43,714 bases of DNA from a virus. Every line of letters begins with the position of its first letter. The first letter of the stretch is position 1. The notes beneath the pieces were generated by a model, which was not told the origin of the DNA, made no database searches, and saw only the letters and a list, made by a program, of their open reading frames with translations. Shown here in pieces: positions 1-43,714 of the stretch. The stretch is from positions 1 through 43,714 of the IMG/VR virus record IMGVR_UViG_3300023171_000319. One strand, 5' to 3'. The position numbers and the translations under genes are program-made.

Positions 1-660
1 ATGATCTACGGCGCACTCCCGCTTGACCTCGGGCTGGTGGATATCCGGCCCACCGAAATGATGTTCTGGATGTACTGTCCGATCGCGACGCCGCGCGAGA
101 TGATGACGGTGCCGGCCAACCTTCGCCAGTTCATGCCGATCCTTCACGCGATCGAGGCGCACGACCATGACGCGTTCGCCGGTCGATACGTGTACCTGAC
201 AGCTAAGACGCTATGGGTATCCGGCGACTATATCGGCAACCGGCCCGGGTGGCATTCCGATGGCTTCGGCACCTCGGACATCAGCTATGTATGGGCAGAC
301 CGCGCGCCCACCGAGTTCCTGGCGGATGAATTCACGCTGCCCGCAAAATGCGCCGATGCAATGGAGCGCATGGAATTTCGGGCCAAGCTGATTGGCGACA
401 TCCGCACGTACCCCGATCGCCACCTGTTGCGCCTTGACCAACGCGTCATTCATCGATCGCCGGTCGGCTTTGCGGCCGGGATGCGGACGTTCGCCAAGGT
501 GTCGATATCGACCGACCGCTACGACCTCGAAGGCAATTCGGTGAACCACGGACTGCGTGAAACGTGGCCGCTGCGACCACGCCAAACCGAGCGCAACCAC
601 CCCCAACAAGTCCCCCTCCCCATCGAACACCTCAACGCCGCTGAGACTGGAGCAGGATGA
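1..660 (+). CDS. probable 2OG-Fe(II) oxygenase-like phage protein
   Basis: This 219-aa protein carries the spacing expected of a non-haem iron 2-oxoglutarate oxygenase. H85-x-D87 sits in PGWHSDGFG, a second histidine H151 follows 64 residues later in VIHRSP, and R162 (RTFAKVSIS) lies 11 residues after it, as for the 2OG-binding arginine. In this superfamily the 2-His-1-carboxylate triad holds Fe(II). The substrate cannot be read from the sequence; phage members act on nucleobases, proteins or small molecules. The ATG is the first base of the window, so a longer N-terminus cannot be excluded. The stop overlaps the next start (ATGA), making it the first gene of a plus-strand cassette. The fold call rests on a motif only. 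Confidence 0.6.
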   Translation: MIYGALPLDLGLVDIRPTEMMFWMYCPIATPREMMTVPANLRQFMPILHAIEAHDHDAFAGRYVYLTAKTLWVSGDYIGNRPGWHSDGFGTSDISYVWADRAPTEFLADEFTLPAKCADAMERMEFRAKLIGDIRTYPDRHLLRLDQRVIHRSPVGFAAGMRTFAKVSISTDRYDLEGNSVNHGLRETWPLRPRQTERNHPQQVPLPIEHLNAAETGAG

Positions 661-1134
661 TGAAGGACGGTCGTAACATCACGTGGAACGTCTCGGAGGA
701 GATGATCACCGAGCGCTGCTGTTCATGCAGTGTGCTTTTCGCCTACAGCGCTGAACGCCGAGCGGCGTAAGGACCGCAACTGGTTCTACTGCCCGAACGG
801 CCACCAGCAGCACTACACCGGCAAGAGCGAGGCGGATAAGCTGCGCGAACAACTCGATGCGGAGAGACGCCAACGCCAGCGCGCCGAACAGAGCGTCGCC
901 ATGCACGCGGACGATGCGAAAGCAGCGCGCGACGAAGCCGAGCATCAGCGGCGACGAGCCAACGGCTACAAAGGCCACGCCGCCAAGATTACGAAGCGAG
1001 CGAAGGCCGGCGTCTGCCCGTGCTGCAACCGGCATTTCACCGCGCTCGAGCGGCATATGTCGACCCAGCATCCCGACTTCACCGCGGATGCTCCCGAGCC
1101 GGTCCTGAAGGTCGTGGGAGGTACCGCAGCGTGA
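657..1134 (+). pseudogene. zinc-finger phage protein split over two reading frames
   Basis: An ATG at 657, overlapping the previous stop, opens a 37-codon frame containing a CCSC cysteine cluster and ending at TAA 768-770. A second frame (+1), open from about 730 to 1134, continues with WFYCPNGHQQHY, a charged coiled coil, and a C-terminal CPCCNRHF...RHMSTQH zinc finger. Together these give the order Cys cluster, CPNGH, coiled coil, C2H2-like finger, which I recognise as one common small phage protein family. Skipping one base in the GCGGCG run near 762-767 joins the halves as ERRARKDRNW. It may be a mutation, a sequencing indel or a programmed +1 shift. No Shine-Dalgarno sequence precedes the GTG at 730, so separate initiation is less likely. 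Confidence 0.7.
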
Positions 1135-1203
1135 CCCACCCGATCGCAGCCCACTCGGTGGCAGTTGCAACCTGTCCGCGATTTCTGAACAACTTCGCAC
1201 CGA

Positions 1204-1245
1204 GCGGCACTTTTCACAAACCCAGCGTTTCATGGAAAGTGCCGC
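1204..1245. repeat. 13-bp inverted repeat (hairpin or operator)
   Basis: GCGGCACTTTTCA (1204-1216) pairs with TGGAAAGTGCCGC (1233-1245) with a single G-U wobble. The 16-nt loop can add an inner AAAC/GTTT pairing. It lies in the 144-bp gap between the zinc-finger gene and the 39-aa membrane peptide. No T-run follows on the plus strand, so it is not a convincing intrinsic terminator; an operator or RNA-processing site is possible. Confidence 0.55.
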
Positions 1246-1278
1246 CCGCAGTTTATAGATCCGTGGAAGGTGCCCCGA

Positions 1279-1398
1279 ATGAACGACAACCTCTACGGCG
1301 ACTTCCGCCGCGATTACGCGAAGGACACCGCTCGGGTGAACGGCATCCTGGCGGGGTGCATCGTGCTGGCGGTGGTGGCGTTTCTGCTGACTGTGTGA
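1279..1398 (+). CDS. 39-aa single-pass membrane peptide
   Basis: The frame encodes a charged N-terminal half (MNDNLYGDFRRDYAKDTARV) followed by one hydrophobic helix of about 17 residues ending at the stop. GGAAGG lies 8 nt upstream of the ATG, a good ribosome binding site. Small proteins of this shape are common in phage accessory regions. Its function is unknown; an inner-membrane location with the charged end in the cytoplasm is likely. Confidence 0.6.
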   Translation: MNDNLYGDFRRDYAKDTARVNGILAGCIVLAVVAFLLTV

Positions 1399-1411
1399 GC
1401 TAGAGAATAGG

Positions 1412-1756
1412 ATGATGCAGGCCAGCGTCCCAGGCTTGACCGACGAGGAGTTGGTCGGACTGCAAGAATGGGCTTCTTCTAACCCCCGCGTCGCCGCGTT
1501 AGATGTTTTCGGCAGCCGGGCGCGTGGGGATCACCACACCGACAGCGACGTTGATGTAGCAATCGCGCTTACCGACGATCCCGACGATGAAGCGGCGGGA
1601 CTATGGGTGTTCAGGCGCGAAATCTGGAACGCCGAGCTAACCGATCGGCTAGGCCTCGATGTCAGACTCGTGCGACTGACCCCTGACGACGATGGCGGGA
1701 TCGGCGCGGGTGTCGCAGCCGACAGCATCCGCGTGTTCACCAAGCCGGATGCCTGA
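1412..1756 (+). CDS. MNT-type minimal nucleotidyltransferase
   Basis: This 114-aa protein belongs to the DNA polymerase beta-like nucleotidyltransferase superfamily. The active-site signature GSRARG...SDVDVAI near residues 34-51 fits GSX10DXD exactly, with metal-binding aspartates in DVD. A third acidic position is probable in GLDVRLV. In the HEPN-MNT toxin-antitoxin family such proteins transfer AMP to a HEPN ribonuclease toxin and silence it. No HEPN partner is encoded next to it: the following 52-aa ORF lacks the R-x4-6-H motif. It may be an orphan antitoxin, a modifier of a host protein or a resident of another system. The first of two adjacent ATG codons is used; the ribosome binding site is weak. 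Confidence 0.8.
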   Translation: MMQASVPGLTDEELVGLQEWASSNPRVAALDVFGSRARGDHHTDSDVDVAIALTDDPDDEAAGLWVFRREIWNAELTDRLGLDVRLVRLTPDDDGGIGAGVAADSIRVFTKPDA

Positions 1757-1802
1757 TCTCGAATCGCCTTGCAATCGAACACCGATGCGCGAGGGTGGCA
1801 GG

Positions 1803-1961
1803 ATGGCTCAAGCACCAGACCTCAACGACGCCCTAGCTCGAGTGAAGGCGTTCCGCGCAACCTGGAACGAAGGCGACGTGATCGATGAAGAGAGCGGCGT
1901 CACCGCGGACGACCTCGACGTGGTGATCGCGTTCGTGAACGACTTTCCCTCGAGCGACTAA
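1803..1961 (+). CDS. 52-aa acidic protein of unknown function
   Basis: It begins MAQAPDLNDALARV and is rich in Asp and Glu. The start at 1803 is preferred over upstream in-frame starts because GAGGG lies 7 nt before it. The stop overlaps the next ATG (TAATG), so it is coupled to the following gene. It has no recognisable motif, and no HEPN signature that would make it the toxin partner of the upstream nucleotidyltransferase. Confidence 0.55.
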   Translation: MAQAPDLNDALARVKAFRATWNEGDVIDEESGVTADDLDVVIAFVNDFPSSD

Positions 1962-2248
1962 TGCCAAACGCCCCCGACATGGAAAACGAACGCACCGACC
2001 GTTGGGCGATGGATCTAGCCGCGCGTACGCCTGCCGAGATGGTGCCAGAGCTCGCCGACGCGGGTCCGTGGTGGCCGTGGCATACCGCCGAGCCGATCGT
2101 ACGCCAAGTGTTCAGAGAGCGGCTACGGGTGTTCCTGACCGGCGATACGTCCGTGTTGCCGCCAGAGCGCGCGATGCACCAGAAGGGCAACGAAGGCGTC
2201 GGACTGGACGTGCAGCCTAACCCCCCAGCCGCTTCCCGACCTGCCTAG
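1961..2248 (+). CDS. hypothetical protein at end of left cassette
   Basis: This 95-aa protein has a Trp-rich centre (GPWWPWHTAEP) and a basic segment after it. Its start is coupled to the preceding stop by TAATG. The last 32 bp overlap the end of the leftward lysis operon on the opposite strand, so the two transcription units converge with no intergenic terminator. I do not recognise the family. Confidence 0.5.
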   Translation: MPNAPDMENERTDRWAMDLAARTPAEMVPELADAGPWWPWHTAEPIVRQVFRERLRVFLTGDTSVLPPERAMHQKGNEGVGLDVQPNPPAASRPA

Positions 2249-2390
2249 CCCCTTCAGCCTTGATAGCATCCACCACGTCCTCCCTCGACAGCTTCACCTT
2301 GTCCGACGCGACAGCCTTCGCGACGATCGATACCGCTACGGGCTTGGCGGCTTTCAGGAGGAGGGTGGCTAGTTTGGTGAGGAGGTTCAT
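2217..2390 (-). CDS. 57-aa amphipathic small phage protein
   Basis: It starts MNLLTKLATLLLKAAKPVA and ends with a charged segment (SREDVVDAIKAEGARQVGKR). The ATG at 2390 has GAGGAAG upstream; the longer in-frame extension runs through the two genes before it and is rejected. It is the last gene of the leftward lysis operon. The N-terminal helix could associate with the membrane. Its function is unknown. Confidence 0.6.
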   Translation of the reverse strand: MNLLTKLATLLLKAAKPVAVSIVAKAVASDKVKLSREDVVDAIKAEGARQVGKRLGG

Positions 2391-2716
2391 GGTCGGGCTT
2401 CCTCGATCGGCACCGGATTTTCCGGCGGGTTGGTGATTACGACGGGTTGGGGTGATGCTGCCTGCTTCTCGACGATCGTCGCGTTGCGGTCGGCCAGTTC
2501 GCCACCACCCTTGGTTGCGGCATAGGCCCACGCCACGACGCCGCCGACGAACGCAGTCCCGATGACGAGGGTGGCGATCGTCTGCACGAACTCGTCGTTT
2601 CGGAAAGACGCGCTGCGGTACATCATACTCAGCAGCATCACGGACAGCGCGAAGACGCCGATCCCTATCCAGCCGCGTGCGTCGGGGGCCCACCAGGGGC
2701 GCTCGTTGGTCGTCAT
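2387..2716 (-). CDS. two-helix membrane protein, possible holin
   Basis: This 109-aa protein has two hydrophobic segments, about residues 16-33 (GWIGIGVFALSVMLL) and 47-67 (IATLVIGTAFVGGVVAWAY), with a charged hydrophilic C-terminal tail. A small two-pass membrane protein two genes downstream of the endolysin fits a holin, which would form the inner-membrane lesion that lets the endolysin reach the wall. The family assignment is contextual only. The start overlaps the upstream stop (ATGA). Confidence 0.6.
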   Translation of the reverse strand: MTTNERPWWAPDARGWIGIGVFALSVMLLSMMYRSASFRNDEFVQTIATLVIGTAFVGGVVAWAYAATKGGGELADRNATIVEKQAASPQPVVITNPPENPVPIEEARP

Positions 2717-2967
2717 GCCTGCGCCTCCATAGCGTCCAGCGTCTGCCGGGTGAGTTGCGCGGCCCCCAGCGACAGCATCCCGGTTGCTCGCATCCCGTCG
2801 ATGTTGCCCCACCCGTAGAGCACGATCTGACCGTCGATCTCAGCGACCGCGACCATGCTTTCGATATGCTCAATGTCCCCGCTGTCGATCTCGTCGGCCA
2901 TGCGGCGGAACTGCGCGGCGATGTCGTTGGCGGACACCTCGCGGAGCGGGACGACGTTAATGCTCAC
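2713..2967 (-). CDS. small hypothetical phage protein (YGWG type)
   Basis: This 84-aa protein contains ESMVAVAEIDGQIVLYGWG followed by a helical stretch with SLGAAQLTRQTLD. This layout is familiar from small uncharacterised phage proteins near lysis or accessory genes. It overlaps its neighbours on both sides by ATGA. Function unknown. Confidence 0.6.
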   Translation of the reverse strand: MSINVVPLREVSANDIAAQFRRMADEIDSGDIEHIESMVAVAEIDGQIVLYGWGNIDGMRATGMLSLGAAQLTRQTLDAMEAQA

Positions 2968-3488
2968 GCCGCGATCCTCGCCAGCCAGCCGTAAATAAAC
3001 GACCGGTTCGCCGCCCGACCCTCAGCAAGCTCGGCGTAGCGAGTCCCCTGGAAGGCGTTCAGGAGTGCAAGCAAGCGCGTCTCACCCTCCTTGCCGCGCC
3101 TCGACAGGAACGCCTTCAGAGCGGCCACTGACGCCGGCCCCACGTTGCCGTCAACCGCCAGCCCCGCATCCGTGACGAGGTTGAGCGCGCGCTGCAGGAA
3201 CCGACCCGCGACCGATGGCCCCATGTTCACGCCGGTGTCGACGAGCTCGGCCGCGATCGGGCCTGACACGTTGGCGACCAAGCCGAAGCCCGGGGCGATG
3301 ACGTACTGCCCGCGGTAGATCGCAAGCGCAGTCTCGCGCGACATCGTCTTCATGGATCCGGTGTAGCCGTTCGCACGCGCGGTCCCGACCGTGATGCCCC
3401 AGTTGGTTTCGCCGCCGCGATCGTTCGGGTCGTTCACGTAGCCGCCCTCGGCTTTCAGAACACCGGCTAGGATTTCGTCGATCGTCAT
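2964..3488 (-). CDS. endolysin, GH108 N-acetylmuramidase
   Basis: This is the peptidoglycan hydrolase that degrades the host wall at the end of the lytic cycle. The N-terminus has the GH108 signature EGGYVNDPNDRGGETNWGIT, with E14 as the probable catalytic acid. The C-terminal part (GLAVDGNVGPASVAAL and onward) matches the peptidoglycan-binding domain usually fused to this family. The length of 174 aa is normal. There is no signal peptide, so export depends on a holin, for which 2387-2716 or 3485-3913 are candidates. It is coupled to both neighbours by ATGA overlaps. Confidence 0.93.
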   Translation of the reverse strand: MTIDEILAGVLKAEGGYVNDPNDRGGETNWGITVGTARANGYTGSMKTMSRETALAIYRGQYVIAPGFGLVANVSGPIAAELVDTGVNMGPSVAGRFLQRALNLVTDAGLAVDGNVGPASVAALKAFLSRRGKEGETRLLALLNAFQGTRYAELAEGRAANRSFIYGWLARIAA

Positions 3489-3913
3489 TCCACCACTCCA
3501 TTGGAAGCCGCAGCGGCGCTCACGATTCGAGCCGCACGGATGGCCGCTTTCTCAGTTGCTTGGCGCGCGAACTGCTTCTCACGCATCTCGCGAATGCGGG
3601 CTACATGCTGGGCAGCCGACTCGGGCTTGCTCTCGATCAGTAGCAACAGCGCTTCGAACGCCGTCGTAACGTTGTTCAATTCGTGGCGAAGAATGCCGAT
3701 CTCCGCTTCATACGAAACGCGCTGCTCGTCGATCTTCGCTTCCAGTTTTTCGATCCGCGACAACCGACGATCTCCCATCGCAGTTTTGGCTTTGAGGGCG
3801 GCCTCAGCCATGGCCGGCCAGCCTTTGATCAAGGCGAGCGCTACGAGAGCGAAGAGGCCCCAGATGCCGTAAGCACCGGGCGTCATGGCTTTCATGAATG
3901 CAGAGACGTCCAT
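3485..3913 (-). CDS. membrane-anchored coiled-coil protein of lysis module
   Basis: This 142-aa protein has one N-terminal transmembrane helix (GIWGLFALVALALIKGW, about residues 13-30) and a long charged coiled coil (about 50-130). The topology resembles an inner-membrane spanin, though no partner o-spanin lipoprotein was found; a holin or virion role is also possible. The ATG at 3913 is preferred to the GTG at 3916 because GGAGG is spaced 7 nt from it. It overlaps the endolysin start. Confidence 0.65.
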   Translation of the reverse strand: MDVSAFMKAMTPGAYGIWGLFALVALALIKGWPAMAEAALKAKTAMGDRRLSRIEKLEAKIDEQRVSYEAEIGILRHELNNVTTAFEALLLLIESKPESAAQHVARIREMREKQFARQATEKAAIRAARIVSAAAASNGVVE

Positions 3914-3964
3914 CACGCCCCCTCCCCACGCGCATGAGGGTGCTGCGTGGTCGAGAGGCGGTAG

Positions 3965-4186
3965 CTACGCACCACCAGCACCCAGGTTGACAGTGCCGTC
4001 GGGAGGTGGCGCCATGTCGAACGTCGCGCAGTATGCTTCCGGCTGGGGCTTTGCCAAGTCAGCCTTCAGGGCCGCGTTCTCCGCTTCGAGCATGCGCCGC
4101 TGCGTGTCAGCCATAGCCAACGCATCCAGCGCGGCATTCCGCTGCACCTTCAGGTTCTCGATCAGGATATCGCCGTCGATGTTCAT
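3965..4186 (-). CDS. small coiled-coil phage protein
   Basis: This 73-aa protein has a heptad-rich middle (about residues 10-46, LKVQRNAALDALAMADTQRR) and a Pro/Gly-rich tail. A G-rich ribosome binding site precedes the ATG. It sits between the tail-spike group and the lysis genes. Function unknown; it could be a tail or lysis accessory. Confidence 0.55.
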   Translation of the reverse strand: MNIDGDILIENLKVQRNAALDALAMADTQRRMLEAENAALKADLAKPQPEAYCATFDMAPPPDGTVNLGAGGA

Positions 4187-4195
4187 ACCGCCCCC

Positions 4196-4381
4196 TCAGA
4201 TGTAGTTTTCGACGCCGCCGACCCAGCGCGGGAAGCCGTCTGGAAGCGACACGACGTCCATCGCGGACAGTTCGAACGTCCGGTTGTCGGTGAGGATGAA
4301 GACGGCGCCGCCCTCTTTGCCGTGGCGCGTGACCGCCGCGACCGCGTCGATTGTCGTGTTGGCTTCGATAAAATCAGGCAT
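4196..4381 (-). CDS. 61-aa hypothetical protein downstream of tail spike
   Basis: It is a compact protein beginning MPDFIEANTTIDAV and containing EGGAVFILTDNRTFELSAMD. The start lies 1 bp after the tail-spike stop, so the two are probably co-translated. It may be a small chaperone or accessory of the spike, but nothing in the sequence proves this. Confidence 0.55.
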   Translation of the reverse strand: MPDFIEANTTIDAVAAVTRHGKEGGAVFILTDNRTFELSAMDVVSLPDGFPRWVGGVENYI

Positions 4382-4382
4382 G

Positions 4383-5930
4383 TCAGACTCCGAACAGAGG
4401 AATGAGGCGAAACTGGCCGTTGGCGTTGTGGATGGCCCACCACTCCTTCACGGTCGGGGTGATCCCGGCGGGCAGAGTGCTGGTGAAGACGGGCGTCCCA
4501 GAGCCATTGGCAACGAAGTTCGCGGCGTTGCCGATCGCAACAGTGCCCTCGCCCTTGGTCGTCAGCTTCAGGTCGATGTTGGCGTTGAAGCCGTTGACCG
4601 CGATGACAGGCTGCTCGTTGATAAGCGCGCCGCTGAAGTCGAGGTAGTTGACTGAGGCGCCCACCGGCCGGAAGATCGCGACCGTCGTGTCGCTGGGCCC
4701 ACCGATCGTCATGCCGAGATCGAGAAAGCTGATGCTCATCTTGCTCGTGGTGCTCGCGCCAGCCCCGTAGATGAACGACGTCTGCTGCCCCGCCGCGTTG
4801 CACCATGCCATTTGGTGACCGCGGGCGAAGAGGATCGCGTTACCGACGCCGATGCCGTTGCCGTCCGTGTCGCGGATCGACGAATTACCGAACACGATGC
4901 CAGCGCCGAACTTGGTCGGGTTGTGGCGGAAGTTGATACCCGCCGAGACGTCTTCGCAGCCTACGCCTGTGAGCGCGCCGCCGGATGCGATCTGGTGGAC
5001 CACCGACTGCTTGCCGCTCTGCGCGTAAGGGTGGATCGCGTGATACGCACCCTTGTTGCGGCTGTCCGCCTCGTACGTGATGATCGAGCCGACGTCGTCG
5101 CTGTCTCGCGTGGCTTCGGAATAGATCGCCCAGGCGTCATGCGCGGAGACGGTGTTGTCGTTGACGACGTGCGCCTCGAGCCCGACAGCGCCACCGACAG
5201 CGGGGTGGAAGTTCGACGTCCGCGCCGCCACGGTCAGGCCGACCGCCGCACCGCTAAAGTTGTTGGTCAGGATGGCCGCTTGGCTTGATACGATGATGCC
5301 GTTGCCACGCCCCTGCGCGCGCTCGTATTGCGTGTACCAGTCCTGATGTGCCGGATCGTCGTTGGGGTAGTTGCCGTCGTAGCCGGCCGCGCCGCCGCCG
5401 AGGATGCGGTCGCCGATCGCGTTTCGAATGGCGTCGTCTAGGTTGACGACGAACTTGTCGGTGACGGGGCGCGTGCCCGAGACGGTCCCACCAGCGACCA
5501 GCGCGCCCGTGGTCAACGGCACGGCGTCCAGCTTCACCACGTTGATGTCGTCCGCCTGGCCGGTGAAGTTGCCGACGACATAGGCATAGACGACTGGCGT
5601 TGTGCCGCTGGGATCTGCGAGGATGTAGGACCTGTTTGTCGCGGGTGCGGCCTTCATCGCTGCCAGCGACGTAAAGGTACTGTTTGCCGGGCCCGTTTCG
5701 CCGACGAACTCCGCAGGCGTGCCGATCAGAACCGTGGAGCGCTGTGACGATGCGCCATACGAGACCTGGAGAAGATAGCGGGCGTCAGGCGCCGAGACGG
5801 TGAATTGACCGTCTGGACCCGTGACATCAGAATCAACGAGCGTCATGCCGTCGATCGAAAACAGCTGGACCGAAGCACCCATGATTGGCCGCTCGTAATC
5901 GTCGCGGACGAAATCGCTGTAGTCAGTCAT
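4383..5930 (-). CDS. tail spike or tail fibre protein
   Basis: This 515-aa protein has an N-terminal beta-sandwich of the carboxypeptidase-regulatory or Ig-like kind (about residues 10-70, MGASVQLFSIDGMTLVDSDV). A Gly/Asn-rich body likely to form repetitive beta structure follows, with a short C-terminal beta domain (VKEWWAIHNANGQFRL). The position at the end of the virion gene block matches the P22 tailspike slot. It should bind or degrade host surface polysaccharide. No catalytic motif for a lyase or glycosidase is evident. It overlaps the upstream Ig-like gene (ATGA). Confidence 0.75.
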   Translation of the reverse strand: MTDYSDFVRDDYERPIMGASVQLFSIDGMTLVDSDVTGPDGQFTVSAPDARYLLQVSYGASSQRSTVLIGTPAEFVGETGPANSTFTSLAAMKAAPATNRSYILADPSGTTPVVYAYVVGNFTGQADDINVVKLDAVPLTTGALVAGGTVSGTRPVTDKFVVNLDDAIRNAIGDRILGGGAAGYDGNYPNDDPAHQDWYTQYERAQGRGNGIIVSSQAAILTNNFSGAAVGLTVAARTSNFHPAVGGAVGLEAHVVNDNTVSAHDAWAIYSEATRDSDDVGSIITYEADSRNKGAYHAIHPYAQSGKQSVVHQIASGGALTGVGCEDVSAGINFRHNPTKFGAGIVFGNSSIRDTDGNGIGVGNAILFARGHQMAWCNAAGQQTSFIYGAGASTTSKMSISFLDLGMTIGGPSDTTVAIFRPVGASVNYLDFSGALINEQPVIAVNGFNANIDLKLTTKGEGTVAIGNAANFVANGSGTPVFTSTLPAGITPTVKEWWAIHNANGQFRLIPLFGV

Positions 5931-6379
5931 AGGGCTGTCCCATAATTGAAGACCGACGCGGCAACTGTTGCGCTGGCTGTCGCTCCGCTGGCGTCGGTTA
6001 CGGTGCAGATGAACGTGTCCTCGGCGCTGTCACCGCCGACGATGAACGCGGAAAATCTCGTGACCGCGGCCGAGGGGGCTATCGCTGTCATCGCTCCGTC
6101 TTGAGATACCCAGGCGAACCCGAACGGAGCGACGCCGCCCGTAGTGGAAGCCGTGGCCTCGTTGGTTACAGCGTTGGCGCCATTCGATTTGCTGACCGCG
6201 CCGGTTACAGCGCTAGGCGATATCGAAACTGTGAATGTGGGCGCTGGCGGCTGCGTCGGAGTCGGGTCGCCCGCAGGATCGCGCGCCTCTACAAGCACCG
6301 GAACCAGCATGTTCGCTGCGTTCCGGACCATCATCTGCACTTCGACAAGCGCGCCGGCCAAGTTGCGAATGCTCATCAT
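5927..6379 (-). CDS. Ig-like (PKD-type) virion decoration or adaptor protein
   Basis: This 150-aa protein has an N-terminal helical part (SIRNLAGALVEVQMMVRNAA), a Pro-rich linker (GDPTPTQPPAPTFT) and a C-terminal beta-sandwich. The last ends in the pattern DTFICTVTDASGATASATV, typical of Ig or PKD folds. It lies between the head-binding adaptor and the spike, so it may connect them or coat the tail. The start at 6379 is chosen because it makes an ATGA overlap with the upstream gene; an in-frame upstream ATG is possible. Confidence 0.65.
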   Translation of the reverse strand: MMSIRNLAGALVEVQMMVRNAANMLVPVLVEARDPAGDPTPTQPPAPTFTVSISPSAVTGAVSKSNGANAVTNEATASTTGGVAPFGFAWVSQDGAMTAIAPSAAVTRFSAFIVGGDSAEDTFICTVTDASGATASATVAASVFNYGTAL

Positions 6380-6966
6380 GCCGGCTTCAGCCACAGATCG
6401 CCGGGCTGGCTGGTCGGGTCCGTCGTGTTTTCGGGACCGAACACGCGGAAGTGCGTGTACGCAGGGTTCACGTAATAGGCGTGGGCGCCAGCGCTCTGAC
6501 GAAGGATATCACCACTGACGGTCCCGCCCACCGCTGGGAGAGGATCGGGAATCCCGGTAGCCGACCGAAGCGCGGCCTGGTTCGCGAGCGTGAGAAGCGC
6601 GCGACCGTAGGCCGTCGTTGCCAGCGCGGCGATAGCCGATAGATCGGTATCGAGGGGCTGAAACTCTGCGTCCGTGCTCGTCAGCGTTGGCGAGTAGTCG
6701 ACCAGGTTGCCGTCCGCATCGCGTGTTCGCATCGAGAAATTGGTCGGCGCGAAATAGATCGACCCCGGGTAGGCGCCGTTCACGACCCGCCCACCGCTGG
6801 TGCGCAGCGGTTGCGTCGCGGGAACGGTCAGAGCCGTATCCCAGAATACGGGGATCGGGTTCGTCTCAGGGTCCTGCCCTGCTACACCGATGTAGATATA
6901 CCCGGCGTCCAGCAACGCGCCACGCAGGTCCAGAAACAGCGGGATGGGGTTGGTGAGTTTCGTCAT
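6376..6966 (-). CDS. P22-like head-binding tail adaptor
   Basis: The first 95 residues resemble the P22 tailspike head-binding domain: NPIPLFLDLRGALLDAGYIY, then GVAGQDPE, PIPVFWDTALT, QPLRTSGGRVVNG and MRTRDADGNLVDYSP. This domain attaches receptor-binding proteins to the portal and tail hub. The C-terminal half (about 100-196) differs and may be the docking surface for the next proteins. The anchor is therefore on a separate polypeptide from the large spike at 4383-5930. It overlaps both neighbours by ATGA. Confidence 0.8.
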   Translation of the reverse strand: MTKLTNPIPLFLDLRGALLDAGYIYIGVAGQDPETNPIPVFWDTALTVPATQPLRTSGGRVVNGAYPGSIYFAPTNFSMRTRDADGNLVDYSPTLTSTDAEFQPLDTDLSAIAALATTAYGRALLTLANQAALRSATGIPDPLPAVGGTVSGDILRQSAGAHAYYVNPAYTHFRVFGPENTTDPTSQPGDLWLKPA

Positions 6967-9569
6967 TTGTCCTGCCCCTGTGTCGCCGAGAGGTTGATCG
7001 AGGTTGGGACCAGTTTGCCGCTGCTGCCGCTGTCGATGTACTCGCGGACGAAATCGCGAGCCTGCTGGTCGAGGCGCCGACCCGTTTCCGGGTTGCCGTC
7101 GTACGAGGTGATGCCGGCCAGGGTTTTGCGGGTGGCGGCAATTTCTTTGCCCTTGCTGGCCAGTCCCACCGCCGCGTTTGCGACATGACCAAGGCCCGGG
7201 ATCACGCCTGCAAACCGCAGCGTGCCAGCCTTCATGTAATTAATCAGCTTCGTTGCGGTCCCGCTTGGGTTCGTCGTTCCGCTGATCGGGATCGTCGCGG
7301 TGCCAATGATCCGGCGCAGCTTCATGAGCCCGTTGAAATCCTCCGGCGACAGCAGCGTGCGCAGTTTGTCGGCGCCGAACTTGTCTATCGCGCTGTTAAG
7401 CTTCGCGCCGCTGATCACATCGCCGATCTGGCCGTTGCCGTGGTTCACGTTCCGCGACAGCGCGGAGTCGAAGATGTCGGCCAGCCCCTGATGCTGGATA
7501 GCGGCCCACGCCTGGCGACCGTGGTCTGTACCCGACGACAGCAACAGCGCCTTCGTCTGCCGCAGGTTCGACACGCCCTTCGCGCCGGCACCAATAACCT
7601 GCGCGATCGCCTTTTCGGGGAGAAGGACTGGGGTATTCGTGCCCTTCTTGTTGGCGACGATGCTTTCGATGATGTCCTTGGCGTGGAACGTGCCCCGCTG
7701 GATTTTGTAAGCGTCACGCGCGGCACCGTAGGCGGCACCGATTTGCCCTTGGCCCTCGGTCGCACCCTTGGTCAGCGCCGCTTCGAGTGCATCGTCGATC
7801 GCGGGCTTGATGCCCTGAGAAGCGCGCGTCGGATCGCTCATGTAGAGCCGGTTCACGGCCTTGCGCAGATCCTCGGCGTTCGATGCCGTCAGCTGCTTGA
7901 CCGGGCCACGGAATGAAACCGCCGATCCGTCGTCGAGCGTAACGCGGGTGATGCCGGCCTCATTCGTCGGCGCTGCGTCTCCTATAATGCCGTAGCGTGC
8001 CAGCTCCTGGCTGACCGCCTTCTTCACCGTCTCCGGCACGGCCTCGTCGATCAGGACGTCGGTCGCTGCGTCGTGGATGCCCTTGGTTTCAAGCCGCAGC
8101 CCGTCGCCACCAAGCGCTTCAGCCTCGCGGTAGAGCGAGCGCACGCCCTCGGCGCCGCTGTCGCGCAGCTTCGTTACAGCATCCTTCAGGACTTCGCCGC
8201 GGTCGGCTGCGTTACCGGCGTCGGGACCGAAGTTCGAACGAAACCGCTCGACTGCTCCTGCGATCTGGCGCTGCTGCTCCTGGAAGAACTGACGCGCCTG
8301 CTCGCCCGCACCCGTCGCCGATACGCGCAGGCTGTTCTCGTCGTTCTGGACGTCGAAATTCTGTTCGGCCTGGCCACGGGTAAGCTGCACGCCTTCTTCG
8401 CCCGCCTCGGTGAACGGATCGCGCGGCGGTGGAGGTGGAGCAGCAGGCCCATCGAACGCTTCGCCGGTGCGGAGGCGCCGCGCGATCTCGGTCTGGATCG
8501 CTTCCGACTGTGGGGTGACAGCAGGCCCCGGCGATGGTTCGCGCGCGGTCGGCTGAGGTTCCGGCAGCACTTCGCCTTCGCGTGGTCGGTTACGGGCGGC
8601 TTCCCGTGCTGCTTGGCGTTCGGCCGGCAAACGGCGATCCGACGTGCGACGTGCTCGAGCATATTCACGGAGCATGTCGTCTTCGGATGCGCCCACCCTG
8701 GCCGCAAGCTCGCGCCCCTCTTCGCTCAGACCGCCGCTAGGATCGATCGCGATTTCTCGCGGAAGTCTCGACGCCAAGCGCGTTGCTGCGGCTTCCGACG
8801 CGCGGCTTCCTGCGGTACCGCCACCGAGCCCGCCGACGAGCGACCCGGCGACACGCCCAACGGTGCCGCCAAGCCGTCCGCCCAGATCACCGCCGCTTTC
8901 GCCGCCCGCACCGCCGACGACACCGCCGACGAAGTCATTGACAGCGGACCCGGCCAATTGCTTGCCGACGAAGCCAGTCATGCCCGCAGCCGTAGATGCA
9001 GCCAGTCCAGCACCGGCAGTTGCGATCGCGCCAGCCCCACCACGCGTTGCGCTGCTCAAATAGCGCTCGGTATCGGTCACGGCCTTCGGCGCGCCCGTCA
9101 GGTCGCGAAGCGTGTTGCCGACGTCCTCGGAGAACGGGCGCCCCAAACCAAGCTTGTCGGTCACGAAATTCAGGCCCGCCCCAATCGGGTTAGCGATCAT
9201 GCCCGGAATATCGGCGAGACCGGCAACCACGTCACCAGCACCACGGTACAGCGCGTCGCCAGCGCTTTCCGGGGCCACCGTAGCCGCCGGTGCGCCGCCC
9301 GGCATGGCTACGCCGAAACCTCGCCCCTGCTTTGCCGCGGCGATTGATTCTTCAAGGCCTTGGATCTGGTCGGGATCGCCACCTTGCGAAGTGACCAGCG
9401 CGCGGACGCCTTCGCGATCGCCCTTCGCGATTAGCGCTTGAACCTGCTGCCGATACGCGTTCACGTCGAGGCGCGCGCCTTCGATCTGCGCGTCGTCGGG
9501 TAGCGCCTCGAACCCCTCGGGGATCGGATCGATCTGCGCGTCGGCAGGAAGGTCGACAAAGCCGTCCAT
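6963..9569 (-). CDS. large internal virion / DNA ejection protein
   Basis: This 868-aa protein has a Gly/Ala-rich hydrophobic middle (about residues 105-270, including GGVVGGAGGESGGDLGGRLG) followed by long helical segments. Its place, last of three genes between gp10 and the tail adaptor, matches P22 gp16, which is injected with the DNA and helps form the channel across the envelope. No enzymatic motif was seen. The start overlaps the upstream stop (TGATG). The assignment rests on position and composition. Confidence 0.75.
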   Translation of the reverse strand: MDGFVDLPADAQIDPIPEGFEALPDDAQIEGARLDVNAYRQQVQALIAKGDREGVRALVTSQGGDPDQIQGLEESIAAAKQGRGFGVAMPGGAPAATVAPESAGDALYRGAGDVVAGLADIPGMIANPIGAGLNFVTDKLGLGRPFSEDVGNTLRDLTGAPKAVTDTERYLSSATRGGAGAIATAGAGLAASTAAGMTGFVGKQLAGSAVNDFVGGVVGGAGGESGGDLGGRLGGTVGRVAGSLVGGLGGGTAGSRASEAAATRLASRLPREIAIDPSGGLSEEGRELAARVGASEDDMLREYARARRTSDRRLPAERQAAREAARNRPREGEVLPEPQPTAREPSPGPAVTPQSEAIQTEIARRLRTGEAFDGPAAPPPPPRDPFTEAGEEGVQLTRGQAEQNFDVQNDENSLRVSATGAGEQARQFFQEQQRQIAGAVERFRSNFGPDAGNAADRGEVLKDAVTKLRDSGAEGVRSLYREAEALGGDGLRLETKGIHDAATDVLIDEAVPETVKKAVSQELARYGIIGDAAPTNEAGITRVTLDDGSAVSFRGPVKQLTASNAEDLRKAVNRLYMSDPTRASQGIKPAIDDALEAALTKGATEGQGQIGAAYGAARDAYKIQRGTFHAKDIIESIVANKKGTNTPVLLPEKAIAQVIGAGAKGVSNLRQTKALLLSSGTDHGRQAWAAIQHQGLADIFDSALSRNVNHGNGQIGDVISGAKLNSAIDKFGADKLRTLLSPEDFNGLMKLRRIIGTATIPISGTTNPSGTATKLINYMKAGTLRFAGVIPGLGHVANAAVGLASKGKEIAATRKTLAGITSYDGNPETGRRLDQQARDFVREYIDSGSSGKLVPTSINLSATQGQDK

Positions 9570-11524
9570 CAGCGCGCGACCACGCGGCGACCGTTGGCGA
9601 GCTGGAAGACCTGCTTGCCCTTGTACATCCCGATAAGCCGACCGCCTGGCGGATTGCCTGCTGCCTTACTCTCGCCCGCGGCACCCTGCGCCTTACCGCC
9701 GATCGTCGAGCGCAGGCGGCCCTCCTGCTCGTTGAGAGCGATGATCCGGTTGTGACCGTCGATCTTCATCTGCCGGATCGATGCCTGAAGCTGCGGCAGC
9801 GTCTGCGCGTTGTTGAGGATTTCCATAGCCTCATGCCGCGCGCTGTCGGACGTCACCGCACCGCCGCTCGCGCCGGACGCGAGCTTGGCATATTCGTTCG
9901 CAGCGGTGTTGACCGCCACGTTGAAGGCCGAGACATCCGGGTCGCCCTTGATGCTTTTGCGCCCGGCCTGGATCCACTTATTGAATACGGGGGCGCTGCC
10001 ACCGACGCCCTTCGGCGCGAGCTTCAGCACCTGATCCACGTTGAGCATGAACGTGCGCTCGAAACCCTCGACGTTCGAACGGGTCTTCTGCAGCTGGCCG
10101 AGGGCCATGCGCGCGGCCTTCACATCCGCCTGACGCAGGTTGCTGTCGCCACCATCAAGGCCCTGCCCGGTCTGGATCGCCGCCGAGCGCTTCAGGATCG
10201 CCTGCCGCCATGCCGCTGCGACCTTCCCGCTACCAAGCGCGGGTAGATCGCCGCCGGCCGCTACCTTCTTCGCGTAGAAATCTACGGTCGCGCTATCGAC
10301 CCCGCCCTCGGACGATGGCGCCGACGTGAATACGACCTTGGGGCCGGATTGAGCAGGCGCCGCTGAACGCGTAGCGCCGGCGGCGCGCGTCGAGCCCCCT
10401 TCGAACTCTGCCATCGCCTGCGCCATCTTCGGCAGCGAAACAGCCGCCAGAGTGTCGTCGGGACTGACGTTCAGCTTCTTGGCGACATAGCTGATGTAGT
10501 TATCGACCTGGGCCTCTGTATTGTCGCCGCCCTTCGACGCCCGAGGCGCCCACTTTTCGATGATCGCGCGAACGGATTTCCGCCCACCGCCGTAATAGCC
10601 CTTGCCCGCAAGCAAGCTCGCCTGTGCGCCCTGCCCCGCCTCGGCGCTCGGGAATATCGCATAGCCAGCGTCATCCGATCCAGTCGCGCCCTGCGACTTG
10701 GCGAACGCGCCATACCGAATGTTGCCCGGGTTCCTGTTACGGACGGAGCGGGGCTGACCGCTTCCTTCAGCCGCCCCGCCGCCAGATGCTGGATCACCTC
10801 CTCCCACTTGAACGATAGATTCGGAACCGTCGCCGTTCTTGATCGTGCGGTATTCAGGCTTCGGCGACTGGTACAGGATCGTGCCATCGTCGCCGACGAG
10901 CGCCCCGCCCTGCGATACGACGTGCGTATTGCTGTCGAGACGCTTGCCGACGTTCGCTGCGGCCGTCTCAGGGTTCAGCGCCGCCAGCAGGCCATAGACC
11001 ATGCCGCCCGCCGCCTTGGCTTGCGCGGGATCGCCCGACGTAAGCAGGCCGTGCAGTTCGACGTCGTTCTCGTCCGGCTCGATGCCGGCCGCGCGGTCTG
11101 CCTCGATGTGGCGCTTCACTTCTGCCGCGGCGAGGTCGTATTTGCCGTTCTGGATCAGCGACTGCACCGGCGCGAGATTGCGAACGACCTTGGCGCCGTC
11201 TTCAGCACTGATACCCTTAGCTGCACCTTGGATTTGCGTGGCGAACTCGGGATACCGCGCGCTGATCGCGTACAGTTTCTCCGGCGACGGTTTCGCGCCC
11301 AACCCGGCAAGGTCGGTGCCGAATGACGCCCGTCGCTGCTGCTTGTACGCGGCCTCCTGCGCTTCCTGCTGCGCGCGCGCCTGAGCCTGCCCGATCTGTG
11401 CCTGGATAAGCTGCGGCTGCATGCGCTGGGTCGCTAGCTGCGCCTCCTGCATATCGCCTTGACGCCAGTTTGGGATAAGCGTTTGCGCCGCCCCGAGTGC
11501 TTGAGCGTAGTCGGACAACTGCAT
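9569..11524 (-). CDS. ejection protein with lysozyme-like domain
   Basis: This 651-aa internal virion protein has an N-terminal Gln/Ala-rich coiled coil (about 20-65), a helical region and a central domain at about 262-360. That domain starts RNRNPGNIRYG and includes GYAIFPSAEAGQGA, IIEKWAP and VDNYISYVAKKL. It resembles the transglycosylase-like domain annotated as structural protein P5 in many phages, which opens a local hole in peptidoglycan during infection. The C-terminal part is helical. The slot corresponds to P22 gp20. The start overlaps the upstream stop by 1 bp (TAATG). Confidence 0.78.
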   Translation of the reverse strand: MQLSDYAQALGAAQTLIPNWRQGDMQEAQLATQRMQPQLIQAQIGQAQARAQQEAQEAAYKQQRRASFGTDLAGLGAKPSPEKLYAISARYPEFATQIQGAAKGISAEDGAKVVRNLAPVQSLIQNGKYDLAAAEVKRHIEADRAAGIEPDENDVELHGLLTSGDPAQAKAAGGMVYGLLAALNPETAAANVGKRLDSNTHVVSQGGALVGDDGTILYQSPKPEYRTIKNGDGSESIVQVGGGDPASGGGAAEGSGQPRSVRNRNPGNIRYGAFAKSQGATGSDDAGYAIFPSAEAGQGAQASLLAGKGYYGGGRKSVRAIIEKWAPRASKGGDNTEAQVDNYISYVAKKLNVSPDDTLAAVSLPKMAQAMAEFEGGSTRAAGATRSAAPAQSGPKVVFTSAPSSEGGVDSATVDFYAKKVAAGGDLPALGSGKVAAAWRQAILKRSAAIQTGQGLDGGDSNLRQADVKAARMALGQLQKTRSNVEGFERTFMLNVDQVLKLAPKGVGGSAPVFNKWIQAGRKSIKGDPDVSAFNVAVNTAANEYAKLASGASGGAVTSDSARHEAMEILNNAQTLPQLQASIRQMKIDGHNRIIALNEQEGRLRSTIGGKAQGAAGESKAAGNPPGGRLIGMYKGKQVFQLANGRRVVAR

Positions 11525-12183
11525 TAGAATATGCTCTTGAGGGCGCTGGTCAGGCCGAACCCGCCACCGCCAGGCATCGCGGCCGACGCAGCACTATCCA
11601 GCGCACCGCCAACGTTGGCCCAGTTCGCAGCGTTGATGCCGCCCTTGGTCAGATAGTTCGCGGCCTGAGCCTGTCCGATATTGCCGACAGCCGTCGTCGC
11701 GGCACCGGCGTTTGCCTGGCCCGCGTTCGCGACCGATCCCGTGGCGCCGAGCCCGAGCTGAGCGAGGTTGCCGTAATTCCCCAGCGCCTGCTGGTAGTAC
11801 TGCTGCAGAAGTTGCGGGCTCAGCTGCCCGATCGCACCAGCCGTGTTCCCGCCGCGCACACCGCCTGTCGCCGATGCGGTCTGCAGCAGGTTCTCGTTCG
11901 CATTGGAAAGCTGGGTTTGGAAGAAAGGATCGAGCCCCAGCTGCTTGACCGCTTCAGCCATGCTCTCAGGGTCGTTCAACCCGATGAGGTCGCCGTACTT
12001 GCCGATCGCAGCGGTCCCCGCCTGCGTGTACGGCATATAGTCCGCGCGGGTCGTGTCGTACTGCTGCTGATTGATGTCGATCGCGCGGTTCTGCGCTGCA
12101 ACTTGGGCGTCGGTAGCCTTCTGGCTCGCCTTCTTCTGCGAGCCGCCGCCGATGATACCTGAGATGACGGAGAACAGACCCAC
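11524..12183 (-). CDS. DNA transfer / ejection protein (p32-like, gp7 slot)
   Basis: This protein begins GLFSVISGIIGGGSQKKASQ, a hydrophobic glycine-rich N-terminus like that of DNA transfer protein p32. An Asn/Gln/Ala-rich helical body with many small residues follows. It is the first of three injected proteins, as gp7 is in P22. The GTG at 12183 (219 aa) is preferred because GAGG lies 10 nt upstream; a GTG at 12192 is also in frame. It is probably transcribed from the candidate promoter at 12249-12277. Confidence 0.75.
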   Translation of the reverse strand: MGLFSVISGIIGGGSQKKASQKATDAQVAAQNRAIDINQQQYDTTRADYMPYTQAGTAAIGKYGDLIGLNDPESMAEAVKQLGLDPFFQTQLSNANENLLQTASATGGVRGGNTAGAIGQLSPQLLQQYYQQALGNYGNLAQLGLGATGSVANAGQANAGAATTAVGNIGQAQAANYLTKGGINAANWANVGGALDSAASAAMPGGGGFGLTSALKSIF

Positions 12184-12248
12184 GGAACACACGCCTCGAA
12201 AGAGGTTGTGCCCCGGCGCAGGCTATGGAGTTTCTGCCGATGACGGTT

Positions 12249-12277
12249 ATGATACGGCAAAAGCCCGGGTATCGCAA
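12249..12277 (-). promoter_or_regulatory. candidate late promoter before ejection genes
   Basis: On the minus strand TTGCGA (12277-12272) and TATCAT (12254-12249) are 17 bp apart, a plausible sigma-70 type promoter for the ejection genes that follow. The -35 box is inside the decamer GGGTATTGCG, also found at the equivalent place before the coat gene (20110-20119). Confidence 0.5.
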
Positions 12278-12283
12278 TACCCG
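12266..12283. repeat. perfect palindrome CGGGTAT-N4-ATACCCG, copy 1
   Basis: Seven-base arms CGGGTAT and ATACCCG flank CGCA. The same arms with a different 4-base centre recur at 20080-20097. It overlaps the -35 box of the leftward promoter and directly precedes the Shine-Dalgarno sequence of the rightward small gene at 12299. That makes it a candidate operator. On the minus strand it is followed by GGGCTTTT, so a weak terminator is an alternative. Confidence 0.6.
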
Positions 12284-12298
12284 TTGGAGGTAAGGGTC

Positions 12299-12412
12299 AT
12301 GGTTAAGTTTCGGGAAAGTGTCACCGAGTACGGCTGCGGGCTGATCGGGCTGTTAATCGGCGCGATCGTGCTAGGTGTAGGGCTGAAGATTGGCTGGACG
12401 CTGCTCGGTTAA
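12299..12412 (+). CDS. 37-aa membrane peptide antisense to the structural operon
   Basis: This short rightward frame starts MVKFRESVTEYGCGLIGLLI and is one hydrophobic helix with a charged N-terminus. GGAGG (12286-12290) is spaced 8 nt from the ATG, one of the best ribosome binding sites in the window. It lies alone on the plus strand inside the long leftward virion operon. Its stop overlaps the end of 12409-12954. It looks like an independently expressed accessory gene; a superinfection or membrane role is only a guess. Confidence 0.6.
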   Translation: MVKFRESVTEYGCGLIGLLIGAIVLGVGLKIGWTLLG

Positions 12413-12954
12413 CCCGCCCGCCTGGCCACCATTCCCAGCTTCAGGTAGAGCCCCTTTGGCGGCACACCCCCAGCCCCAGCCGCATCATCATCGGCGTATT
12501 CAGCTGCTTCCAAGATAACCCGGTTCAACACGGCATCGTTCACCACCGGCGCCGCGAGCGTCTTATTCGCCAGCGTCTCCGCGCCGTCCAGCGTCGCCAA
12601 CGCCCCGCCGAGTGGCAATACAACCGCCGTGTCACCTTGCGCGGTCAGATCGACTCGGAACCCGCCCGCGACATGCGCGAACCGATCGTCGACCGATAGC
12701 GTCAGGTTCGTCCCGTCATCGAGCGCGCGGATACCGTCGCCGAGCTTTAGCACCCGCTCGTTGTTGAACGTCGCGTTTGGCGACAGGACCAACACCGTTG
12801 CGTCCTGCAGCGCTTCCGTGGCGCCAACGTTGATGCCGATCGCTTCCTGCGTCTCGGATACCGCCTTGGCCTGCTGTTCGAACGCCGTGACCAAGCGGCG
12901 ATCGCCGAGCGCCTTGAACAGCGCTTCCCGGTTGAGGGTTGGTGCAGTCGTCAT
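12409..12954 (-). CDS. virion protein in the P22 gp26 (tail needle) slot
   Basis: This 181-aa protein has an N-terminal helical stretch with a QQAKAVSETQEAIGINVGAT segment, a beta-rich middle and the motif DGAETLANKTLAAPVV, a sequence common in phage fibre and tail proteins. It follows the gp10-like gene, where P22 encodes the tail needle gp26. Sequence alone does not prove a trimeric needle. The start at 12954 overlaps the gp10 stop (ATGA), which excludes the longer in-frame start. Confidence 0.6.
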   Translation of the reverse strand: MTTAPTLNREALFKALGDRRLVTAFEQQAKAVSETQEAIGINVGATEALQDATVLVLSPNATFNNERVLKLGDGIRALDDGTNLTLSVDDRFAHVAGGFRVDLTAQGDTAVVLPLGGALATLDGAETLANKTLAAPVVNDAVLNRVILEAAEYADDDAAGAGGVPPKGLYLKLGMVARRAG

Positions 12955-14333
12955 GCGCTCAGGCCTCTCGCCGTCATCTCGCACGCCGCGAACCCCTGGA
13001 TGGCAGTATCGTAGCCGCGGAAGCGCATGCCGATATAGTTGCGGATCCTCGCATGCGGACGCCAGATGATGCGTCGTTGCCGTGCACCAGTCGCCCCGGT
13101 TGCTCGCGCCTGCTCCTGTCCGAACGTCTGGCCGTCCTGCGACACCGACAGGAACACCGTGCCAGCATCGCCCCGGGCAGGTAGTGCGACCAGCTCGACC
13201 AAATCAACGATCGCCGTCTTGCCGGAATTGTAGATCAGCCCGGTATCGAAGCGCCATTCTGCAGGCTCGCCGAAGTGCGTCGATACCTCCGATGACAACG
13301 TGCCGAGCCGCGTCGATTGCACGTCGCCAACCATCGTCCGGCCATAGACGTTGACCGCGTTGCGCGGGCGGTACGCGCCAGACTGAGCGGAGCCTAGGCG
13401 GTACCACACAGGCTCGCCTGCCGCTTCGGTCGCCTTCGCCATGAAGCACCACGTCTCTTTGGCGAGGTGGATCAGGAGCCGAAGTTCGTCGCGCGATACG
13501 CGCCGCTCGAGAACGATCGCGGTCGGGTCCACTTCTGCTGACAGCGCGTCATCGACCTCGCGCGTGCTGATCTTGCTCGCACTGGCGCTGCCGGCAACAT
13601 AGACCCCAAGGGCATCGCCGCGGGACGATCCGACGAACGCGAAGGTGTTGCCGAACAGGCATTTGGCAGACGCCGAAACGCAGCCGGTGTTGATCAACGC
13701 GCCGCCGACGTTGACGAACGGGAAGCCGCTGCCGCCCTGGTTGTCGAAAAACTGGATCGTGTAGCGGTTCAGTACCGCCGCCTCGTTATTAACACGGATC
13801 AAGCCGGTGATCGGGTCGGGGTCCGATTCCGCCGAGCCATATTTGAGCGGCTTCACCTGCAGCGGATCGGCCAACTCGGTCACGACCACGAATTTTCCAT
13901 CTGTCGCCATAGTGTAGCCGGCGATCCAAATCGCGTCGATGATCAGCCCAAGGTCCGGATCAGTGACCTGCGTCAGCGCCGATCCGTTCCAGTAATACAG
14001 ACGGGTGCCGCTGCGGACGATCAGCCGGTCGAACGAATAGTCGAGGCTGACCGTACCGCCGGTGCCGACGTTGCCGAGCGTCTTCACCACCCCGTTGGCA
14101 TCGATCGAGACCAGCCATTCGCCCATGACGCGGTAGCAGACGTCGTTCCAGTTGATGCCTCCGCGGTCGATACCCGGCCCGGTGCCGATCTGGACGGCGC
14201 CCGCGGCACTGCGTAGCTGGCCCTTCGATATACCGCTGTTGACGAGGACCGGCTCGAGATTGCGCGGATAGCTGACGACGAACTCGGCAGAGCGGTTCGT
14301 CGTAATGCCCGACAGAAGCGATACCTGGCTCAC
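12951..14333 (-). CDS. gp10-like packaged DNA stabilisation / tail hub protein
   Basis: This 460-aa protein matches the P22 gp10 family in layout: an N-terminal segment SGISKGQLRSAAGAV with GPGIDRGGINWNDVCYRVMG, then successive beta-propeller-like blades. It ends in WRPHARIRNYIGMRFRGYDT. Gp10 binds beneath gp4 and closes the portal after packaging, forming the hub for spikes. Gene order (gp4-like, then gp10-like) and ATGA overlaps support this. Confidence 0.9.
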   Translation of the reverse strand: MSQVSLLSGITTNRSAEFVVSYPRNLEPVLVNSGISKGQLRSAAGAVQIGTGPGIDRGGINWNDVCYRVMGEWLVSIDANGVVKTLGNVGTGGTVSLDYSFDRLIVRSGTRLYYWNGSALTQVTDPDLGLIIDAIWIAGYTMATDGKFVVVTELADPLQVKPLKYGSAESDPDPITGLIRVNNEAAVLNRYTIQFFDNQGGSGFPFVNVGGALINTGCVSASAKCLFGNTFAFVGSSRGDALGVYVAGSASASKISTREVDDALSAEVDPTAIVLERRVSRDELRLLIHLAKETWCFMAKATEAAGEPVWYRLGSAQSGAYRPRNAVNVYGRTMVGDVQSTRLGTLSSEVSTHFGEPAEWRFDTGLIYNSGKTAIVDLVELVALPARGDAGTVFLSVSQDGQTFGQEQARATGATGARQRRIIWRPHARIRNYIGMRFRGYDTAIQGFAACEMTARGLSA

Positions 14334-14782
14334 ACGCGGCCCGTGTAGGGATAGCGCCGGGTGTAGCGGTTACGACCAGCCCCGCGCACCGTGTTGCCGG
14401 GCAGCTGGGTCGTCGGGATCGTGGCAAGCTGCGACTGCATCGTCAGCAGTGACCGGCCCAGCGCCTTGGTGGCTTCAGGCGAGAGTGTCCCGCCCATGCC
14501 CGGTGCGATCCTGAGCGCCAGATACTGCGCCACCGCGTTGACCGCGAAATCGGGTATGCCGGATTGCTCTTCGGGCAGGCCGGCACCGTACGATGGCTGC
14601 GCGTACGTCAGCAGCGACCAGGGCTGCTCGAGCATGAGCGCGTTCAGCTTACGCAGCGCGGCCGACTGCTCCTCCGGCGTGCGATCGAAGGCGAAACCAG
14701 CAGCCCCGCAATCGTCGAACGCCATGTCGAGGATTTCGCTCTTGAGTTTGCCGCCGAGGGGGAGGGATAACGTGATCGTCAT
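14330..14782 (-). CDS. gp4-like tail accessory factor / head-tail connector
   Basis: This 150-aa, mainly helical protein contains EILDMAFDDCGAAGFAFDRT, then EEQSAALRKLNALMLEQPW and PDFAVNAVAQYLALRIAPGM. This is the pattern of the P22 gp4 tail accessory family that extends the portal channel. The basic Arg/Tyr tail (GRNRYTRRYPYTGRV) is unusual and may contact DNA or gp10. It is coupled at both ends by ATGA overlaps. Confidence 0.88.
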   Translation of the reverse strand: MTITLSLPLGGKLKSEILDMAFDDCGAAGFAFDRTPEEQSAALRKLNALMLEQPWSLLTYAQPSYGAGLPEEQSGIPDFAVNAVAQYLALRIAPGMGGTLSPEATKALGRSLLTMQSQLATIPTTQLPGNTVRGAGRNRYTRRYPYTGRV

Positions 14783-15321
14783 GAGGCAGCCGCATCGCTA
14801 CGAGCGACCGCGATCAGCGAGAACCGTGTCCCGACCACGCTCGCCGAGAACAGATTGAAGACCCCGCCAAGCAGGAGGCTGACGAGGTTCTGCGGGACCG
14901 TCTGCGATCGCCAGATCCGCACCACGCAACCTGTGAAGGCTGCGGCCGGGGCATTCGGCAGAAGCGCGGTTGGCCCCTTCGTCCACGCCACCACCTTGCA
15001 GTTTGTCGGCTGCGCGTTCGCGTCCGTGTCGCTGGTGGGCGGCGTTGTGGTGTTCGACGTCGCGGGAAGCTCCTGGTAATCGATTCCCGGCTCTGAGATG
15101 AAGCTACGTGTGAACGCGATCGCCGCGGTGTTGCCGCTCGCTACCGTGCCGACGACGACGCTGGTCAGCCGCGGGTGGGCGTGGCCGTCCATGCTGAACT
15201 TCTGCGGATCTGTACCGGCGTTGCCGCCTGTCGCTTCGCTGGCTGGCGTAGCGCTTGATGGCTTCGGGATCGCAGCCAGCAACGTCGAGGGGTCGACGGG
15301 GGTGTACGCGACGCCGCTCAT
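14779..15321 (-). CDS. hypothetical virion protein upstream of gp4
   Basis: This 180-aa protein has a Ser/Thr/Ala-rich N-terminus (AIPKPSSATPASEATGGNAG), a DGHAHPRL turn often found in phage fibre proteins, and a beta-rich C-terminal half. It precedes the gp4-like gene. The start overlaps the stop of a 16-codon mini-ORF (15318-15368). Role unknown; a head or tail accessory is likely from position. Confidence 0.6.
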   Translation of the reverse strand: MSGVAYTPVDPSTLLAAIPKPSSATPASEATGGNAGTDPQKFSMDGHAHPRLTSVVVGTVASGNTAAIAFTRSFISEPGIDYQELPATSNTTTPPTSDTDANAQPTNCKVVAWTKGPTALLPNAPAAAFTGCVVRIWRSQTVPQNLVSLLLGGVFNLFSASVVGTRFSLIAVARSDAAAS

Positions 15322-15368
15322 AACCCGCGGCCCGCCACGCTGATGATTAGGGCGACTCGTTTGCTCAT
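15318..15368 (-). CDS. 16-codon mini-ORF before a structural gene
   Basis: The frame encodes MSKRVALIISVAGRGL and its TGA overlaps the ATG of the next gene. It may be a coupling leader, or the residual start of a gene removed when the SGNH segment entered. It is too short for a family call. Confidence 0.3.
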   Translation of the reverse strand: MSKRVALIISVAGRGL

Positions 15369-15377
15369 ATCAGGTCA

Positions 15378-15414
15378 CGGCTCCGCACAATCAGCTGGAG
15401 CGGTGCCGGAGCCG
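15378..15414. repeat. imperfect stem-loop in intergenic region
   Basis: CGGCTCCGCAC (15378-15388) pairs with GTGC-CGGAGCCG (15403-15414) through 11 pairs with one bulged C; the loop is 14 nt. It lies in the 216-bp non-coding gap between the membrane SGNH gene and the mini-ORF. It is not followed by a T-run on the minus strand. Confidence 0.5.
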
Positions 15415-15431
15415 CGTTACTCGACTCATGC

Positions 15432-15460
15432 ACAATAAGCTAAGCGAGCGTGTTTGTCAC
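15432..15460 (-). promoter_or_regulatory. candidate sigma-70 promoter for tail genes
   Basis: On the minus strand GTGACA (15460-15455, 5 of 6 to TTGACA) and TATTGT (15437-15432) are separated by 17 bp. It would restart transcription of the gp4/gp10 group downstream of the SGNH segment. The rest of the gap 15369-15584 holds only the stem-loop and no convincing gene. Confidence 0.45.
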
Positions 15461-15584
15461 GCCCAATCCCTTCGCCAGCTATGCTAGTGTTCGAGCACTT
15501 CTTCCCGATAGGCTCCCTTCGCCGCCTGCGATGCCTGTGGCTAGCAAATAGGATGCGGTCATGACGCTACTTTCTTCGTTTGAG

Positions 15585-16247
15585 TTAGGGCATATTCCGC
15601 CGCAACTTCTCCGCCCAAATATTGTAGGCGGCTTCAGTGAAGTGCGTCCCATCAGTCGTGTACTCAGGTTTGATCACACCATTGGCTGCTAGTTCGGGCC
15701 AAAGGTCAATAACGCGGACGCGGGTGCCGCTCAGCCGGTTTGCAAGCGCGGCATCCAACCGACGCGTTCTAGCCGATCGCACGGGGTCTTTGTTCGGTGG
15801 GGCTAAGGTCACAATAACTCGTGCACCTGACGCTAACAGTGAATGGATGTTTGCAAGTTGATCGCGCAGCGACTGCTCATCCGTTATACGATTAGTCCCC
15901 GCGTCGTTCGTTCCCGCCATGTACGAGATGGCTCTGGGCTTGAAGCCCCACTCCTGCCAATTCGTCAGCGGCTCCATCTGCCATGCCATGAAGCCCGAAC
16001 GGGCTTTCGTAACCGCCGAAAACGGGTTGCTAGATATGCGACTGCCCCATGGCGCACCTTGGACCGTCAAGCTGTCTCCAACCAGCACGAGCACTGGCGG
16101 AGAAAATATGGCTTGTCGTTCAGCGATACTCGTGACCAGCGCCCCACGTGTATCGCGCGATAACATTGCGGCGACGCCAACGATTGATGACGACATCACA
16201 ACAGCACCGAGAGGTATCGCCCACAATCTTCTACGACGCATAATCAT
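15585..16247 (-). CDS. membrane-anchored SGNH/GDSL hydrolase
   Basis: This 220-aa protein has a basic N-terminus and one hydrophobic helix (about residues 8-29), so it is probably anchored in the inner membrane with the enzyme in the periplasm. The SGNH blocks are complete: S59 in VGDSLTVQG, G85 in RSGF, N114 in AGTNDA, and D199/H202 in DGTHF. The family removes acyl groups from sugars, lipids or peptidoglycan. Two sequence lines I counted are only about 50-55% GC, below the flanking virion genes, and the gene interrupts a virion gene order. Both suggest a transferred accessory gene. Its ribosome binding site lies in a small hairpin. Confidence 0.85.
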   Translation of the reverse strand: MIMRRRRLWAIPLGAVVMSSSIVGVAAMLSRDTRGALVTSIAERQAIFSPPVLVLVGDSLTVQGAPWGSRISSNPFSAVTKARSGFMAWQMEPLTNWQEWGFKPRAISYMAGTNDAGTNRITDEQSLRDQLANIHSLLASGARVIVTLAPPNKDPVRSARTRRLDAALANRLSGTRVRVIDLWPELAANGVIKPEYTTDGTHFTEAAYNIWAEKLRRNMP

Positions 16248-16255
16248 TCATCAGT

Positions 16256-16272
16256 CCTCGCATAAATCGAGG
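16256..16272. repeat. small hairpin over the SGNH ribosome binding site
   Basis: CCTCG and CGAGG flank a 7-nt loop. In the leftward mRNA the 3' arm contains GAGG, 8 nt before the ATG at 16247, so folding would hide the ribosome binding site. The stem is only 5 bp. Confidence 0.35.
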
Positions 16273-16303
16273 GATCATAGACGAACCACCGCCAGGACAC
16301 ACG

Positions 16304-17671
16304 TCATGAAACCTTGCGGACCTCGATTGCGCCGATATCGATTTGCGCAGCGCCAGCGGTTGTCTGATACGACCAACGAACGTCGATAGATTGTTCGACG
16401 CCGGTAAGCGTGATTACGTCGTCGATAACGTGTTTGCCGGTGTAGGCGTTTGGCATAGCCAAGTCCGCAGCATTGTAATTCACGGTGGCGAAGTTTCGGC
16501 GCTCCTCCAAGAGGTTGCCGCCAGACGCAGCATCGTATGTGCCAATTCGGAAATCGCACGACGTCAGTCCCGATGCACCACTCACAACGGTATCGGCCGT
16601 CGCCACGATTTTATCGCCCGCGACGAGGCCCGCAGGAAGCGCGATACGGCGCAGGCAGTTGCCAGTGGTGTCACCCGTCAAAACGGCACGCTGCCACCAC
16701 CCTAAGCCGCCATCGGTACGGGCCACCTTCGAGAAAAGGGAAGTGCCGCCGCCCGCGCTTTGAGTTGCCGTTATTCCGTCAGCGACGACGCCACTTGCGC
16801 CGGTTCCGACAAGAGGCCCACCCGTACCGAACATGATACCTCCTCGGATCATAAGATTGCCGGTCGGGCTGCTGGTAGCATCAAACGCGTCGCTATAGGC
16901 GTAACCGCGATATGGCGACCGCGTTGCTAACGTATTGAAATAATCGGCCAACGCTCGATCGGCCCAATATGCGCCGGTTGGTGTGGGATGGAGACCGTCG
17001 TAGAAGTAGCCCGCGAGTTGCTGGCCGGTAGTGCTGGCCGGATCAACAAGCGCCGCCCAAGGGTCGATCACGACGACATCGTAAAGCGGGGCTGTATCCG
17101 TGATCCAACGATTGATCTGGATGCCACGCGAGGCATTACCCGCTGTCCACGTCGACAGAAGCCGGGGCATATTGAGGCGCTGAACCGGAACGATTCCCAT
17201 ATTTCGTAGGGTTGTCCAAACCGTGACTAGATCGGCTTTGATCTGGACATCGGTACGGTTAGTCGACGACCCGCCACCCGGCTGAATGTCGTTGGTGATG
17301 CTATCGATTACAGCGTGCGTTGGCTTGGCGTTGCCCGATGCGACCAGCGCGACAAGCTGTGGAATTTGAGTGCTGATCACATCAACGAGGGTCGTGCTCG
17401 AAACGCCAAAGTTGTACGCGACGGGCGAACGAACTCGGCCCTGCGTCAGGAATGGCAGCCAAGCGCTAAGGCCCCACGCTCGTTTCCACACCGAATTATA
17501 GTTCGCACCGTTCACGGTCCGTGGCGTGATGAGCTTCCCTTGTGCGACCATGCTGTGGCCTAGGCAGGCAACGAGCGGAGACGCCGATGATCTCGCCCGC
17601 GCCACCGAATCAACAACCGCACCAACTGTCGAAGCCGCGGCAAGCTCAGCAGCGAAGGTCGTGTCGGCCAT
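16304..17671 (-). CDS. SGNH hydrolase with C-terminal beta domain (virion esterase candidate)
   Basis: This 455-aa protein has SGNH blocks with a non-standard first motif: S40 in CLGHSMVAQG (GHS rather than GDS). G89 follows in NFGVSS, N127 in SITNDI, and D225/H228 in DGLHPT. Residues about 250-455 form a separate beta-rich part resembling a carbohydrate-binding jelly roll. There is no signal peptide. Within the virion operon, such enzymes can act as deacetylases of surface polysaccharide on tail structures. The start at 17671 is supported by overlap with the preceding stop (TAATG). Confidence 0.85.
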   Translation of the reverse strand: MADTTFAAELAAASTVGAVVDSVARARSSASPLVACLGHSMVAQGKLITPRTVNGANYNSVWKRAWGLSAWLPFLTQGRVRSPVAYNFGVSSTTLVDVISTQIPQLVALVASGNAKPTHAVIDSITNDIQPGGGSSTNRTDVQIKADLVTVWTTLRNMGIVPVQRLNMPRLLSTWTAGNASRGIQINRWITDTAPLYDVVVIDPWAALVDPASTTGQQLAGYFYDGLHPTPTGAYWADRALADYFNTLATRSPYRGYAYSDAFDATSSPTGNLMIRGGIMFGTGGPLVGTGASGVVADGITATQSAGGGTSLFSKVARTDGGLGWWQRAVLTGDTTGNCLRRIALPAGLVAGDKIVATADTVVSGASGLTSCDFRIGTYDAASGGNLLEERRNFATVNYNAADLAMPNAYTGKHVIDDVITLTGVEQSIDVRWSYQTTAGAAQIDIGAIEVRKVS

Positions 17672-17826
17672 TATGTGTAGCTCCGCAGGACGTAGCCGCC
17701 CGACGCGTTGCGGACATTGCCGCCCGAGGCGTTCAGGACTGTCTGGATAGGCACGTCGCCGCCGTTCTGGACCAGCTGTCCCGGCGCGATCGGCCAACCG
17801 TTCGTAATGGCCCTCGACCGCCTCAT
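17671..17826 (-). CDS. 51-aa protein with NASGG repeats
   Basis: It starts MRRSRAITNGWPIAPGQLVQ and has two copies of NASGG near its C-terminus, a pattern typical of small structural or fibre-linked phage proteins. It overlaps the upstream gene by ATGA and the SGNH hydrolase by TAATG, so all three are coupled. Function unknown. Confidence 0.55.
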   Translation of the reverse strand: MRRSRAITNGWPIAPGQLVQNGGDVPIQTVLNASGGNVRNASGGYVLRSYT

Positions 17827-18191
17827 GGGATGCGGCTCGCGGTCACGTAGAGCCCGGTCGGCGTGCCGGTCACAGCAAGCCGCAACTGCGCGGCCGATCC
17901 GAACCCGGCCGATAGCGTGGTGTTCGCAGAGAACGGCGTCAGGGCCGTGCCGTCCGCCTTGGTCAGGTCGGACCATGTCGTGCCGTCAGCGTCGAGGAAC
18001 TGCAGCTTGGCCGTCGCGCTGTTCCAGTTGGTCGCGAACGCGCGCACGACGTAATCGCCGCCGTATGCTGTCACTGGGGGCTGGTTGCCCGCAGCCGACA
18101 CGTTGCTGGCGAGGGTGAGGGTTTCCTGGCGCGCGCCGACCGAAGCTTTGTACCCCAACCCGGTTTGCGGGTCGATTAGAACGACGTCCAT
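17823..18191 (-). CDS. hypothetical virion protein, beta-rich
   Basis: This 122-aa protein starts MDVVLIDPQTGLGYKASVGA. Its pattern (VVRAFATNWNSATAKLQFLD and DGTALTPFSANTTLSAGFG) suggests a single beta-sandwich, as in head decoration or fibre-adaptor proteins. It lies just downstream of the hairpin terminator at 18208-18227. Function not recognised. Confidence 0.55.
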   Translation of the reverse strand: MDVVLIDPQTGLGYKASVGARQETLTLASNVSAAGNQPPVTAYGGDYVVRAFATNWNSATAKLQFLDADGTTWSDLTKADGTALTPFSANTTLSAGFGSAAQLRLAVTGTPTGLYVTASRIP

Positions 18192-18207
18192 AGCCCGCTC
18201 CTAAAGA

Positions 18208-18227
18208 GGCGGGGCCGAAGCCCCGCC
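18208..18227 (-). terminator. UUCG-tetraloop hairpin terminator after coat gene cluster
   Basis: On the minus strand GGCGGGGC-TTCG-GCCCCGCC is a perfect 8-bp GC stem with a stable UUCG loop, followed by TCTTT. It lies between 18234-18689 and 17823-18191. The short T-run suggests partial termination, giving more coat than downstream tail transcripts. Confidence 0.65.
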
Positions 18228-18233
18228 ATTATG

Positions 18234-18689
18234 TCACAGGTCGCTGATGCTGGTCAGGTCGTTCGTGTACGAAGGCCCGCCGCCCGGCAGTTCGTCGGCC
18301 TTGAGCTTCAGGCGCTTCATCGCGGCCTTGACGTAAGGCGTGCGGTTCTGGCCGTTGCGCTCGAGCGCCAGCAGGCCGTAGACCTTCTCGTCGGGCACCG
18401 GATCGACCTTGTTCGAAGCCGACACCCGCTCTTCGAATGCTTCGACGCCGAGATCGAGGAGATACGCCCACGGCTGGATCTCGTCCGAGCCATGCCACTG
18501 GCGCTTGGGGGTCTCGCCTGGCAGGTTGCCGTCCGTCAGTGCGCGGTGCACGTCCTTGGCGGCGTCCTTGATGTCCTCCTTGGCGCCATCCTTGCGCGCC
18601 GCGGCGATCTCGGCGTCGGACAGCTGCAGTCCATCGGCACCGTTGTCCTTGAGGTTCTGCTCGGCGGGGTTCTTGGTGTTCGTGGCCAT
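18234..18689 (-). CDS. hypothetical protein following the coat gene
   Basis: This 151-aa hydrophilic protein has an acidic/basic helical first half (LSDAEIAAARKDGAKEDIKD) and contains KRQWHGSDEIQPWAYLLDLG and ERNGQNRTPYVKAAMKRLKL. It shares the coat transcript and sits before the terminator. A head-stabilising or capsid accessory role is possible from position only. Confidence 0.55.
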   Translation of the reverse strand: MATNTKNPAEQNLKDNGADGLQLSDAEIAAARKDGAKEDIKDAAKDVHRALTDGNLPGETPKRQWHGSDEIQPWAYLLDLGVEAFEERVSASNKVDPVPDEKVYGLLALERNGQNRTPYVKAAMKRLKLKADELPGGGPSYTNDLTSISDL

Positions 18690-18724
18690 CTGGCCCTCCT
18701 ATCGAATGAGAGAAAAGGACCAGA

Positions 18725-19996
18725 TCAGGCCTGATTGAACATCATCGCGCCGGCGAACTGTGGCTGCGTCAGCACCGTGCCGAAATCGATGTCCCACCGC
18801 ATCTTGGTCGACAGATCGTTGATCGCGCCCTGCTTGGTGCAGATGATCCGCAAACCGAGTTTCGGCGTGGTGGCCTGCATGACTTCCCAGCCGTCCTCCG
18901 GCTCGACTTCGAACGTGCCGGGCAGCAGGCCGATCGCCCCCCGAACGAAGAACGGGCTGATCTCGGCCAGGGTGGTGTTCAGCCACGTCACCGCAGCGCC
19001 GTTCGCCGGGGTCGCCGACACGTTCTGATATTCGCGGCCGGCGATGGTGTTACCGCCGTTCGAGATGATCGCAGGCGCCACCGTCAGCGTGTTCGTGCCG
19101 GTGTTGACCGAGATGACGCGGAACGTCTGCAGCTGGCCGGTGTCCTGCTTGCTGATCAGGTGCACCGAGTTGACGCCGGCGAGCGTGAATGCGTCGCCCG
19201 CCTTGACCGAAGCGATCGCCGCTGCGGTGACGACCAGGTTCGAATAGCGGTTGTCGCGGTTGTTCTCGGTGCCGTCCGTCTGCACGGTGGTGGCAGCGGG
19301 CTCCCAATACTGGTTGGCACCGTTGACCGTCGTGGTGCCGCCTGCCGCAGGTGCGAGCCGGATCGGCTGGTCGTCGATACCGACGTCAAAGCCTGCGATG
19401 CGAGCCGACAGCTTGCCGTCCTTGTACGCCGACACCGACAGGTCGCCCATCGTCGAGCGATCCGACACGTTCGACAGCATGCCGATCGAGTTGCGCACGC
19501 CGACCATTGCGACACGCCCCTCGCTGGGAACGCCGACTTCCGTCATCTGTGCCATCGAAAGGAAGAGATCCGCCGAACCGGTCGGTGCGACCGTGCGCTT
19601 GGTGAAGATCGAGCCCTCGAGCGCAACGCGGTTGCGAACGGCCTTGTTCACGTCCGACGCCAGCTTCGTGCCGACCTCACCCGCGTACATGTCGATCGCC
19701 ATCTTGTTGCGCATCGCCTTCGCGCTGAACGACTTCGGGCTCGACTTGTGAAAGCCGACCTGCGCCGGCACCCACATCTGGGTCAGGCCGTCGAAATTGC
19801 TGGTCTGGTCGAAGCCATCATAGCTCGAGCCGATCATCGGCTGCGGGATCCACACCTTGTCGCGGCTGTAGACCTGCTCCTGGGCGTCGCCGAGGTCGAT
19901 CTTGGTCGCGACCGCGGCATAGGCGAGACGATCCTCGAAGGACTCGATCATGTCGTCGAAGGCTGCGCGAACGACGTATGGGAAACTGGAAGGCAT
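18725..19996 (-). CDS. major capsid protein, P22 coat family
   Basis: This 423-aa protein fits the P22 gp5 coat family by length, position after the scaffold and pattern. The N-terminal arm contains RAAFDDMIESFEDRLAYAA, a helical spine segment follows, and there is an inserted beta-rich domain (about 220-340). The C-terminus has EVEPEDGWEVMQATTPKLGL. It forms the T=7 icosahedral shell around the scaffold. The ATG at 19996 has AGGAG 7 nt upstream, but that site is in an 11-bp hairpin. The 10-residue upstream extension is less likely. Confidence 0.92.
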   Translation of the reverse strand: MPSSFPYVVRAAFDDMIESFEDRLAYAAVATKIDLGDAQEQVYSRDKVWIPQPMIGSSYDGFDQTSNFDGLTQMWVPAQVGFHKSSPKSFSAKAMRNKMAIDMYAGEVGTKLASDVNKAVRNRVALEGSIFTKRTVAPTGSADLFLSMAQMTEVGVPSEGRVAMVGVRNSIGMLSNVSDRSTMGDLSVSAYKDGKLSARIAGFDVGIDDQPIRLAPAAGGTTTVNGANQYWEPAATTVQTDGTENNRDNRYSNLVVTAAAIASVKAGDAFTLAGVNSVHLISKQDTGQLQTFRVISVNTGTNTLTVAPAIISNGGNTIAGREYQNVSATPANGAAVTWLNTTLAEISPFFVRGAIGLLPGTFEVEPEDGWEVMQATTPKLGLRIICTKQGAINDLSTKMRWDIDFGTVLTQPQFAGAMMFNQA

Positions 19997-20003
19997 GGGA
20001 AAC

Positions 20004-20050
20004 TCCTGAGTAGCTGAAAGAGACAAGCTCGATTTCGCCGCTACTCAGGA
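20004..20050 (-). promoter_or_regulatory. hairpin sequestering the coat-gene ribosome binding site
   Basis: TCCTGAGTAGC (20004-20014) and GCTACTCAGGA (20040-20050) are perfect 11-bp inverted repeats with a 25-nt loop. In the leftward mRNA the 3' arm ends in AGGA, part of the AGGAG ribosome binding site of the coat gene. Formation of the stem would block initiation. It is a candidate translational control element. Confidence 0.65.
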
Positions 20051-20079
20051 TTTAACAGCATCCTGGAGGCTGGGTGGCT

Positions 20080-20097
20080 CGGGTATTCATATACCCG
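20080..20097. repeat. perfect palindrome CGGGTAT-N4-ATACCCG, copy 2
   Basis: The arms are identical to the palindrome at 12266-12283, with TCAT in the centre. It overlaps the -10 region of the candidate coat promoter. It is 84 bp upstream of the coat start. Confidence 0.6.
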
Positions 20098-20114
20098 ATA
20101 AAAGCACAGCGCAA
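20086..20114 (-). promoter_or_regulatory. candidate late promoter before the coat gene
   Basis: On the minus strand TTGCGC (20114-20109) and TATGAA (20091-20086) are 17 bp apart. The -35 box lies in GGGTATTGCG, the decamer shared with the promoter before the ejection genes. A GCTTTT segment in the spacer is also shared. The -10 match is modest. Confidence 0.45.
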
Positions 20115-20129
20115 TACCCTTATGCGAAA

Positions 20130-20153
20130 CGGCGCCGAGGTCCCCCAGCGCCG
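20130..20153 (-). terminator. weak hairpin terminator upstream of coat promoter
   Basis: On the minus strand CGGCGC and GCGCCG flank 12 nt and are followed by GTTTCGC. It would end the portal/scaffold transcript before the coat promoter. The T-run is short, so termination may be partial. Confidence 0.4.
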
Positions 20154-20240
20154 TCCCGGCATTCCCGTCTTCGCCGCAACTATGACCCGCTACCCCTCCA
20201 CGGCGTTGACGCTTTCGCGCAGATCGGGCGTTCAGGCCGC

Positions 20241-20273
20241 GCTACCGGCCTTTGGAAAAGGAGGGACGGTAGC
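20241..20273. repeat. compound stem-loop after the scaffold-linked gene
   Basis: GCTACCG (20241-20247) pairs with CGGTAGC (20267-20273), and inside it CCTTT pairs with AAAGG. It lies 4 bp beyond the stop of 20277-20747 and could be an mRNA 3'-end or processing structure. The rest of the 280-bp gap 19997-20276 holds the regulatory elements listed separately. Confidence 0.5.
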
Positions 20274-20276
20274 TGG

Positions 20277-20747
20277 TTACGCCGCCTGCTTGGTCGGCTT
20301 CGGCGCGGGGGCGGTCAACGCTTCGACCTGCGCGTCACGGGCGGCGAGTTCGGCACGCAGCGCGGCGATCTCGTCATCCTTCGCCGTAGTTGCGACCGCG
20401 AGCCCATCGGTGACGCCGTGCGCGGCCTGTGGCGTGATGTCCCAGCCGTTGGTCGCCAGCACCTCAGCCTCGTCCAGCGAGTGCGCGATCATCGTCTCGC
20501 ACAGCAGCCCGCCGAACCGGTTGATCACCATCGGCGGATCCTTCAGCCCGCTGATCGCATCGGCATATTCCTGCGTCTGCTCGACGTCGGTTTTGCGGTA
20601 CATCATCCGCGGATAGTCGCTGAGCGGCGCCTGATCGTAATAGGGCTTGCCGTTTTCGTCGGTGCGACGCTGTCCGCCGGCGTTCTGCTGGCCCTCCTGC
20701 GTCATGCGGGACTCGGACGGGCTGCGCATCTGTCGGCTGTCGGTCAC
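20277..20747 (-). CDS. hypothetical protein between scaffold and coat genes
   Basis: This 156-aa protein has a polar N-terminus, a middle with YPRMMYRKTDVEQTQEYADA, and a C-terminal coiled coil (DDEIAALRAELAARDAQVEA). It initiates at a GTG overlapping the scaffold stop (GTGA). The coiled-coil tail suggests interaction with the scaffold or capsid. Family not recognised. Confidence 0.6.
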   Translation of the reverse strand: MTDSRQMRSPSESRMTQEGQQNAGGQRRTDENGKPYYDQAPLSDYPRMMYRKTDVEQTQEYADAISGLKDPPMVINRFGGLLCETMIAHSLDEAEVLATNGWDITPQAAHGVTDGLAVATTAKDDEIAALRAELAARDAQVEALTAPAPKPTKQAA

Positions 20748-21577
20748 TTGGCTGCATCCTTCTGTGCGCGCTTGAACGCGATTACCTTGTCACGCTTGCC
20801 GGTCTTTTCAGCCTCGGCCTCGAGCTTGGCGAGCTGCTTGTCGGCGCTGCCAGCCGCGATCGTCCGCCCGCGCACAGGCGTATCGGGATCGGGCGCGCGG
20901 GGTGGCTTACGGGTCTGCAATGTTGCCTCCATCTTGGTTACGGCTTTGACGATCGCGAACGGATCGCCCTCGCTATCGATGCGCGCGAGTTCCGCCAGTT
21001 TGGTCGGGGACTTGCCGGCCGCGTAGATGAACAGCGCGGGGTTGTCGGCATGCTTGGCGATCAGCGCCTGCGCGGATGGCGACAGCGCTGCGAACGCCGT
21101 CTCTTCGGCCTGCACGGCGTCGGGGAACCGCAGCGCCGCCTTCTTTTCGGCGTAGTTGCGGACGACCTTGTTCCAGTCCTCCTCCTGGCGCTGCTTCTGG
21201 GTGTCGCGCGCCTGCGTCTGCTTCTCGGCAGCGCGTCGGCGATCGTCCCAGGCCGCGATCGCCTCTTCGAAGCGGTCCTCGTCATAGTCGACGTCAGCCA
21301 TCTTGGGGCGCTCACCGACGACGATCGGTTCCTCGACAGGCGCCGCGCGCTGCACCTCCGACAGACGCTTGTCGCGCTCGCGGATCTGCTGGCGAAGATG
21401 CTTGACCAGATCGGTATCCGCGGGCGGCGTCTCGGGCTCGTCCGCGAAGCCGACAAACACCTGTTCATCATCACCGGGCTCGTCACCCTCGGTCGCTTCG
21501 TCCTGCTCGTCGATCGGGTCTTCGAGATCCAGAACGTCGTCGTCCTGCTCGTCTTCGATAAGGGGCTGGCTAGCCAT
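20744..21577 (-). CDS. scaffolding protein, P22 gp8-like
   Basis: This 277-aa protein is highly acidic at the N-terminus (DEQDDDVLDLEDPIDEQDEA). The middle is helical and coiled (LRQQIRERDKRLSEVQRAA), and the C-terminus is strongly basic (KLEAEAEKTGKRDKVIAFKR), typical of scaffold proteins whose basic end binds coat. The gene lies between portal and coat, as in P22. It guides procapsid assembly and then exits. The call is from charge pattern and position. Confidence 0.85.
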   Translation of the reverse strand: MASQPLIEDEQDDDVLDLEDPIDEQDEATEGDEPGDDEQVFVGFADEPETPPADTDLVKHLRQQIRERDKRLSEVQRAAPVEEPIVVGERPKMADVDYDEDRFEEAIAAWDDRRRAAEKQTQARDTQKQRQEEDWNKVVRNYAEKKAALRFPDAVQAEETAFAALSPSAQALIAKHADNPALFIYAAGKSPTKLAELARIDSEGDPFAIVKAVTKMEATLQTRKPPRAPDPDTPVRGRTIAAGSADKQLAKLEAEAEKTGKRDKVIAFKRAQKDAAK

Positions 21578-21633
21578 CGTTCATTCTCCCTACGCACCCG
21601 TCACAGCCGGGCGGTTGCTGGTTGGGCGCGGGT

Positions 21634-21963
21634 CTATTCGACCCACTGAAACTTGCTGTCGAACACCTGCTCGGCCTCGTGATCTGTGATCGCGTCGCGA
21701 CGGATGATCTCAGAGATATAACCGGGCAGCAGGCAACGCGGGACGCGCTCGGGCATCCGGTATCCGATGCTGGTCTTGCCATCCGCGAACATGCCGATGA
21801 CGAGGAAGCCGTCGAGGGGCGAGCCCTTCTCATCCATATCCGCGATGTTGCGCGCGTGATTATGCAAGGTGCCCGGCATACTTTCACTGCCCGCCGGCAC
21901 TCGGTTGTGGATGACGTGGATCGGCGCTCGTCCATCCTTGAAGCGGACCGTGCGGAGCTTCAT
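21634..21963 (-). CDS. 109-aa hypothetical protein downstream of portal
   Basis: It begins MKLRTVRFKDGRAPIHVIHN and contains MDEKGSPLDGFLVIGMFADG and a C-terminal helical segment. Its start overlaps the portal stop (ATGA). It is not recognised; a small head-assembly or portal accessory is possible from context. Confidence 0.55.
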   Translation of the reverse strand: MKLRTVRFKDGRAPIHVIHNRVPAGSESMPGTLHNHARNIADMDEKGSPLDGFLVIGMFADGKTSIGYRMPERVPRCLLPGYISEIIRRDAITDHEAEQVFDSKFQWVE

Positions 21964-24155
21964 GCCGCCCTCTCAGCGTGGTCTTGCTGACGTTCCGCCA
22001 AATCGAGTTCGCGCCCGAGCTTGATGCGCTGGAGCGGAATGTCTTCACGCAGCTTGTCGGCCTGCGCATAATGAAGTTCAGCGCGAGCATCCTTCTGCTT
22101 GGCGTCTGCCGCGTCGTTTGCGGCGGTCAGGCCGCTCGGTGCCTCCGGCGCGGCTTCGGGACCGCCGACAGCCTTTGCCTGTGCGATCTTGAGCATGGTG
22201 GTGGCCTTGCTCTCGTCGGTCTTGGCGGTGTCGAGGCCCGCCTTGGCCATGAGCGCGGCAACCTGAGCCTTGAGCGCTTCCAGCTGCGGGTCGGGCTGCT
22301 GTTGCGCCTGTTCGGCCTCAGCTTCCGCCGCGGCCTTCTCGTCCTCGGACATCTCGACCAGCCCGAGCTTGATCCCGCGCTGGCGCTGCCACTTGGTGAA
22401 GTCGTCGATGCCTTCGCCGTCCATGTTCAGACCGGCGGTGATGAGCGCAGCCTGGGCGCCCTCCATGTCCTGCGCGCCGATCGACACCGTCGCATAGTTC
22501 AGCATCTGCTTGACCGTGCGATCGCGCCGCGTGGTGGTCGCCTCGGTGACGTCTGCCATCACCTTGTAGCGGCCGGTCGCGAAGTTGTTGCGGACCTTCA
22601 GTTCGCCCTTGTCGCTGTAATCCTCGTGCAGGGTGGCAACGCCGTCGTCGCCTTCCTCCGTCATTGTCTCGACCTTGCGGCCGGGCTCGACGTAGACCTC
22701 GCAAGCCATCGCCAGGTAGATTTCGCCCTCGCGCTGCGTCGACTGGCGCCCGTTGTCGAGATAGACGCCCGACTTCGCATCGACACGCGCCGCGGCGATG
22801 TCCATCGCATCCGCCGACGTGTTGGCCTTCACCTCGTCGGCGTCCTGGTCGTCGTCCGAAGCTTCGGCGCTGACGAGTTGCAGCATGGTCGCGAGCGCTG
22901 CGCCGATCGTGGGGGGTTCGACCTTGCCGATGGGGCCCATAGCGGCATAAGTGCCGTCCTGGTTGAGCAGGGGTTGCACCAGCGCGTACGGATGACGGTC
23001 GATGTTCCCACGCGCCCACATCTCGGCAAGGTTGGGCGGCATCTGCTCGGCAGCGAAGATCGGACGCTCGTACGGCGCCAGCGTGTTGATCTCGTACAGG
23101 TTCGACATCAGCGCGTTGAACACCCGCACCGTGTCCATGTTGGGCTGAACGATGCCCCAAAACCACTCGACACCATCGACGTAAGCGCGATTGCCGTACA
23201 TCGGGACGATCGGGATCATGCCGCCGGCGATGTAGCCGCGATCCTCAAGCACCTCGGCGCCGGACAGCACGTACTTATGGCAGCGCTGACGCTTGGCCTT
23301 GCGCTTCCGCATGGTGAAGCCGCGGTCTTTCAGGTCGGCGATGTCGCTGGCTTCGAGGTCCTTCTGCCAGTGCCGCTCTTCCTCGCCGCTGGTGTCCTGG
23401 GTGAAGATCAGGACCCATTCGTCGTTGTCCTCGATCTCGTAGTACTCGGCGACAGCGATCGTGTCGGGGCGGAACCAGCTGTAATCGTAGTAGGCTTTCG
23501 GCACGCCTTCAGGCCACGCCGTTGCCTTGTCCTCGCCGTACTCTTCCTTGAACGCGTCGGGGTCCATGCCGACGATCACCCAGGCGCGCTTGGCGTCGGA
23601 CTTGTCGTAGAGCGCAGACGGGCCGAAGAACACGGACTGGTCGGCGTCGGCGATCAGCGACGCGGGGTTGATCCGCTGCTCGTCGCTGTCCTTGTCGAGC
23701 GGGTCAGCCCATTCGTTGGTCAGCCGGTACGCGCCGAAACCACCCTTGCCGGCCTCGCTGCGGGCATTGTCGCGTGCCTGTTGAGCCTTGAACTTGTAGC
23801 TGTCCGCGCGGTGCATGCCGTCGAGCGTGTCGGCGGTGTGGTTGTCGCTGTCGCCGCCAGCCGGGCGATAGTCGGGCACGATCCGGTTCTGGCGAAAGTC
23901 GTTCTCGAGCTTCCGCAACGCACGCCGCAGCTTCGGGAATTCCAGCTTGACGCTCTCGCCAAACTGATCGCCCGCAGCGCCTTCCCACATCGCACCTGGG
24001 ATGTCGGCGAAGCGGCGTGCGGCAAGGGCCAACTCACGAACCGGGATCTGCGGCAGCACGTCGGCGGCGAAATACCGCATCGCGCGTTCGTGAACTTCGG
24101 CCAGCGCGTCGGTGCCGGTCGGCTTTTCCTCCAGCGCTGTGTCGTGGTCCTGCAT
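21960..24155 (-). CDS. portal protein, P22 gp1-like
   Basis: This 731-aa protein fits the P22-type portal family by size, gene order and sequence. Recognisable segments are LRRALRKLENDFRQNRIVPD, PAGGDSDNHTADTLDGMHRA, a conserved core with SLIADADQSVFFGPSALYDK, and a long C-terminal helical barrel (about 590-731) with Gln/Ala-rich coils. It forms the dodecameric DNA entry and exit channel at one capsid vertex and docks the terminase. The large plus-strand frame over it is an antisense shadow. Confidence 0.9.
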   Translation of the reverse strand: MQDHDTALEEKPTGTDALAEVHERAMRYFAADVLPQIPVRELALAARRFADIPGAMWEGAAGDQFGESVKLEFPKLRRALRKLENDFRQNRIVPDYRPAGGDSDNHTADTLDGMHRADSYKFKAQQARDNARSEAGKGGFGAYRLTNEWADPLDKDSDEQRINPASLIADADQSVFFGPSALYDKSDAKRAWVIVGMDPDAFKEEYGEDKATAWPEGVPKAYYDYSWFRPDTIAVAEYYEIEDNDEWVLIFTQDTSGEEERHWQKDLEASDIADLKDRGFTMRKRKAKRQRCHKYVLSGAEVLEDRGYIAGGMIPIVPMYGNRAYVDGVEWFWGIVQPNMDTVRVFNALMSNLYEINTLAPYERPIFAAEQMPPNLAEMWARGNIDRHPYALVQPLLNQDGTYAAMGPIGKVEPPTIGAALATMLQLVSAEASDDDQDADEVKANTSADAMDIAAARVDAKSGVYLDNGRQSTQREGEIYLAMACEVYVEPGRKVETMTEEGDDGVATLHEDYSDKGELKVRNNFATGRYKVMADVTEATTTRRDRTVKQMLNYATVSIGAQDMEGAQAALITAGLNMDGEGIDDFTKWQRQRGIKLGLVEMSEDEKAAAEAEAEQAQQQPDPQLEALKAQVAALMAKAGLDTAKTDESKATTMLKIAQAKAVGGPEAAPEAPSGLTAANDAADAKQKDARAELHYAQADKLREDIPLQRIKLGRELDLAERQQDHAERAA

Positions 24156-24209
24156 GAGGTGATGGCATACGCGCGCCCGCGAAATTACGGGTTGGGCATT
24201 GGTTGGGCT

Positions 24210-24389
24210 TTAGCGGCGCGTGTCCGGTGCACATGCCTCCAACGTCGCAAGGGCAGCTTCAAGTTTTGCAATCATCTCACGAACCTGCTCGGGGCTTTGT
24301 CGTACGTAAGAGAGCGGGTCCGTTGGGCTGCTGATCGTTACGCCACCATCCTCGACACTGACTTCAAACCATTCTGTGTTCGTGTTCAT
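24210..24389 (-). CDS. 59-aa small protein between terminase and portal
   Basis: The protein starts MNTNTEWFEVSVEDGGVTIS and ends in a helix (EQVREMIAKLEAALATLEA). AGGAAG precedes the ATG at 24389; a much longer in-frame extension only shadows the terminase gene. Unknown function; possibly a packaging accessory. Confidence 0.6.
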   Translation of the reverse strand: MNTNTEWFEVSVEDGGVTISSPTDPLSYVRQSPEQVREMIAKLEAALATLEACAPDTRR

Positions 24390-24391
24390 AT

Positions 24392-25903
24392 TCACTTCCT
24401 CGCCATGCTGGGGATTTTCACGTCCACCGGAGGCTTTGCAACGACCACCTTGCGAACGGCTGCGGTTTCGAACGCTTTGTACCCATGGCTGAACTGATCG
24501 TGCAGCGGCTTGTCCTTCCACACCCCAAGCCGGTCGTCCCATTCTTTCCGGTAGCTGTCGAGGCAGTCGACCAACCGAGCGCACCGCTCTTCATCGATCC
24601 ACACAGCCGGCAGATAGGCTCGGCTGGCGTCGATGCCGTCCTGCTCTGACCCAATCCGCGGGACCACCCGCACTGGCTTAATACCGACCTCCTCTGCGTG
24701 CTGGCGCGCGCTCTTGGCGTCCTTGCCTAGCCTACGGTGGTCGGCATCGTGCGGCAGAAAGTGCTCGCTGTAGTTGTATCCGCGCTTGATCAACTCAGCG
24801 GCATAGTGGTTAAAACCCTCTCCGCTGTTCTCGTAATAGTCGATCAACCGGCGTTCCAACCCGACGTCCTGCCAGAAGCATATCGTCATCGCATCACCGA
24901 CGCCCAAATCCCAAGACGTGTAGACTGGAATGTCTAGCACCGGGATTCGGCAGATTCTGCCCTGTGCGCGCATCTTGAGCATCTGCGGGCCGAAGTATGC
25001 CCCTTCGACGCTTGCCTCGAATGCTTCATCGGGCGTTGACGGAAACTCCTGTTTCATCTTTTCGCCCTGCTGCTCAGCTTTCTTGACGTACCATGCTCGC
25101 TGCCCCTTGCTGAGAACGACGCCGGACGCGGCCAACTTATCAAAATACTCGCGCATCTCAGTTGTTTCGACCACGTCCGCGTCAAGCGAATACCCTTCGT
25201 CACGATACCAGGGATAGAAGTGGAACCTGAAGTCCAAGTCAGTCAGGTCTTTGCCGGCGTCCTGAAGCTGACGCGCTGTCTTCACCATGTCGTGATACTC
25301 GCCGGCGCGCCCCTCCGCAGTGCTCTCTATCGTTATCACCTGGCCCGCGGCTACCGTGTTGAACGCGCCGGACACGACCTCTGCGGCACGCTCAGGGTAT
25401 TTGGCGCACAGCTTGCCGAACTCGCTGACGTGCAGCCTCTGCAGCGTGCCTGATCGCAACGACGTGCCGACACGGATGCTCGATCCATTGTTAAACCGCA
25501 GGCTTTCCGCGCTATCGTTATCCGCGGCGCGGATCTTTCGGAACGTGGACGGAAGGTGGTCGTAGGCGTACTTGATCTTATCGCGGAAGAACGCCTTGGC
25601 ATCGACCAGATTGTGCGCGATCACGCCGGCAGATAGGTCGGCCAGGAACAGGCAGTCGTCCAACATGTCGAGCTGGATCACCGTCGTGAACCCGCGTTGC
25701 CGAGCCTTCAGGATGATATCCAGCTTCCAGCGATTCAGGATGAACTCCTCCTGATCCTCATTCATGCGGAATGGCACGCGCTGGCCCTGCTTATTCTTGA
25801 TGTCGTAGAAGCCGCCGCGAAGCCGGGACAGCTTGTCGGGGTACCGAGACATCATCGCGGCCATGAAATCCCGCTCTACGGGGCTCAGCGTTCCCCCAGC
25901 CAC
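24392..25903 (-). CDS. terminase large subunit (packaging ATPase-nuclease)
   Basis: This 503-aa protein drives DNA packaging and cuts the concatemer. The ATPase domain has a variant Walker A KARQRGFTT (66-74), a Walker B with catalytic glutamate in LHVSEFG (E161) and coupling motif TIESTAEG (191-198). The nuclease domain shows acidic residues in YTSWDLGVGD (D332), LPHDADH (D386) and HDQFSHGYKA (D469). It lies between the small terminase and portal genes as in P22-like phages. The first 19 nt overlap the small-subunit gene. Confidence 0.94.
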   Translation of the reverse strand: MAGGTLSPVERDFMAAMMSRYPDKLSRLRGGFYDIKNKQGQRVPFRMNEDQEEFILNRWKLDIILKARQRGFTTVIQLDMLDDCLFLADLSAGVIAHNLVDAKAFFRDKIKYAYDHLPSTFRKIRAADNDSAESLRFNNGSSIRVGTSLRSGTLQRLHVSEFGKLCAKYPERAAEVVSGAFNTVAAGQVITIESTAEGRAGEYHDMVKTARQLQDAGKDLTDLDFRFHFYPWYRDEGYSLDADVVETTEMREYFDKLAASGVVLSKGQRAWYVKKAEQQGEKMKQEFPSTPDEAFEASVEGAYFGPQMLKMRAQGRICRIPVLDIPVYTSWDLGVGDAMTICFWQDVGLERRLIDYYENSGEGFNHYAAELIKRGYNYSEHFLPHDADHRRLGKDAKSARQHAEEVGIKPVRVVPRIGSEQDGIDASRAYLPAVWIDEERCARLVDCLDSYRKEWDDRLGVWKDKPLHDQFSHGYKAFETAAVRKVVVAKPPVDVKIPSMARK

Positions 25904-26304
25904 TCACTCATGTCCTTTGGCAACTCGTGTTCAACGACCGTTTTGTCGCGCCAAGCTTCGGGCTTGCGGTTCTTCAGCCAGAAGATCGCTGCGGTGGTGT
26001 CGGGAGGCACATGCTCTTCGAATGGCGTCACGATCACGCATCCTTCGTGCATGTGGAACTTGGCGGAATCATATGTGTATCCGGTCGCGCGCCGATACAG
26101 CGATTGCTCGACCCGTGCGTCCGCCACCTCTTTGCCAACGACCAAAGCTGCCGCGAAATCCGGGTGTGTGTGCTTCCATCGGTACAGCGTGCGCTCGGAT
26201 ACCTCGAACAGGTCGGCGATATCACGATCAGTTGCGCCAGCTTCAGCGTAACCTTTTGCGATCTCTACCATTTCCGGCTTGTAGGCCGTTGCCGCCGTTG
26301 TCAT
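25885..26304 (-). CDS. terminase small subunit
   Basis: This 139-aa DNA-binding protein has a helix-turn-helix at about residues 22-45 (GATDRDIADLFEVSERTLYR). A central segment includes RATGYTYDSAKFHMHEG, and AAIFWLKNRKPEAWRDK near the C-terminus is typical of this terminase family. It recognises the packaging start site. The start at 26304 is set by ATGA overlap; the long upstream extension is a shadow of the next gene. Confidence 0.92.
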   Translation of the reverse strand: MTTAATAYKPEMVEIAKGYAEAGATDRDIADLFEVSERTLYRWKHTHPDFAAALVVGKEVADARVEQSLYRRATGYTYDSAKFHMHEGCVIVTPFEEHVPPDTTAAIFWLKNRKPEAWRDKTVVEHELPKDMSEWLGER

Positions 26305-26576
26305 GCGCTCACCTTTGGGGCTGACACTGCGTCCCTCCTCTTCATGTTCCGCCACATGCTGCGAACAGCGACAGGCGATCGCCCCAACTCTCGAGCGATA
26401 TGGGGAGCCAGCCGACGCGCAGCCTTCATTTCCCGCAGCCGCGCGATCTCGCCAGGCGACCATTCCCGGCGCCGCTTCTCGACCAAAGCGAGCAGCATGT
26501 CGGTTTCCGACTGTGTCAGCGACCGCGTCCTGCACAACTGGTCCGCGAAGTGAATTGCGATGTCTTCTATTTTCAT
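26301..26576 (-). CDS. homeodomain-like helix-turn-helix protein
   Basis: This 91-aa basic protein has a C-terminal tri-helical segment (about 39-80) with WSPGEIARLREMKAARRLAP and IARELGRSPVAVRSM. This is the pattern of SANT/homeodomain-like DNA-binding domains also seen in GcrA-type regulators. The position before terS suggests control of late genes or packaging-site binding. It overlaps terS by ATGA. Confidence 0.65.
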   Translation of the reverse strand: MKIEDIAIHFADQLCRTRSLTQSETDMLLALVEKRRREWSPGEIARLREMKAARRLAPHIARELGRSPVAVRSMWRNMKRRDAVSAPKVSA

Positions 26577-26830
26577 ATCTCTGCCCCCTCCGTCTCAGCC
26601 CACCGCAAGAACATCTGCCCGAGGCGGCGGTAGATGCGCTTGCGTCTGCCTAGGGGCGATTTCCGGGCCGCTGAAGGGCTTTGCAGCCTTTCGTAACCCT
26701 TGAGTACCTTGCCGCGTAGATCGGCGCTGTACGCAGCCCAGGCGGCGATATCAGCATGGGTTAAGCGCCGGTCGCTGACCGCATGCGCCTCTCGACCTAT
26801 TGCGCCCCAAGTTTCGCCGTCGCTGACCAT
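26573..26830 (-). CDS. 85-aa basic hypothetical protein
   Basis: It is helical, with an Arg/Lys-rich segment (RKSPLGRRKRIYRRLGQMFL) near the C-terminus that could bind nucleic acid. The start and stop overlap neighbouring genes. No known family. Confidence 0.55.
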   Translation of the reverse strand: MVSDGETWGAIGREAHAVSDRRLTHADIAAWAAYSADLRGKVLKGYERLQSPSAARKSPLGRRKRIYRRLGQMFLRWAETEGAEI

Positions 26831-27069
26831 TAGCGGTCTCCTCGAAATGCAGGGGCGTTCCAGTCGACCTTGAAGCCGATCAAAGCCTTAAGCCCGATCA
26901 GCCATCCGACTGGCATAATGACGGCGAGCATGGCGGCGAAAACCACATCGCCCCTCGTGAGGTAATTGCTGCCTAGAGACGCGCGGAACTGCTTCATGTC
27001 GAGGAGAAGGCCGGCGAGGCTGGCGGTGTAACCGATACCGAACAACACCAACGCGACGAGGATATACAT
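26830..27069 (-). CDS. 79-aa two-helix membrane protein
   Basis: Hydrophobic helices lie at about residues 2-23 (YILVALVLFGIGYTASLAGL) and 42-66 (VVFAAMLAVIMPVGWLIGL). A short loop with DMKQFRASLG joins them, and the tail is polar. It initiates at an ATG overlapping the upstream TAA. Function unknown; it is in the early/late boundary region rather than beside the endolysin. Confidence 0.6.
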   Translation of the reverse strand: MYILVALVLFGIGYTASLAGLLLDMKQFRASLGSNYLTRGDVVFAAMLAVIMPVGWLIGLKALIGFKVDWNAPAFRGDR

Positions 27070-27242
27070 TAGCGGTCTCCTTGGGTGTCAGGCAGATACC
27101 GAGCGCGCCGACGCTCCTTGCCGCAGCGGGTGCATTCCTCGACCAGCCAGCCGTTGCCGAACGTGCGACCGAACGCGTCATCGACCCCGTAGCTTCTGTC
27201 GAAGCGAACCGGGCGCCAGCGGTGGAAGATCAGGCAGCCCAT
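27069..27242 (-). CDS. 57-aa protein with CxxC zinc-binding pair
   Basis: The frame starts MGCLIFHRWRPVRFDRSYGV and contains ECTRCGKERRRAR, a CxxC pair with basic residues. GAGGGG is spaced 8 nt from the ATG. Both ends overlap neighbouring frames (TGATG and TAATG). It is probably a small nucleic-acid-binding protein; family not identified. Confidence 0.55.
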   Translation of the reverse strand: MGCLIFHRWRPVRFDRSYGVDDAFGRTFGNGWLVEECTRCGKERRRARYLPDTQGDR

Positions 27243-27298
27243 CACCCTCGCCCCTCAATGCCGGCGGGGAGGTCGGGACGGGCTGCGGACAGGATCAC
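27242..27298 (-). CDS. 18-codon coupled mini-ORF
   Basis: A GTG overlapping the upstream TGA (GTGA) opens a frame encoding ILSAARPDLPAGIEGRG, and its TGA overlaps the next ATG. The double overlap resembles the surrounding genes, so it may be translated or may simply pass ribosomes along. It could also be chance. Confidence 0.3.
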   Translation of the reverse strand: MILSAARPDLPAGIEGRG

Positions 27299-27531
27299 TT
27301 GATCCTCCAAAGGCGCATCTTGTCGCCTAACTTGCGTTGGCTGAATTTGCGGCCGACGAGGCCAGCGCTATTGCACGCCGAGTTTGCCGCCGTGGCCATG
27401 TTCCTCGAACGAGGATCGCTCATTTGGAGGGCCACGCTGTCTCCGACTTCCAGCAGCCGGTAGGTATCGCTCATGACACCAGCACCATTGCGCTTGCTCG
27501 GCGGGATTGGAATATTCTTCTCGATTTCCAC
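27295..27531 (-). CDS. small phage protein of the IPIP...VGDS...VWRI type
   Basis: This 78-aa protein has the layout of a common phage family: N-terminal IEKNIPIPPSKR, central LLEVGDSVALQM, an Ala/Asn-rich helix (MATAANSACNSAG) and a C-terminal KFSQRKLGDKMRLWRIK. The N-terminal motif argues for the GTG start at 27531 rather than the internal ATG at 27474. The family is thought to bind nucleic acid, but its function is not established. Confidence 0.65.
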   Translation of the reverse strand: MEIEKNIPIPPSKRNGAGVMSDTYRLLEVGDSVALQMSDPRSRNMATAANSACNSAGLVGRKFSQRKLGDKMRLWRIK

Positions 27532-27535
27532 GATC

Positions 27536-27691
27536 TCATTCTCCTCGGTTGCTGTGAAGCCGCAGATAGGCGGCTGCGTGGTGGGGGTTGATTCCGTACT
27601 TTTCCGCCAGCTTTTGCGGATCCGCTTTGGCCAGGCTGTCGACCGGCGCTTTCAGGAGCGCGATCAGGAAGGCGGTGAGGCCCGTCGTCAT
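27536..27691 (-). CDS. 51-aa helix-turn-helix-like protein
   Basis: It starts MTTGLTAFLIALLKAPVDSL and contains DPQKLAEKYGINPHHAAAYL, which resembles a small helix-turn-helix. It is in the same frame as the helicase gene, 87 bp beyond its amber stop, with no stop in between. It could be a separate gene or the end of a readthrough product. Confidence 0.5.
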   Translation of the reverse strand: MTTGLTAFLIALLKAPVDSLAKADPQKLAEKYGINPHHAAAYLRLHSNRGE

Positions 27692-27715
27692 GACAGTGCC
27701 ACCAGTGCCGTTTTT

Positions 27716-27805
27716 GGTGGCACTCCCTGTTTCCCCACACTCGCGCGCACACGTAAGGGGAATAAGGAATATGCGGCACTACGCGGCACTGGTGGCACTC
27801 CCTGT
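27716..27805. repeat. 15-bp direct repeat around the helicase stop
   Basis: GGTGGCACTCCCTGT occurs at 27716-27730 and 27791-27805. Both copies are in the helicase frame and encode TGSAT on the minus strand, one before and one after the TAG stop. It suggests a local duplication. Confidence 0.7.
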
Positions 27806-29155
27806 CCGAACCGCGATACCCGTATGCTTGCGGACGCCGTTTGACCGGCTCCAAGGAAAGCCCCGCTTTTCCAATGACGTACGGAAGGTTTTGGAGGTGC
27901 CGGCGTCCTCACCAGAGCGCTTTGAGAACTCGACCCAGCTTTTGAACAGAGTGCCGGGTTGATCCCAAACGCCGGTGCCGGTCTCGCATGCTTCCTCGAT
28001 CCACTGCCCCAACAAGTCCTGGTTGGCGAAGTAGTCGGCGGTTGCTGTCGAGACGCTTTCCGGTCGCCCAAGACCGTGCTTCTGCCAGTCGAGACACCCC
28101 TGCAACGCCCACGCGAGGATGCGCGGCGCTTCAGCCTTCAGCTTCTCTTCAAGCATGTGGTCGGGCTGTTTCGGCTTGTGCACGAACGGCATCATGTTGA
28201 AGCGCCGCTGCATGGCGGGATCGACGCTCGATAGGCTAGGCTGGTGGTTGCCAGCGAACAGCAGCTTGAAGTGCGGCTGGTACGTGAAGAAGTCCTGCCG
28301 CATGAAACGTGCGCTGATAGGGTCGCCGCCGGTGAGGGCCTTGATCCTCGCCTCAGCCCACGCCCTACCTTCCTCGGTCTCGCTGGCGGTCACCAGACGC
28401 GCACCCTTAAGCATCGCCAGCTCGGTCGGGTGGCTCGAGAACTTGGACGCGGTGAACGTGTCCATCGGCGCGCTCATCGCGTAGGCGCCGAGAATATGGA
28501 CCAGTGTGTTCAGGAACACCGACTTGCCGTTGCCGCCTGGGCCGTAGATGAAGAACAGCGCGTGCTCGTTCGTCAGACCGGTGAGGCAATACCCGGCGAT
28601 GCGCTGCAGATAGACCTGCATCGCCTTATCGCCGTTCGTGGAGTCGTCGAGGAACTGCAACCACAAGTCCGCCGGCTTATTCTCCGGCTGGCATCCGGTG
28701 ATCTTGGTGATGTGCTCGTCGCGCCGGGAAACGTGCATCTTGCCGGTGCGCAGGTCCAACGTTCCGCCTGGCGTGCCGAGCAACCAAGGGTCGTTGTCCC
28801 ACACTGCGGACGTGACGGCGTGCTCTGGCGCGGCCCTGGCGAACCGCTCGGCACCGCCAGCGACTGAGGCTTTGCACGTACCCTTCTTGCCCGCGCTCAT
28901 GCGCCGGCCGATCTCGCGCGCGAAGTGGAAGGCGACAGGCACATCGGTCGCCGCCCAGTGCGTGAACTGCCACTGATACCACTTGCCGGCGTTGTGATCG
29001 AAGCGGAGCGTCCCGCGATTCTGGCGCGTGAACTCGAGAGCGATCGCATCCTCGGACACCTCGAGCGGCTGGACGCCGGGAAGCGCAACCACGTTGTCTT
29101 CGTAGACATCGAGGGGCGGGTAATGTTCGTCAGGGATCATACCGTCTTCATCCAT
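27779..29155 (-). CDS. P4/D5-type replicative helicase (SF3, primase C-terminal part)
   Basis: This 458-aa protein has a D5 N-terminal region (about 100-190, GTPGGTLDLRTG) and an SF3 helicase core. The core has Walker A GPGGNGKS (205-212), Walker B in ARLVTASETEEG, sensor motif LLFAGNHQP (N303) and an arginine finger in MQRRFN. It unwinds the origin for phage replication. A full archaeo-eukaryotic primase domain is not present. The Walker and arginine-finger motifs are intact. The stop is TAG, with the frame open beyond it. Confidence 0.92.
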   Translation of the reverse strand: MDEDGMIPDEHYPPLDVYEDNVVALPGVQPLEVSEDAIALEFTRQNRGTLRFDHNAGKWYQWQFTHWAATDVPVAFHFAREIGRRMSAGKKGTCKASVAGGAERFARAAPEHAVTSAVWDNDPWLLGTPGGTLDLRTGKMHVSRRDEHITKITGCQPENKPADLWLQFLDDSTNGDKAMQVYLQRIAGYCLTGLTNEHALFFIYGPGGNGKSVFLNTLVHILGAYAMSAPMDTFTASKFSSHPTELAMLKGARLVTASETEEGRAWAEARIKALTGGDPISARFMRQDFFTYQPHFKLLFAGNHQPSLSSVDPAMQRRFNMMPFVHKPKQPDHMLEEKLKAEAPRILAWALQGCLDWQKHGLGRPESVSTATADYFANQDLLGQWIEEACETGTGVWDQPGTLFKSWVEFSKRSGEDAGTSKTFRTSLEKRGFPWSRSNGVRKHTGIAVRTGSATSAA

Positions 29156-29486
29156 CCCGCTGCGCTCGTTCGACCGCGGTCGCAGCCATCAGTGTCAGTT
29201 CAATCGCTGCCCGAATCCGCAGAAGCCGGCTGGTCGGCAGTTGCGCGAACACCGATCCAGTCGCGAGCCGCACGGCCTCAGACAGCAGCCCAGCCGATGC
29301 CTCAGACGCCCGCCCCATCCCCACGCTCGCCCGGTCGCGCATCTTCGCGATGTCGACACGCGTCGCCATTTCGAGTTCGTCGATATTGGGCAGGTGGATG
29401 CTGATCGATCGACGGTGCGAGCAACGGCGCTCGATCTCGTCGTCGGACATCTCCACCATGCGAGGAAAGCGAGCGGGCGCGTTCAC
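29148..29486 (-). CDS. hypothetical protein before the helicase
   Basis: This 112-aa protein begins NAPARFPRMVEMSDDEIERR after its GTG. A helical body follows, with DELEMATRVDIAKMRDRASV and an Ala-rich C-terminus. The GTG at 29486 overlaps the upstream TGA. The end overlaps the helicase start by 8 bp. It may be a replication accessory by position only. Confidence 0.55.
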   Translation of the reverse strand: MNAPARFPRMVEMSDDEIERRCSHRRSISIHLPNIDELEMATRVDIAKMRDRASVGMGRASEASAGLLSEAVRLATGSVFAQLPTSRLLRIRAAIELTLMAATAVERAQRDG

Positions 29487-29941
29487 CGAACAGCCCCGAC
29501 AGGTGCGCCGACGCTGGCCAGCCAGTTCGTTGCGACTTCCATCGTGCGGAAGATGCCGCACGGGTATCCCATGCCGACCAGCCGGTTCAGGCACTCGATC
29601 TGGCTGTCGGAAGGATCGCCGGTGCCGTCCTTCCATTCAAGGTAGGCCGTATCGTCATTGCCCACCCACACAGGCTCCCACAGCGCGCCGGTATCGGGGA
29701 AGCCGGTGTAAAGCCCTTCAGCCTTGATCTTCGCGCGACCGGCAAAGCTCGGAATGTGCGTCCCGTTGGGGATCGCGAACACCAGCACCGAGCGCGCGTG
29801 CTTATGCATGTGGCTGACCCACACACCCTGGCGCTTCGTCTCGCTGTCCTTCCCCTTGTCCTTCGGCTCCACAAACACGCGCGGATCCAGCACCGGCTTC
29901 AGCGCGCTTTCCATGGCGTCGAAGGCGGCGAGCATATTCAT
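29483..29941 (-). CDS. VRR-NUC domain nuclease
   Basis: This 152-aa PD-(D/E)XK-type enzyme has AIPNGTH, KIKAEGLYTGFPD (D83), AYLEWK (E102, K104) and SDSQIECLNRL (Q114), the ordered motifs of VRR-NUC nucleases. Phage members cleave branched DNA and may resolve replication or recombination intermediates before packaging. The start at 29941 is fixed by ATGA overlap with the upstream gene. Confidence 0.9.
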   Translation of the reverse strand: MNMLAAFDAMESALKPVLDPRVFVEPKDKGKDSETKRQGVWVSHMHKHARSVLVFAIPNGTHIPSFAGRAKIKAEGLYTGFPDTGALWEPVWVGNDDTAYLEWKDGTGDPSDSQIECLNRLVGMGYPCGIFRTMEVATNWLASVGAPVGAVR

Positions 29942-30138
29942 ACCCGCGCCGCCCGATGCGCGCGCTGATCCCGCAGCATCCGCATCGCGTCCATCGGCTT
30001 CACCCGGTACATGCTGGCGAGCGATTCCGGCGTGTGCGCGGCGAGCGCGGCGTCCGAACAGCCGCACAGCAACATGCGAAGCTGCAGCGTCGACTGCTCA
30101 ACCGTCATGACGGGTTTGGCGTGGTGGCGGGGCTTCAT
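29938..30138 (-). CDS. 66-aa helix-turn-helix-like regulatory protein
   Basis: It contains LRMLLCGCSDAALAAHTPES and LASMYRVKPMDAMRMLRDQR, a helical arrangement compatible with DNA binding. The ATG at 30138 overlaps the upstream TGA, so a longer in-frame version is not needed. No specific family is recognised. Confidence 0.55.
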   Translation of the reverse strand: MKPRHHAKPVMTVEQSTLQLRMLLCGCSDAALAAHTPESLASMYRVKPMDAMRMLRDQRAHRAARV

Positions 30139-30332
30139 GCGACAGCAGCCTTCCGACGCGCATAGCTCTCGCGATCCAAACGGCGGCGGCACAGCCGGCA
30201 CGCCGATGAAATACCCGGGCGTGTGACAGTATTCTCAGCGACCCGGTCGTGGCCACACGGGTACCTCTTGTTTGTGCCGTGGTGGCCCCGGCGCGTGTTC
30301 CGCAGGCCGTCGTCCGGAACGCGGGCGGTCAT
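30135..30332 (-). CDS. 65-aa zinc-binding small protein
   Basis: NKRYPCGHDRVAEN followed by SACRLCRRRLDRESY gives a C-x-H plus C-x2-C arrangement, probably one zinc site, within a strongly basic protein. This form is seen in small phage HNH-like or zinc-ribbon proteins. No HNH catalytic core is complete. It is coupled by ATGA overlaps. Confidence 0.6.
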   Translation of the reverse strand: MTARVPDDGLRNTRRGHHGTNKRYPCGHDRVAENTVTRPGISSACRLCRRRLDRESYARRKAAVA

Positions 30333-30481
30333 GCTTCCACCCCGTAAATCGCGTCGAAATACGGCTTGTTGCGGATACGCCAGGCGCGGGCGTAGGTGAT
30401 GCCCTCAGCGGTGCGCGCCTTCTTGGCTGCGGATGCGATGGCACGGACTTCGGCCATGCGGGTTCGGGTTGCGCCCCTCAT
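30329..30481 (-). CDS. 50-aa small basic protein
   Basis: The frame starts MRGATRTRMAEVRAIASAAK and ends RIRNKPYFDAIYGVEA. The ATG at 30481 is chosen because it overlaps the upstream TGA; the internal ATG at 30457 is an alternative. Function unknown. Confidence 0.5.
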   Translation of the reverse strand: MRGATRTRMAEVRAIASAAKKARTAEGITYARAWRIRNKPYFDAIYGVEA

Positions 30482-30948
30482 GCGGCACGCGGCGCGCGAA
30501 GAGTTGCAACCGTCTCGAGCCGCGTGTCGATCATGGCGCGCATCTCGCGGAGCTCAGCTTCCATGCCGAGCAGTTCCTGGTGCGTGACGACGCCATCCAG
30601 TTCCGCGTCGATCGCCTTCTTGAGCAGCGCGCAGGTCGATACCGACAGCGGCTTGTCATCTGTCGAGCAGACGGCATCCTTCGGCACAATGCGGACACCG
30701 TAGAGGTCGGCGATGTCGGATAGGGCGGAACCCTCAACCGCGTGGACGTCCCACAGGCGTTTGGCGTCGGTCCCTGCCCCGGCCATCACGTTGCCGACCT
30801 GCTTGGTCGACAGGTCCATGACGAAAGCGAGGGCCTTCTGGCTACCGAGCGACGACTGCGCACGTGCGAGGCCGAGCGTGACCGCGGACTGGAACTCGAC
30901 TTCCGTTACGGCCGATTTGGAAGGAACGACGTTGCTGCGCTGCGTCAT
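30478..30948 (-). CDS. CII-like phage regulatory protein
   Basis: This 156-aa protein has a helix-turn-helix near residues 37-58 (QKALAFVMDLSTKQVGNVMA) and a middle with KRLWDVHAVEGSALSDIADL. A C-terminal coiled helix (ELLGMEAELREMRAMIDTRL) probably oligomerises it. The layout resembles phage regulators placed early in the lytic operon, downstream of cro. GGAGAGG precedes the ATG. It may control replication or establishment of lysogeny. Confidence 0.6.
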   Translation of the reverse strand: MTQRSNVVPSKSAVTEVEFQSAVTLGLARAQSSLGSQKALAFVMDLSTKQVGNVMAGAGTDAKRLWDVHAVEGSALSDIADLYGVRIVPKDAVCSTDDKPLSVSTCALLKKAIDAELDGVVTHQELLGMEAELREMRAMIDTRLETVATLRAPRAA

Positions 30949-31175
30949 GTAGACACCTCTCCATTATGGAATTGATCGAGAGCACCCGCTGGCAAGACGC
31001 GCCGACGCCGATCCGCTTGGCCGTCGCGCGCGCCCTGATCCTGCTCTGCGCGGGCTGGCACGTTGACGACGTGATGCGCTTCCTGCCCGAGCTTGTCGGA
31101 GACGGTGCCGCAGAGACCTTGCCAGCAGGGATCAGGGCAGCCTTCGCGGCCACAGTGGATGCAGAGGGCGGTCAT
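30945..31175 (-). CDS. small Cys-rich protein (CIHCGREGC)
   Basis: The 76-aa frame starts TALCIHCGREGCPDPCWQGL after its ATG, a zinc-ribbon-like N-terminus. The second half is Arg/Gln-rich and less convincing. Both ends form ATGA overlaps, which supports it. A plus-strand frame over the same DNA also looks protein-like but lacks a ribosome binding site. Confidence 0.5.
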   Translation of the reverse strand: MTALCIHCGREGCPDPCWQGLCGTVSDKLGQEAHHVVNVPARAEQDQGARDGQADRRRRVLPAGALDQFHNGEVST

Positions 31176-31390
31176 GCTGCGGCCGGCCCGAGCCACGCGG
31201 AACTGGAGCAGGAGCAACCACCGCGCCAACGACACGACGCGCAACGACCTGCCATGTCCGATCGGAGCTCGACTTCCTTCATCGCAACGATACGCATGCA
31301 ATGAGATTGGCTCTCAGACTCGACACGACGGACACGCTCGATCGGCCAGTGCTCCATGCCAGTCGGCTTGGGTCGATCCTCGCGCCCCAT
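31172..31390 (-). CDS. 72-aa small protein with Cys-rich tail
   Basis: It begins MGREDRPKPTGMEHWPIERV and later contains MKEVELRSDMAGRCASC. The start overlaps the upstream stop (TGATG) and the end overlaps the next start (ATGA). No family recognised. Confidence 0.45.
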   Translation of the reverse strand: MGREDRPKPTGMEHWPIERVRRVESESQSHCMRIVAMKEVELRSDMAGRCASCRWRGGCSCSSSAWLGPAAA

Positions 31391-31566
31391 CACAAAACCG
31401 CCCCAACAGCAGCAGGACGAGGCTTGCGATGACTGTTGACCAAGGCGGCGAACGCGATGGTGAACGTGAACGACGTGCCAGTGACCGGATGCCCCGACAC
31501 AAGACCCAGCAGCCACAAGAGGACCGCCAGCGCGATCATCTCGGCGAAGGCTTTGAGCCACGCCAT
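31390..31566 (-). CDS. 58-aa hydrophobic membrane protein
   Basis: The frame starts MAWLKAFAEMIALAVLLWLL and has a second hydrophobic segment around TSFTFTIAFAALV. Its ATG overlaps the GIY-YIG gene's TAA. It is probably a small inner-membrane protein of the early lytic region. Function unknown. Confidence 0.55.
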   Translation of the reverse strand: MAWLKAFAEMIALAVLLWLLGLVSGHPVTGTSFTFTIAFAALVNSHRKPRPAAVGAVL

Positions 31567-31931
31567 TATGCCGCGACCTGCTGGTCGGCGGGCTTGCGGG
31601 GCTTGGCGGCGTTGTGATGAATGTTGAACAGCCTGTGGCCCAACCGGGAGAACAGCCCGATCATCTGGGACTCTCTCTCAAGGGCAGCGGCTTCTGTCGT
31701 TTGTCCGATCAGCGCGACCATCTCGACGTCGCTGGTGTTCAGCCAATTGGCGAATGGACTGCTGCTGCTGGACGCGCGCTTGGCGTTTGCCCGGTGCGAC
31801 TCCAACCGCCTCACAGGGTCTTTGCTGAAGCCGACATAGCGGATCTCGATCGACCCAGCTTCGCGGAGCAAATAGACGTGGTAGCCTTGCGGCATCGCGT
31901 CCGTCAGCAGCATGGCGTCAATGTCGATCAT
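31566..31931 (-). CDS. GIY-YIG endonuclease
   Basis: This 121-aa protein has the GIY-YIG core near its N-terminus: YHVYLLREAG (17-26), IRYVGFSKDPVRRLESH (30-46) and a later acidic helix with ALERESQMIGLF. The glycines of the classical motif are changed (HVY/RYVG), as in many phage versions. There is no DNA-binding extension, so it could be a homing nuclease core or a host-DNA degrading enzyme. It lies directly downstream of the Cro-like gene, overlapping it by ATGA. Confidence 0.85.
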   Translation of the reverse strand: MIDIDAMLLTDAMPQGYHVYLLREAGSIEIRYVGFSKDPVRRLESHRANAKRASSSSSPFANWLNTSDVEMVALIGQTTEAAALERESQMIGLFSRLGHRLFNIHHNAAKPRKPADQQVAA

Positions 31932-32155
31932 GCCGCTGCCACCTGCTCAACAGGTGCCTTGCGCGGCGTGATGGCGAGCAAGTCGCTGACCCCGACCTTG
32001 CCGCGGGTGGCCTCCACGATCTTCACCGCCAGCGGCAGGGACGGACGACGTTGACCGTATGCAATCTTGCGGATGGTGCTGCGGGGCTGACCAAGGCGAT
32101 CGGCGAAAGCCGAGACCCCTTCTTCGGTCGCGCGGAGGTGGTCCAGAAGCGTCAT
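31928..32155 (-). CDS. Cro-like helix-turn-helix regulator
   Basis: This 75-aa protein has a helix-turn-helix at about 14-36 (VSAFADRLGQPRSTIRKIAY) followed by GQRRPSLPLAVKIVEATRGK. This is the pattern of Cro/YdaS-type regulators. It is the first gene of the leftward lytic operon and faces the repressor gene. A perfect operator-like palindrome (32165-32181) lies 10 bp upstream of its ATG, so binding there would block its own expression. AAGG precedes the ATG at 32155. Confidence 0.85.
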   Translation of the reverse strand: MTLLDHLRATEEGVSAFADRLGQPRSTIRKIAYGQRRPSLPLAVKIVEATRGKVGVSDLLAITPRKAPVEQVAAA

Positions 32156-32164
32156 AACCTTGAC

Positions 32165-32181
32165 GTACCCCATCCGGGTAC
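32165..32181. promoter_or_regulatory. operator-like palindrome between cro-like and repressor genes
   Basis: GTACCC-CATCC-GGGTAC is a perfect 6-bp inverted repeat. A plus-strand TTGACG (32160-32165) abuts it, and AATAAT (32194-32199) lies near the repressor start. It is a likely binding site for the repressor and Cro-like protein. A clear leftward promoter was not found. Confidence 0.65.
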
Positions 32182-32197
32182 ATCGAACAAGCAAATA

Positions 32198-32614
32198 ATG
32201 TGCCCTACTGGTGGCCTTGGCTACGCAGCCTTTCCTTGCAAAAGCGCGTCCGTGCTGCCCAACAATATCGCCTCTTACCGCAAAGCGGCCAACTTGACGC
32301 AGGTTGGCCTTGCGGAAGCGATCGGCACGACTCGAAGCATGCTGGTGAAGCTGGAGCGCGGTGAGCGCCCACTGACCGGTGAGTGGCTAGAGAAGATCGG
32401 GAGTGCGGTAGCGGTATCACCGCATCTTCTTATCGCACCGCCCGACGCGCTTCCTAATGAAGAACAGTTGGGGCAAATGCTTGCGTCTGCGCAGCAATCA
32501 TTGCCAGCGGGGCTGCCCTATTCCGAATGGCCTCGAGCTGTTGCTTCAGAGTTGCACATGCGGCTTCGCACGCTTTCAGGTGATCGGACCAGTGACGATA
32601 CCCAGGCGAACTGA
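32198..32614 (+). CDS. XRE-family phage repressor (short, no protease domain)
   Basis: The protein has an XRE helix-turn-helix (IASYRKAANLTQVGLAEAIG, then TRSMLVKLERGERPLTGEWL) and a short helical C-terminal part. There is no LexA-like S24 peptidase domain, so RecA-driven self-cleavage is not encoded. It probably maintains lysogeny. The ATG at 32198 gives 138 aa; the GTG at 32252 (120 aa) fits the usual family N-terminus better. Neither has a good Shine-Dalgarno sequence. An ATG start could be leaderless if TTGACG at 32160 is the -35. Confidence 0.82.
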   Translation: MCPTGGLGYAAFPCKSASVLPNNIASYRKAANLTQVGLAEAIGTTRSMLVKLERGERPLTGEWLEKIGSAVAVSPHLLIAPPDALPNEEQLGQMLASAQQSLPAGLPYSEWPRAVASELHMRLRTLSGDRTSDDTQAN

Positions 32615-32752
32615 CCGGCACGCTTTTCTCGCGTAGCCGATTCGCCTCCGTCTGCCACCACGCCAAACGCGATGGTAGCACCGCACATTCCAATACGCAG
32701 TTGCGGCAGCCGATGTCGCACGCTGGCCTGTTGAGGGTCAAAAATTGTCCCA
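32454..32752 (-). CDS. possible antisense Cys-rich protein (doubtful)
   Basis: A 98-codon minus-strand frame contains ACDIGCRNCVLECAVLPSRL and a coiled segment KACEAACATLKQQLEAIRNR. It overlaps the 3' end of the repressor by 161 bp on the opposite strand. Part of it lies in the otherwise empty gap 32615-32935. It looks protein-like but has no clear ribosome binding site and may be a shadow. Confidence 0.3.
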
Positions 32753-32832
32753 TAAATCCGTTACTCCATACCACGCGTTCTGCGAACGTTCCAACCGTGG
32801 GCGTCAATCTCCTACAAGACAATAGCGAAATA

Positions 32833-32849
32833 ATACCCGCATAGGGTAC
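32833..32849. promoter_or_regulatory. operator-like palindrome upstream of rightward promoter
   Basis: ATACCC-GCATA-GGGTAC repeats the 17-bp pattern of the site at 32165, with one arm base changed. It lies 10 bp before the -35 box of the rightward promoter. Confidence 0.6.
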
Positions 32850-32858
32850 AGAAAGTTC

Positions 32859-32887
32859 TTGACGGTGTGCCCGCTGCGGGTACATAC
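32859..32887 (+). promoter_or_regulatory. rightward early promoter with embedded operator
   Basis: TTGACG (32859-32864) is followed 16 bp later by TACATA (32881-32886). The third palindrome GTGCCC-GCTGC-GGGTAC (32867-32883) fills the spacer and touches the -10. This would drive the rightward operon from 32936 and be shut by the repressor. The remainder of 32615-32935 shows no gene on the plus strand. Confidence 0.6.
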
Positions 32888-32935
32888 AGGCCCCAGCAAG
32901 ACGGCGCATCCGGCCCGTCTCCTGGAGAAGCCACG

Positions 32936-33367
32936 ATGGCTACCGAACCGAACATCACCGCCGAGCAGCGCGCGAATCTCGCGAAGCTGGCGGCGTACCT
33001 TCGCACCCTTCCTGTCGAATACCCCGACTTCGCGATGAGCGCCTTCGTTCAGGACGGTGCTGGCGGTGGGCACGACAAGGCGTACGTGCCGGTCTGCGGG
33101 ACTGCGGCCTGCGCGGCTGGTCACGGACCTGTGGCCGGGATCGCGCCCCTCGATGGCGAGACTTGGCTTGTCTATTCTCGTCGCGCCTTTGCTACCGGTG
33201 ACGAGTGGCAGTGGTGCTTCGATGAAGATTGGAGCCAGATCGACAATACCGCACACGGCGCGGCTGCCCGCATCGAATATTTGCTGAACACCGGCCTTCC
33301 CGGAGACTGGGAAGAGCAAATGTTCGGCGAGATCGATGCCGTCTATCAGTTGGTCACCGCGGCATGA
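32936..33367 (+). CDS. phage protein of the CGTxxCAAGHG family
   Basis: This 143-aa protein has an N-terminal helix, then VPVCGTAACAAGHGPVAGIA with two cysteines and a histidine. RRAFATGDEWQWCFDEDWSQ and a C-terminal GAAARIEYLLNTGLPGDWEE follow. I recognise this pattern from alphaproteobacterial phages, where it is uncharacterised. GGAG precedes the ATG. It is the first gene of the rightward early operon. Confidence 0.7.
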   Translation: MATEPNITAEQRANLAKLAAYLRTLPVEYPDFAMSAFVQDGAGGGHDKAYVPVCGTAACAAGHGPVAGIAPLDGETWLVYSRRAFATGDEWQWCFDEDWSQIDNTAHGAAARIEYLLNTGLPGDWEEQMFGEIDAVYQLVTAA

Positions 33368-33606
33368 CCCCCGCCAACATCATCCCCTTCCCGGCGCCCT
33401 CGGTGTTCGAGAGCGAGGCAACGGTCGCCGCGTTTCTCAACCCGCAGCCTGTTCGCATGAGCGCCGCAGACGCGTGGGAAGCCGGACGGGAGCGCCGGAT
33501 CGCCACGATGGAAAGCTGGTCGGCGTTCGCGAAGACCCCGACCGCCCGCGGCTACTCGCTGACCGCTGCTGACCGTGAAGCCCTCCGTCCTGTGGAAGGT
33601 CGCTAA
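33364..33606 (+). CDS. 80-aa hypothetical early protein
   Basis: It begins MTPANIIPFPAPSVFESEAT and is helical after residue 25. Coupled to the previous gene by ATGA. No motif recognised. Confidence 0.55.
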   Translation: MTPANIIPFPAPSVFESEATVAAFLNPQPVRMSAADAWEAGRERRIATMESWSAFAKTPTARGYSLTAADREALRPVEGR

Positions 33607-33607
33607 A

Positions 33608-33832
33608 ATGGCCACTGTCCTGGCATTTTCCCGCGCGCTGTCCACGCAGGTCCACGACCTCGCCACGACCCGGCAGCGTATCGATAGCCTCGCCGAAACC
33701 GACGACGCCGCAACCGGTGAACTCTGGAACGCGCTGACCGATCGCAAGGCGCTGCTCGAGGACGAGATCAAGGCTGACTTCTACGCGCTTACCGGCGTGT
33801 CGGCTGACATGTTCTTGGCGGCTCTGTCGTGA
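33608..33832 (+). CDS. 74-aa helical early protein
   Basis: It begins MATVLAFSRALSTQVHDLAT and is predicted to be all-helical with a coiled segment. GGAAGG lies upstream of the ATG. The stop overlaps the next GTG (GTGA). Unknown function. Confidence 0.55.
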   Translation: MATVLAFSRALSTQVHDLATTRQRIDSLAETDDAATGELWNALTDRKALLEDEIKADFYALTGVSADMFLAALS

Positions 33833-34158
33833 GTGCGCCCACCGTATCAGTGCTGTTAGCCAAGCACGTCGGCGACATGCTGTACGAGATCGCTGCCGAC
33901 CTGTCCCTGCACGGCCGCGAGAACGGCTACGGCTCCGGCATGGGTGTCCGCGCCCGCATCGAATGGTCACCGCATTATACGACCCAGCCGTTCCATGTGT
34001 TCCTGGACGAAGGGTTGAGCACCTTCCAAGGGTCCGGGTCTGACGCTGGTGCAGCCTTGCTTGCTGCCAACAGCAAGCGCCAGTCGCATTATGAACGTCT
34101 CGCCACCCGTTCCGCCCCGGCTATCGACGCTGTTCTGTCGGGAGGGTCTGCATCGTGA
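33829..34158 (+). CDS. 109-aa hypothetical early protein
   Basis: It starts at GTG 33829 overlapping the preceding TGA. It contains LLAKHVGDMLYEIAADLSLH and a beta-like segment ARIEWSPHYTTQPFHVFLDE. No family recognised. Confidence 0.5.
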   Translation: MSAPTVSVLLAKHVGDMLYEIAADLSLHGRENGYGSGMGVRARIEWSPHYTTQPFHVFLDEGLSTFQGSGSDAGAALLAANSKRQSHYERLATRSAPAIDAVLSGGSAS

Positions 34159-34403
34159 GCGGCGCTGTCGAAATCCCTCCTGGGATGGTCGAATGGCATG
34201 GTGGCGACGTTGCACCGGCCGACTGGGACGGCGGGCCTTACCTCTGCCGCGACGGCAAGATGTACCACATGCGCGGCTACGGCTGGGGACACGGCACGCA
34301 TTGCTGGAACCCGACCGCCGACTGGGACCGCATCGCCTACACACCCACGCCGGCCGCAATCGCCGCCGCCACCCCCTCGCAAAATACGGAGACAGGCCGA
34401 TGA
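34155..34403 (+). CDS. 82-aa DWDGG-module protein
   Basis: Residues 10-65 read GMVEWHGGDVAPADWDGGPY with DGKMYHMRGYGWGHG and DRIAYTP. The same order of motifs closes the large mosaic protein at 38046-39680 (residues 476-531). It is therefore a free-standing copy of a reusable module, rich in Trp, Gly and His. GTGA overlap couples it to its neighbour. Function unknown. Confidence 0.65.
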   Translation: MSGAVEIPPGMVEWHGGDVAPADWDGGPYLCRDGKMYHMRGYGWGHGTHCWNPTADWDRIAYTPTPAAIAAATPSQNTETGR

Positions 34404-34609
34404 GTGCGCCATGCAACGAGCCGGCATTCCCGGTTAATGGAGTTACCCGGTTTCCTGGCATGTCGTTGCGGGACTGGTTTGCCGGCCAAGCGATCGCGGG
34501 CATCGAAGCTGCCGGATTTGCGTACGCAGAGGCTCAAGTTGCTGCCGATGCATACAAGCTAGCCGACGCCATGCTGCTCGCCCGCGCCACCGGGGAGGCT
34601 CGGCCGTGA
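34400..34609 (+). CDS. 69-aa GMSLRDWFA-type protein
   Basis: It contains TRFPGMSLRDWFAGQAIAGI followed by a helix with AYKLADAMLLAR. This arrangement is frequent in uncharacterised phage proteins. The ATG at 34400 overlaps the preceding stop. Confidence 0.65.
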   Translation: MSAPCNEPAFPVNGVTRFPGMSLRDWFAGQAIAGIEAAGFAYAEAQVAADAYKLADAMLLARATGEARP

Positions 34610-34782
34610 TCGTCAACCACGCGCACCCCATTCATGACGGGTTCTGCCGCTGCCGGACATGCAAGCCGTCGCCAGTCGGCCAACGTTCGGCATCGCTTAC
34701 CCGCGTCCGGCTCGGCACCGCTGGGATTGCCGCCGTTGCGATCGCGCTGATTGCGGCTCGGGCTGCGGGGGTGGTTTCGTGA
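34606..34782 (+). CDS. 58-aa protein with zinc knuckle and membrane helix
   Basis: It begins IVNHAHPIHDGFCRCRTCKP after its GTG, a Cys/His cluster, and ends in a hydrophobic helix (AGIAAVAIALIAARAAGVVS). GTGA overlaps occur at both ends. It is likely a small membrane-associated protein; function unknown. Confidence 0.6.
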   Translation: MIVNHAHPIHDGFCRCRTCKPSPVGQRSASLTRVRLGTAGIAAVAIALIAARAAGVVS

Positions 34783-35426
34783 ACGCGCCGGCCGCACCCG
34801 AGCGTTACAATCGGCTGACGCTGGTCCAGCGTGACGCTGGCAGAACTGGCGACGGACACATCAAATCCGCATGGCTTTGCGATTGCGGGGTCTCGTTCGA
34901 GTCCGCTTATTCGCGCGTCAAGAGCGGTGCGTCGGCATCTTGCGGGTGCCTTGCTCGCGAAAAATGGTCCGCCAGTGCGACCAAGCACGGCGGGAAAGGC
35001 ACTTCAGAATACGGCTCTTGGATCGCAATGAAGCGCAGGTGCGAAACGCCTACCGATAAAGACTATGCCGGGTACGGCGCGCGTGGGGTTACGGTCTGCG
35101 CCGAATGGTCCGCCGATTTCGCGGCGTTCCTTGATCACGTCGGCAAACGCCCGGCTGGCACCACCCTAGATCGCATCGACGCGACGCGCGGCTACGAGCC
35201 GGGAAATGTGCGGTGGGCGACACCCCAGGTTCAGGGCCGGAACCGTCGAGGCACGTTCGTCTGGAACATCAAGGGCCAGACGTTCGGCAGCATCACCGAA
35301 GCGGCAACGCACTTCGGCGTCAGCGAGCATTCGGTTTCGAGGTGGGTCAATGGCGCTTTCGACAAGCGCCGGAACACTAGGACCGCACCGCGCCCCGATT
35401 GCACCGTCGAGCGGAGGTACGCATGA
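34779..35426 (+). CDS. HNH/AP2-like homing endonuclease
   Basis: This 215-aa protein has a zinc-binding N-terminus (LCDCGVSFES, ASCGCL), then YGSWIAMKRRCETPTDKDYA, YGARGVTVCAEW, TTLDRIDATRGYEPGNVRWA and QGRNRR. These are the ordered motifs of free-standing phage homing endonucleases. A C-terminal helix-turn-helix (EAATHFGVSEHSVSRWVNGA) probably reads DNA. The GTG at 34779 overlaps the previous stop. It is immediately upstream of the YqaJ exonuclease gene. Confidence 0.85.
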   Translation: MNAPAAPERYNRLTLVQRDAGRTGDGHIKSAWLCDCGVSFESAYSRVKSGASASCGCLAREKWSASATKHGGKGTSEYGSWIAMKRRCETPTDKDYAGYGARGVTVCAEWSADFAAFLDHVGKRPAGTTLDRIDATRGYEPGNVRWATPQVQGRNRRGTFVWNIKGQTFGSITEAATHFGVSEHSVSRWVNGAFDKRRNTRTAPRPDCTVERRYA

Positions 35427-36103
35427 CGATCGTCTATCACCCTGAAATTGAGCAGGGCAGCACGGAATGGCTGGCTATACGCTGCGGCGTATTGAGTGCT
35501 TCTGAGATGAAGCTGATCCTGACGCCCACGCTGAAGGTCGCGAACAACGACAAGACGCGGGCGCATGCCTACGAATTAGCAGCCCAGCGCATCACCCGGT
35601 ACGTCGAGCCGCATTACATCGGTGACGATATGCTGCGCGGCCACGAGGACGAGATCCGCGCGCGCCTGGCATACACCGAGGCGTTCGACGCCGTCACCGA
35701 GTGCGGGTTCGTCACGAACAACCGGTTCGGCTTCACGATTGGCTATTCACCGGATGGCTTGGTCGGCGATGACGGACTGATCGAGTGCAAATCTCGCCGG
35801 CAGAAATTTCAGGTGCAGACGTTCGTCGATGGCACGCCGGAAGAACACTTCCTGCAGCTGCAGACCGGCTTGCTCGTCACCGAGCGGGATTGGATCGATT
35901 ACGTCTCGTACTCGGGCGGCATGCCGATGGCTGTCATCCGCGAGGGTGTGAACGAAGCCACACAAGCCGCGATCGTCGAAGCCGCCACGTCCTTTGAACA
36001 GCGCGTCGCCGACATCATCGGCGAATACGAAACCCAACTTTCCGCCGGCCGCATCCGCTGGGTGCCGACCGAGCGTGTCATTGAACAGGAGATATATCTG
36101 TGA
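35423..36103 (+). CDS. YqaJ-family viral exonuclease (lambda Exo-like)
   Basis: This 226-aa protein resects double-stranded DNA ends for recombination. Motifs are QGSTEWLAIRCGVLSASE (11-28), YSPDGLV with D111, LIECKS with E121/K123, and EEHFLQLQTGLL (140-151). These are the catalytic set of YqaJ nucleases. A partner annealing protein is expected; the closest candidate is 36654-37316. It is flanked on both sides by homing endonucleases. Confidence 0.93.
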   Translation: MTIVYHPEIEQGSTEWLAIRCGVLSASEMKLILTPTLKVANNDKTRAHAYELAAQRITRYVEPHYIGDDMLRGHEDEIRARLAYTEAFDAVTECGFVTNNRFGFTIGYSPDGLVGDDGLIECKSRRQKFQVQTFVDGTPEEHFLQLQTGLLVTERDWIDYVSYSGGMPMAVIREGVNEATQAAIVEAATSFEQRVADIIGEYETQLSAGRIRWVPTERVIEQEIYL

Positions 36104-36657
36104 CCAGTGAGTTCCGCACAGTGCCGGGGTTCACTGATTATGAAGTGAGCGCATCGGGCTGCATAAGGCGCCGGGTTGCTAGCAAGCGCGGCCACCCGGC
36201 GGGCAATATCGTCCGGCCTTGGCTCAATAACGCTGGCTATTCCATCGTTACAATGTCCGGCCCCGATGGCGCGAAACGTCGGCCTGTCAGCCGTGTAGTT
36301 TGCGAGGCATTCCACGGCCCCGCACCGACGCCGGAGCATCAGGCCGCTCATAACGATGGCGACCCCGGCAACAATCACGCGAGCAATCTCCGTTGGGCGA
36401 CGCGCGTAGAGAATATGGCTGACTGCTTACGCCACGGAACCCGGGCAATCGGGGATCGCCACGGGCGCAAGACTAAGCCCGATCAGACATGTCGCGGAGA
36501 GAAGCACGGCGGGGCGAAGCTGACCAGCGAAGCCATCCGAACGATCCGGCTGCACCCTGCCGCAATCGGAACAGGTGTCGCACTCGCCCGCCAATTTTCC
36601 GTCAGCGCATCGCTGATTTGTCGCATCCGTAAGAACAAAGCCTGGAGGCATTTATGA
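36100..36657 (+). CDS. HNH homing endonuclease with NUMOD4 domain
   Basis: This 185-aa protein has a NUMOD4-like N-terminus (VPGFTDYEVSASGCIRR, 8-24) and an HNH core (HQAAHNDGDPGNNHASNLRW, 80-99). The C-terminal helix-turn-helix is ALARQFSVSASLICRIRKNK. Such genes spread by cutting unoccupied sites. It starts at a GTG overlapping the exonuclease stop and its stop overlaps the next ATG, so insertion kept the coupling. Confidence 0.88.
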   Translation: MTSEFRTVPGFTDYEVSASGCIRRRVASKRGHPAGNIVRPWLNNAGYSIVTMSGPDGAKRRPVSRVVCEAFHGPAPTPEHQAAHNDGDPGNNHASNLRWATRVENMADCLRHGTRAIGDRHGRKTKPDQTCRGEKHGGAKLTSEAIRTIRLHPAAIGTGVALARQFSVSASLICRIRKNKAWRHL

Positions 36658-37316
36658 GCACAGATATGAGTTCCGTCATCGTCGCGAAATCCGACCAGAT
36701 CAACGCCGACGACCTGATCGCCGGCCCCCGCGTCGTCACGATCGCTAGCGTGAAGATCAACCCCGGCACCGAGCAGCCTGTGCAGATGGCATTGGAGGGA
36801 ACGGACAAGCTGTTCCGCCCGTGCAAGACTGTCAGCCGCGTTATCGTTGCGCTTTGGGGAGCCGATGCCAGTCAGTATGTCGGCAAGTCCCTGCGCCTGT
36901 TCCGCGACCCGAGCGTCACATGGGCAGGCGTCAAGGTTGGCGGCATCCGTATCGACCAGGCATCCCACATCGATGGCGAAAAGTCGCTGGTCGTGAAAGA
37001 GAGCCAGAAGGTCAGCAAGCTCCACAAGATCAGGCCGCTGGTCGTCGAACAGAAGGTCGACGAAGCCGCTGTCTGGGCTGAAACGCAGATCGCCGCAATC
37101 AAGGGCGCAACCGACATCGAAGCCCTCGATCGGGTAATGACGCTTGCCGCGAAAGGTATCGCTAAGCTGCGCGCCAACAGGACCGAGTTGAGCGACAAGA
37201 TCGGCGAGACGGAAGAACGCCGGCGCGACGAGCTGGCCAACCCTGCCGCATCCGAAGGCCGCGACCAGACCGACATGGGCGATGGCTTCACCGACGATCA
37301 GGAGTTCGTCGCGTGA
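36654..37316 (+). CDS. recombination-associated phage protein, probable partner of YqaJ exonuclease
   Basis: This 220-aa protein contains SDQINADDLIAGPRVVTIAS, FRPCKTVSRVIVALWGADAS, LRLFRDPSVTWAGVKVGGIR and ASHIDGEK. I recognise this family from phages where it sits next to exonucleases, without a proven role. The N-terminal two-thirds look beta-rich and could form an OB-like fold. The C-terminus is acidic and ends DDQEFVA, as in SSB-type tails. It may bind or anneal single strands. Confidence 0.6.
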   Translation: MSTDMSSVIVAKSDQINADDLIAGPRVVTIASVKINPGTEQPVQMALEGTDKLFRPCKTVSRVIVALWGADASQYVGKSLRLFRDPSVTWAGVKVGGIRIDQASHIDGEKSLVVKESQKVSKLHKIRPLVVEQKVDEAAVWAETQIAAIKGATDIEALDRVMTLAAKGIAKLRANRTELSDKIGETEERRRDELANPAASEGRDQTDMGDGFTDDQEFVA

Positions 37317-37414
37317 CCCTCCCCCACTGGAAGACCCACCGAACGGACCGCACCGGCACCCCGCAGCCGATGCCGTTTTTGAAGCAGCTTGCGGTCAATT
37401 GGAACCGGCTGTGA
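37313..37414 (+). CDS. 33-aa coupled mini-gene
   Basis: A GTG overlapping the previous TGA opens a frame TLPHWKTHRTDRTGTPQPMP, basic and Pro-rich, that ends at a TGA overlapping the next GTG. The overlaps at both ends match the operon style. It may be a real small protein or a coupling element. Confidence 0.4.
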   Translation: MTLPHWKTHRTDRTGTPQPMPFLKQLAVNWNRL

Positions 37415-38049
37415 ATGGGCGCATGTTCGTCTGCGGCGACATTCACGGCTGTCTCGACGCGCTGATGGCCAAGCTGGACGCGATCGGCTTCGACAAGTCC
37501 ACCGACCGACTGTTCGCGCTGGGTGATCTGGTTGACCGCGGGCCGGATAGCGTTGGTGTTCTCGCGCTGCTGGACGAGCCGTGGTTCGACAGCATCCAAG
37601 GCAACCACGAGGTGTTCATGATCGAAGCCATGAAGCCCGGCAACGACGATGCGCAAGGTATGCACGTCGTCAATGGCGGGGCTTGGTTCGCGATGCTCGG
37701 CGACGAAGAGCAGCGGCGTCTGACAACCAAGGTTGCAGCGCTGCCCGTCGCGATGACGGTGACAACGCCAAGCGGACGCAAGGTCGGGCTCGTGCATGCC
37801 GACTTGCCGGGCACCGACTGGGACGAGTTCATGGACCGGATCGATACCCCACAGGTGCGCGACTATGCGCAGTGGGCCAGGGAACGAGTGCGGGAAGCTC
37901 GCAGCGGCAACCTCGTCCCGATCCGCGGCGTCGATCACGTCTACTTCGGCCACACGCCGGTCAAGCAGCCGATCCGCGCGGCCAACATGTCGTGGATCGA
38001 TACCGGCTGTTTCGCGACCGGCAACATCACCGTGGAGGAACTACTATGA
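37411..38049 (+). CDS. lambda-type serine/threonine protein phosphatase
   Basis: This 212-aa metallophosphoesterase has all signature motifs: GDIHG (9-13), GDLVDRG (38-44), GNHE (64-67), VHAD with H129, and GHTP (180-183). It binds two metals and removes phosphate from proteins or nucleotides. Lambda carries a homologue (NinI/orf221) in its early region. The GTG at 37411 overlaps the mini-gene stop; an ATG at 37423 is also possible. Confidence 0.93.
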   Translation: MNGRMFVCGDIHGCLDALMAKLDAIGFDKSTDRLFALGDLVDRGPDSVGVLALLDEPWFDSIQGNHEVFMIEAMKPGNDDAQGMHVVNGGAWFAMLGDEEQRRLTTKVAALPVAMTVTTPSGRKVGLVHADLPGTDWDEFMDRIDTPQVRDYAQWARERVREARSGNLVPIRGVDHVYFGHTPVKQPIRAANMSWIDTGCFATGNITVEELL

Positions 38050-39680
38050 CGAACACGGATCATTCCACCGCAGTGAGCGGGGCAGAGGATAGGGTTGTGG
38101 TGGAGCGCTACCGGCATCTGAAGCGCGGCACGGTCTATGAGGTGGTCGGGACTGCAGAGTTGCAGGCCGAGCAGCTACAGGGCGATCACGCGGCGCTGAC
38201 GATCTACCGCGGCGAGAATAGCAAGCTGTGGGCGCGCAACACCGCTGAGTTCCACGACGGCAGGTTCGAACGTCTCGCAGCCCCAGCGCAAACCCCCGAG
38301 CGCGCGGATCCGGTGCGGGAGGCGGACATGGAAAAGGCGTTTTTGCGCGGTTACGAAGAGGCGCGCCTAGATTGGCCGAATGACGAGCGGGAGGTCAGTG
38401 CCCGTCTTTATGTTGCCGGTATGCGCGTCGCCCTCGCCGCCACCACGTCCGTCCCTGCGATCAGCAAGTCGCAAGAGGACAGCTTGATTGAGGTTCTCAA
38501 GCGCATTGATGACGGTAAGTACCCTTCCTTACAGGATCGGGTTGATGCAATTCTAGCCTCCACATCCGTCCCTGCGATCAGCGACAATAAGTTAAAGGCA
38601 CAAGCCGCGCTAAACCATGCGGCTGCGCGGATACTTCCAGGCTGCGTGGATGACGGCATGTACCGGACTGCAAGCGGTAAATGGGCCAAGGTGCGCGAGG
38701 ATGATTTGCGAAATCTTGCCGCTGCGTATGAGACTTTCTACCATCTGAAAAGCATGCCGCTTGTTACCACCCCCACGATCAGCGGGGAGGGGGAGAAGCT
38801 GCGGGAGGCGGCTGAGAAGGCGCGCGCGCAGTTCCAGTTCTACGCCGACGAGCATGGCAAGGCGGGCAAATACGAAAAGGCGCGCACCAACGCCGGTTTC
38901 GCCGAGATGCTTGAAGCCTCTCTCGCCACCCCCGCCGCCGCAGAGAGCGAAAGGGCTGGAGCCGGCTGGATCGTGGGTTCTGCGGATCGCAACCGCTGGC
39001 GGACTTGGGCCGATGGCGAATGCCGCTGGGGTGATGATCGCGAGCAAGCGACACGGTACGCCCGGCGCGCTGATGCTGAGGCTGTGCATGCCGAGGACGA
39101 TGATGCGTGGATTGTCGAGTTCTACGACCCGGCTTCCGCGTGGCTACCGATCACCGACGACGCAAAGTCGGGCAAGCTAGTCGAATTGGTGGTCGACTAC
39201 AGCGAAGGGGACCACCCACTACAGGATGGTATCCTCGCCTGCACGGTCGGGTTCAATACGCTCGCCGACACTGGCGTAGACGAATGGAAATTCGCAGGCT
39301 GGTGCTGGACGCATGACCATTTCGTGCAAGGCAAGGGGGCGCCGGTTGCGTGGCGTCCGTCGCGCCTAGGCGCCTGTGACGATGGGCTTCCCGCACTGCC
39401 CGACGCCGCACCGATCGGGTCTGACGACGCGGGGGATCGTTCTGCCGACGTCGGGAAGATGATACCCAAGGGCATGAAGCCGTGGGGTGGCGACGAACGC
39501 GCGCCTGATGATTGGGACGGTGGACGCGTTCTCGGAGATGATGGCGAGTTCTATGAGCCATATGAAGACGGCGGACTAGATTGGCAGCACGGCCTTTCAT
39601 CCCGCGACATCGGCGCTGACATCATCGCCTACACCCCCGCCGCCCTTTCGCCCGCCGGATCGAAGGAGGAGGCGAAGTGA
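38046..39680 (+). CDS. mosaic Ea22-like phage protein
   Basis: This 544-aa protein looks assembled from cassettes. The N-terminus resembles DUF1653 (ERYRHLKRGTVYEVVG). Two linkers read TSVPAIS, and a third, TTPTIS, is related. A module with FYHLKSMPL follows, then one with GSADRNRWRTWADGECRWG, and a C-terminal DWDGG module (476-531) like gene 34155-34403. The two TSVPAIS linkers share an 18-bp identical DNA segment. It is cytoplasmic, of unknown function. The start is set by ATGA overlap. Confidence 0.75.
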   Translation: MTNTDHSTAVSGAEDRVVVERYRHLKRGTVYEVVGTAELQAEQLQGDHAALTIYRGENSKLWARNTAEFHDGRFERLAAPAQTPERADPVREADMEKAFLRGYEEARLDWPNDEREVSARLYVAGMRVALAATTSVPAISKSQEDSLIEVLKRIDDGKYPSLQDRVDAILASTSVPAISDNKLKAQAALNHAAARILPGCVDDGMYRTASGKWAKVREDDLRNLAAAYETFYHLKSMPLVTTPTISGEGEKLREAAEKARAQFQFYADEHGKAGKYEKARTNAGFAEMLEASLATPAAAESERAGAGWIVGSADRNRWRTWADGECRWGDDREQATRYARRADAEAVHAEDDDAWIVEFYDPASAWLPITDDAKSGKLVELVVDYSEGDHPLQDGILACTVGFNTLADTGVDEWKFAGWCWTHDHFVQGKGAPVAWRPSRLGACDDGLPALPDAAPIGSDDAGDRSADVGKMIPKGMKPWGGDERAPDDWDGGRVLGDDGEFYEPYEDGGLDWQHGLSSRDIGADIIAYTPAALSPAGSKEEAK

Positions 39681-39973
39681 ACCGCACGGAACATCTCTTG
39701 TCGTGCCTCGCGGAGGAGTGCTGCGAAGTCGGCCAGCGTGTCAGCAAGGCTTTGCGCTTCGGCTTGTCGGAAGTGCAGGCGGGGCAGCCCTTGGATAATG
39801 CCGAGCGCATCGCGGAGGAACTACGTGACCTGTGGAGCGTCGCGCTGATGCTGTCCGACGAGGGCCATCTCGGTCTTGCGGACTTATGGCCGACCGTCGA
39901 GCAGACGCGGGCTAAGCGCCAGAAGATCGAAAAGTTCATGGCGATCAGCCGCGAGCAAGGTGTCCTGTCATGA
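39677..39973 (+). CDS. MazG-like nucleotide pyrophosphohydrolase
   Basis: This 98-aa all-alpha protein has LAEECCEVGQRVSKALRFGL (E13, E14, E17) and RIAEELRDLWSVA (E48, D51), the EExxE and ExxD metal motifs of MazG-like NTP pyrophosphohydrolases. Phage members may remove unusual nucleotides or alter alarmone levels. It starts at a GTG overlapping the mosaic gene stop. Confidence 0.85.
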   Translation: MNRTEHLLSCLAEECCEVGQRVSKALRFGLSEVQAGQPLDNAERIAEELRDLWSVALMLSDEGHLGLADLWPTVEQTRAKRQKIEKFMAISREQGVLS

Positions 39974-40449
39974 AAGAGCCAAACAACCAGGCGCTCCGAG
40001 CGGACCCTAACCTGTGGTGTCTGCATACAATCGGACCCGACGATGTGAACGCAGCACCGGACTTCGAAACCGCCGTGCAGTGGGCAGCATACCACAACCG
40101 GATGACGGAAGAGTACACGGTCGCCCGCGGAATGCAGAATGATCCGCACTGGCCGTTCACCCGTTCTGTCGTCGCGCTGTGGCCGTGGAGTCCAGAGGCG
40201 CACGCCGAGGACCTGCCTAAGAGCATCACCGCATGTACCCCACCGATCGCCACCCTCACCACCGACCGCCACGCGGAAGGACGGTTCGCGGGGCTGGAGG
40301 AGGCGGCGGAGATCTGTGAGCAGCAAGCGCGCGAGTTCCTGAGCGAGCAGTACGCCACGCCGCAGCCAATTGGGTCGATCATGGAGCGGTTCGCGTGCAC
40401 CGAATGCGCCACCGCCATCCGCGCTATCGCAAAGGCAGGTCAGTCATGA
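39970..40449 (+). CDS. hypothetical protein, two-module
   Basis: This 159-aa protein has an N-terminal part (LWCLHTIGPDDVNAAPDFET, WAAYHNRM, ALWPWSPEAHAEDL) that recurs in other phage accessory proteins. The C-terminal helical part contains RFAGLEEAAEICEQQAREFL and ends ATAIRAIAKAG, common as a detachable tail module. It is coupled by ATGA overlaps. Confidence 0.6.
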   Translation: MKEPNNQALRADPNLWCLHTIGPDDVNAAPDFETAVQWAAYHNRMTEEYTVARGMQNDPHWPFTRSVVALWPWSPEAHAEDLPKSITACTPPIATLTTDRHAEGRFAGLEEAAEICEQQAREFLSEQYATPQPIGSIMERFACTECATAIRAIAKAGQS

Positions 40450-40682
40450 GCGGCGCGGAAGTAGAACGGGTGGCCGCTTCCTTGGTCGGTACGCATCGAC
40501 GCCTAATGACGCAACTCGGCAGTCGCTGGGTCAAGGGGACCGGCTTCTGCCATCGCAGTGTCGGCCATGATCTGGAAGCGATGGGCCTCGTTGAGAGCCG
40601 TATGCACCGCAATGAGCGCCAAATCCGCGCGATGCCTCTCGGCCTCGCTGTCCGCGCCCACCTTCAAGGACAACCATCATGA
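40446..40682 (+). CDS. 78-aa hypothetical protein
   Basis: It is basic and helical (RVAASLVGTHRRLMTQLGSR). ATGA overlaps at both ends. No motif recognised. Confidence 0.5.
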   Translation: MSGAEVERVAASLVGTHRRLMTQLGSRWVKGTGFCHRSVGHDLEAMGLVESRMHRNERQIRAMPLGLAVRAHLQGQPS

Positions 40683-41065
40683 CCCCAGAGAAGGCCTATC
40701 GCGATCTCGCGGATCGGGTGGAGGGGGCGGAAGCTGGCGATCGCGATCTGGAGGGCGTGATCTGCCAACTTGTCGATGGCGTCCCGGGACAGCCGACGTA
40801 TTGGGGGAACCCGCCTACGCCCCGGAACTGTGTGCCGAGCTACACCACTTCACTCGACGCGGCGATGACGCTGCTTGTCGAGCCCTGGGATCACATGGAG
40901 GTCTATCAGCCCGACCACCAGACACTCGGCTGGACGGTCCATGTTTTCGCGAACGCCAACTTGGGTGGCCAGTGGTCAGGGTTCGCACAGTCGCACCCGC
41001 TCGCTTTGGTAGCAGCCGCGCTTCGCCTCCGATCACATGCTGCGCGTATCGGGAGGGTGGGATGA
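40679..41065 (+). CDS. phage ABA-sandwich domain protein
   Basis: This 128-aa protein has SYTTSLDAAMTLLVEPWDHM, GWTVHVFANANLGGQW and a C-terminal PLALVAAALRLR helix. This matches the small alpha-beta-alpha sandwich domain common in phage accessory genes. Role unknown. Confidence 0.7.
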   Translation: MTPEKAYRDLADRVEGAEAGDRDLEGVICQLVDGVPGQPTYWGNPPTPRNCVPSYTTSLDAAMTLLVEPWDHMEVYQPDHQTLGWTVHVFANANLGGQWSGFAQSHPLALVAAALRLRSHAARIGRVG

Positions 41066-41514
41066 GCGAGCGTGAAGCGCAGTATGTTGCCGGCCCGGTC
41101 TGGCAGGACCCGGATGGCGACGGCGACGATGGCCCCCTGTGGACCGCGGAAGTTCAGACGATGGGCGGTTACGCAGTGGTCGCTACGGTGCATGGCTCGA
41201 CCGAACAGGAGGCCACGGAACGCAGGGACCGCACTCTCGCAGCCCTAGCCATGCCGGACCGGGAGGCGATTGCAGACCCGTGGCAGCCGATCGAGACTGC
41301 GCCAACGAACGCGTCGGTGCTCGTCTTCATCCCGAATGCCGAGCATTACGGGCACGGTGTGTACCGCGCGATGCTGGTCGACATGGGAACCGGGCGCCGA
41401 TGGATGACGACCGGCTATGCCATCGGTCGGGACTGTCCGGTTGATGGAAAGCCGACGCATTGGCAGCCGCTACCCGCCGCTCCCCTCGCGCTAACTGTGG
41501 GAGGGGGCCAATGA
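41062..41514 (+). CDS. DUF551-containing protein
   Basis: Residues 72-141 have the DUF551 pattern: DPWQPIETAPTNASVLVFIP, HYGHGVYRAMLVD and PTHWQPLPAAP. The N-terminal part is acidic, then beta-rich with VVATVHGSTEQEA. DUF551 has no established activity. It is coupled by ATGA to both neighbours. Confidence 0.75.
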   Translation: MSEREAQYVAGPVWQDPDGDGDDGPLWTAEVQTMGGYAVVATVHGSTEQEATERRDRTLAALAMPDREAIADPWQPIETAPTNASVLVFIPNAEHYGHGVYRAMLVDMGTGRRWMTTGYAIGRDCPVDGKPTHWQPLPAAPLALTVGGGQ

Positions 41515-41735
41515 CGAGGCCGTGGCCTAAAATGATGAAGCGCGGAACCGCAGCCGCCTACTGCGACCTATCGCCTGCCAAGTTCATGCAGGAGGTCGCA
41601 GCCGGTCGCATCCATCAGCCCGTGCCGTTCGGCGGTGAGGACCACTGGTGCATCGACGATCTTGACGAGGACGTTCGGCAGTTGACCGGGCGCGCCTACG
41701 ATTGGCGGAAGGAGCAACCGGGTCTTGCCGCCTAA
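41511..41735 (+). CDS. excisionase-like helix-turn-helix protein
   Basis: This 74-aa basic protein has MKRGTAAAYCDLSPAKFMQE and AAGRIHQPVPFGGEDHWCID, which fit an AlpA/Xis-type winged helix. It directly precedes the integrase gene, overlapping it by 11 bp. It probably directs excision. No independent evidence. Confidence 0.72.
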   Translation: MTRPWPKMMKRGTAAAYCDLSPAKFMQEVAAGRIHQPVPFGGEDHWCIDDLDEDVRQLTGRAYDWRKEQPGLAA

Positions 41736-42735
41736 GCAGTTGCCTTGGATCAAGCACGTGCGCTCGAAGGGCCGCGACTATTATTATTTCGACACCGGCA
41801 AGATGGTCGGTGGAAAGAAGGTGTTCGCGAAACTCCCGCATATCCATGAGCCGGAGTTCGCGCGGGTCTATGCGACGCTCAGGGGTCACAGAACGCGAGC
41901 GACCAAGACGGTTGACCGCGGTGTGACGATTCCGGTGCTGGTTGATCTATATCAACGCGGCGACAAATACGCCGAACTGGCAGCGAACAGCAAGCGGCTC
42001 TACGATCTGTATCTGACCCGGCTGGGCGCGCTGCTGCCAACCGCGCCCGCGCGGGCGATCGAGCGGCACGACATCCTGTTGCTCTTCGACAAGATGGGGA
42101 AGACGCCGGGCGCCGCAAATATGTTTCTAGCGTCGTCGGGAGCGATGTTCAAATGGGCCAAGGACCGCGGCTACATCGATCGCAACCCCTGCGACGACAT
42201 CACGCCACTGAAGGTCGGCGAGCACGATCCTTGGCCGACGCCGGTTCTCGTGGCCGCGCTGGCAAGTGACGAGCCCCGCGTTCGGCTCCTAACCCACCTT
42301 CTCTACTACACCGCCCAACGCCTTGGCGACGTTCTTAAAATGACATGGGCCGACCTGCGTGGCGACCAGCTATTCGTTCGCCAGCAGAAGACCGGCAAGG
42401 AGTTGCTGATTCCACTCCATAGCGCGCTGCGTGCCGAGTTGGCAGGCGCGCCCCGTGCCAGCCTCCTGATCGTCACCGCGGGTCGCGCGAAGCCTATGGC
42501 ACAGGTCACAGCCCGTAAGGCGCTCAAAGACTTTGCTGCCACGCTCGGCGCAGATGTGGTGCCGCACGGCCTCCGCAAAAACGCCGTCATCGCCCTACTC
42601 GAGGCCCGGTGCAGCGTGGCTGAGACGGCAGCCATATCGGGCCAGTCGCTTCGCCTGGTCGAGTATTACGCGCGGCAACGGAACCAGCAAACACTAGCAT
42701 CTGCGGCGGTGCTTTCATGGGAGCGGAACGGATGA
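41725..42735 (+). CDS. int: tyrosine-family phage integrase
   Basis: This 336-aa recombinase has an N-terminal arm-binding region, a core-binding SAM-like domain (about 68-160) and a catalytic domain. Catalytic residues are R199 (TAQRLGDVLKMTW), a lysine near 222-225 (QKTGKEL), H281 and R284 (VPHGLRKN), and Y314 or Y315 (LVEYYARQ). The usual second histidine is Q307 (ISGQSLRL), a change seen in some subfamilies. Translation appears to start at TTG 41725. It defines the right end of the prophage; no att repeat is recognisable in the 79 bp to the next gene. Confidence 0.92.
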   Translation: MPPKQLPWIKHVRSKGRDYYYFDTGKMVGGKKVFAKLPHIHEPEFARVYATLRGHRTRATKTVDRGVTIPVLVDLYQRGDKYAELAANSKRLYDLYLTRLGALLPTAPARAIERHDILLLFDKMGKTPGAANMFLASSGAMFKWAKDRGYIDRNPCDDITPLKVGEHDPWPTPVLVAALASDEPRVRLLTHLLYYTAQRLGDVLKMTWADLRGDQLFVRQQKTGKELLIPLHSALRAELAGAPRASLLIVTAGRAKPMAQVTARKALKDFAATLGADVVPHGLRKNAVIALLEARCSVAETAAISGQSLRLVEYYARQRNQQTLASAAVLSWERNG

Positions 42736-42814
42736 GGACCATTCAAACATTGGAAAACAGTGCTATCCAGCGACGTAGTTCTGCGGTACTTTGTCATGGG
42801 CCCGTAAACGACGT

Positions 42815-43714
42815 TCAGTACTGGTCGTGCAGCGCCTGCTCGCCCAGCACGGTCGCGCCGAGTGGGCCGGCGTTGCCGCCCAGTGAAGGCGGCACGATGT
42901 AACTGTCGGTCAGCGTGACCTCCGGCAGCGCGACATAGCCGCCCAGACTGCGCGTCATCGCGGCGCGGATCCGCGGAAAAAGGTGTGAGGCATTCATGAC
43001 GCCGCCGCCCATCACGATCCGCCGCGGAACGCCCGTCAACACCAGCGTGTGAAGCAACTGCGCCAGGGCATGCGAAACCCCGTCCCATACCGGGTGATCC
43101 GCCGGAGCCTCATCGGCCGGATGGCCGATCCGTGCGGCGATCGCCGGGCCCGCAACCAGTCCCTCCAGGCAGGCACCATGGAACGGGCAATTGCCGATCC
43201 AGTCGTCGCCCGGCGCGCGGACCGGCCGGATATGCCCGAGTTCGCTGTGGGTCAGGCCGTCGATGGGGCGGCCCGCGGCGATCATGCCGACCCCCACGCC
43301 GGTGCCGACCGTGACATAGGCCATGTCGGCCAGGCCCTTGGCGGCGCCCCAGCGTGCTTCGGCCAGCGCGGCACCGACGACGTCGGTGTGGAAGCCGGTC
43401 GGTACGCCGTACCGCCGCTGCAACCAGCCAGCGATGTCGGTACCCGCCCACCCTGGCTTGGGGGTCGAGGTGATATGGCCATAATCGCCGGCATGGCGGT
43501 CGATCGAGACCGGGCCGAAACTGGCAATGCCCAGCGCGACGAAGCCGCTCCAGCGATCGAGCACCGCCTCGATCGCCGCCAGCGTCTCGTCGGGCCGCGT
43601 GGTCGGGATGCGCACCGTCTCTTCGATCGCATCGGGGCCGCGCGCCAAAATGCAGATGCACTTGGTGCCGCCGAGTTCGATGCCGGCAATCAACGGGGCC
43701 TCGGTCATGCGCAT
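42815..43714 (-). CDS. ROK-family sugar kinase (fructokinase-like), host gene
   Basis: This protein of about 299 aa has an N-terminal phosphate loop IAGIELGGTKCICIL, a YVTVGTGVGVGMIAAGRP ATP-binding segment, ELGHIRPVR and a zinc motif GNCPFHGACLEGLVAG, typical of bacterial fructokinases. It phosphorylates a hexose using ATP. The gene is convergent with int and is the only clearly chromosomal gene here. The ATG lies at the window edge; a second ATG at 43708 is equally plausible. The C-terminus ends EQALHDQY and could be altered if the att site overlaps it. Confidence 0.9.
   Translation of the reverse strand: MRMTEAPLIAGIELGGTKCICILARGPDAIEETVRIPTTRPDETLAAIEAVLDRWSGFVALGIASFGPVSIDRHAGDYGHITSTPKPGWAGTDIAGWLQRRYGVPTGFHTDVVGAALAEARWGAAKGLADMAYVTVGTGVGVGMIAAGRPIDGLTHSELGHIRPVRAPGDDWIGNCPFHGACLEGLVAGPAIAARIGHPADEAPADHPVWDGVSHALAQLLHTLVLTGVPRRIVMGGGVMNASHLFPRIRAAMTRSLGGYVALPEVTLTDSYIVPPSLGGNAGPLGATVLGEQALHDQY

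Follow-up and report, generated by a model that had tools for sequence, protein, structure and literature searches.

Two adjacent SGNH hydrolase genes of a P22-like temperate phage as probable acquired cargo of an exchangeable slot among its head genes

Why should a phage place two hydrolases of the same class side by side among its virion genes, only one of them with a hydrophobic N-terminus? The question is raised by IMG/VR virus record IMGVR_UViG_3300023171_000319, analyzed here as a single stretch of 43,714 nucleotides (the window), in which two SGNH genes, termed SGNH1 and SGNH2, follow the coat gene. The initial annotation, made from the letters alone, had read them as an attack and exclusion pair, with one enzyme acting in the virion on host capsule and the other, anchored in the membrane, remodeling the surface of the lysogen.

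RESULTS

Genomic setting of the SGNH genes

The minus-strand genes of the window encode a terminase, portal, scaffold, P22-type coat protein, gp4-like adaptor, gp10-like closure protein, ejection proteins, and a GH108-type endolysin, while a tyrosine integrase encoded on the plus strand identifies the phage as temperate. The window ends on gene boundaries and includes a ROK kinase gene (42815-43714), as expected of a provirus cut from a host contig. The kinase is at most 60% identical to proteins of the family of Novosphingobium, and prophages with coat proteins 60% and 46% identical reside in Novosphingobium and Sphingobium; judged by these sequence relationships, the host is likely a sphingomonad. 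At 31928-32614, divergent small HTH proteins resemble, by eye, a Cro/repressor pair, which fits a temperate phage. Furthermore, the product of a minus-strand gene at 6376-6966 has a weak PHROG match to tail fibres, and its N-terminus resembles, by eye, the P22 tailspike head-binding domain; with the genes for 155 and 515 amino acids downstream of it, the phage seems to own a separate main adhesin.

Both SGNH genes were confirmed as adjacent open reading frames on the minus strand, and both products matched Pfam family PF13472 (Lipase_GDSL_2) above the cut-off (4.9e-10 for SGNH1 and 1.3e-12 for SGNH2). Their assignment to a virion operon likewise held, with genes for coat, gp4-like, gp10-like, portal, scaffold, and terminase proteins on either side, all on the minus strand. 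For comparison, 49 coat relatives from viral contigs were used; these and further loci are labeled by L-numbers. The relevant features of the window are as follows:

2964-3488, minus: endolysin, lysozyme-like (GH108-type)
12951..14333, minus: gp10-like head closure/stabilisation protein (PF11134, PHROG_578)
14330..14782, minus: gp4-like head-tail adaptor (Ad3; PHROG_637)
14779..15321, minus: g180, slot protein with homologues in L014, L019, and L023
14783..18233, minus: exchangeable cargo slot, from the g151 stop codon to the gp4-like (Ad3) start codon
15322..17671, minus: low-GC3 island comprising both SGNH genes and the 263-base noncoding gap 15322-15584
15585..16247, minus: SGNH2, 220 amino acids, one N-terminal hydrophobic helix followed by a complete SGNH domain; predicted esterase, either exported or anchored in the inner membrane
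16304..17671, minus: SGNH1, 455 amino acids, SGNH domain (about 30-250) and beta-rich C-terminal half; predicted virion-borne esterase
17823..18191, minus: g122, slot protein with a homologue in L014
18725..20026, minus: P22-type coat protein (PF11651, 2.2e-97)
41725..42735, plus: tyrosine integrase (PF00589, PHROG_1)

The SGNH genes occupy an exchangeable slot

A blastn comparison with the nearest relative, L002 (coat 95-96% identical), revealed homology as far as position 18234, where the g151 stop codon has its final base, and again from 14783 on, where the gp4-like gene starts. In place of the intervening 3.45 kb, L002 has unrelated cargo. Among the relatives, the cargo between the coat and gp10-like genes differs: SGNH proteins are encoded in L006, L011, L023, and L043, and by PHROG assignment in L014, other slots hold a GH30 protein (L013), a LamG protein with a weak nucleoside-hydrolase match (L002), or a weak SASA match (L018), and further relatives have large slot proteins without assigned function. 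Glycan-active enzymes (SGNH, GH30, LamG) are thus a repeated element of the varying cargo. A common N-terminal opening, M-x-V-R-L-L ... G-x-A-D-D/E, is present in several slot proteins of differing type and may represent a virion anchor. The SGNH1/SGNH2 pair was found neither in L002 nor in the other coat relatives, a presence/absence pattern characteristic of morons; because of this absence and the exact replacement in L002, the pair is not ancestral, contrary to the refuting case named in the initial annotation, a pair ancestral to all related phages and uniform in composition.

The two genes stand out in composition: GC3 is 0.60 in SGNH2 and 0.63 in SGNH1, whereas the remaining structural genes listed have values of 0.70-0.88, and codon usage deviates with z values of -4.5 and -2.5, respectively. 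Genes g122 and g180, located directly outside, have normal composition, so that the two SGNH genes and the 263-base gap form one island, and joint acquisition of SGNH1 and SGNH2 can fairly be inferred from the sequence. The initial annotation had described a lower GC content for the SGNH2 segment; the low value itself was reproduced, but it is not special to SGNH2, and a foreign composition of SGNH2 alone was ruled out by the low GC3 of SGNH1. The gap following SGNH2 (15322-15584) contains a GC-rich inverted repeat, CGGCTCCG...CGGAGCCG, and is unusual for a tightly packed operon.

Taken together, the slot is most likely a hypervariable region in the head-gene cluster, with SGNH1 and SGNH2 as acquired cargo. 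One study placed the morons of P22-like phages 5′ of the tailspike gene and reported no others within the morphogenetic cluster (PMC2629481), which makes a slot for cargo behind coat a noteworthy feature of this group. Like the Ant moron of these phages (PMC2629481), the cargo consists of variable nonassembly genes inserted in the late operon, but it lies between coat and gp4 rather than at the known site.

SGNH1 resembles virion-borne polysaccharide esterases

The catalytic blocks of SGNH1 are complete (GHS, G38-H39-S40; G89; N127; D225-x-x-H228), and a test for the Ser, Gly, Asn, and His residues of blocks I, II, III, and V identified S40, G89, N127, and H228. No hydrophobic stretch or signal was found at the N-terminus. 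Structure prediction, which had been proposed for both proteins, yielded SGNH folds in either case; the SGNH1 model is of moderate confidence (pLDDT of 63.5) and features the SGNH domain and a beta-rich part at about 290-454, in line with the original description as an enzyme without a signal, with a GHS first block and a C-terminal beta domain. In a fold search, the neighbors of the catalytic half were GDSL esterases and acetylxylan esterases, and the phage structures nearest to the model were the tailspikes Moo19 gp82 and B2 gp48/49, for which esterase activity has been measured (PMC11654681). The SGNH domain aligned to 9d81 with a Z score of 17.8 and an rmsd of 3.3 over 193 residues and to 9d84 with a Z score of 16.7, a relation at the level of the fold only. 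Full-length shape matches in BFVD were phage GDSL proteins, several of which are labeled as a tail fibre, an esterase, or a minor capsid protein.

No sequence relative of SGNH1 was found in the PDB, and a direct pattern scan of viral contigs gave no close relatives; an alignment-based search of these contigs retrieved three loci. In the Caulobacter phage Kuura, a relative of SGNH1 is encoded directly after the capsid gene. PHROG_6102 matches SGNH1 over almost its full length, including the C-terminal half (1.6e-32). This profile comprises lipases of Pseudomonas phages such as nickie and phiK7B1, which differ from SGNH1 in sequence (about 25-30% identity) and belong to other virion types. The N-terminus of SGNH1 has no virion-anchor segment, whereas the homologue in L011 possesses an extra N-terminal segment of the type common to other slot proteins. 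A 51-codon open reading frame (17671..17826, minus) begins with MRRSRAITNGWPIAPG, and its stop codon overlaps the SGNH1 start codon (TAATG). Its GWP motif also opens slot enzymes in L014 and L023, and the frame possibly encodes a split-off anchor peptide.

SGNH1 is thus ordinary slot cargo, closest in kind to virion tailspike esterases. From family, fold, and position, it is probably a virion-borne appendage esterase that strips acyl groups from the host surface polysaccharide at adsorption. With the esterase tailspikes of Schitoviridae (Moo19 gp82, B2 gp48/gp49, and G7C gp63.1) it has in common an SGNH-fold esterase among virion genes, but SGNH1, a predicted virion protein, is devoid of the long spike and anchor, and its gene neighbors that for the coat in a P22-like phage. 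The available text of a study on Klebsiella prophages (PMC13123978) describes SGNH receptor-binding proteins as common, two of them being active esterases. These resemble SGNH1 in their temperate phages, the SGNH domain, and presumed capsule deacetylation, but are tail fibres, and an exported SGNH partner is not reported in that text.

SGNH2 is a predicted exported esterase

SGNH2 starts with MIMRRRR, followed by a hydrophobic stretch (residues 11-29, KD of 1.99) and a helical linker; a V-A-A site lies near the end of the hydrophobic helix, which may serve either as a membrane anchor or as a cleaved signal peptide. All four catalytic blocks are present, namely, GDS (S59), G85, GTND (N114), and DGTH (D199/H202), the block test identifying S59, G85, N114, and H202, so that the view of SGNH2 as a complete GDSL enzyme with an N-terminal hydrophobic helix is upheld. 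In the model (pLDDT of 88.7), the SGNH domain is well predicted, and its nearest folds are PAF-acetylhydrolase, sialate O-acetylesterase, and PatB. A beta or spike-like domain is absent, and the layout is that of exported cellular GDSL enzymes. As SGNH2 alone has a hydrophobic N-terminus, different locations continue to be predicted for the two enzymes, and export of SGNH2 by its N-terminal helix to the periplasmic face or beyond is likely.

The sole close viral relative of SGNH2 is encoded in L068/L080; it is 42% identical over the SGNH domain and has its own N-terminal helix. In E. coli phage vB_EcoP-683R2, a more distant relative adjoins a P22 tailspike, and others adjoin AT3 O-acetyltransferases in Vibrio phage ZF14_PE001 (gene order repressor, AT3 acyltransferase, SGNH, integrase), L070, and L079. 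These neighbors point to surface glycans as the target, and an envelope glycan is slightly favored as the substrate of SGNH2. In contrast to the AT3-containing surface-acylation loci, with their small exported SGNH proteins, the window has no AT3 gene, and SGNH2 is part of the late operon. A simple hydropathy scan of the open reading frames in the window gave no many-helix AT3/MBOAT partner; an acyl-carrier partner may be encoded by the host. A direct pattern scan of viral contigs gave no close relatives of SGNH2, subfamily scans with SGNH2 and the L068 protein gave no further members, plasmids gave no match, and 397 genomes of the family of Novosphingobium gave only generic exported GDSL enzymes of about 30% identity. 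By these searches, SGNH2 is scarcer than SGNH1-type cargo.

The pair recurs in a distant phage

In L068/L080, a distant P22-like phage whose coat protein is only 27% identical, the gene for the SGNH2 relative adjoins a 361-codon SGNH gene without a signal in the gene run after coat, and both genes again have low GC3. In L080, the exported SGNH gene is located on the strand opposite to the late genes. This recurrence lends new support to a matched pair, as which the two genes had been annotated; a matched function of SGNH1 and SGNH2 is possible. The pair was seen in two phages, the second of which was located via SGNH2 itself. A co-occurrence test on slots counted by hand, two of nine slots with an SGNH cargo gene versus none of 31 slots without one, gave a weak result (P of about 0.05, post hoc, with one case found via SGNH2). 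An analogous virion-plus-exported layout with other enzymes is seen in the slot region of L013 (11521-15740), where a GH5 cellulase-family gene with a clear signal peptide overlaps the end of a spike-type GH30 gene.

Signal-peptide-like N-termini also occur on small slot proteins without enzyme domains (L002, 5568-6044; L007, 9818-10411), which rules out the idea that every exported slot protein is a spike-matched enzyme. The L002 protein has a domain 75% identical to a slot protein of L006 that is without a signal, and a hydrophobic N-terminal stretch is consequently no proof of a nonvirion role.

Among 5426 E. coli genomes, an exported SGNH protein is encoded in 31, exactly those with a tailspike allele of at least 99% identity. 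The receptor-binding part of this tailspike is present in 43 genomes, 12 of which are devoid of the exported SGNH gene; these are the 12 genomes with the 97-98.5% version (0/12). An obligate linkage is hereby ruled out: the E. coli SGNH gene is linked to the tailspike but not required. In E. coli prophages, e.g., ON470594.1 (37961-41016), the exported SGNH gene is positioned between tailspike and integrase, and its annotated start leaves out the signal peptide.

DISCUSSION

The reading that we prefer, at a probability of roughly 0.4, is a swapped virion deacylase combined with an exported envelope esterase that alters the surface of the producing cell. SGNH1 in the virion would deacylate the host surface polysaccharide during adsorption. 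SGNH2 would be made along with the late genes, carried by its N-terminal helix to the periplasmic face or beyond, and there deacylate an envelope glycan of the producing cell. As a result, the deacylated cell, its debris, and co-infecting relatives would display less of the receptor form used by the virion. That SGNH2 is functionally matched to SGNH1 is a tentative part of this proposal.

Timing is what separates this proposal from lysogenic conversion, in which SGNH2 expressed from the prophage would alter surface acylation of the lysogen such that related phages no longer adsorb, with SGNH1 attacking in the virion. The phage is temperate, O-acetylation by Sf6 confers superinfection immunity (PMC9558356) and provides a precedent, AT3 genes adjoin SGNH2 relatives in L070 and L079 and stand between repressor and SGNH genes in ZF14_PE001, and the L080 relative, being on the opposite strand, needs its own promoter. 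SGNH2, however, runs in the direction of the late genes and lies 56 bases behind SGNH1; GAGGA is a plausible ribosome site, and a scan limited to sigma-70-type promoters found none upstream; a terminator scan detected no terminator belonging to the SGNH1/SGNH2 cargo. These sequence features favor late expression, and with it a function as the infection ends, over one in the lysogen, although the latter gains some plausibility from the opposite orientation in L080 and from the AT3 contexts. A many-helix AT3-like protein, moreover, was not found in the window, and a comparable exported SGNH gene is optional beside one tailspike in E. coli, which speaks against the exclusion role once suggested for SGNH2. 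We consider lysogenic conversion rather unlikely; of the attack and exclusion pair, the likeness of SGNH1 to virion-borne polysaccharide esterases is supported and the expression of SGNH2 in the lysogen is not. A literature search returned no paper combining lysogenic conversion, acyltransferase, SGNH, and prophage.

Late expression would also suit a lysis helper acting on periplasmic targets (phospholipid or the O-acetyl groups of peptidoglycan) to ease the work of the GH108-type endolysin, and PatB is among the fold neighbors of SGNH2. Yet SGNH2 shares the cargo slot with the adjacent SGNH1, at a distance of 12 kb from the lysis gene, it is absent from the nearest relatives, and members of its family adjoin spikes and O-acetyltransferases, not lysis genes, all of which renders such a function improbable. 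Still less credible is that SGNH2, its hydrophobic N-terminus notwithstanding, is part of the virion or serves in assembly: the L002 and L006 domains offer a parallel, but its exported-enzyme layout without a beta or spike-like domain argues against it. Finally, SGNH2 might be a passenger, brought in when the slot was exchanged and not tied to SGNH1 by selection. The hypervariability of the slot, the occurrence of the pair in two phages only, the optional gene in E. coli, and the common foreign composition, which may reflect a single transfer, are in accordance with a passenger; the intact catalytic motifs and the recurrence in a phage with so distant a coat protein are less so, and we regard it as an unlikely explanation.

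A broader version of the preferred reading, which we advance as a doubtful extension, is that one exchangeable slot of this P22-like group houses matched pairs (SGNH/SGNH here and in L080, GH30/GH5 in L013), in which a virion enzyme modifies the glycan of the host during entry, while an exported enzyme of the same chemical class modifies that of the producing cell before exit, as a phage counterpart of receptor-destroying enzymes. With both enzymes in the same slot, host-range switches would exchange both halves together. In any case, the slot is a cheap source for mining glycan-active enzymes directed against sphingomonad exopolysaccharides. Deacetylases of virions and modifiers of the lysogen surface are known separately; a linked, exchangeable pair would couple adsorption with a change of the receptor within one cassette and, if true, would make it testable how polysaccharide-binding phages avoid sticking to their own producing cells.
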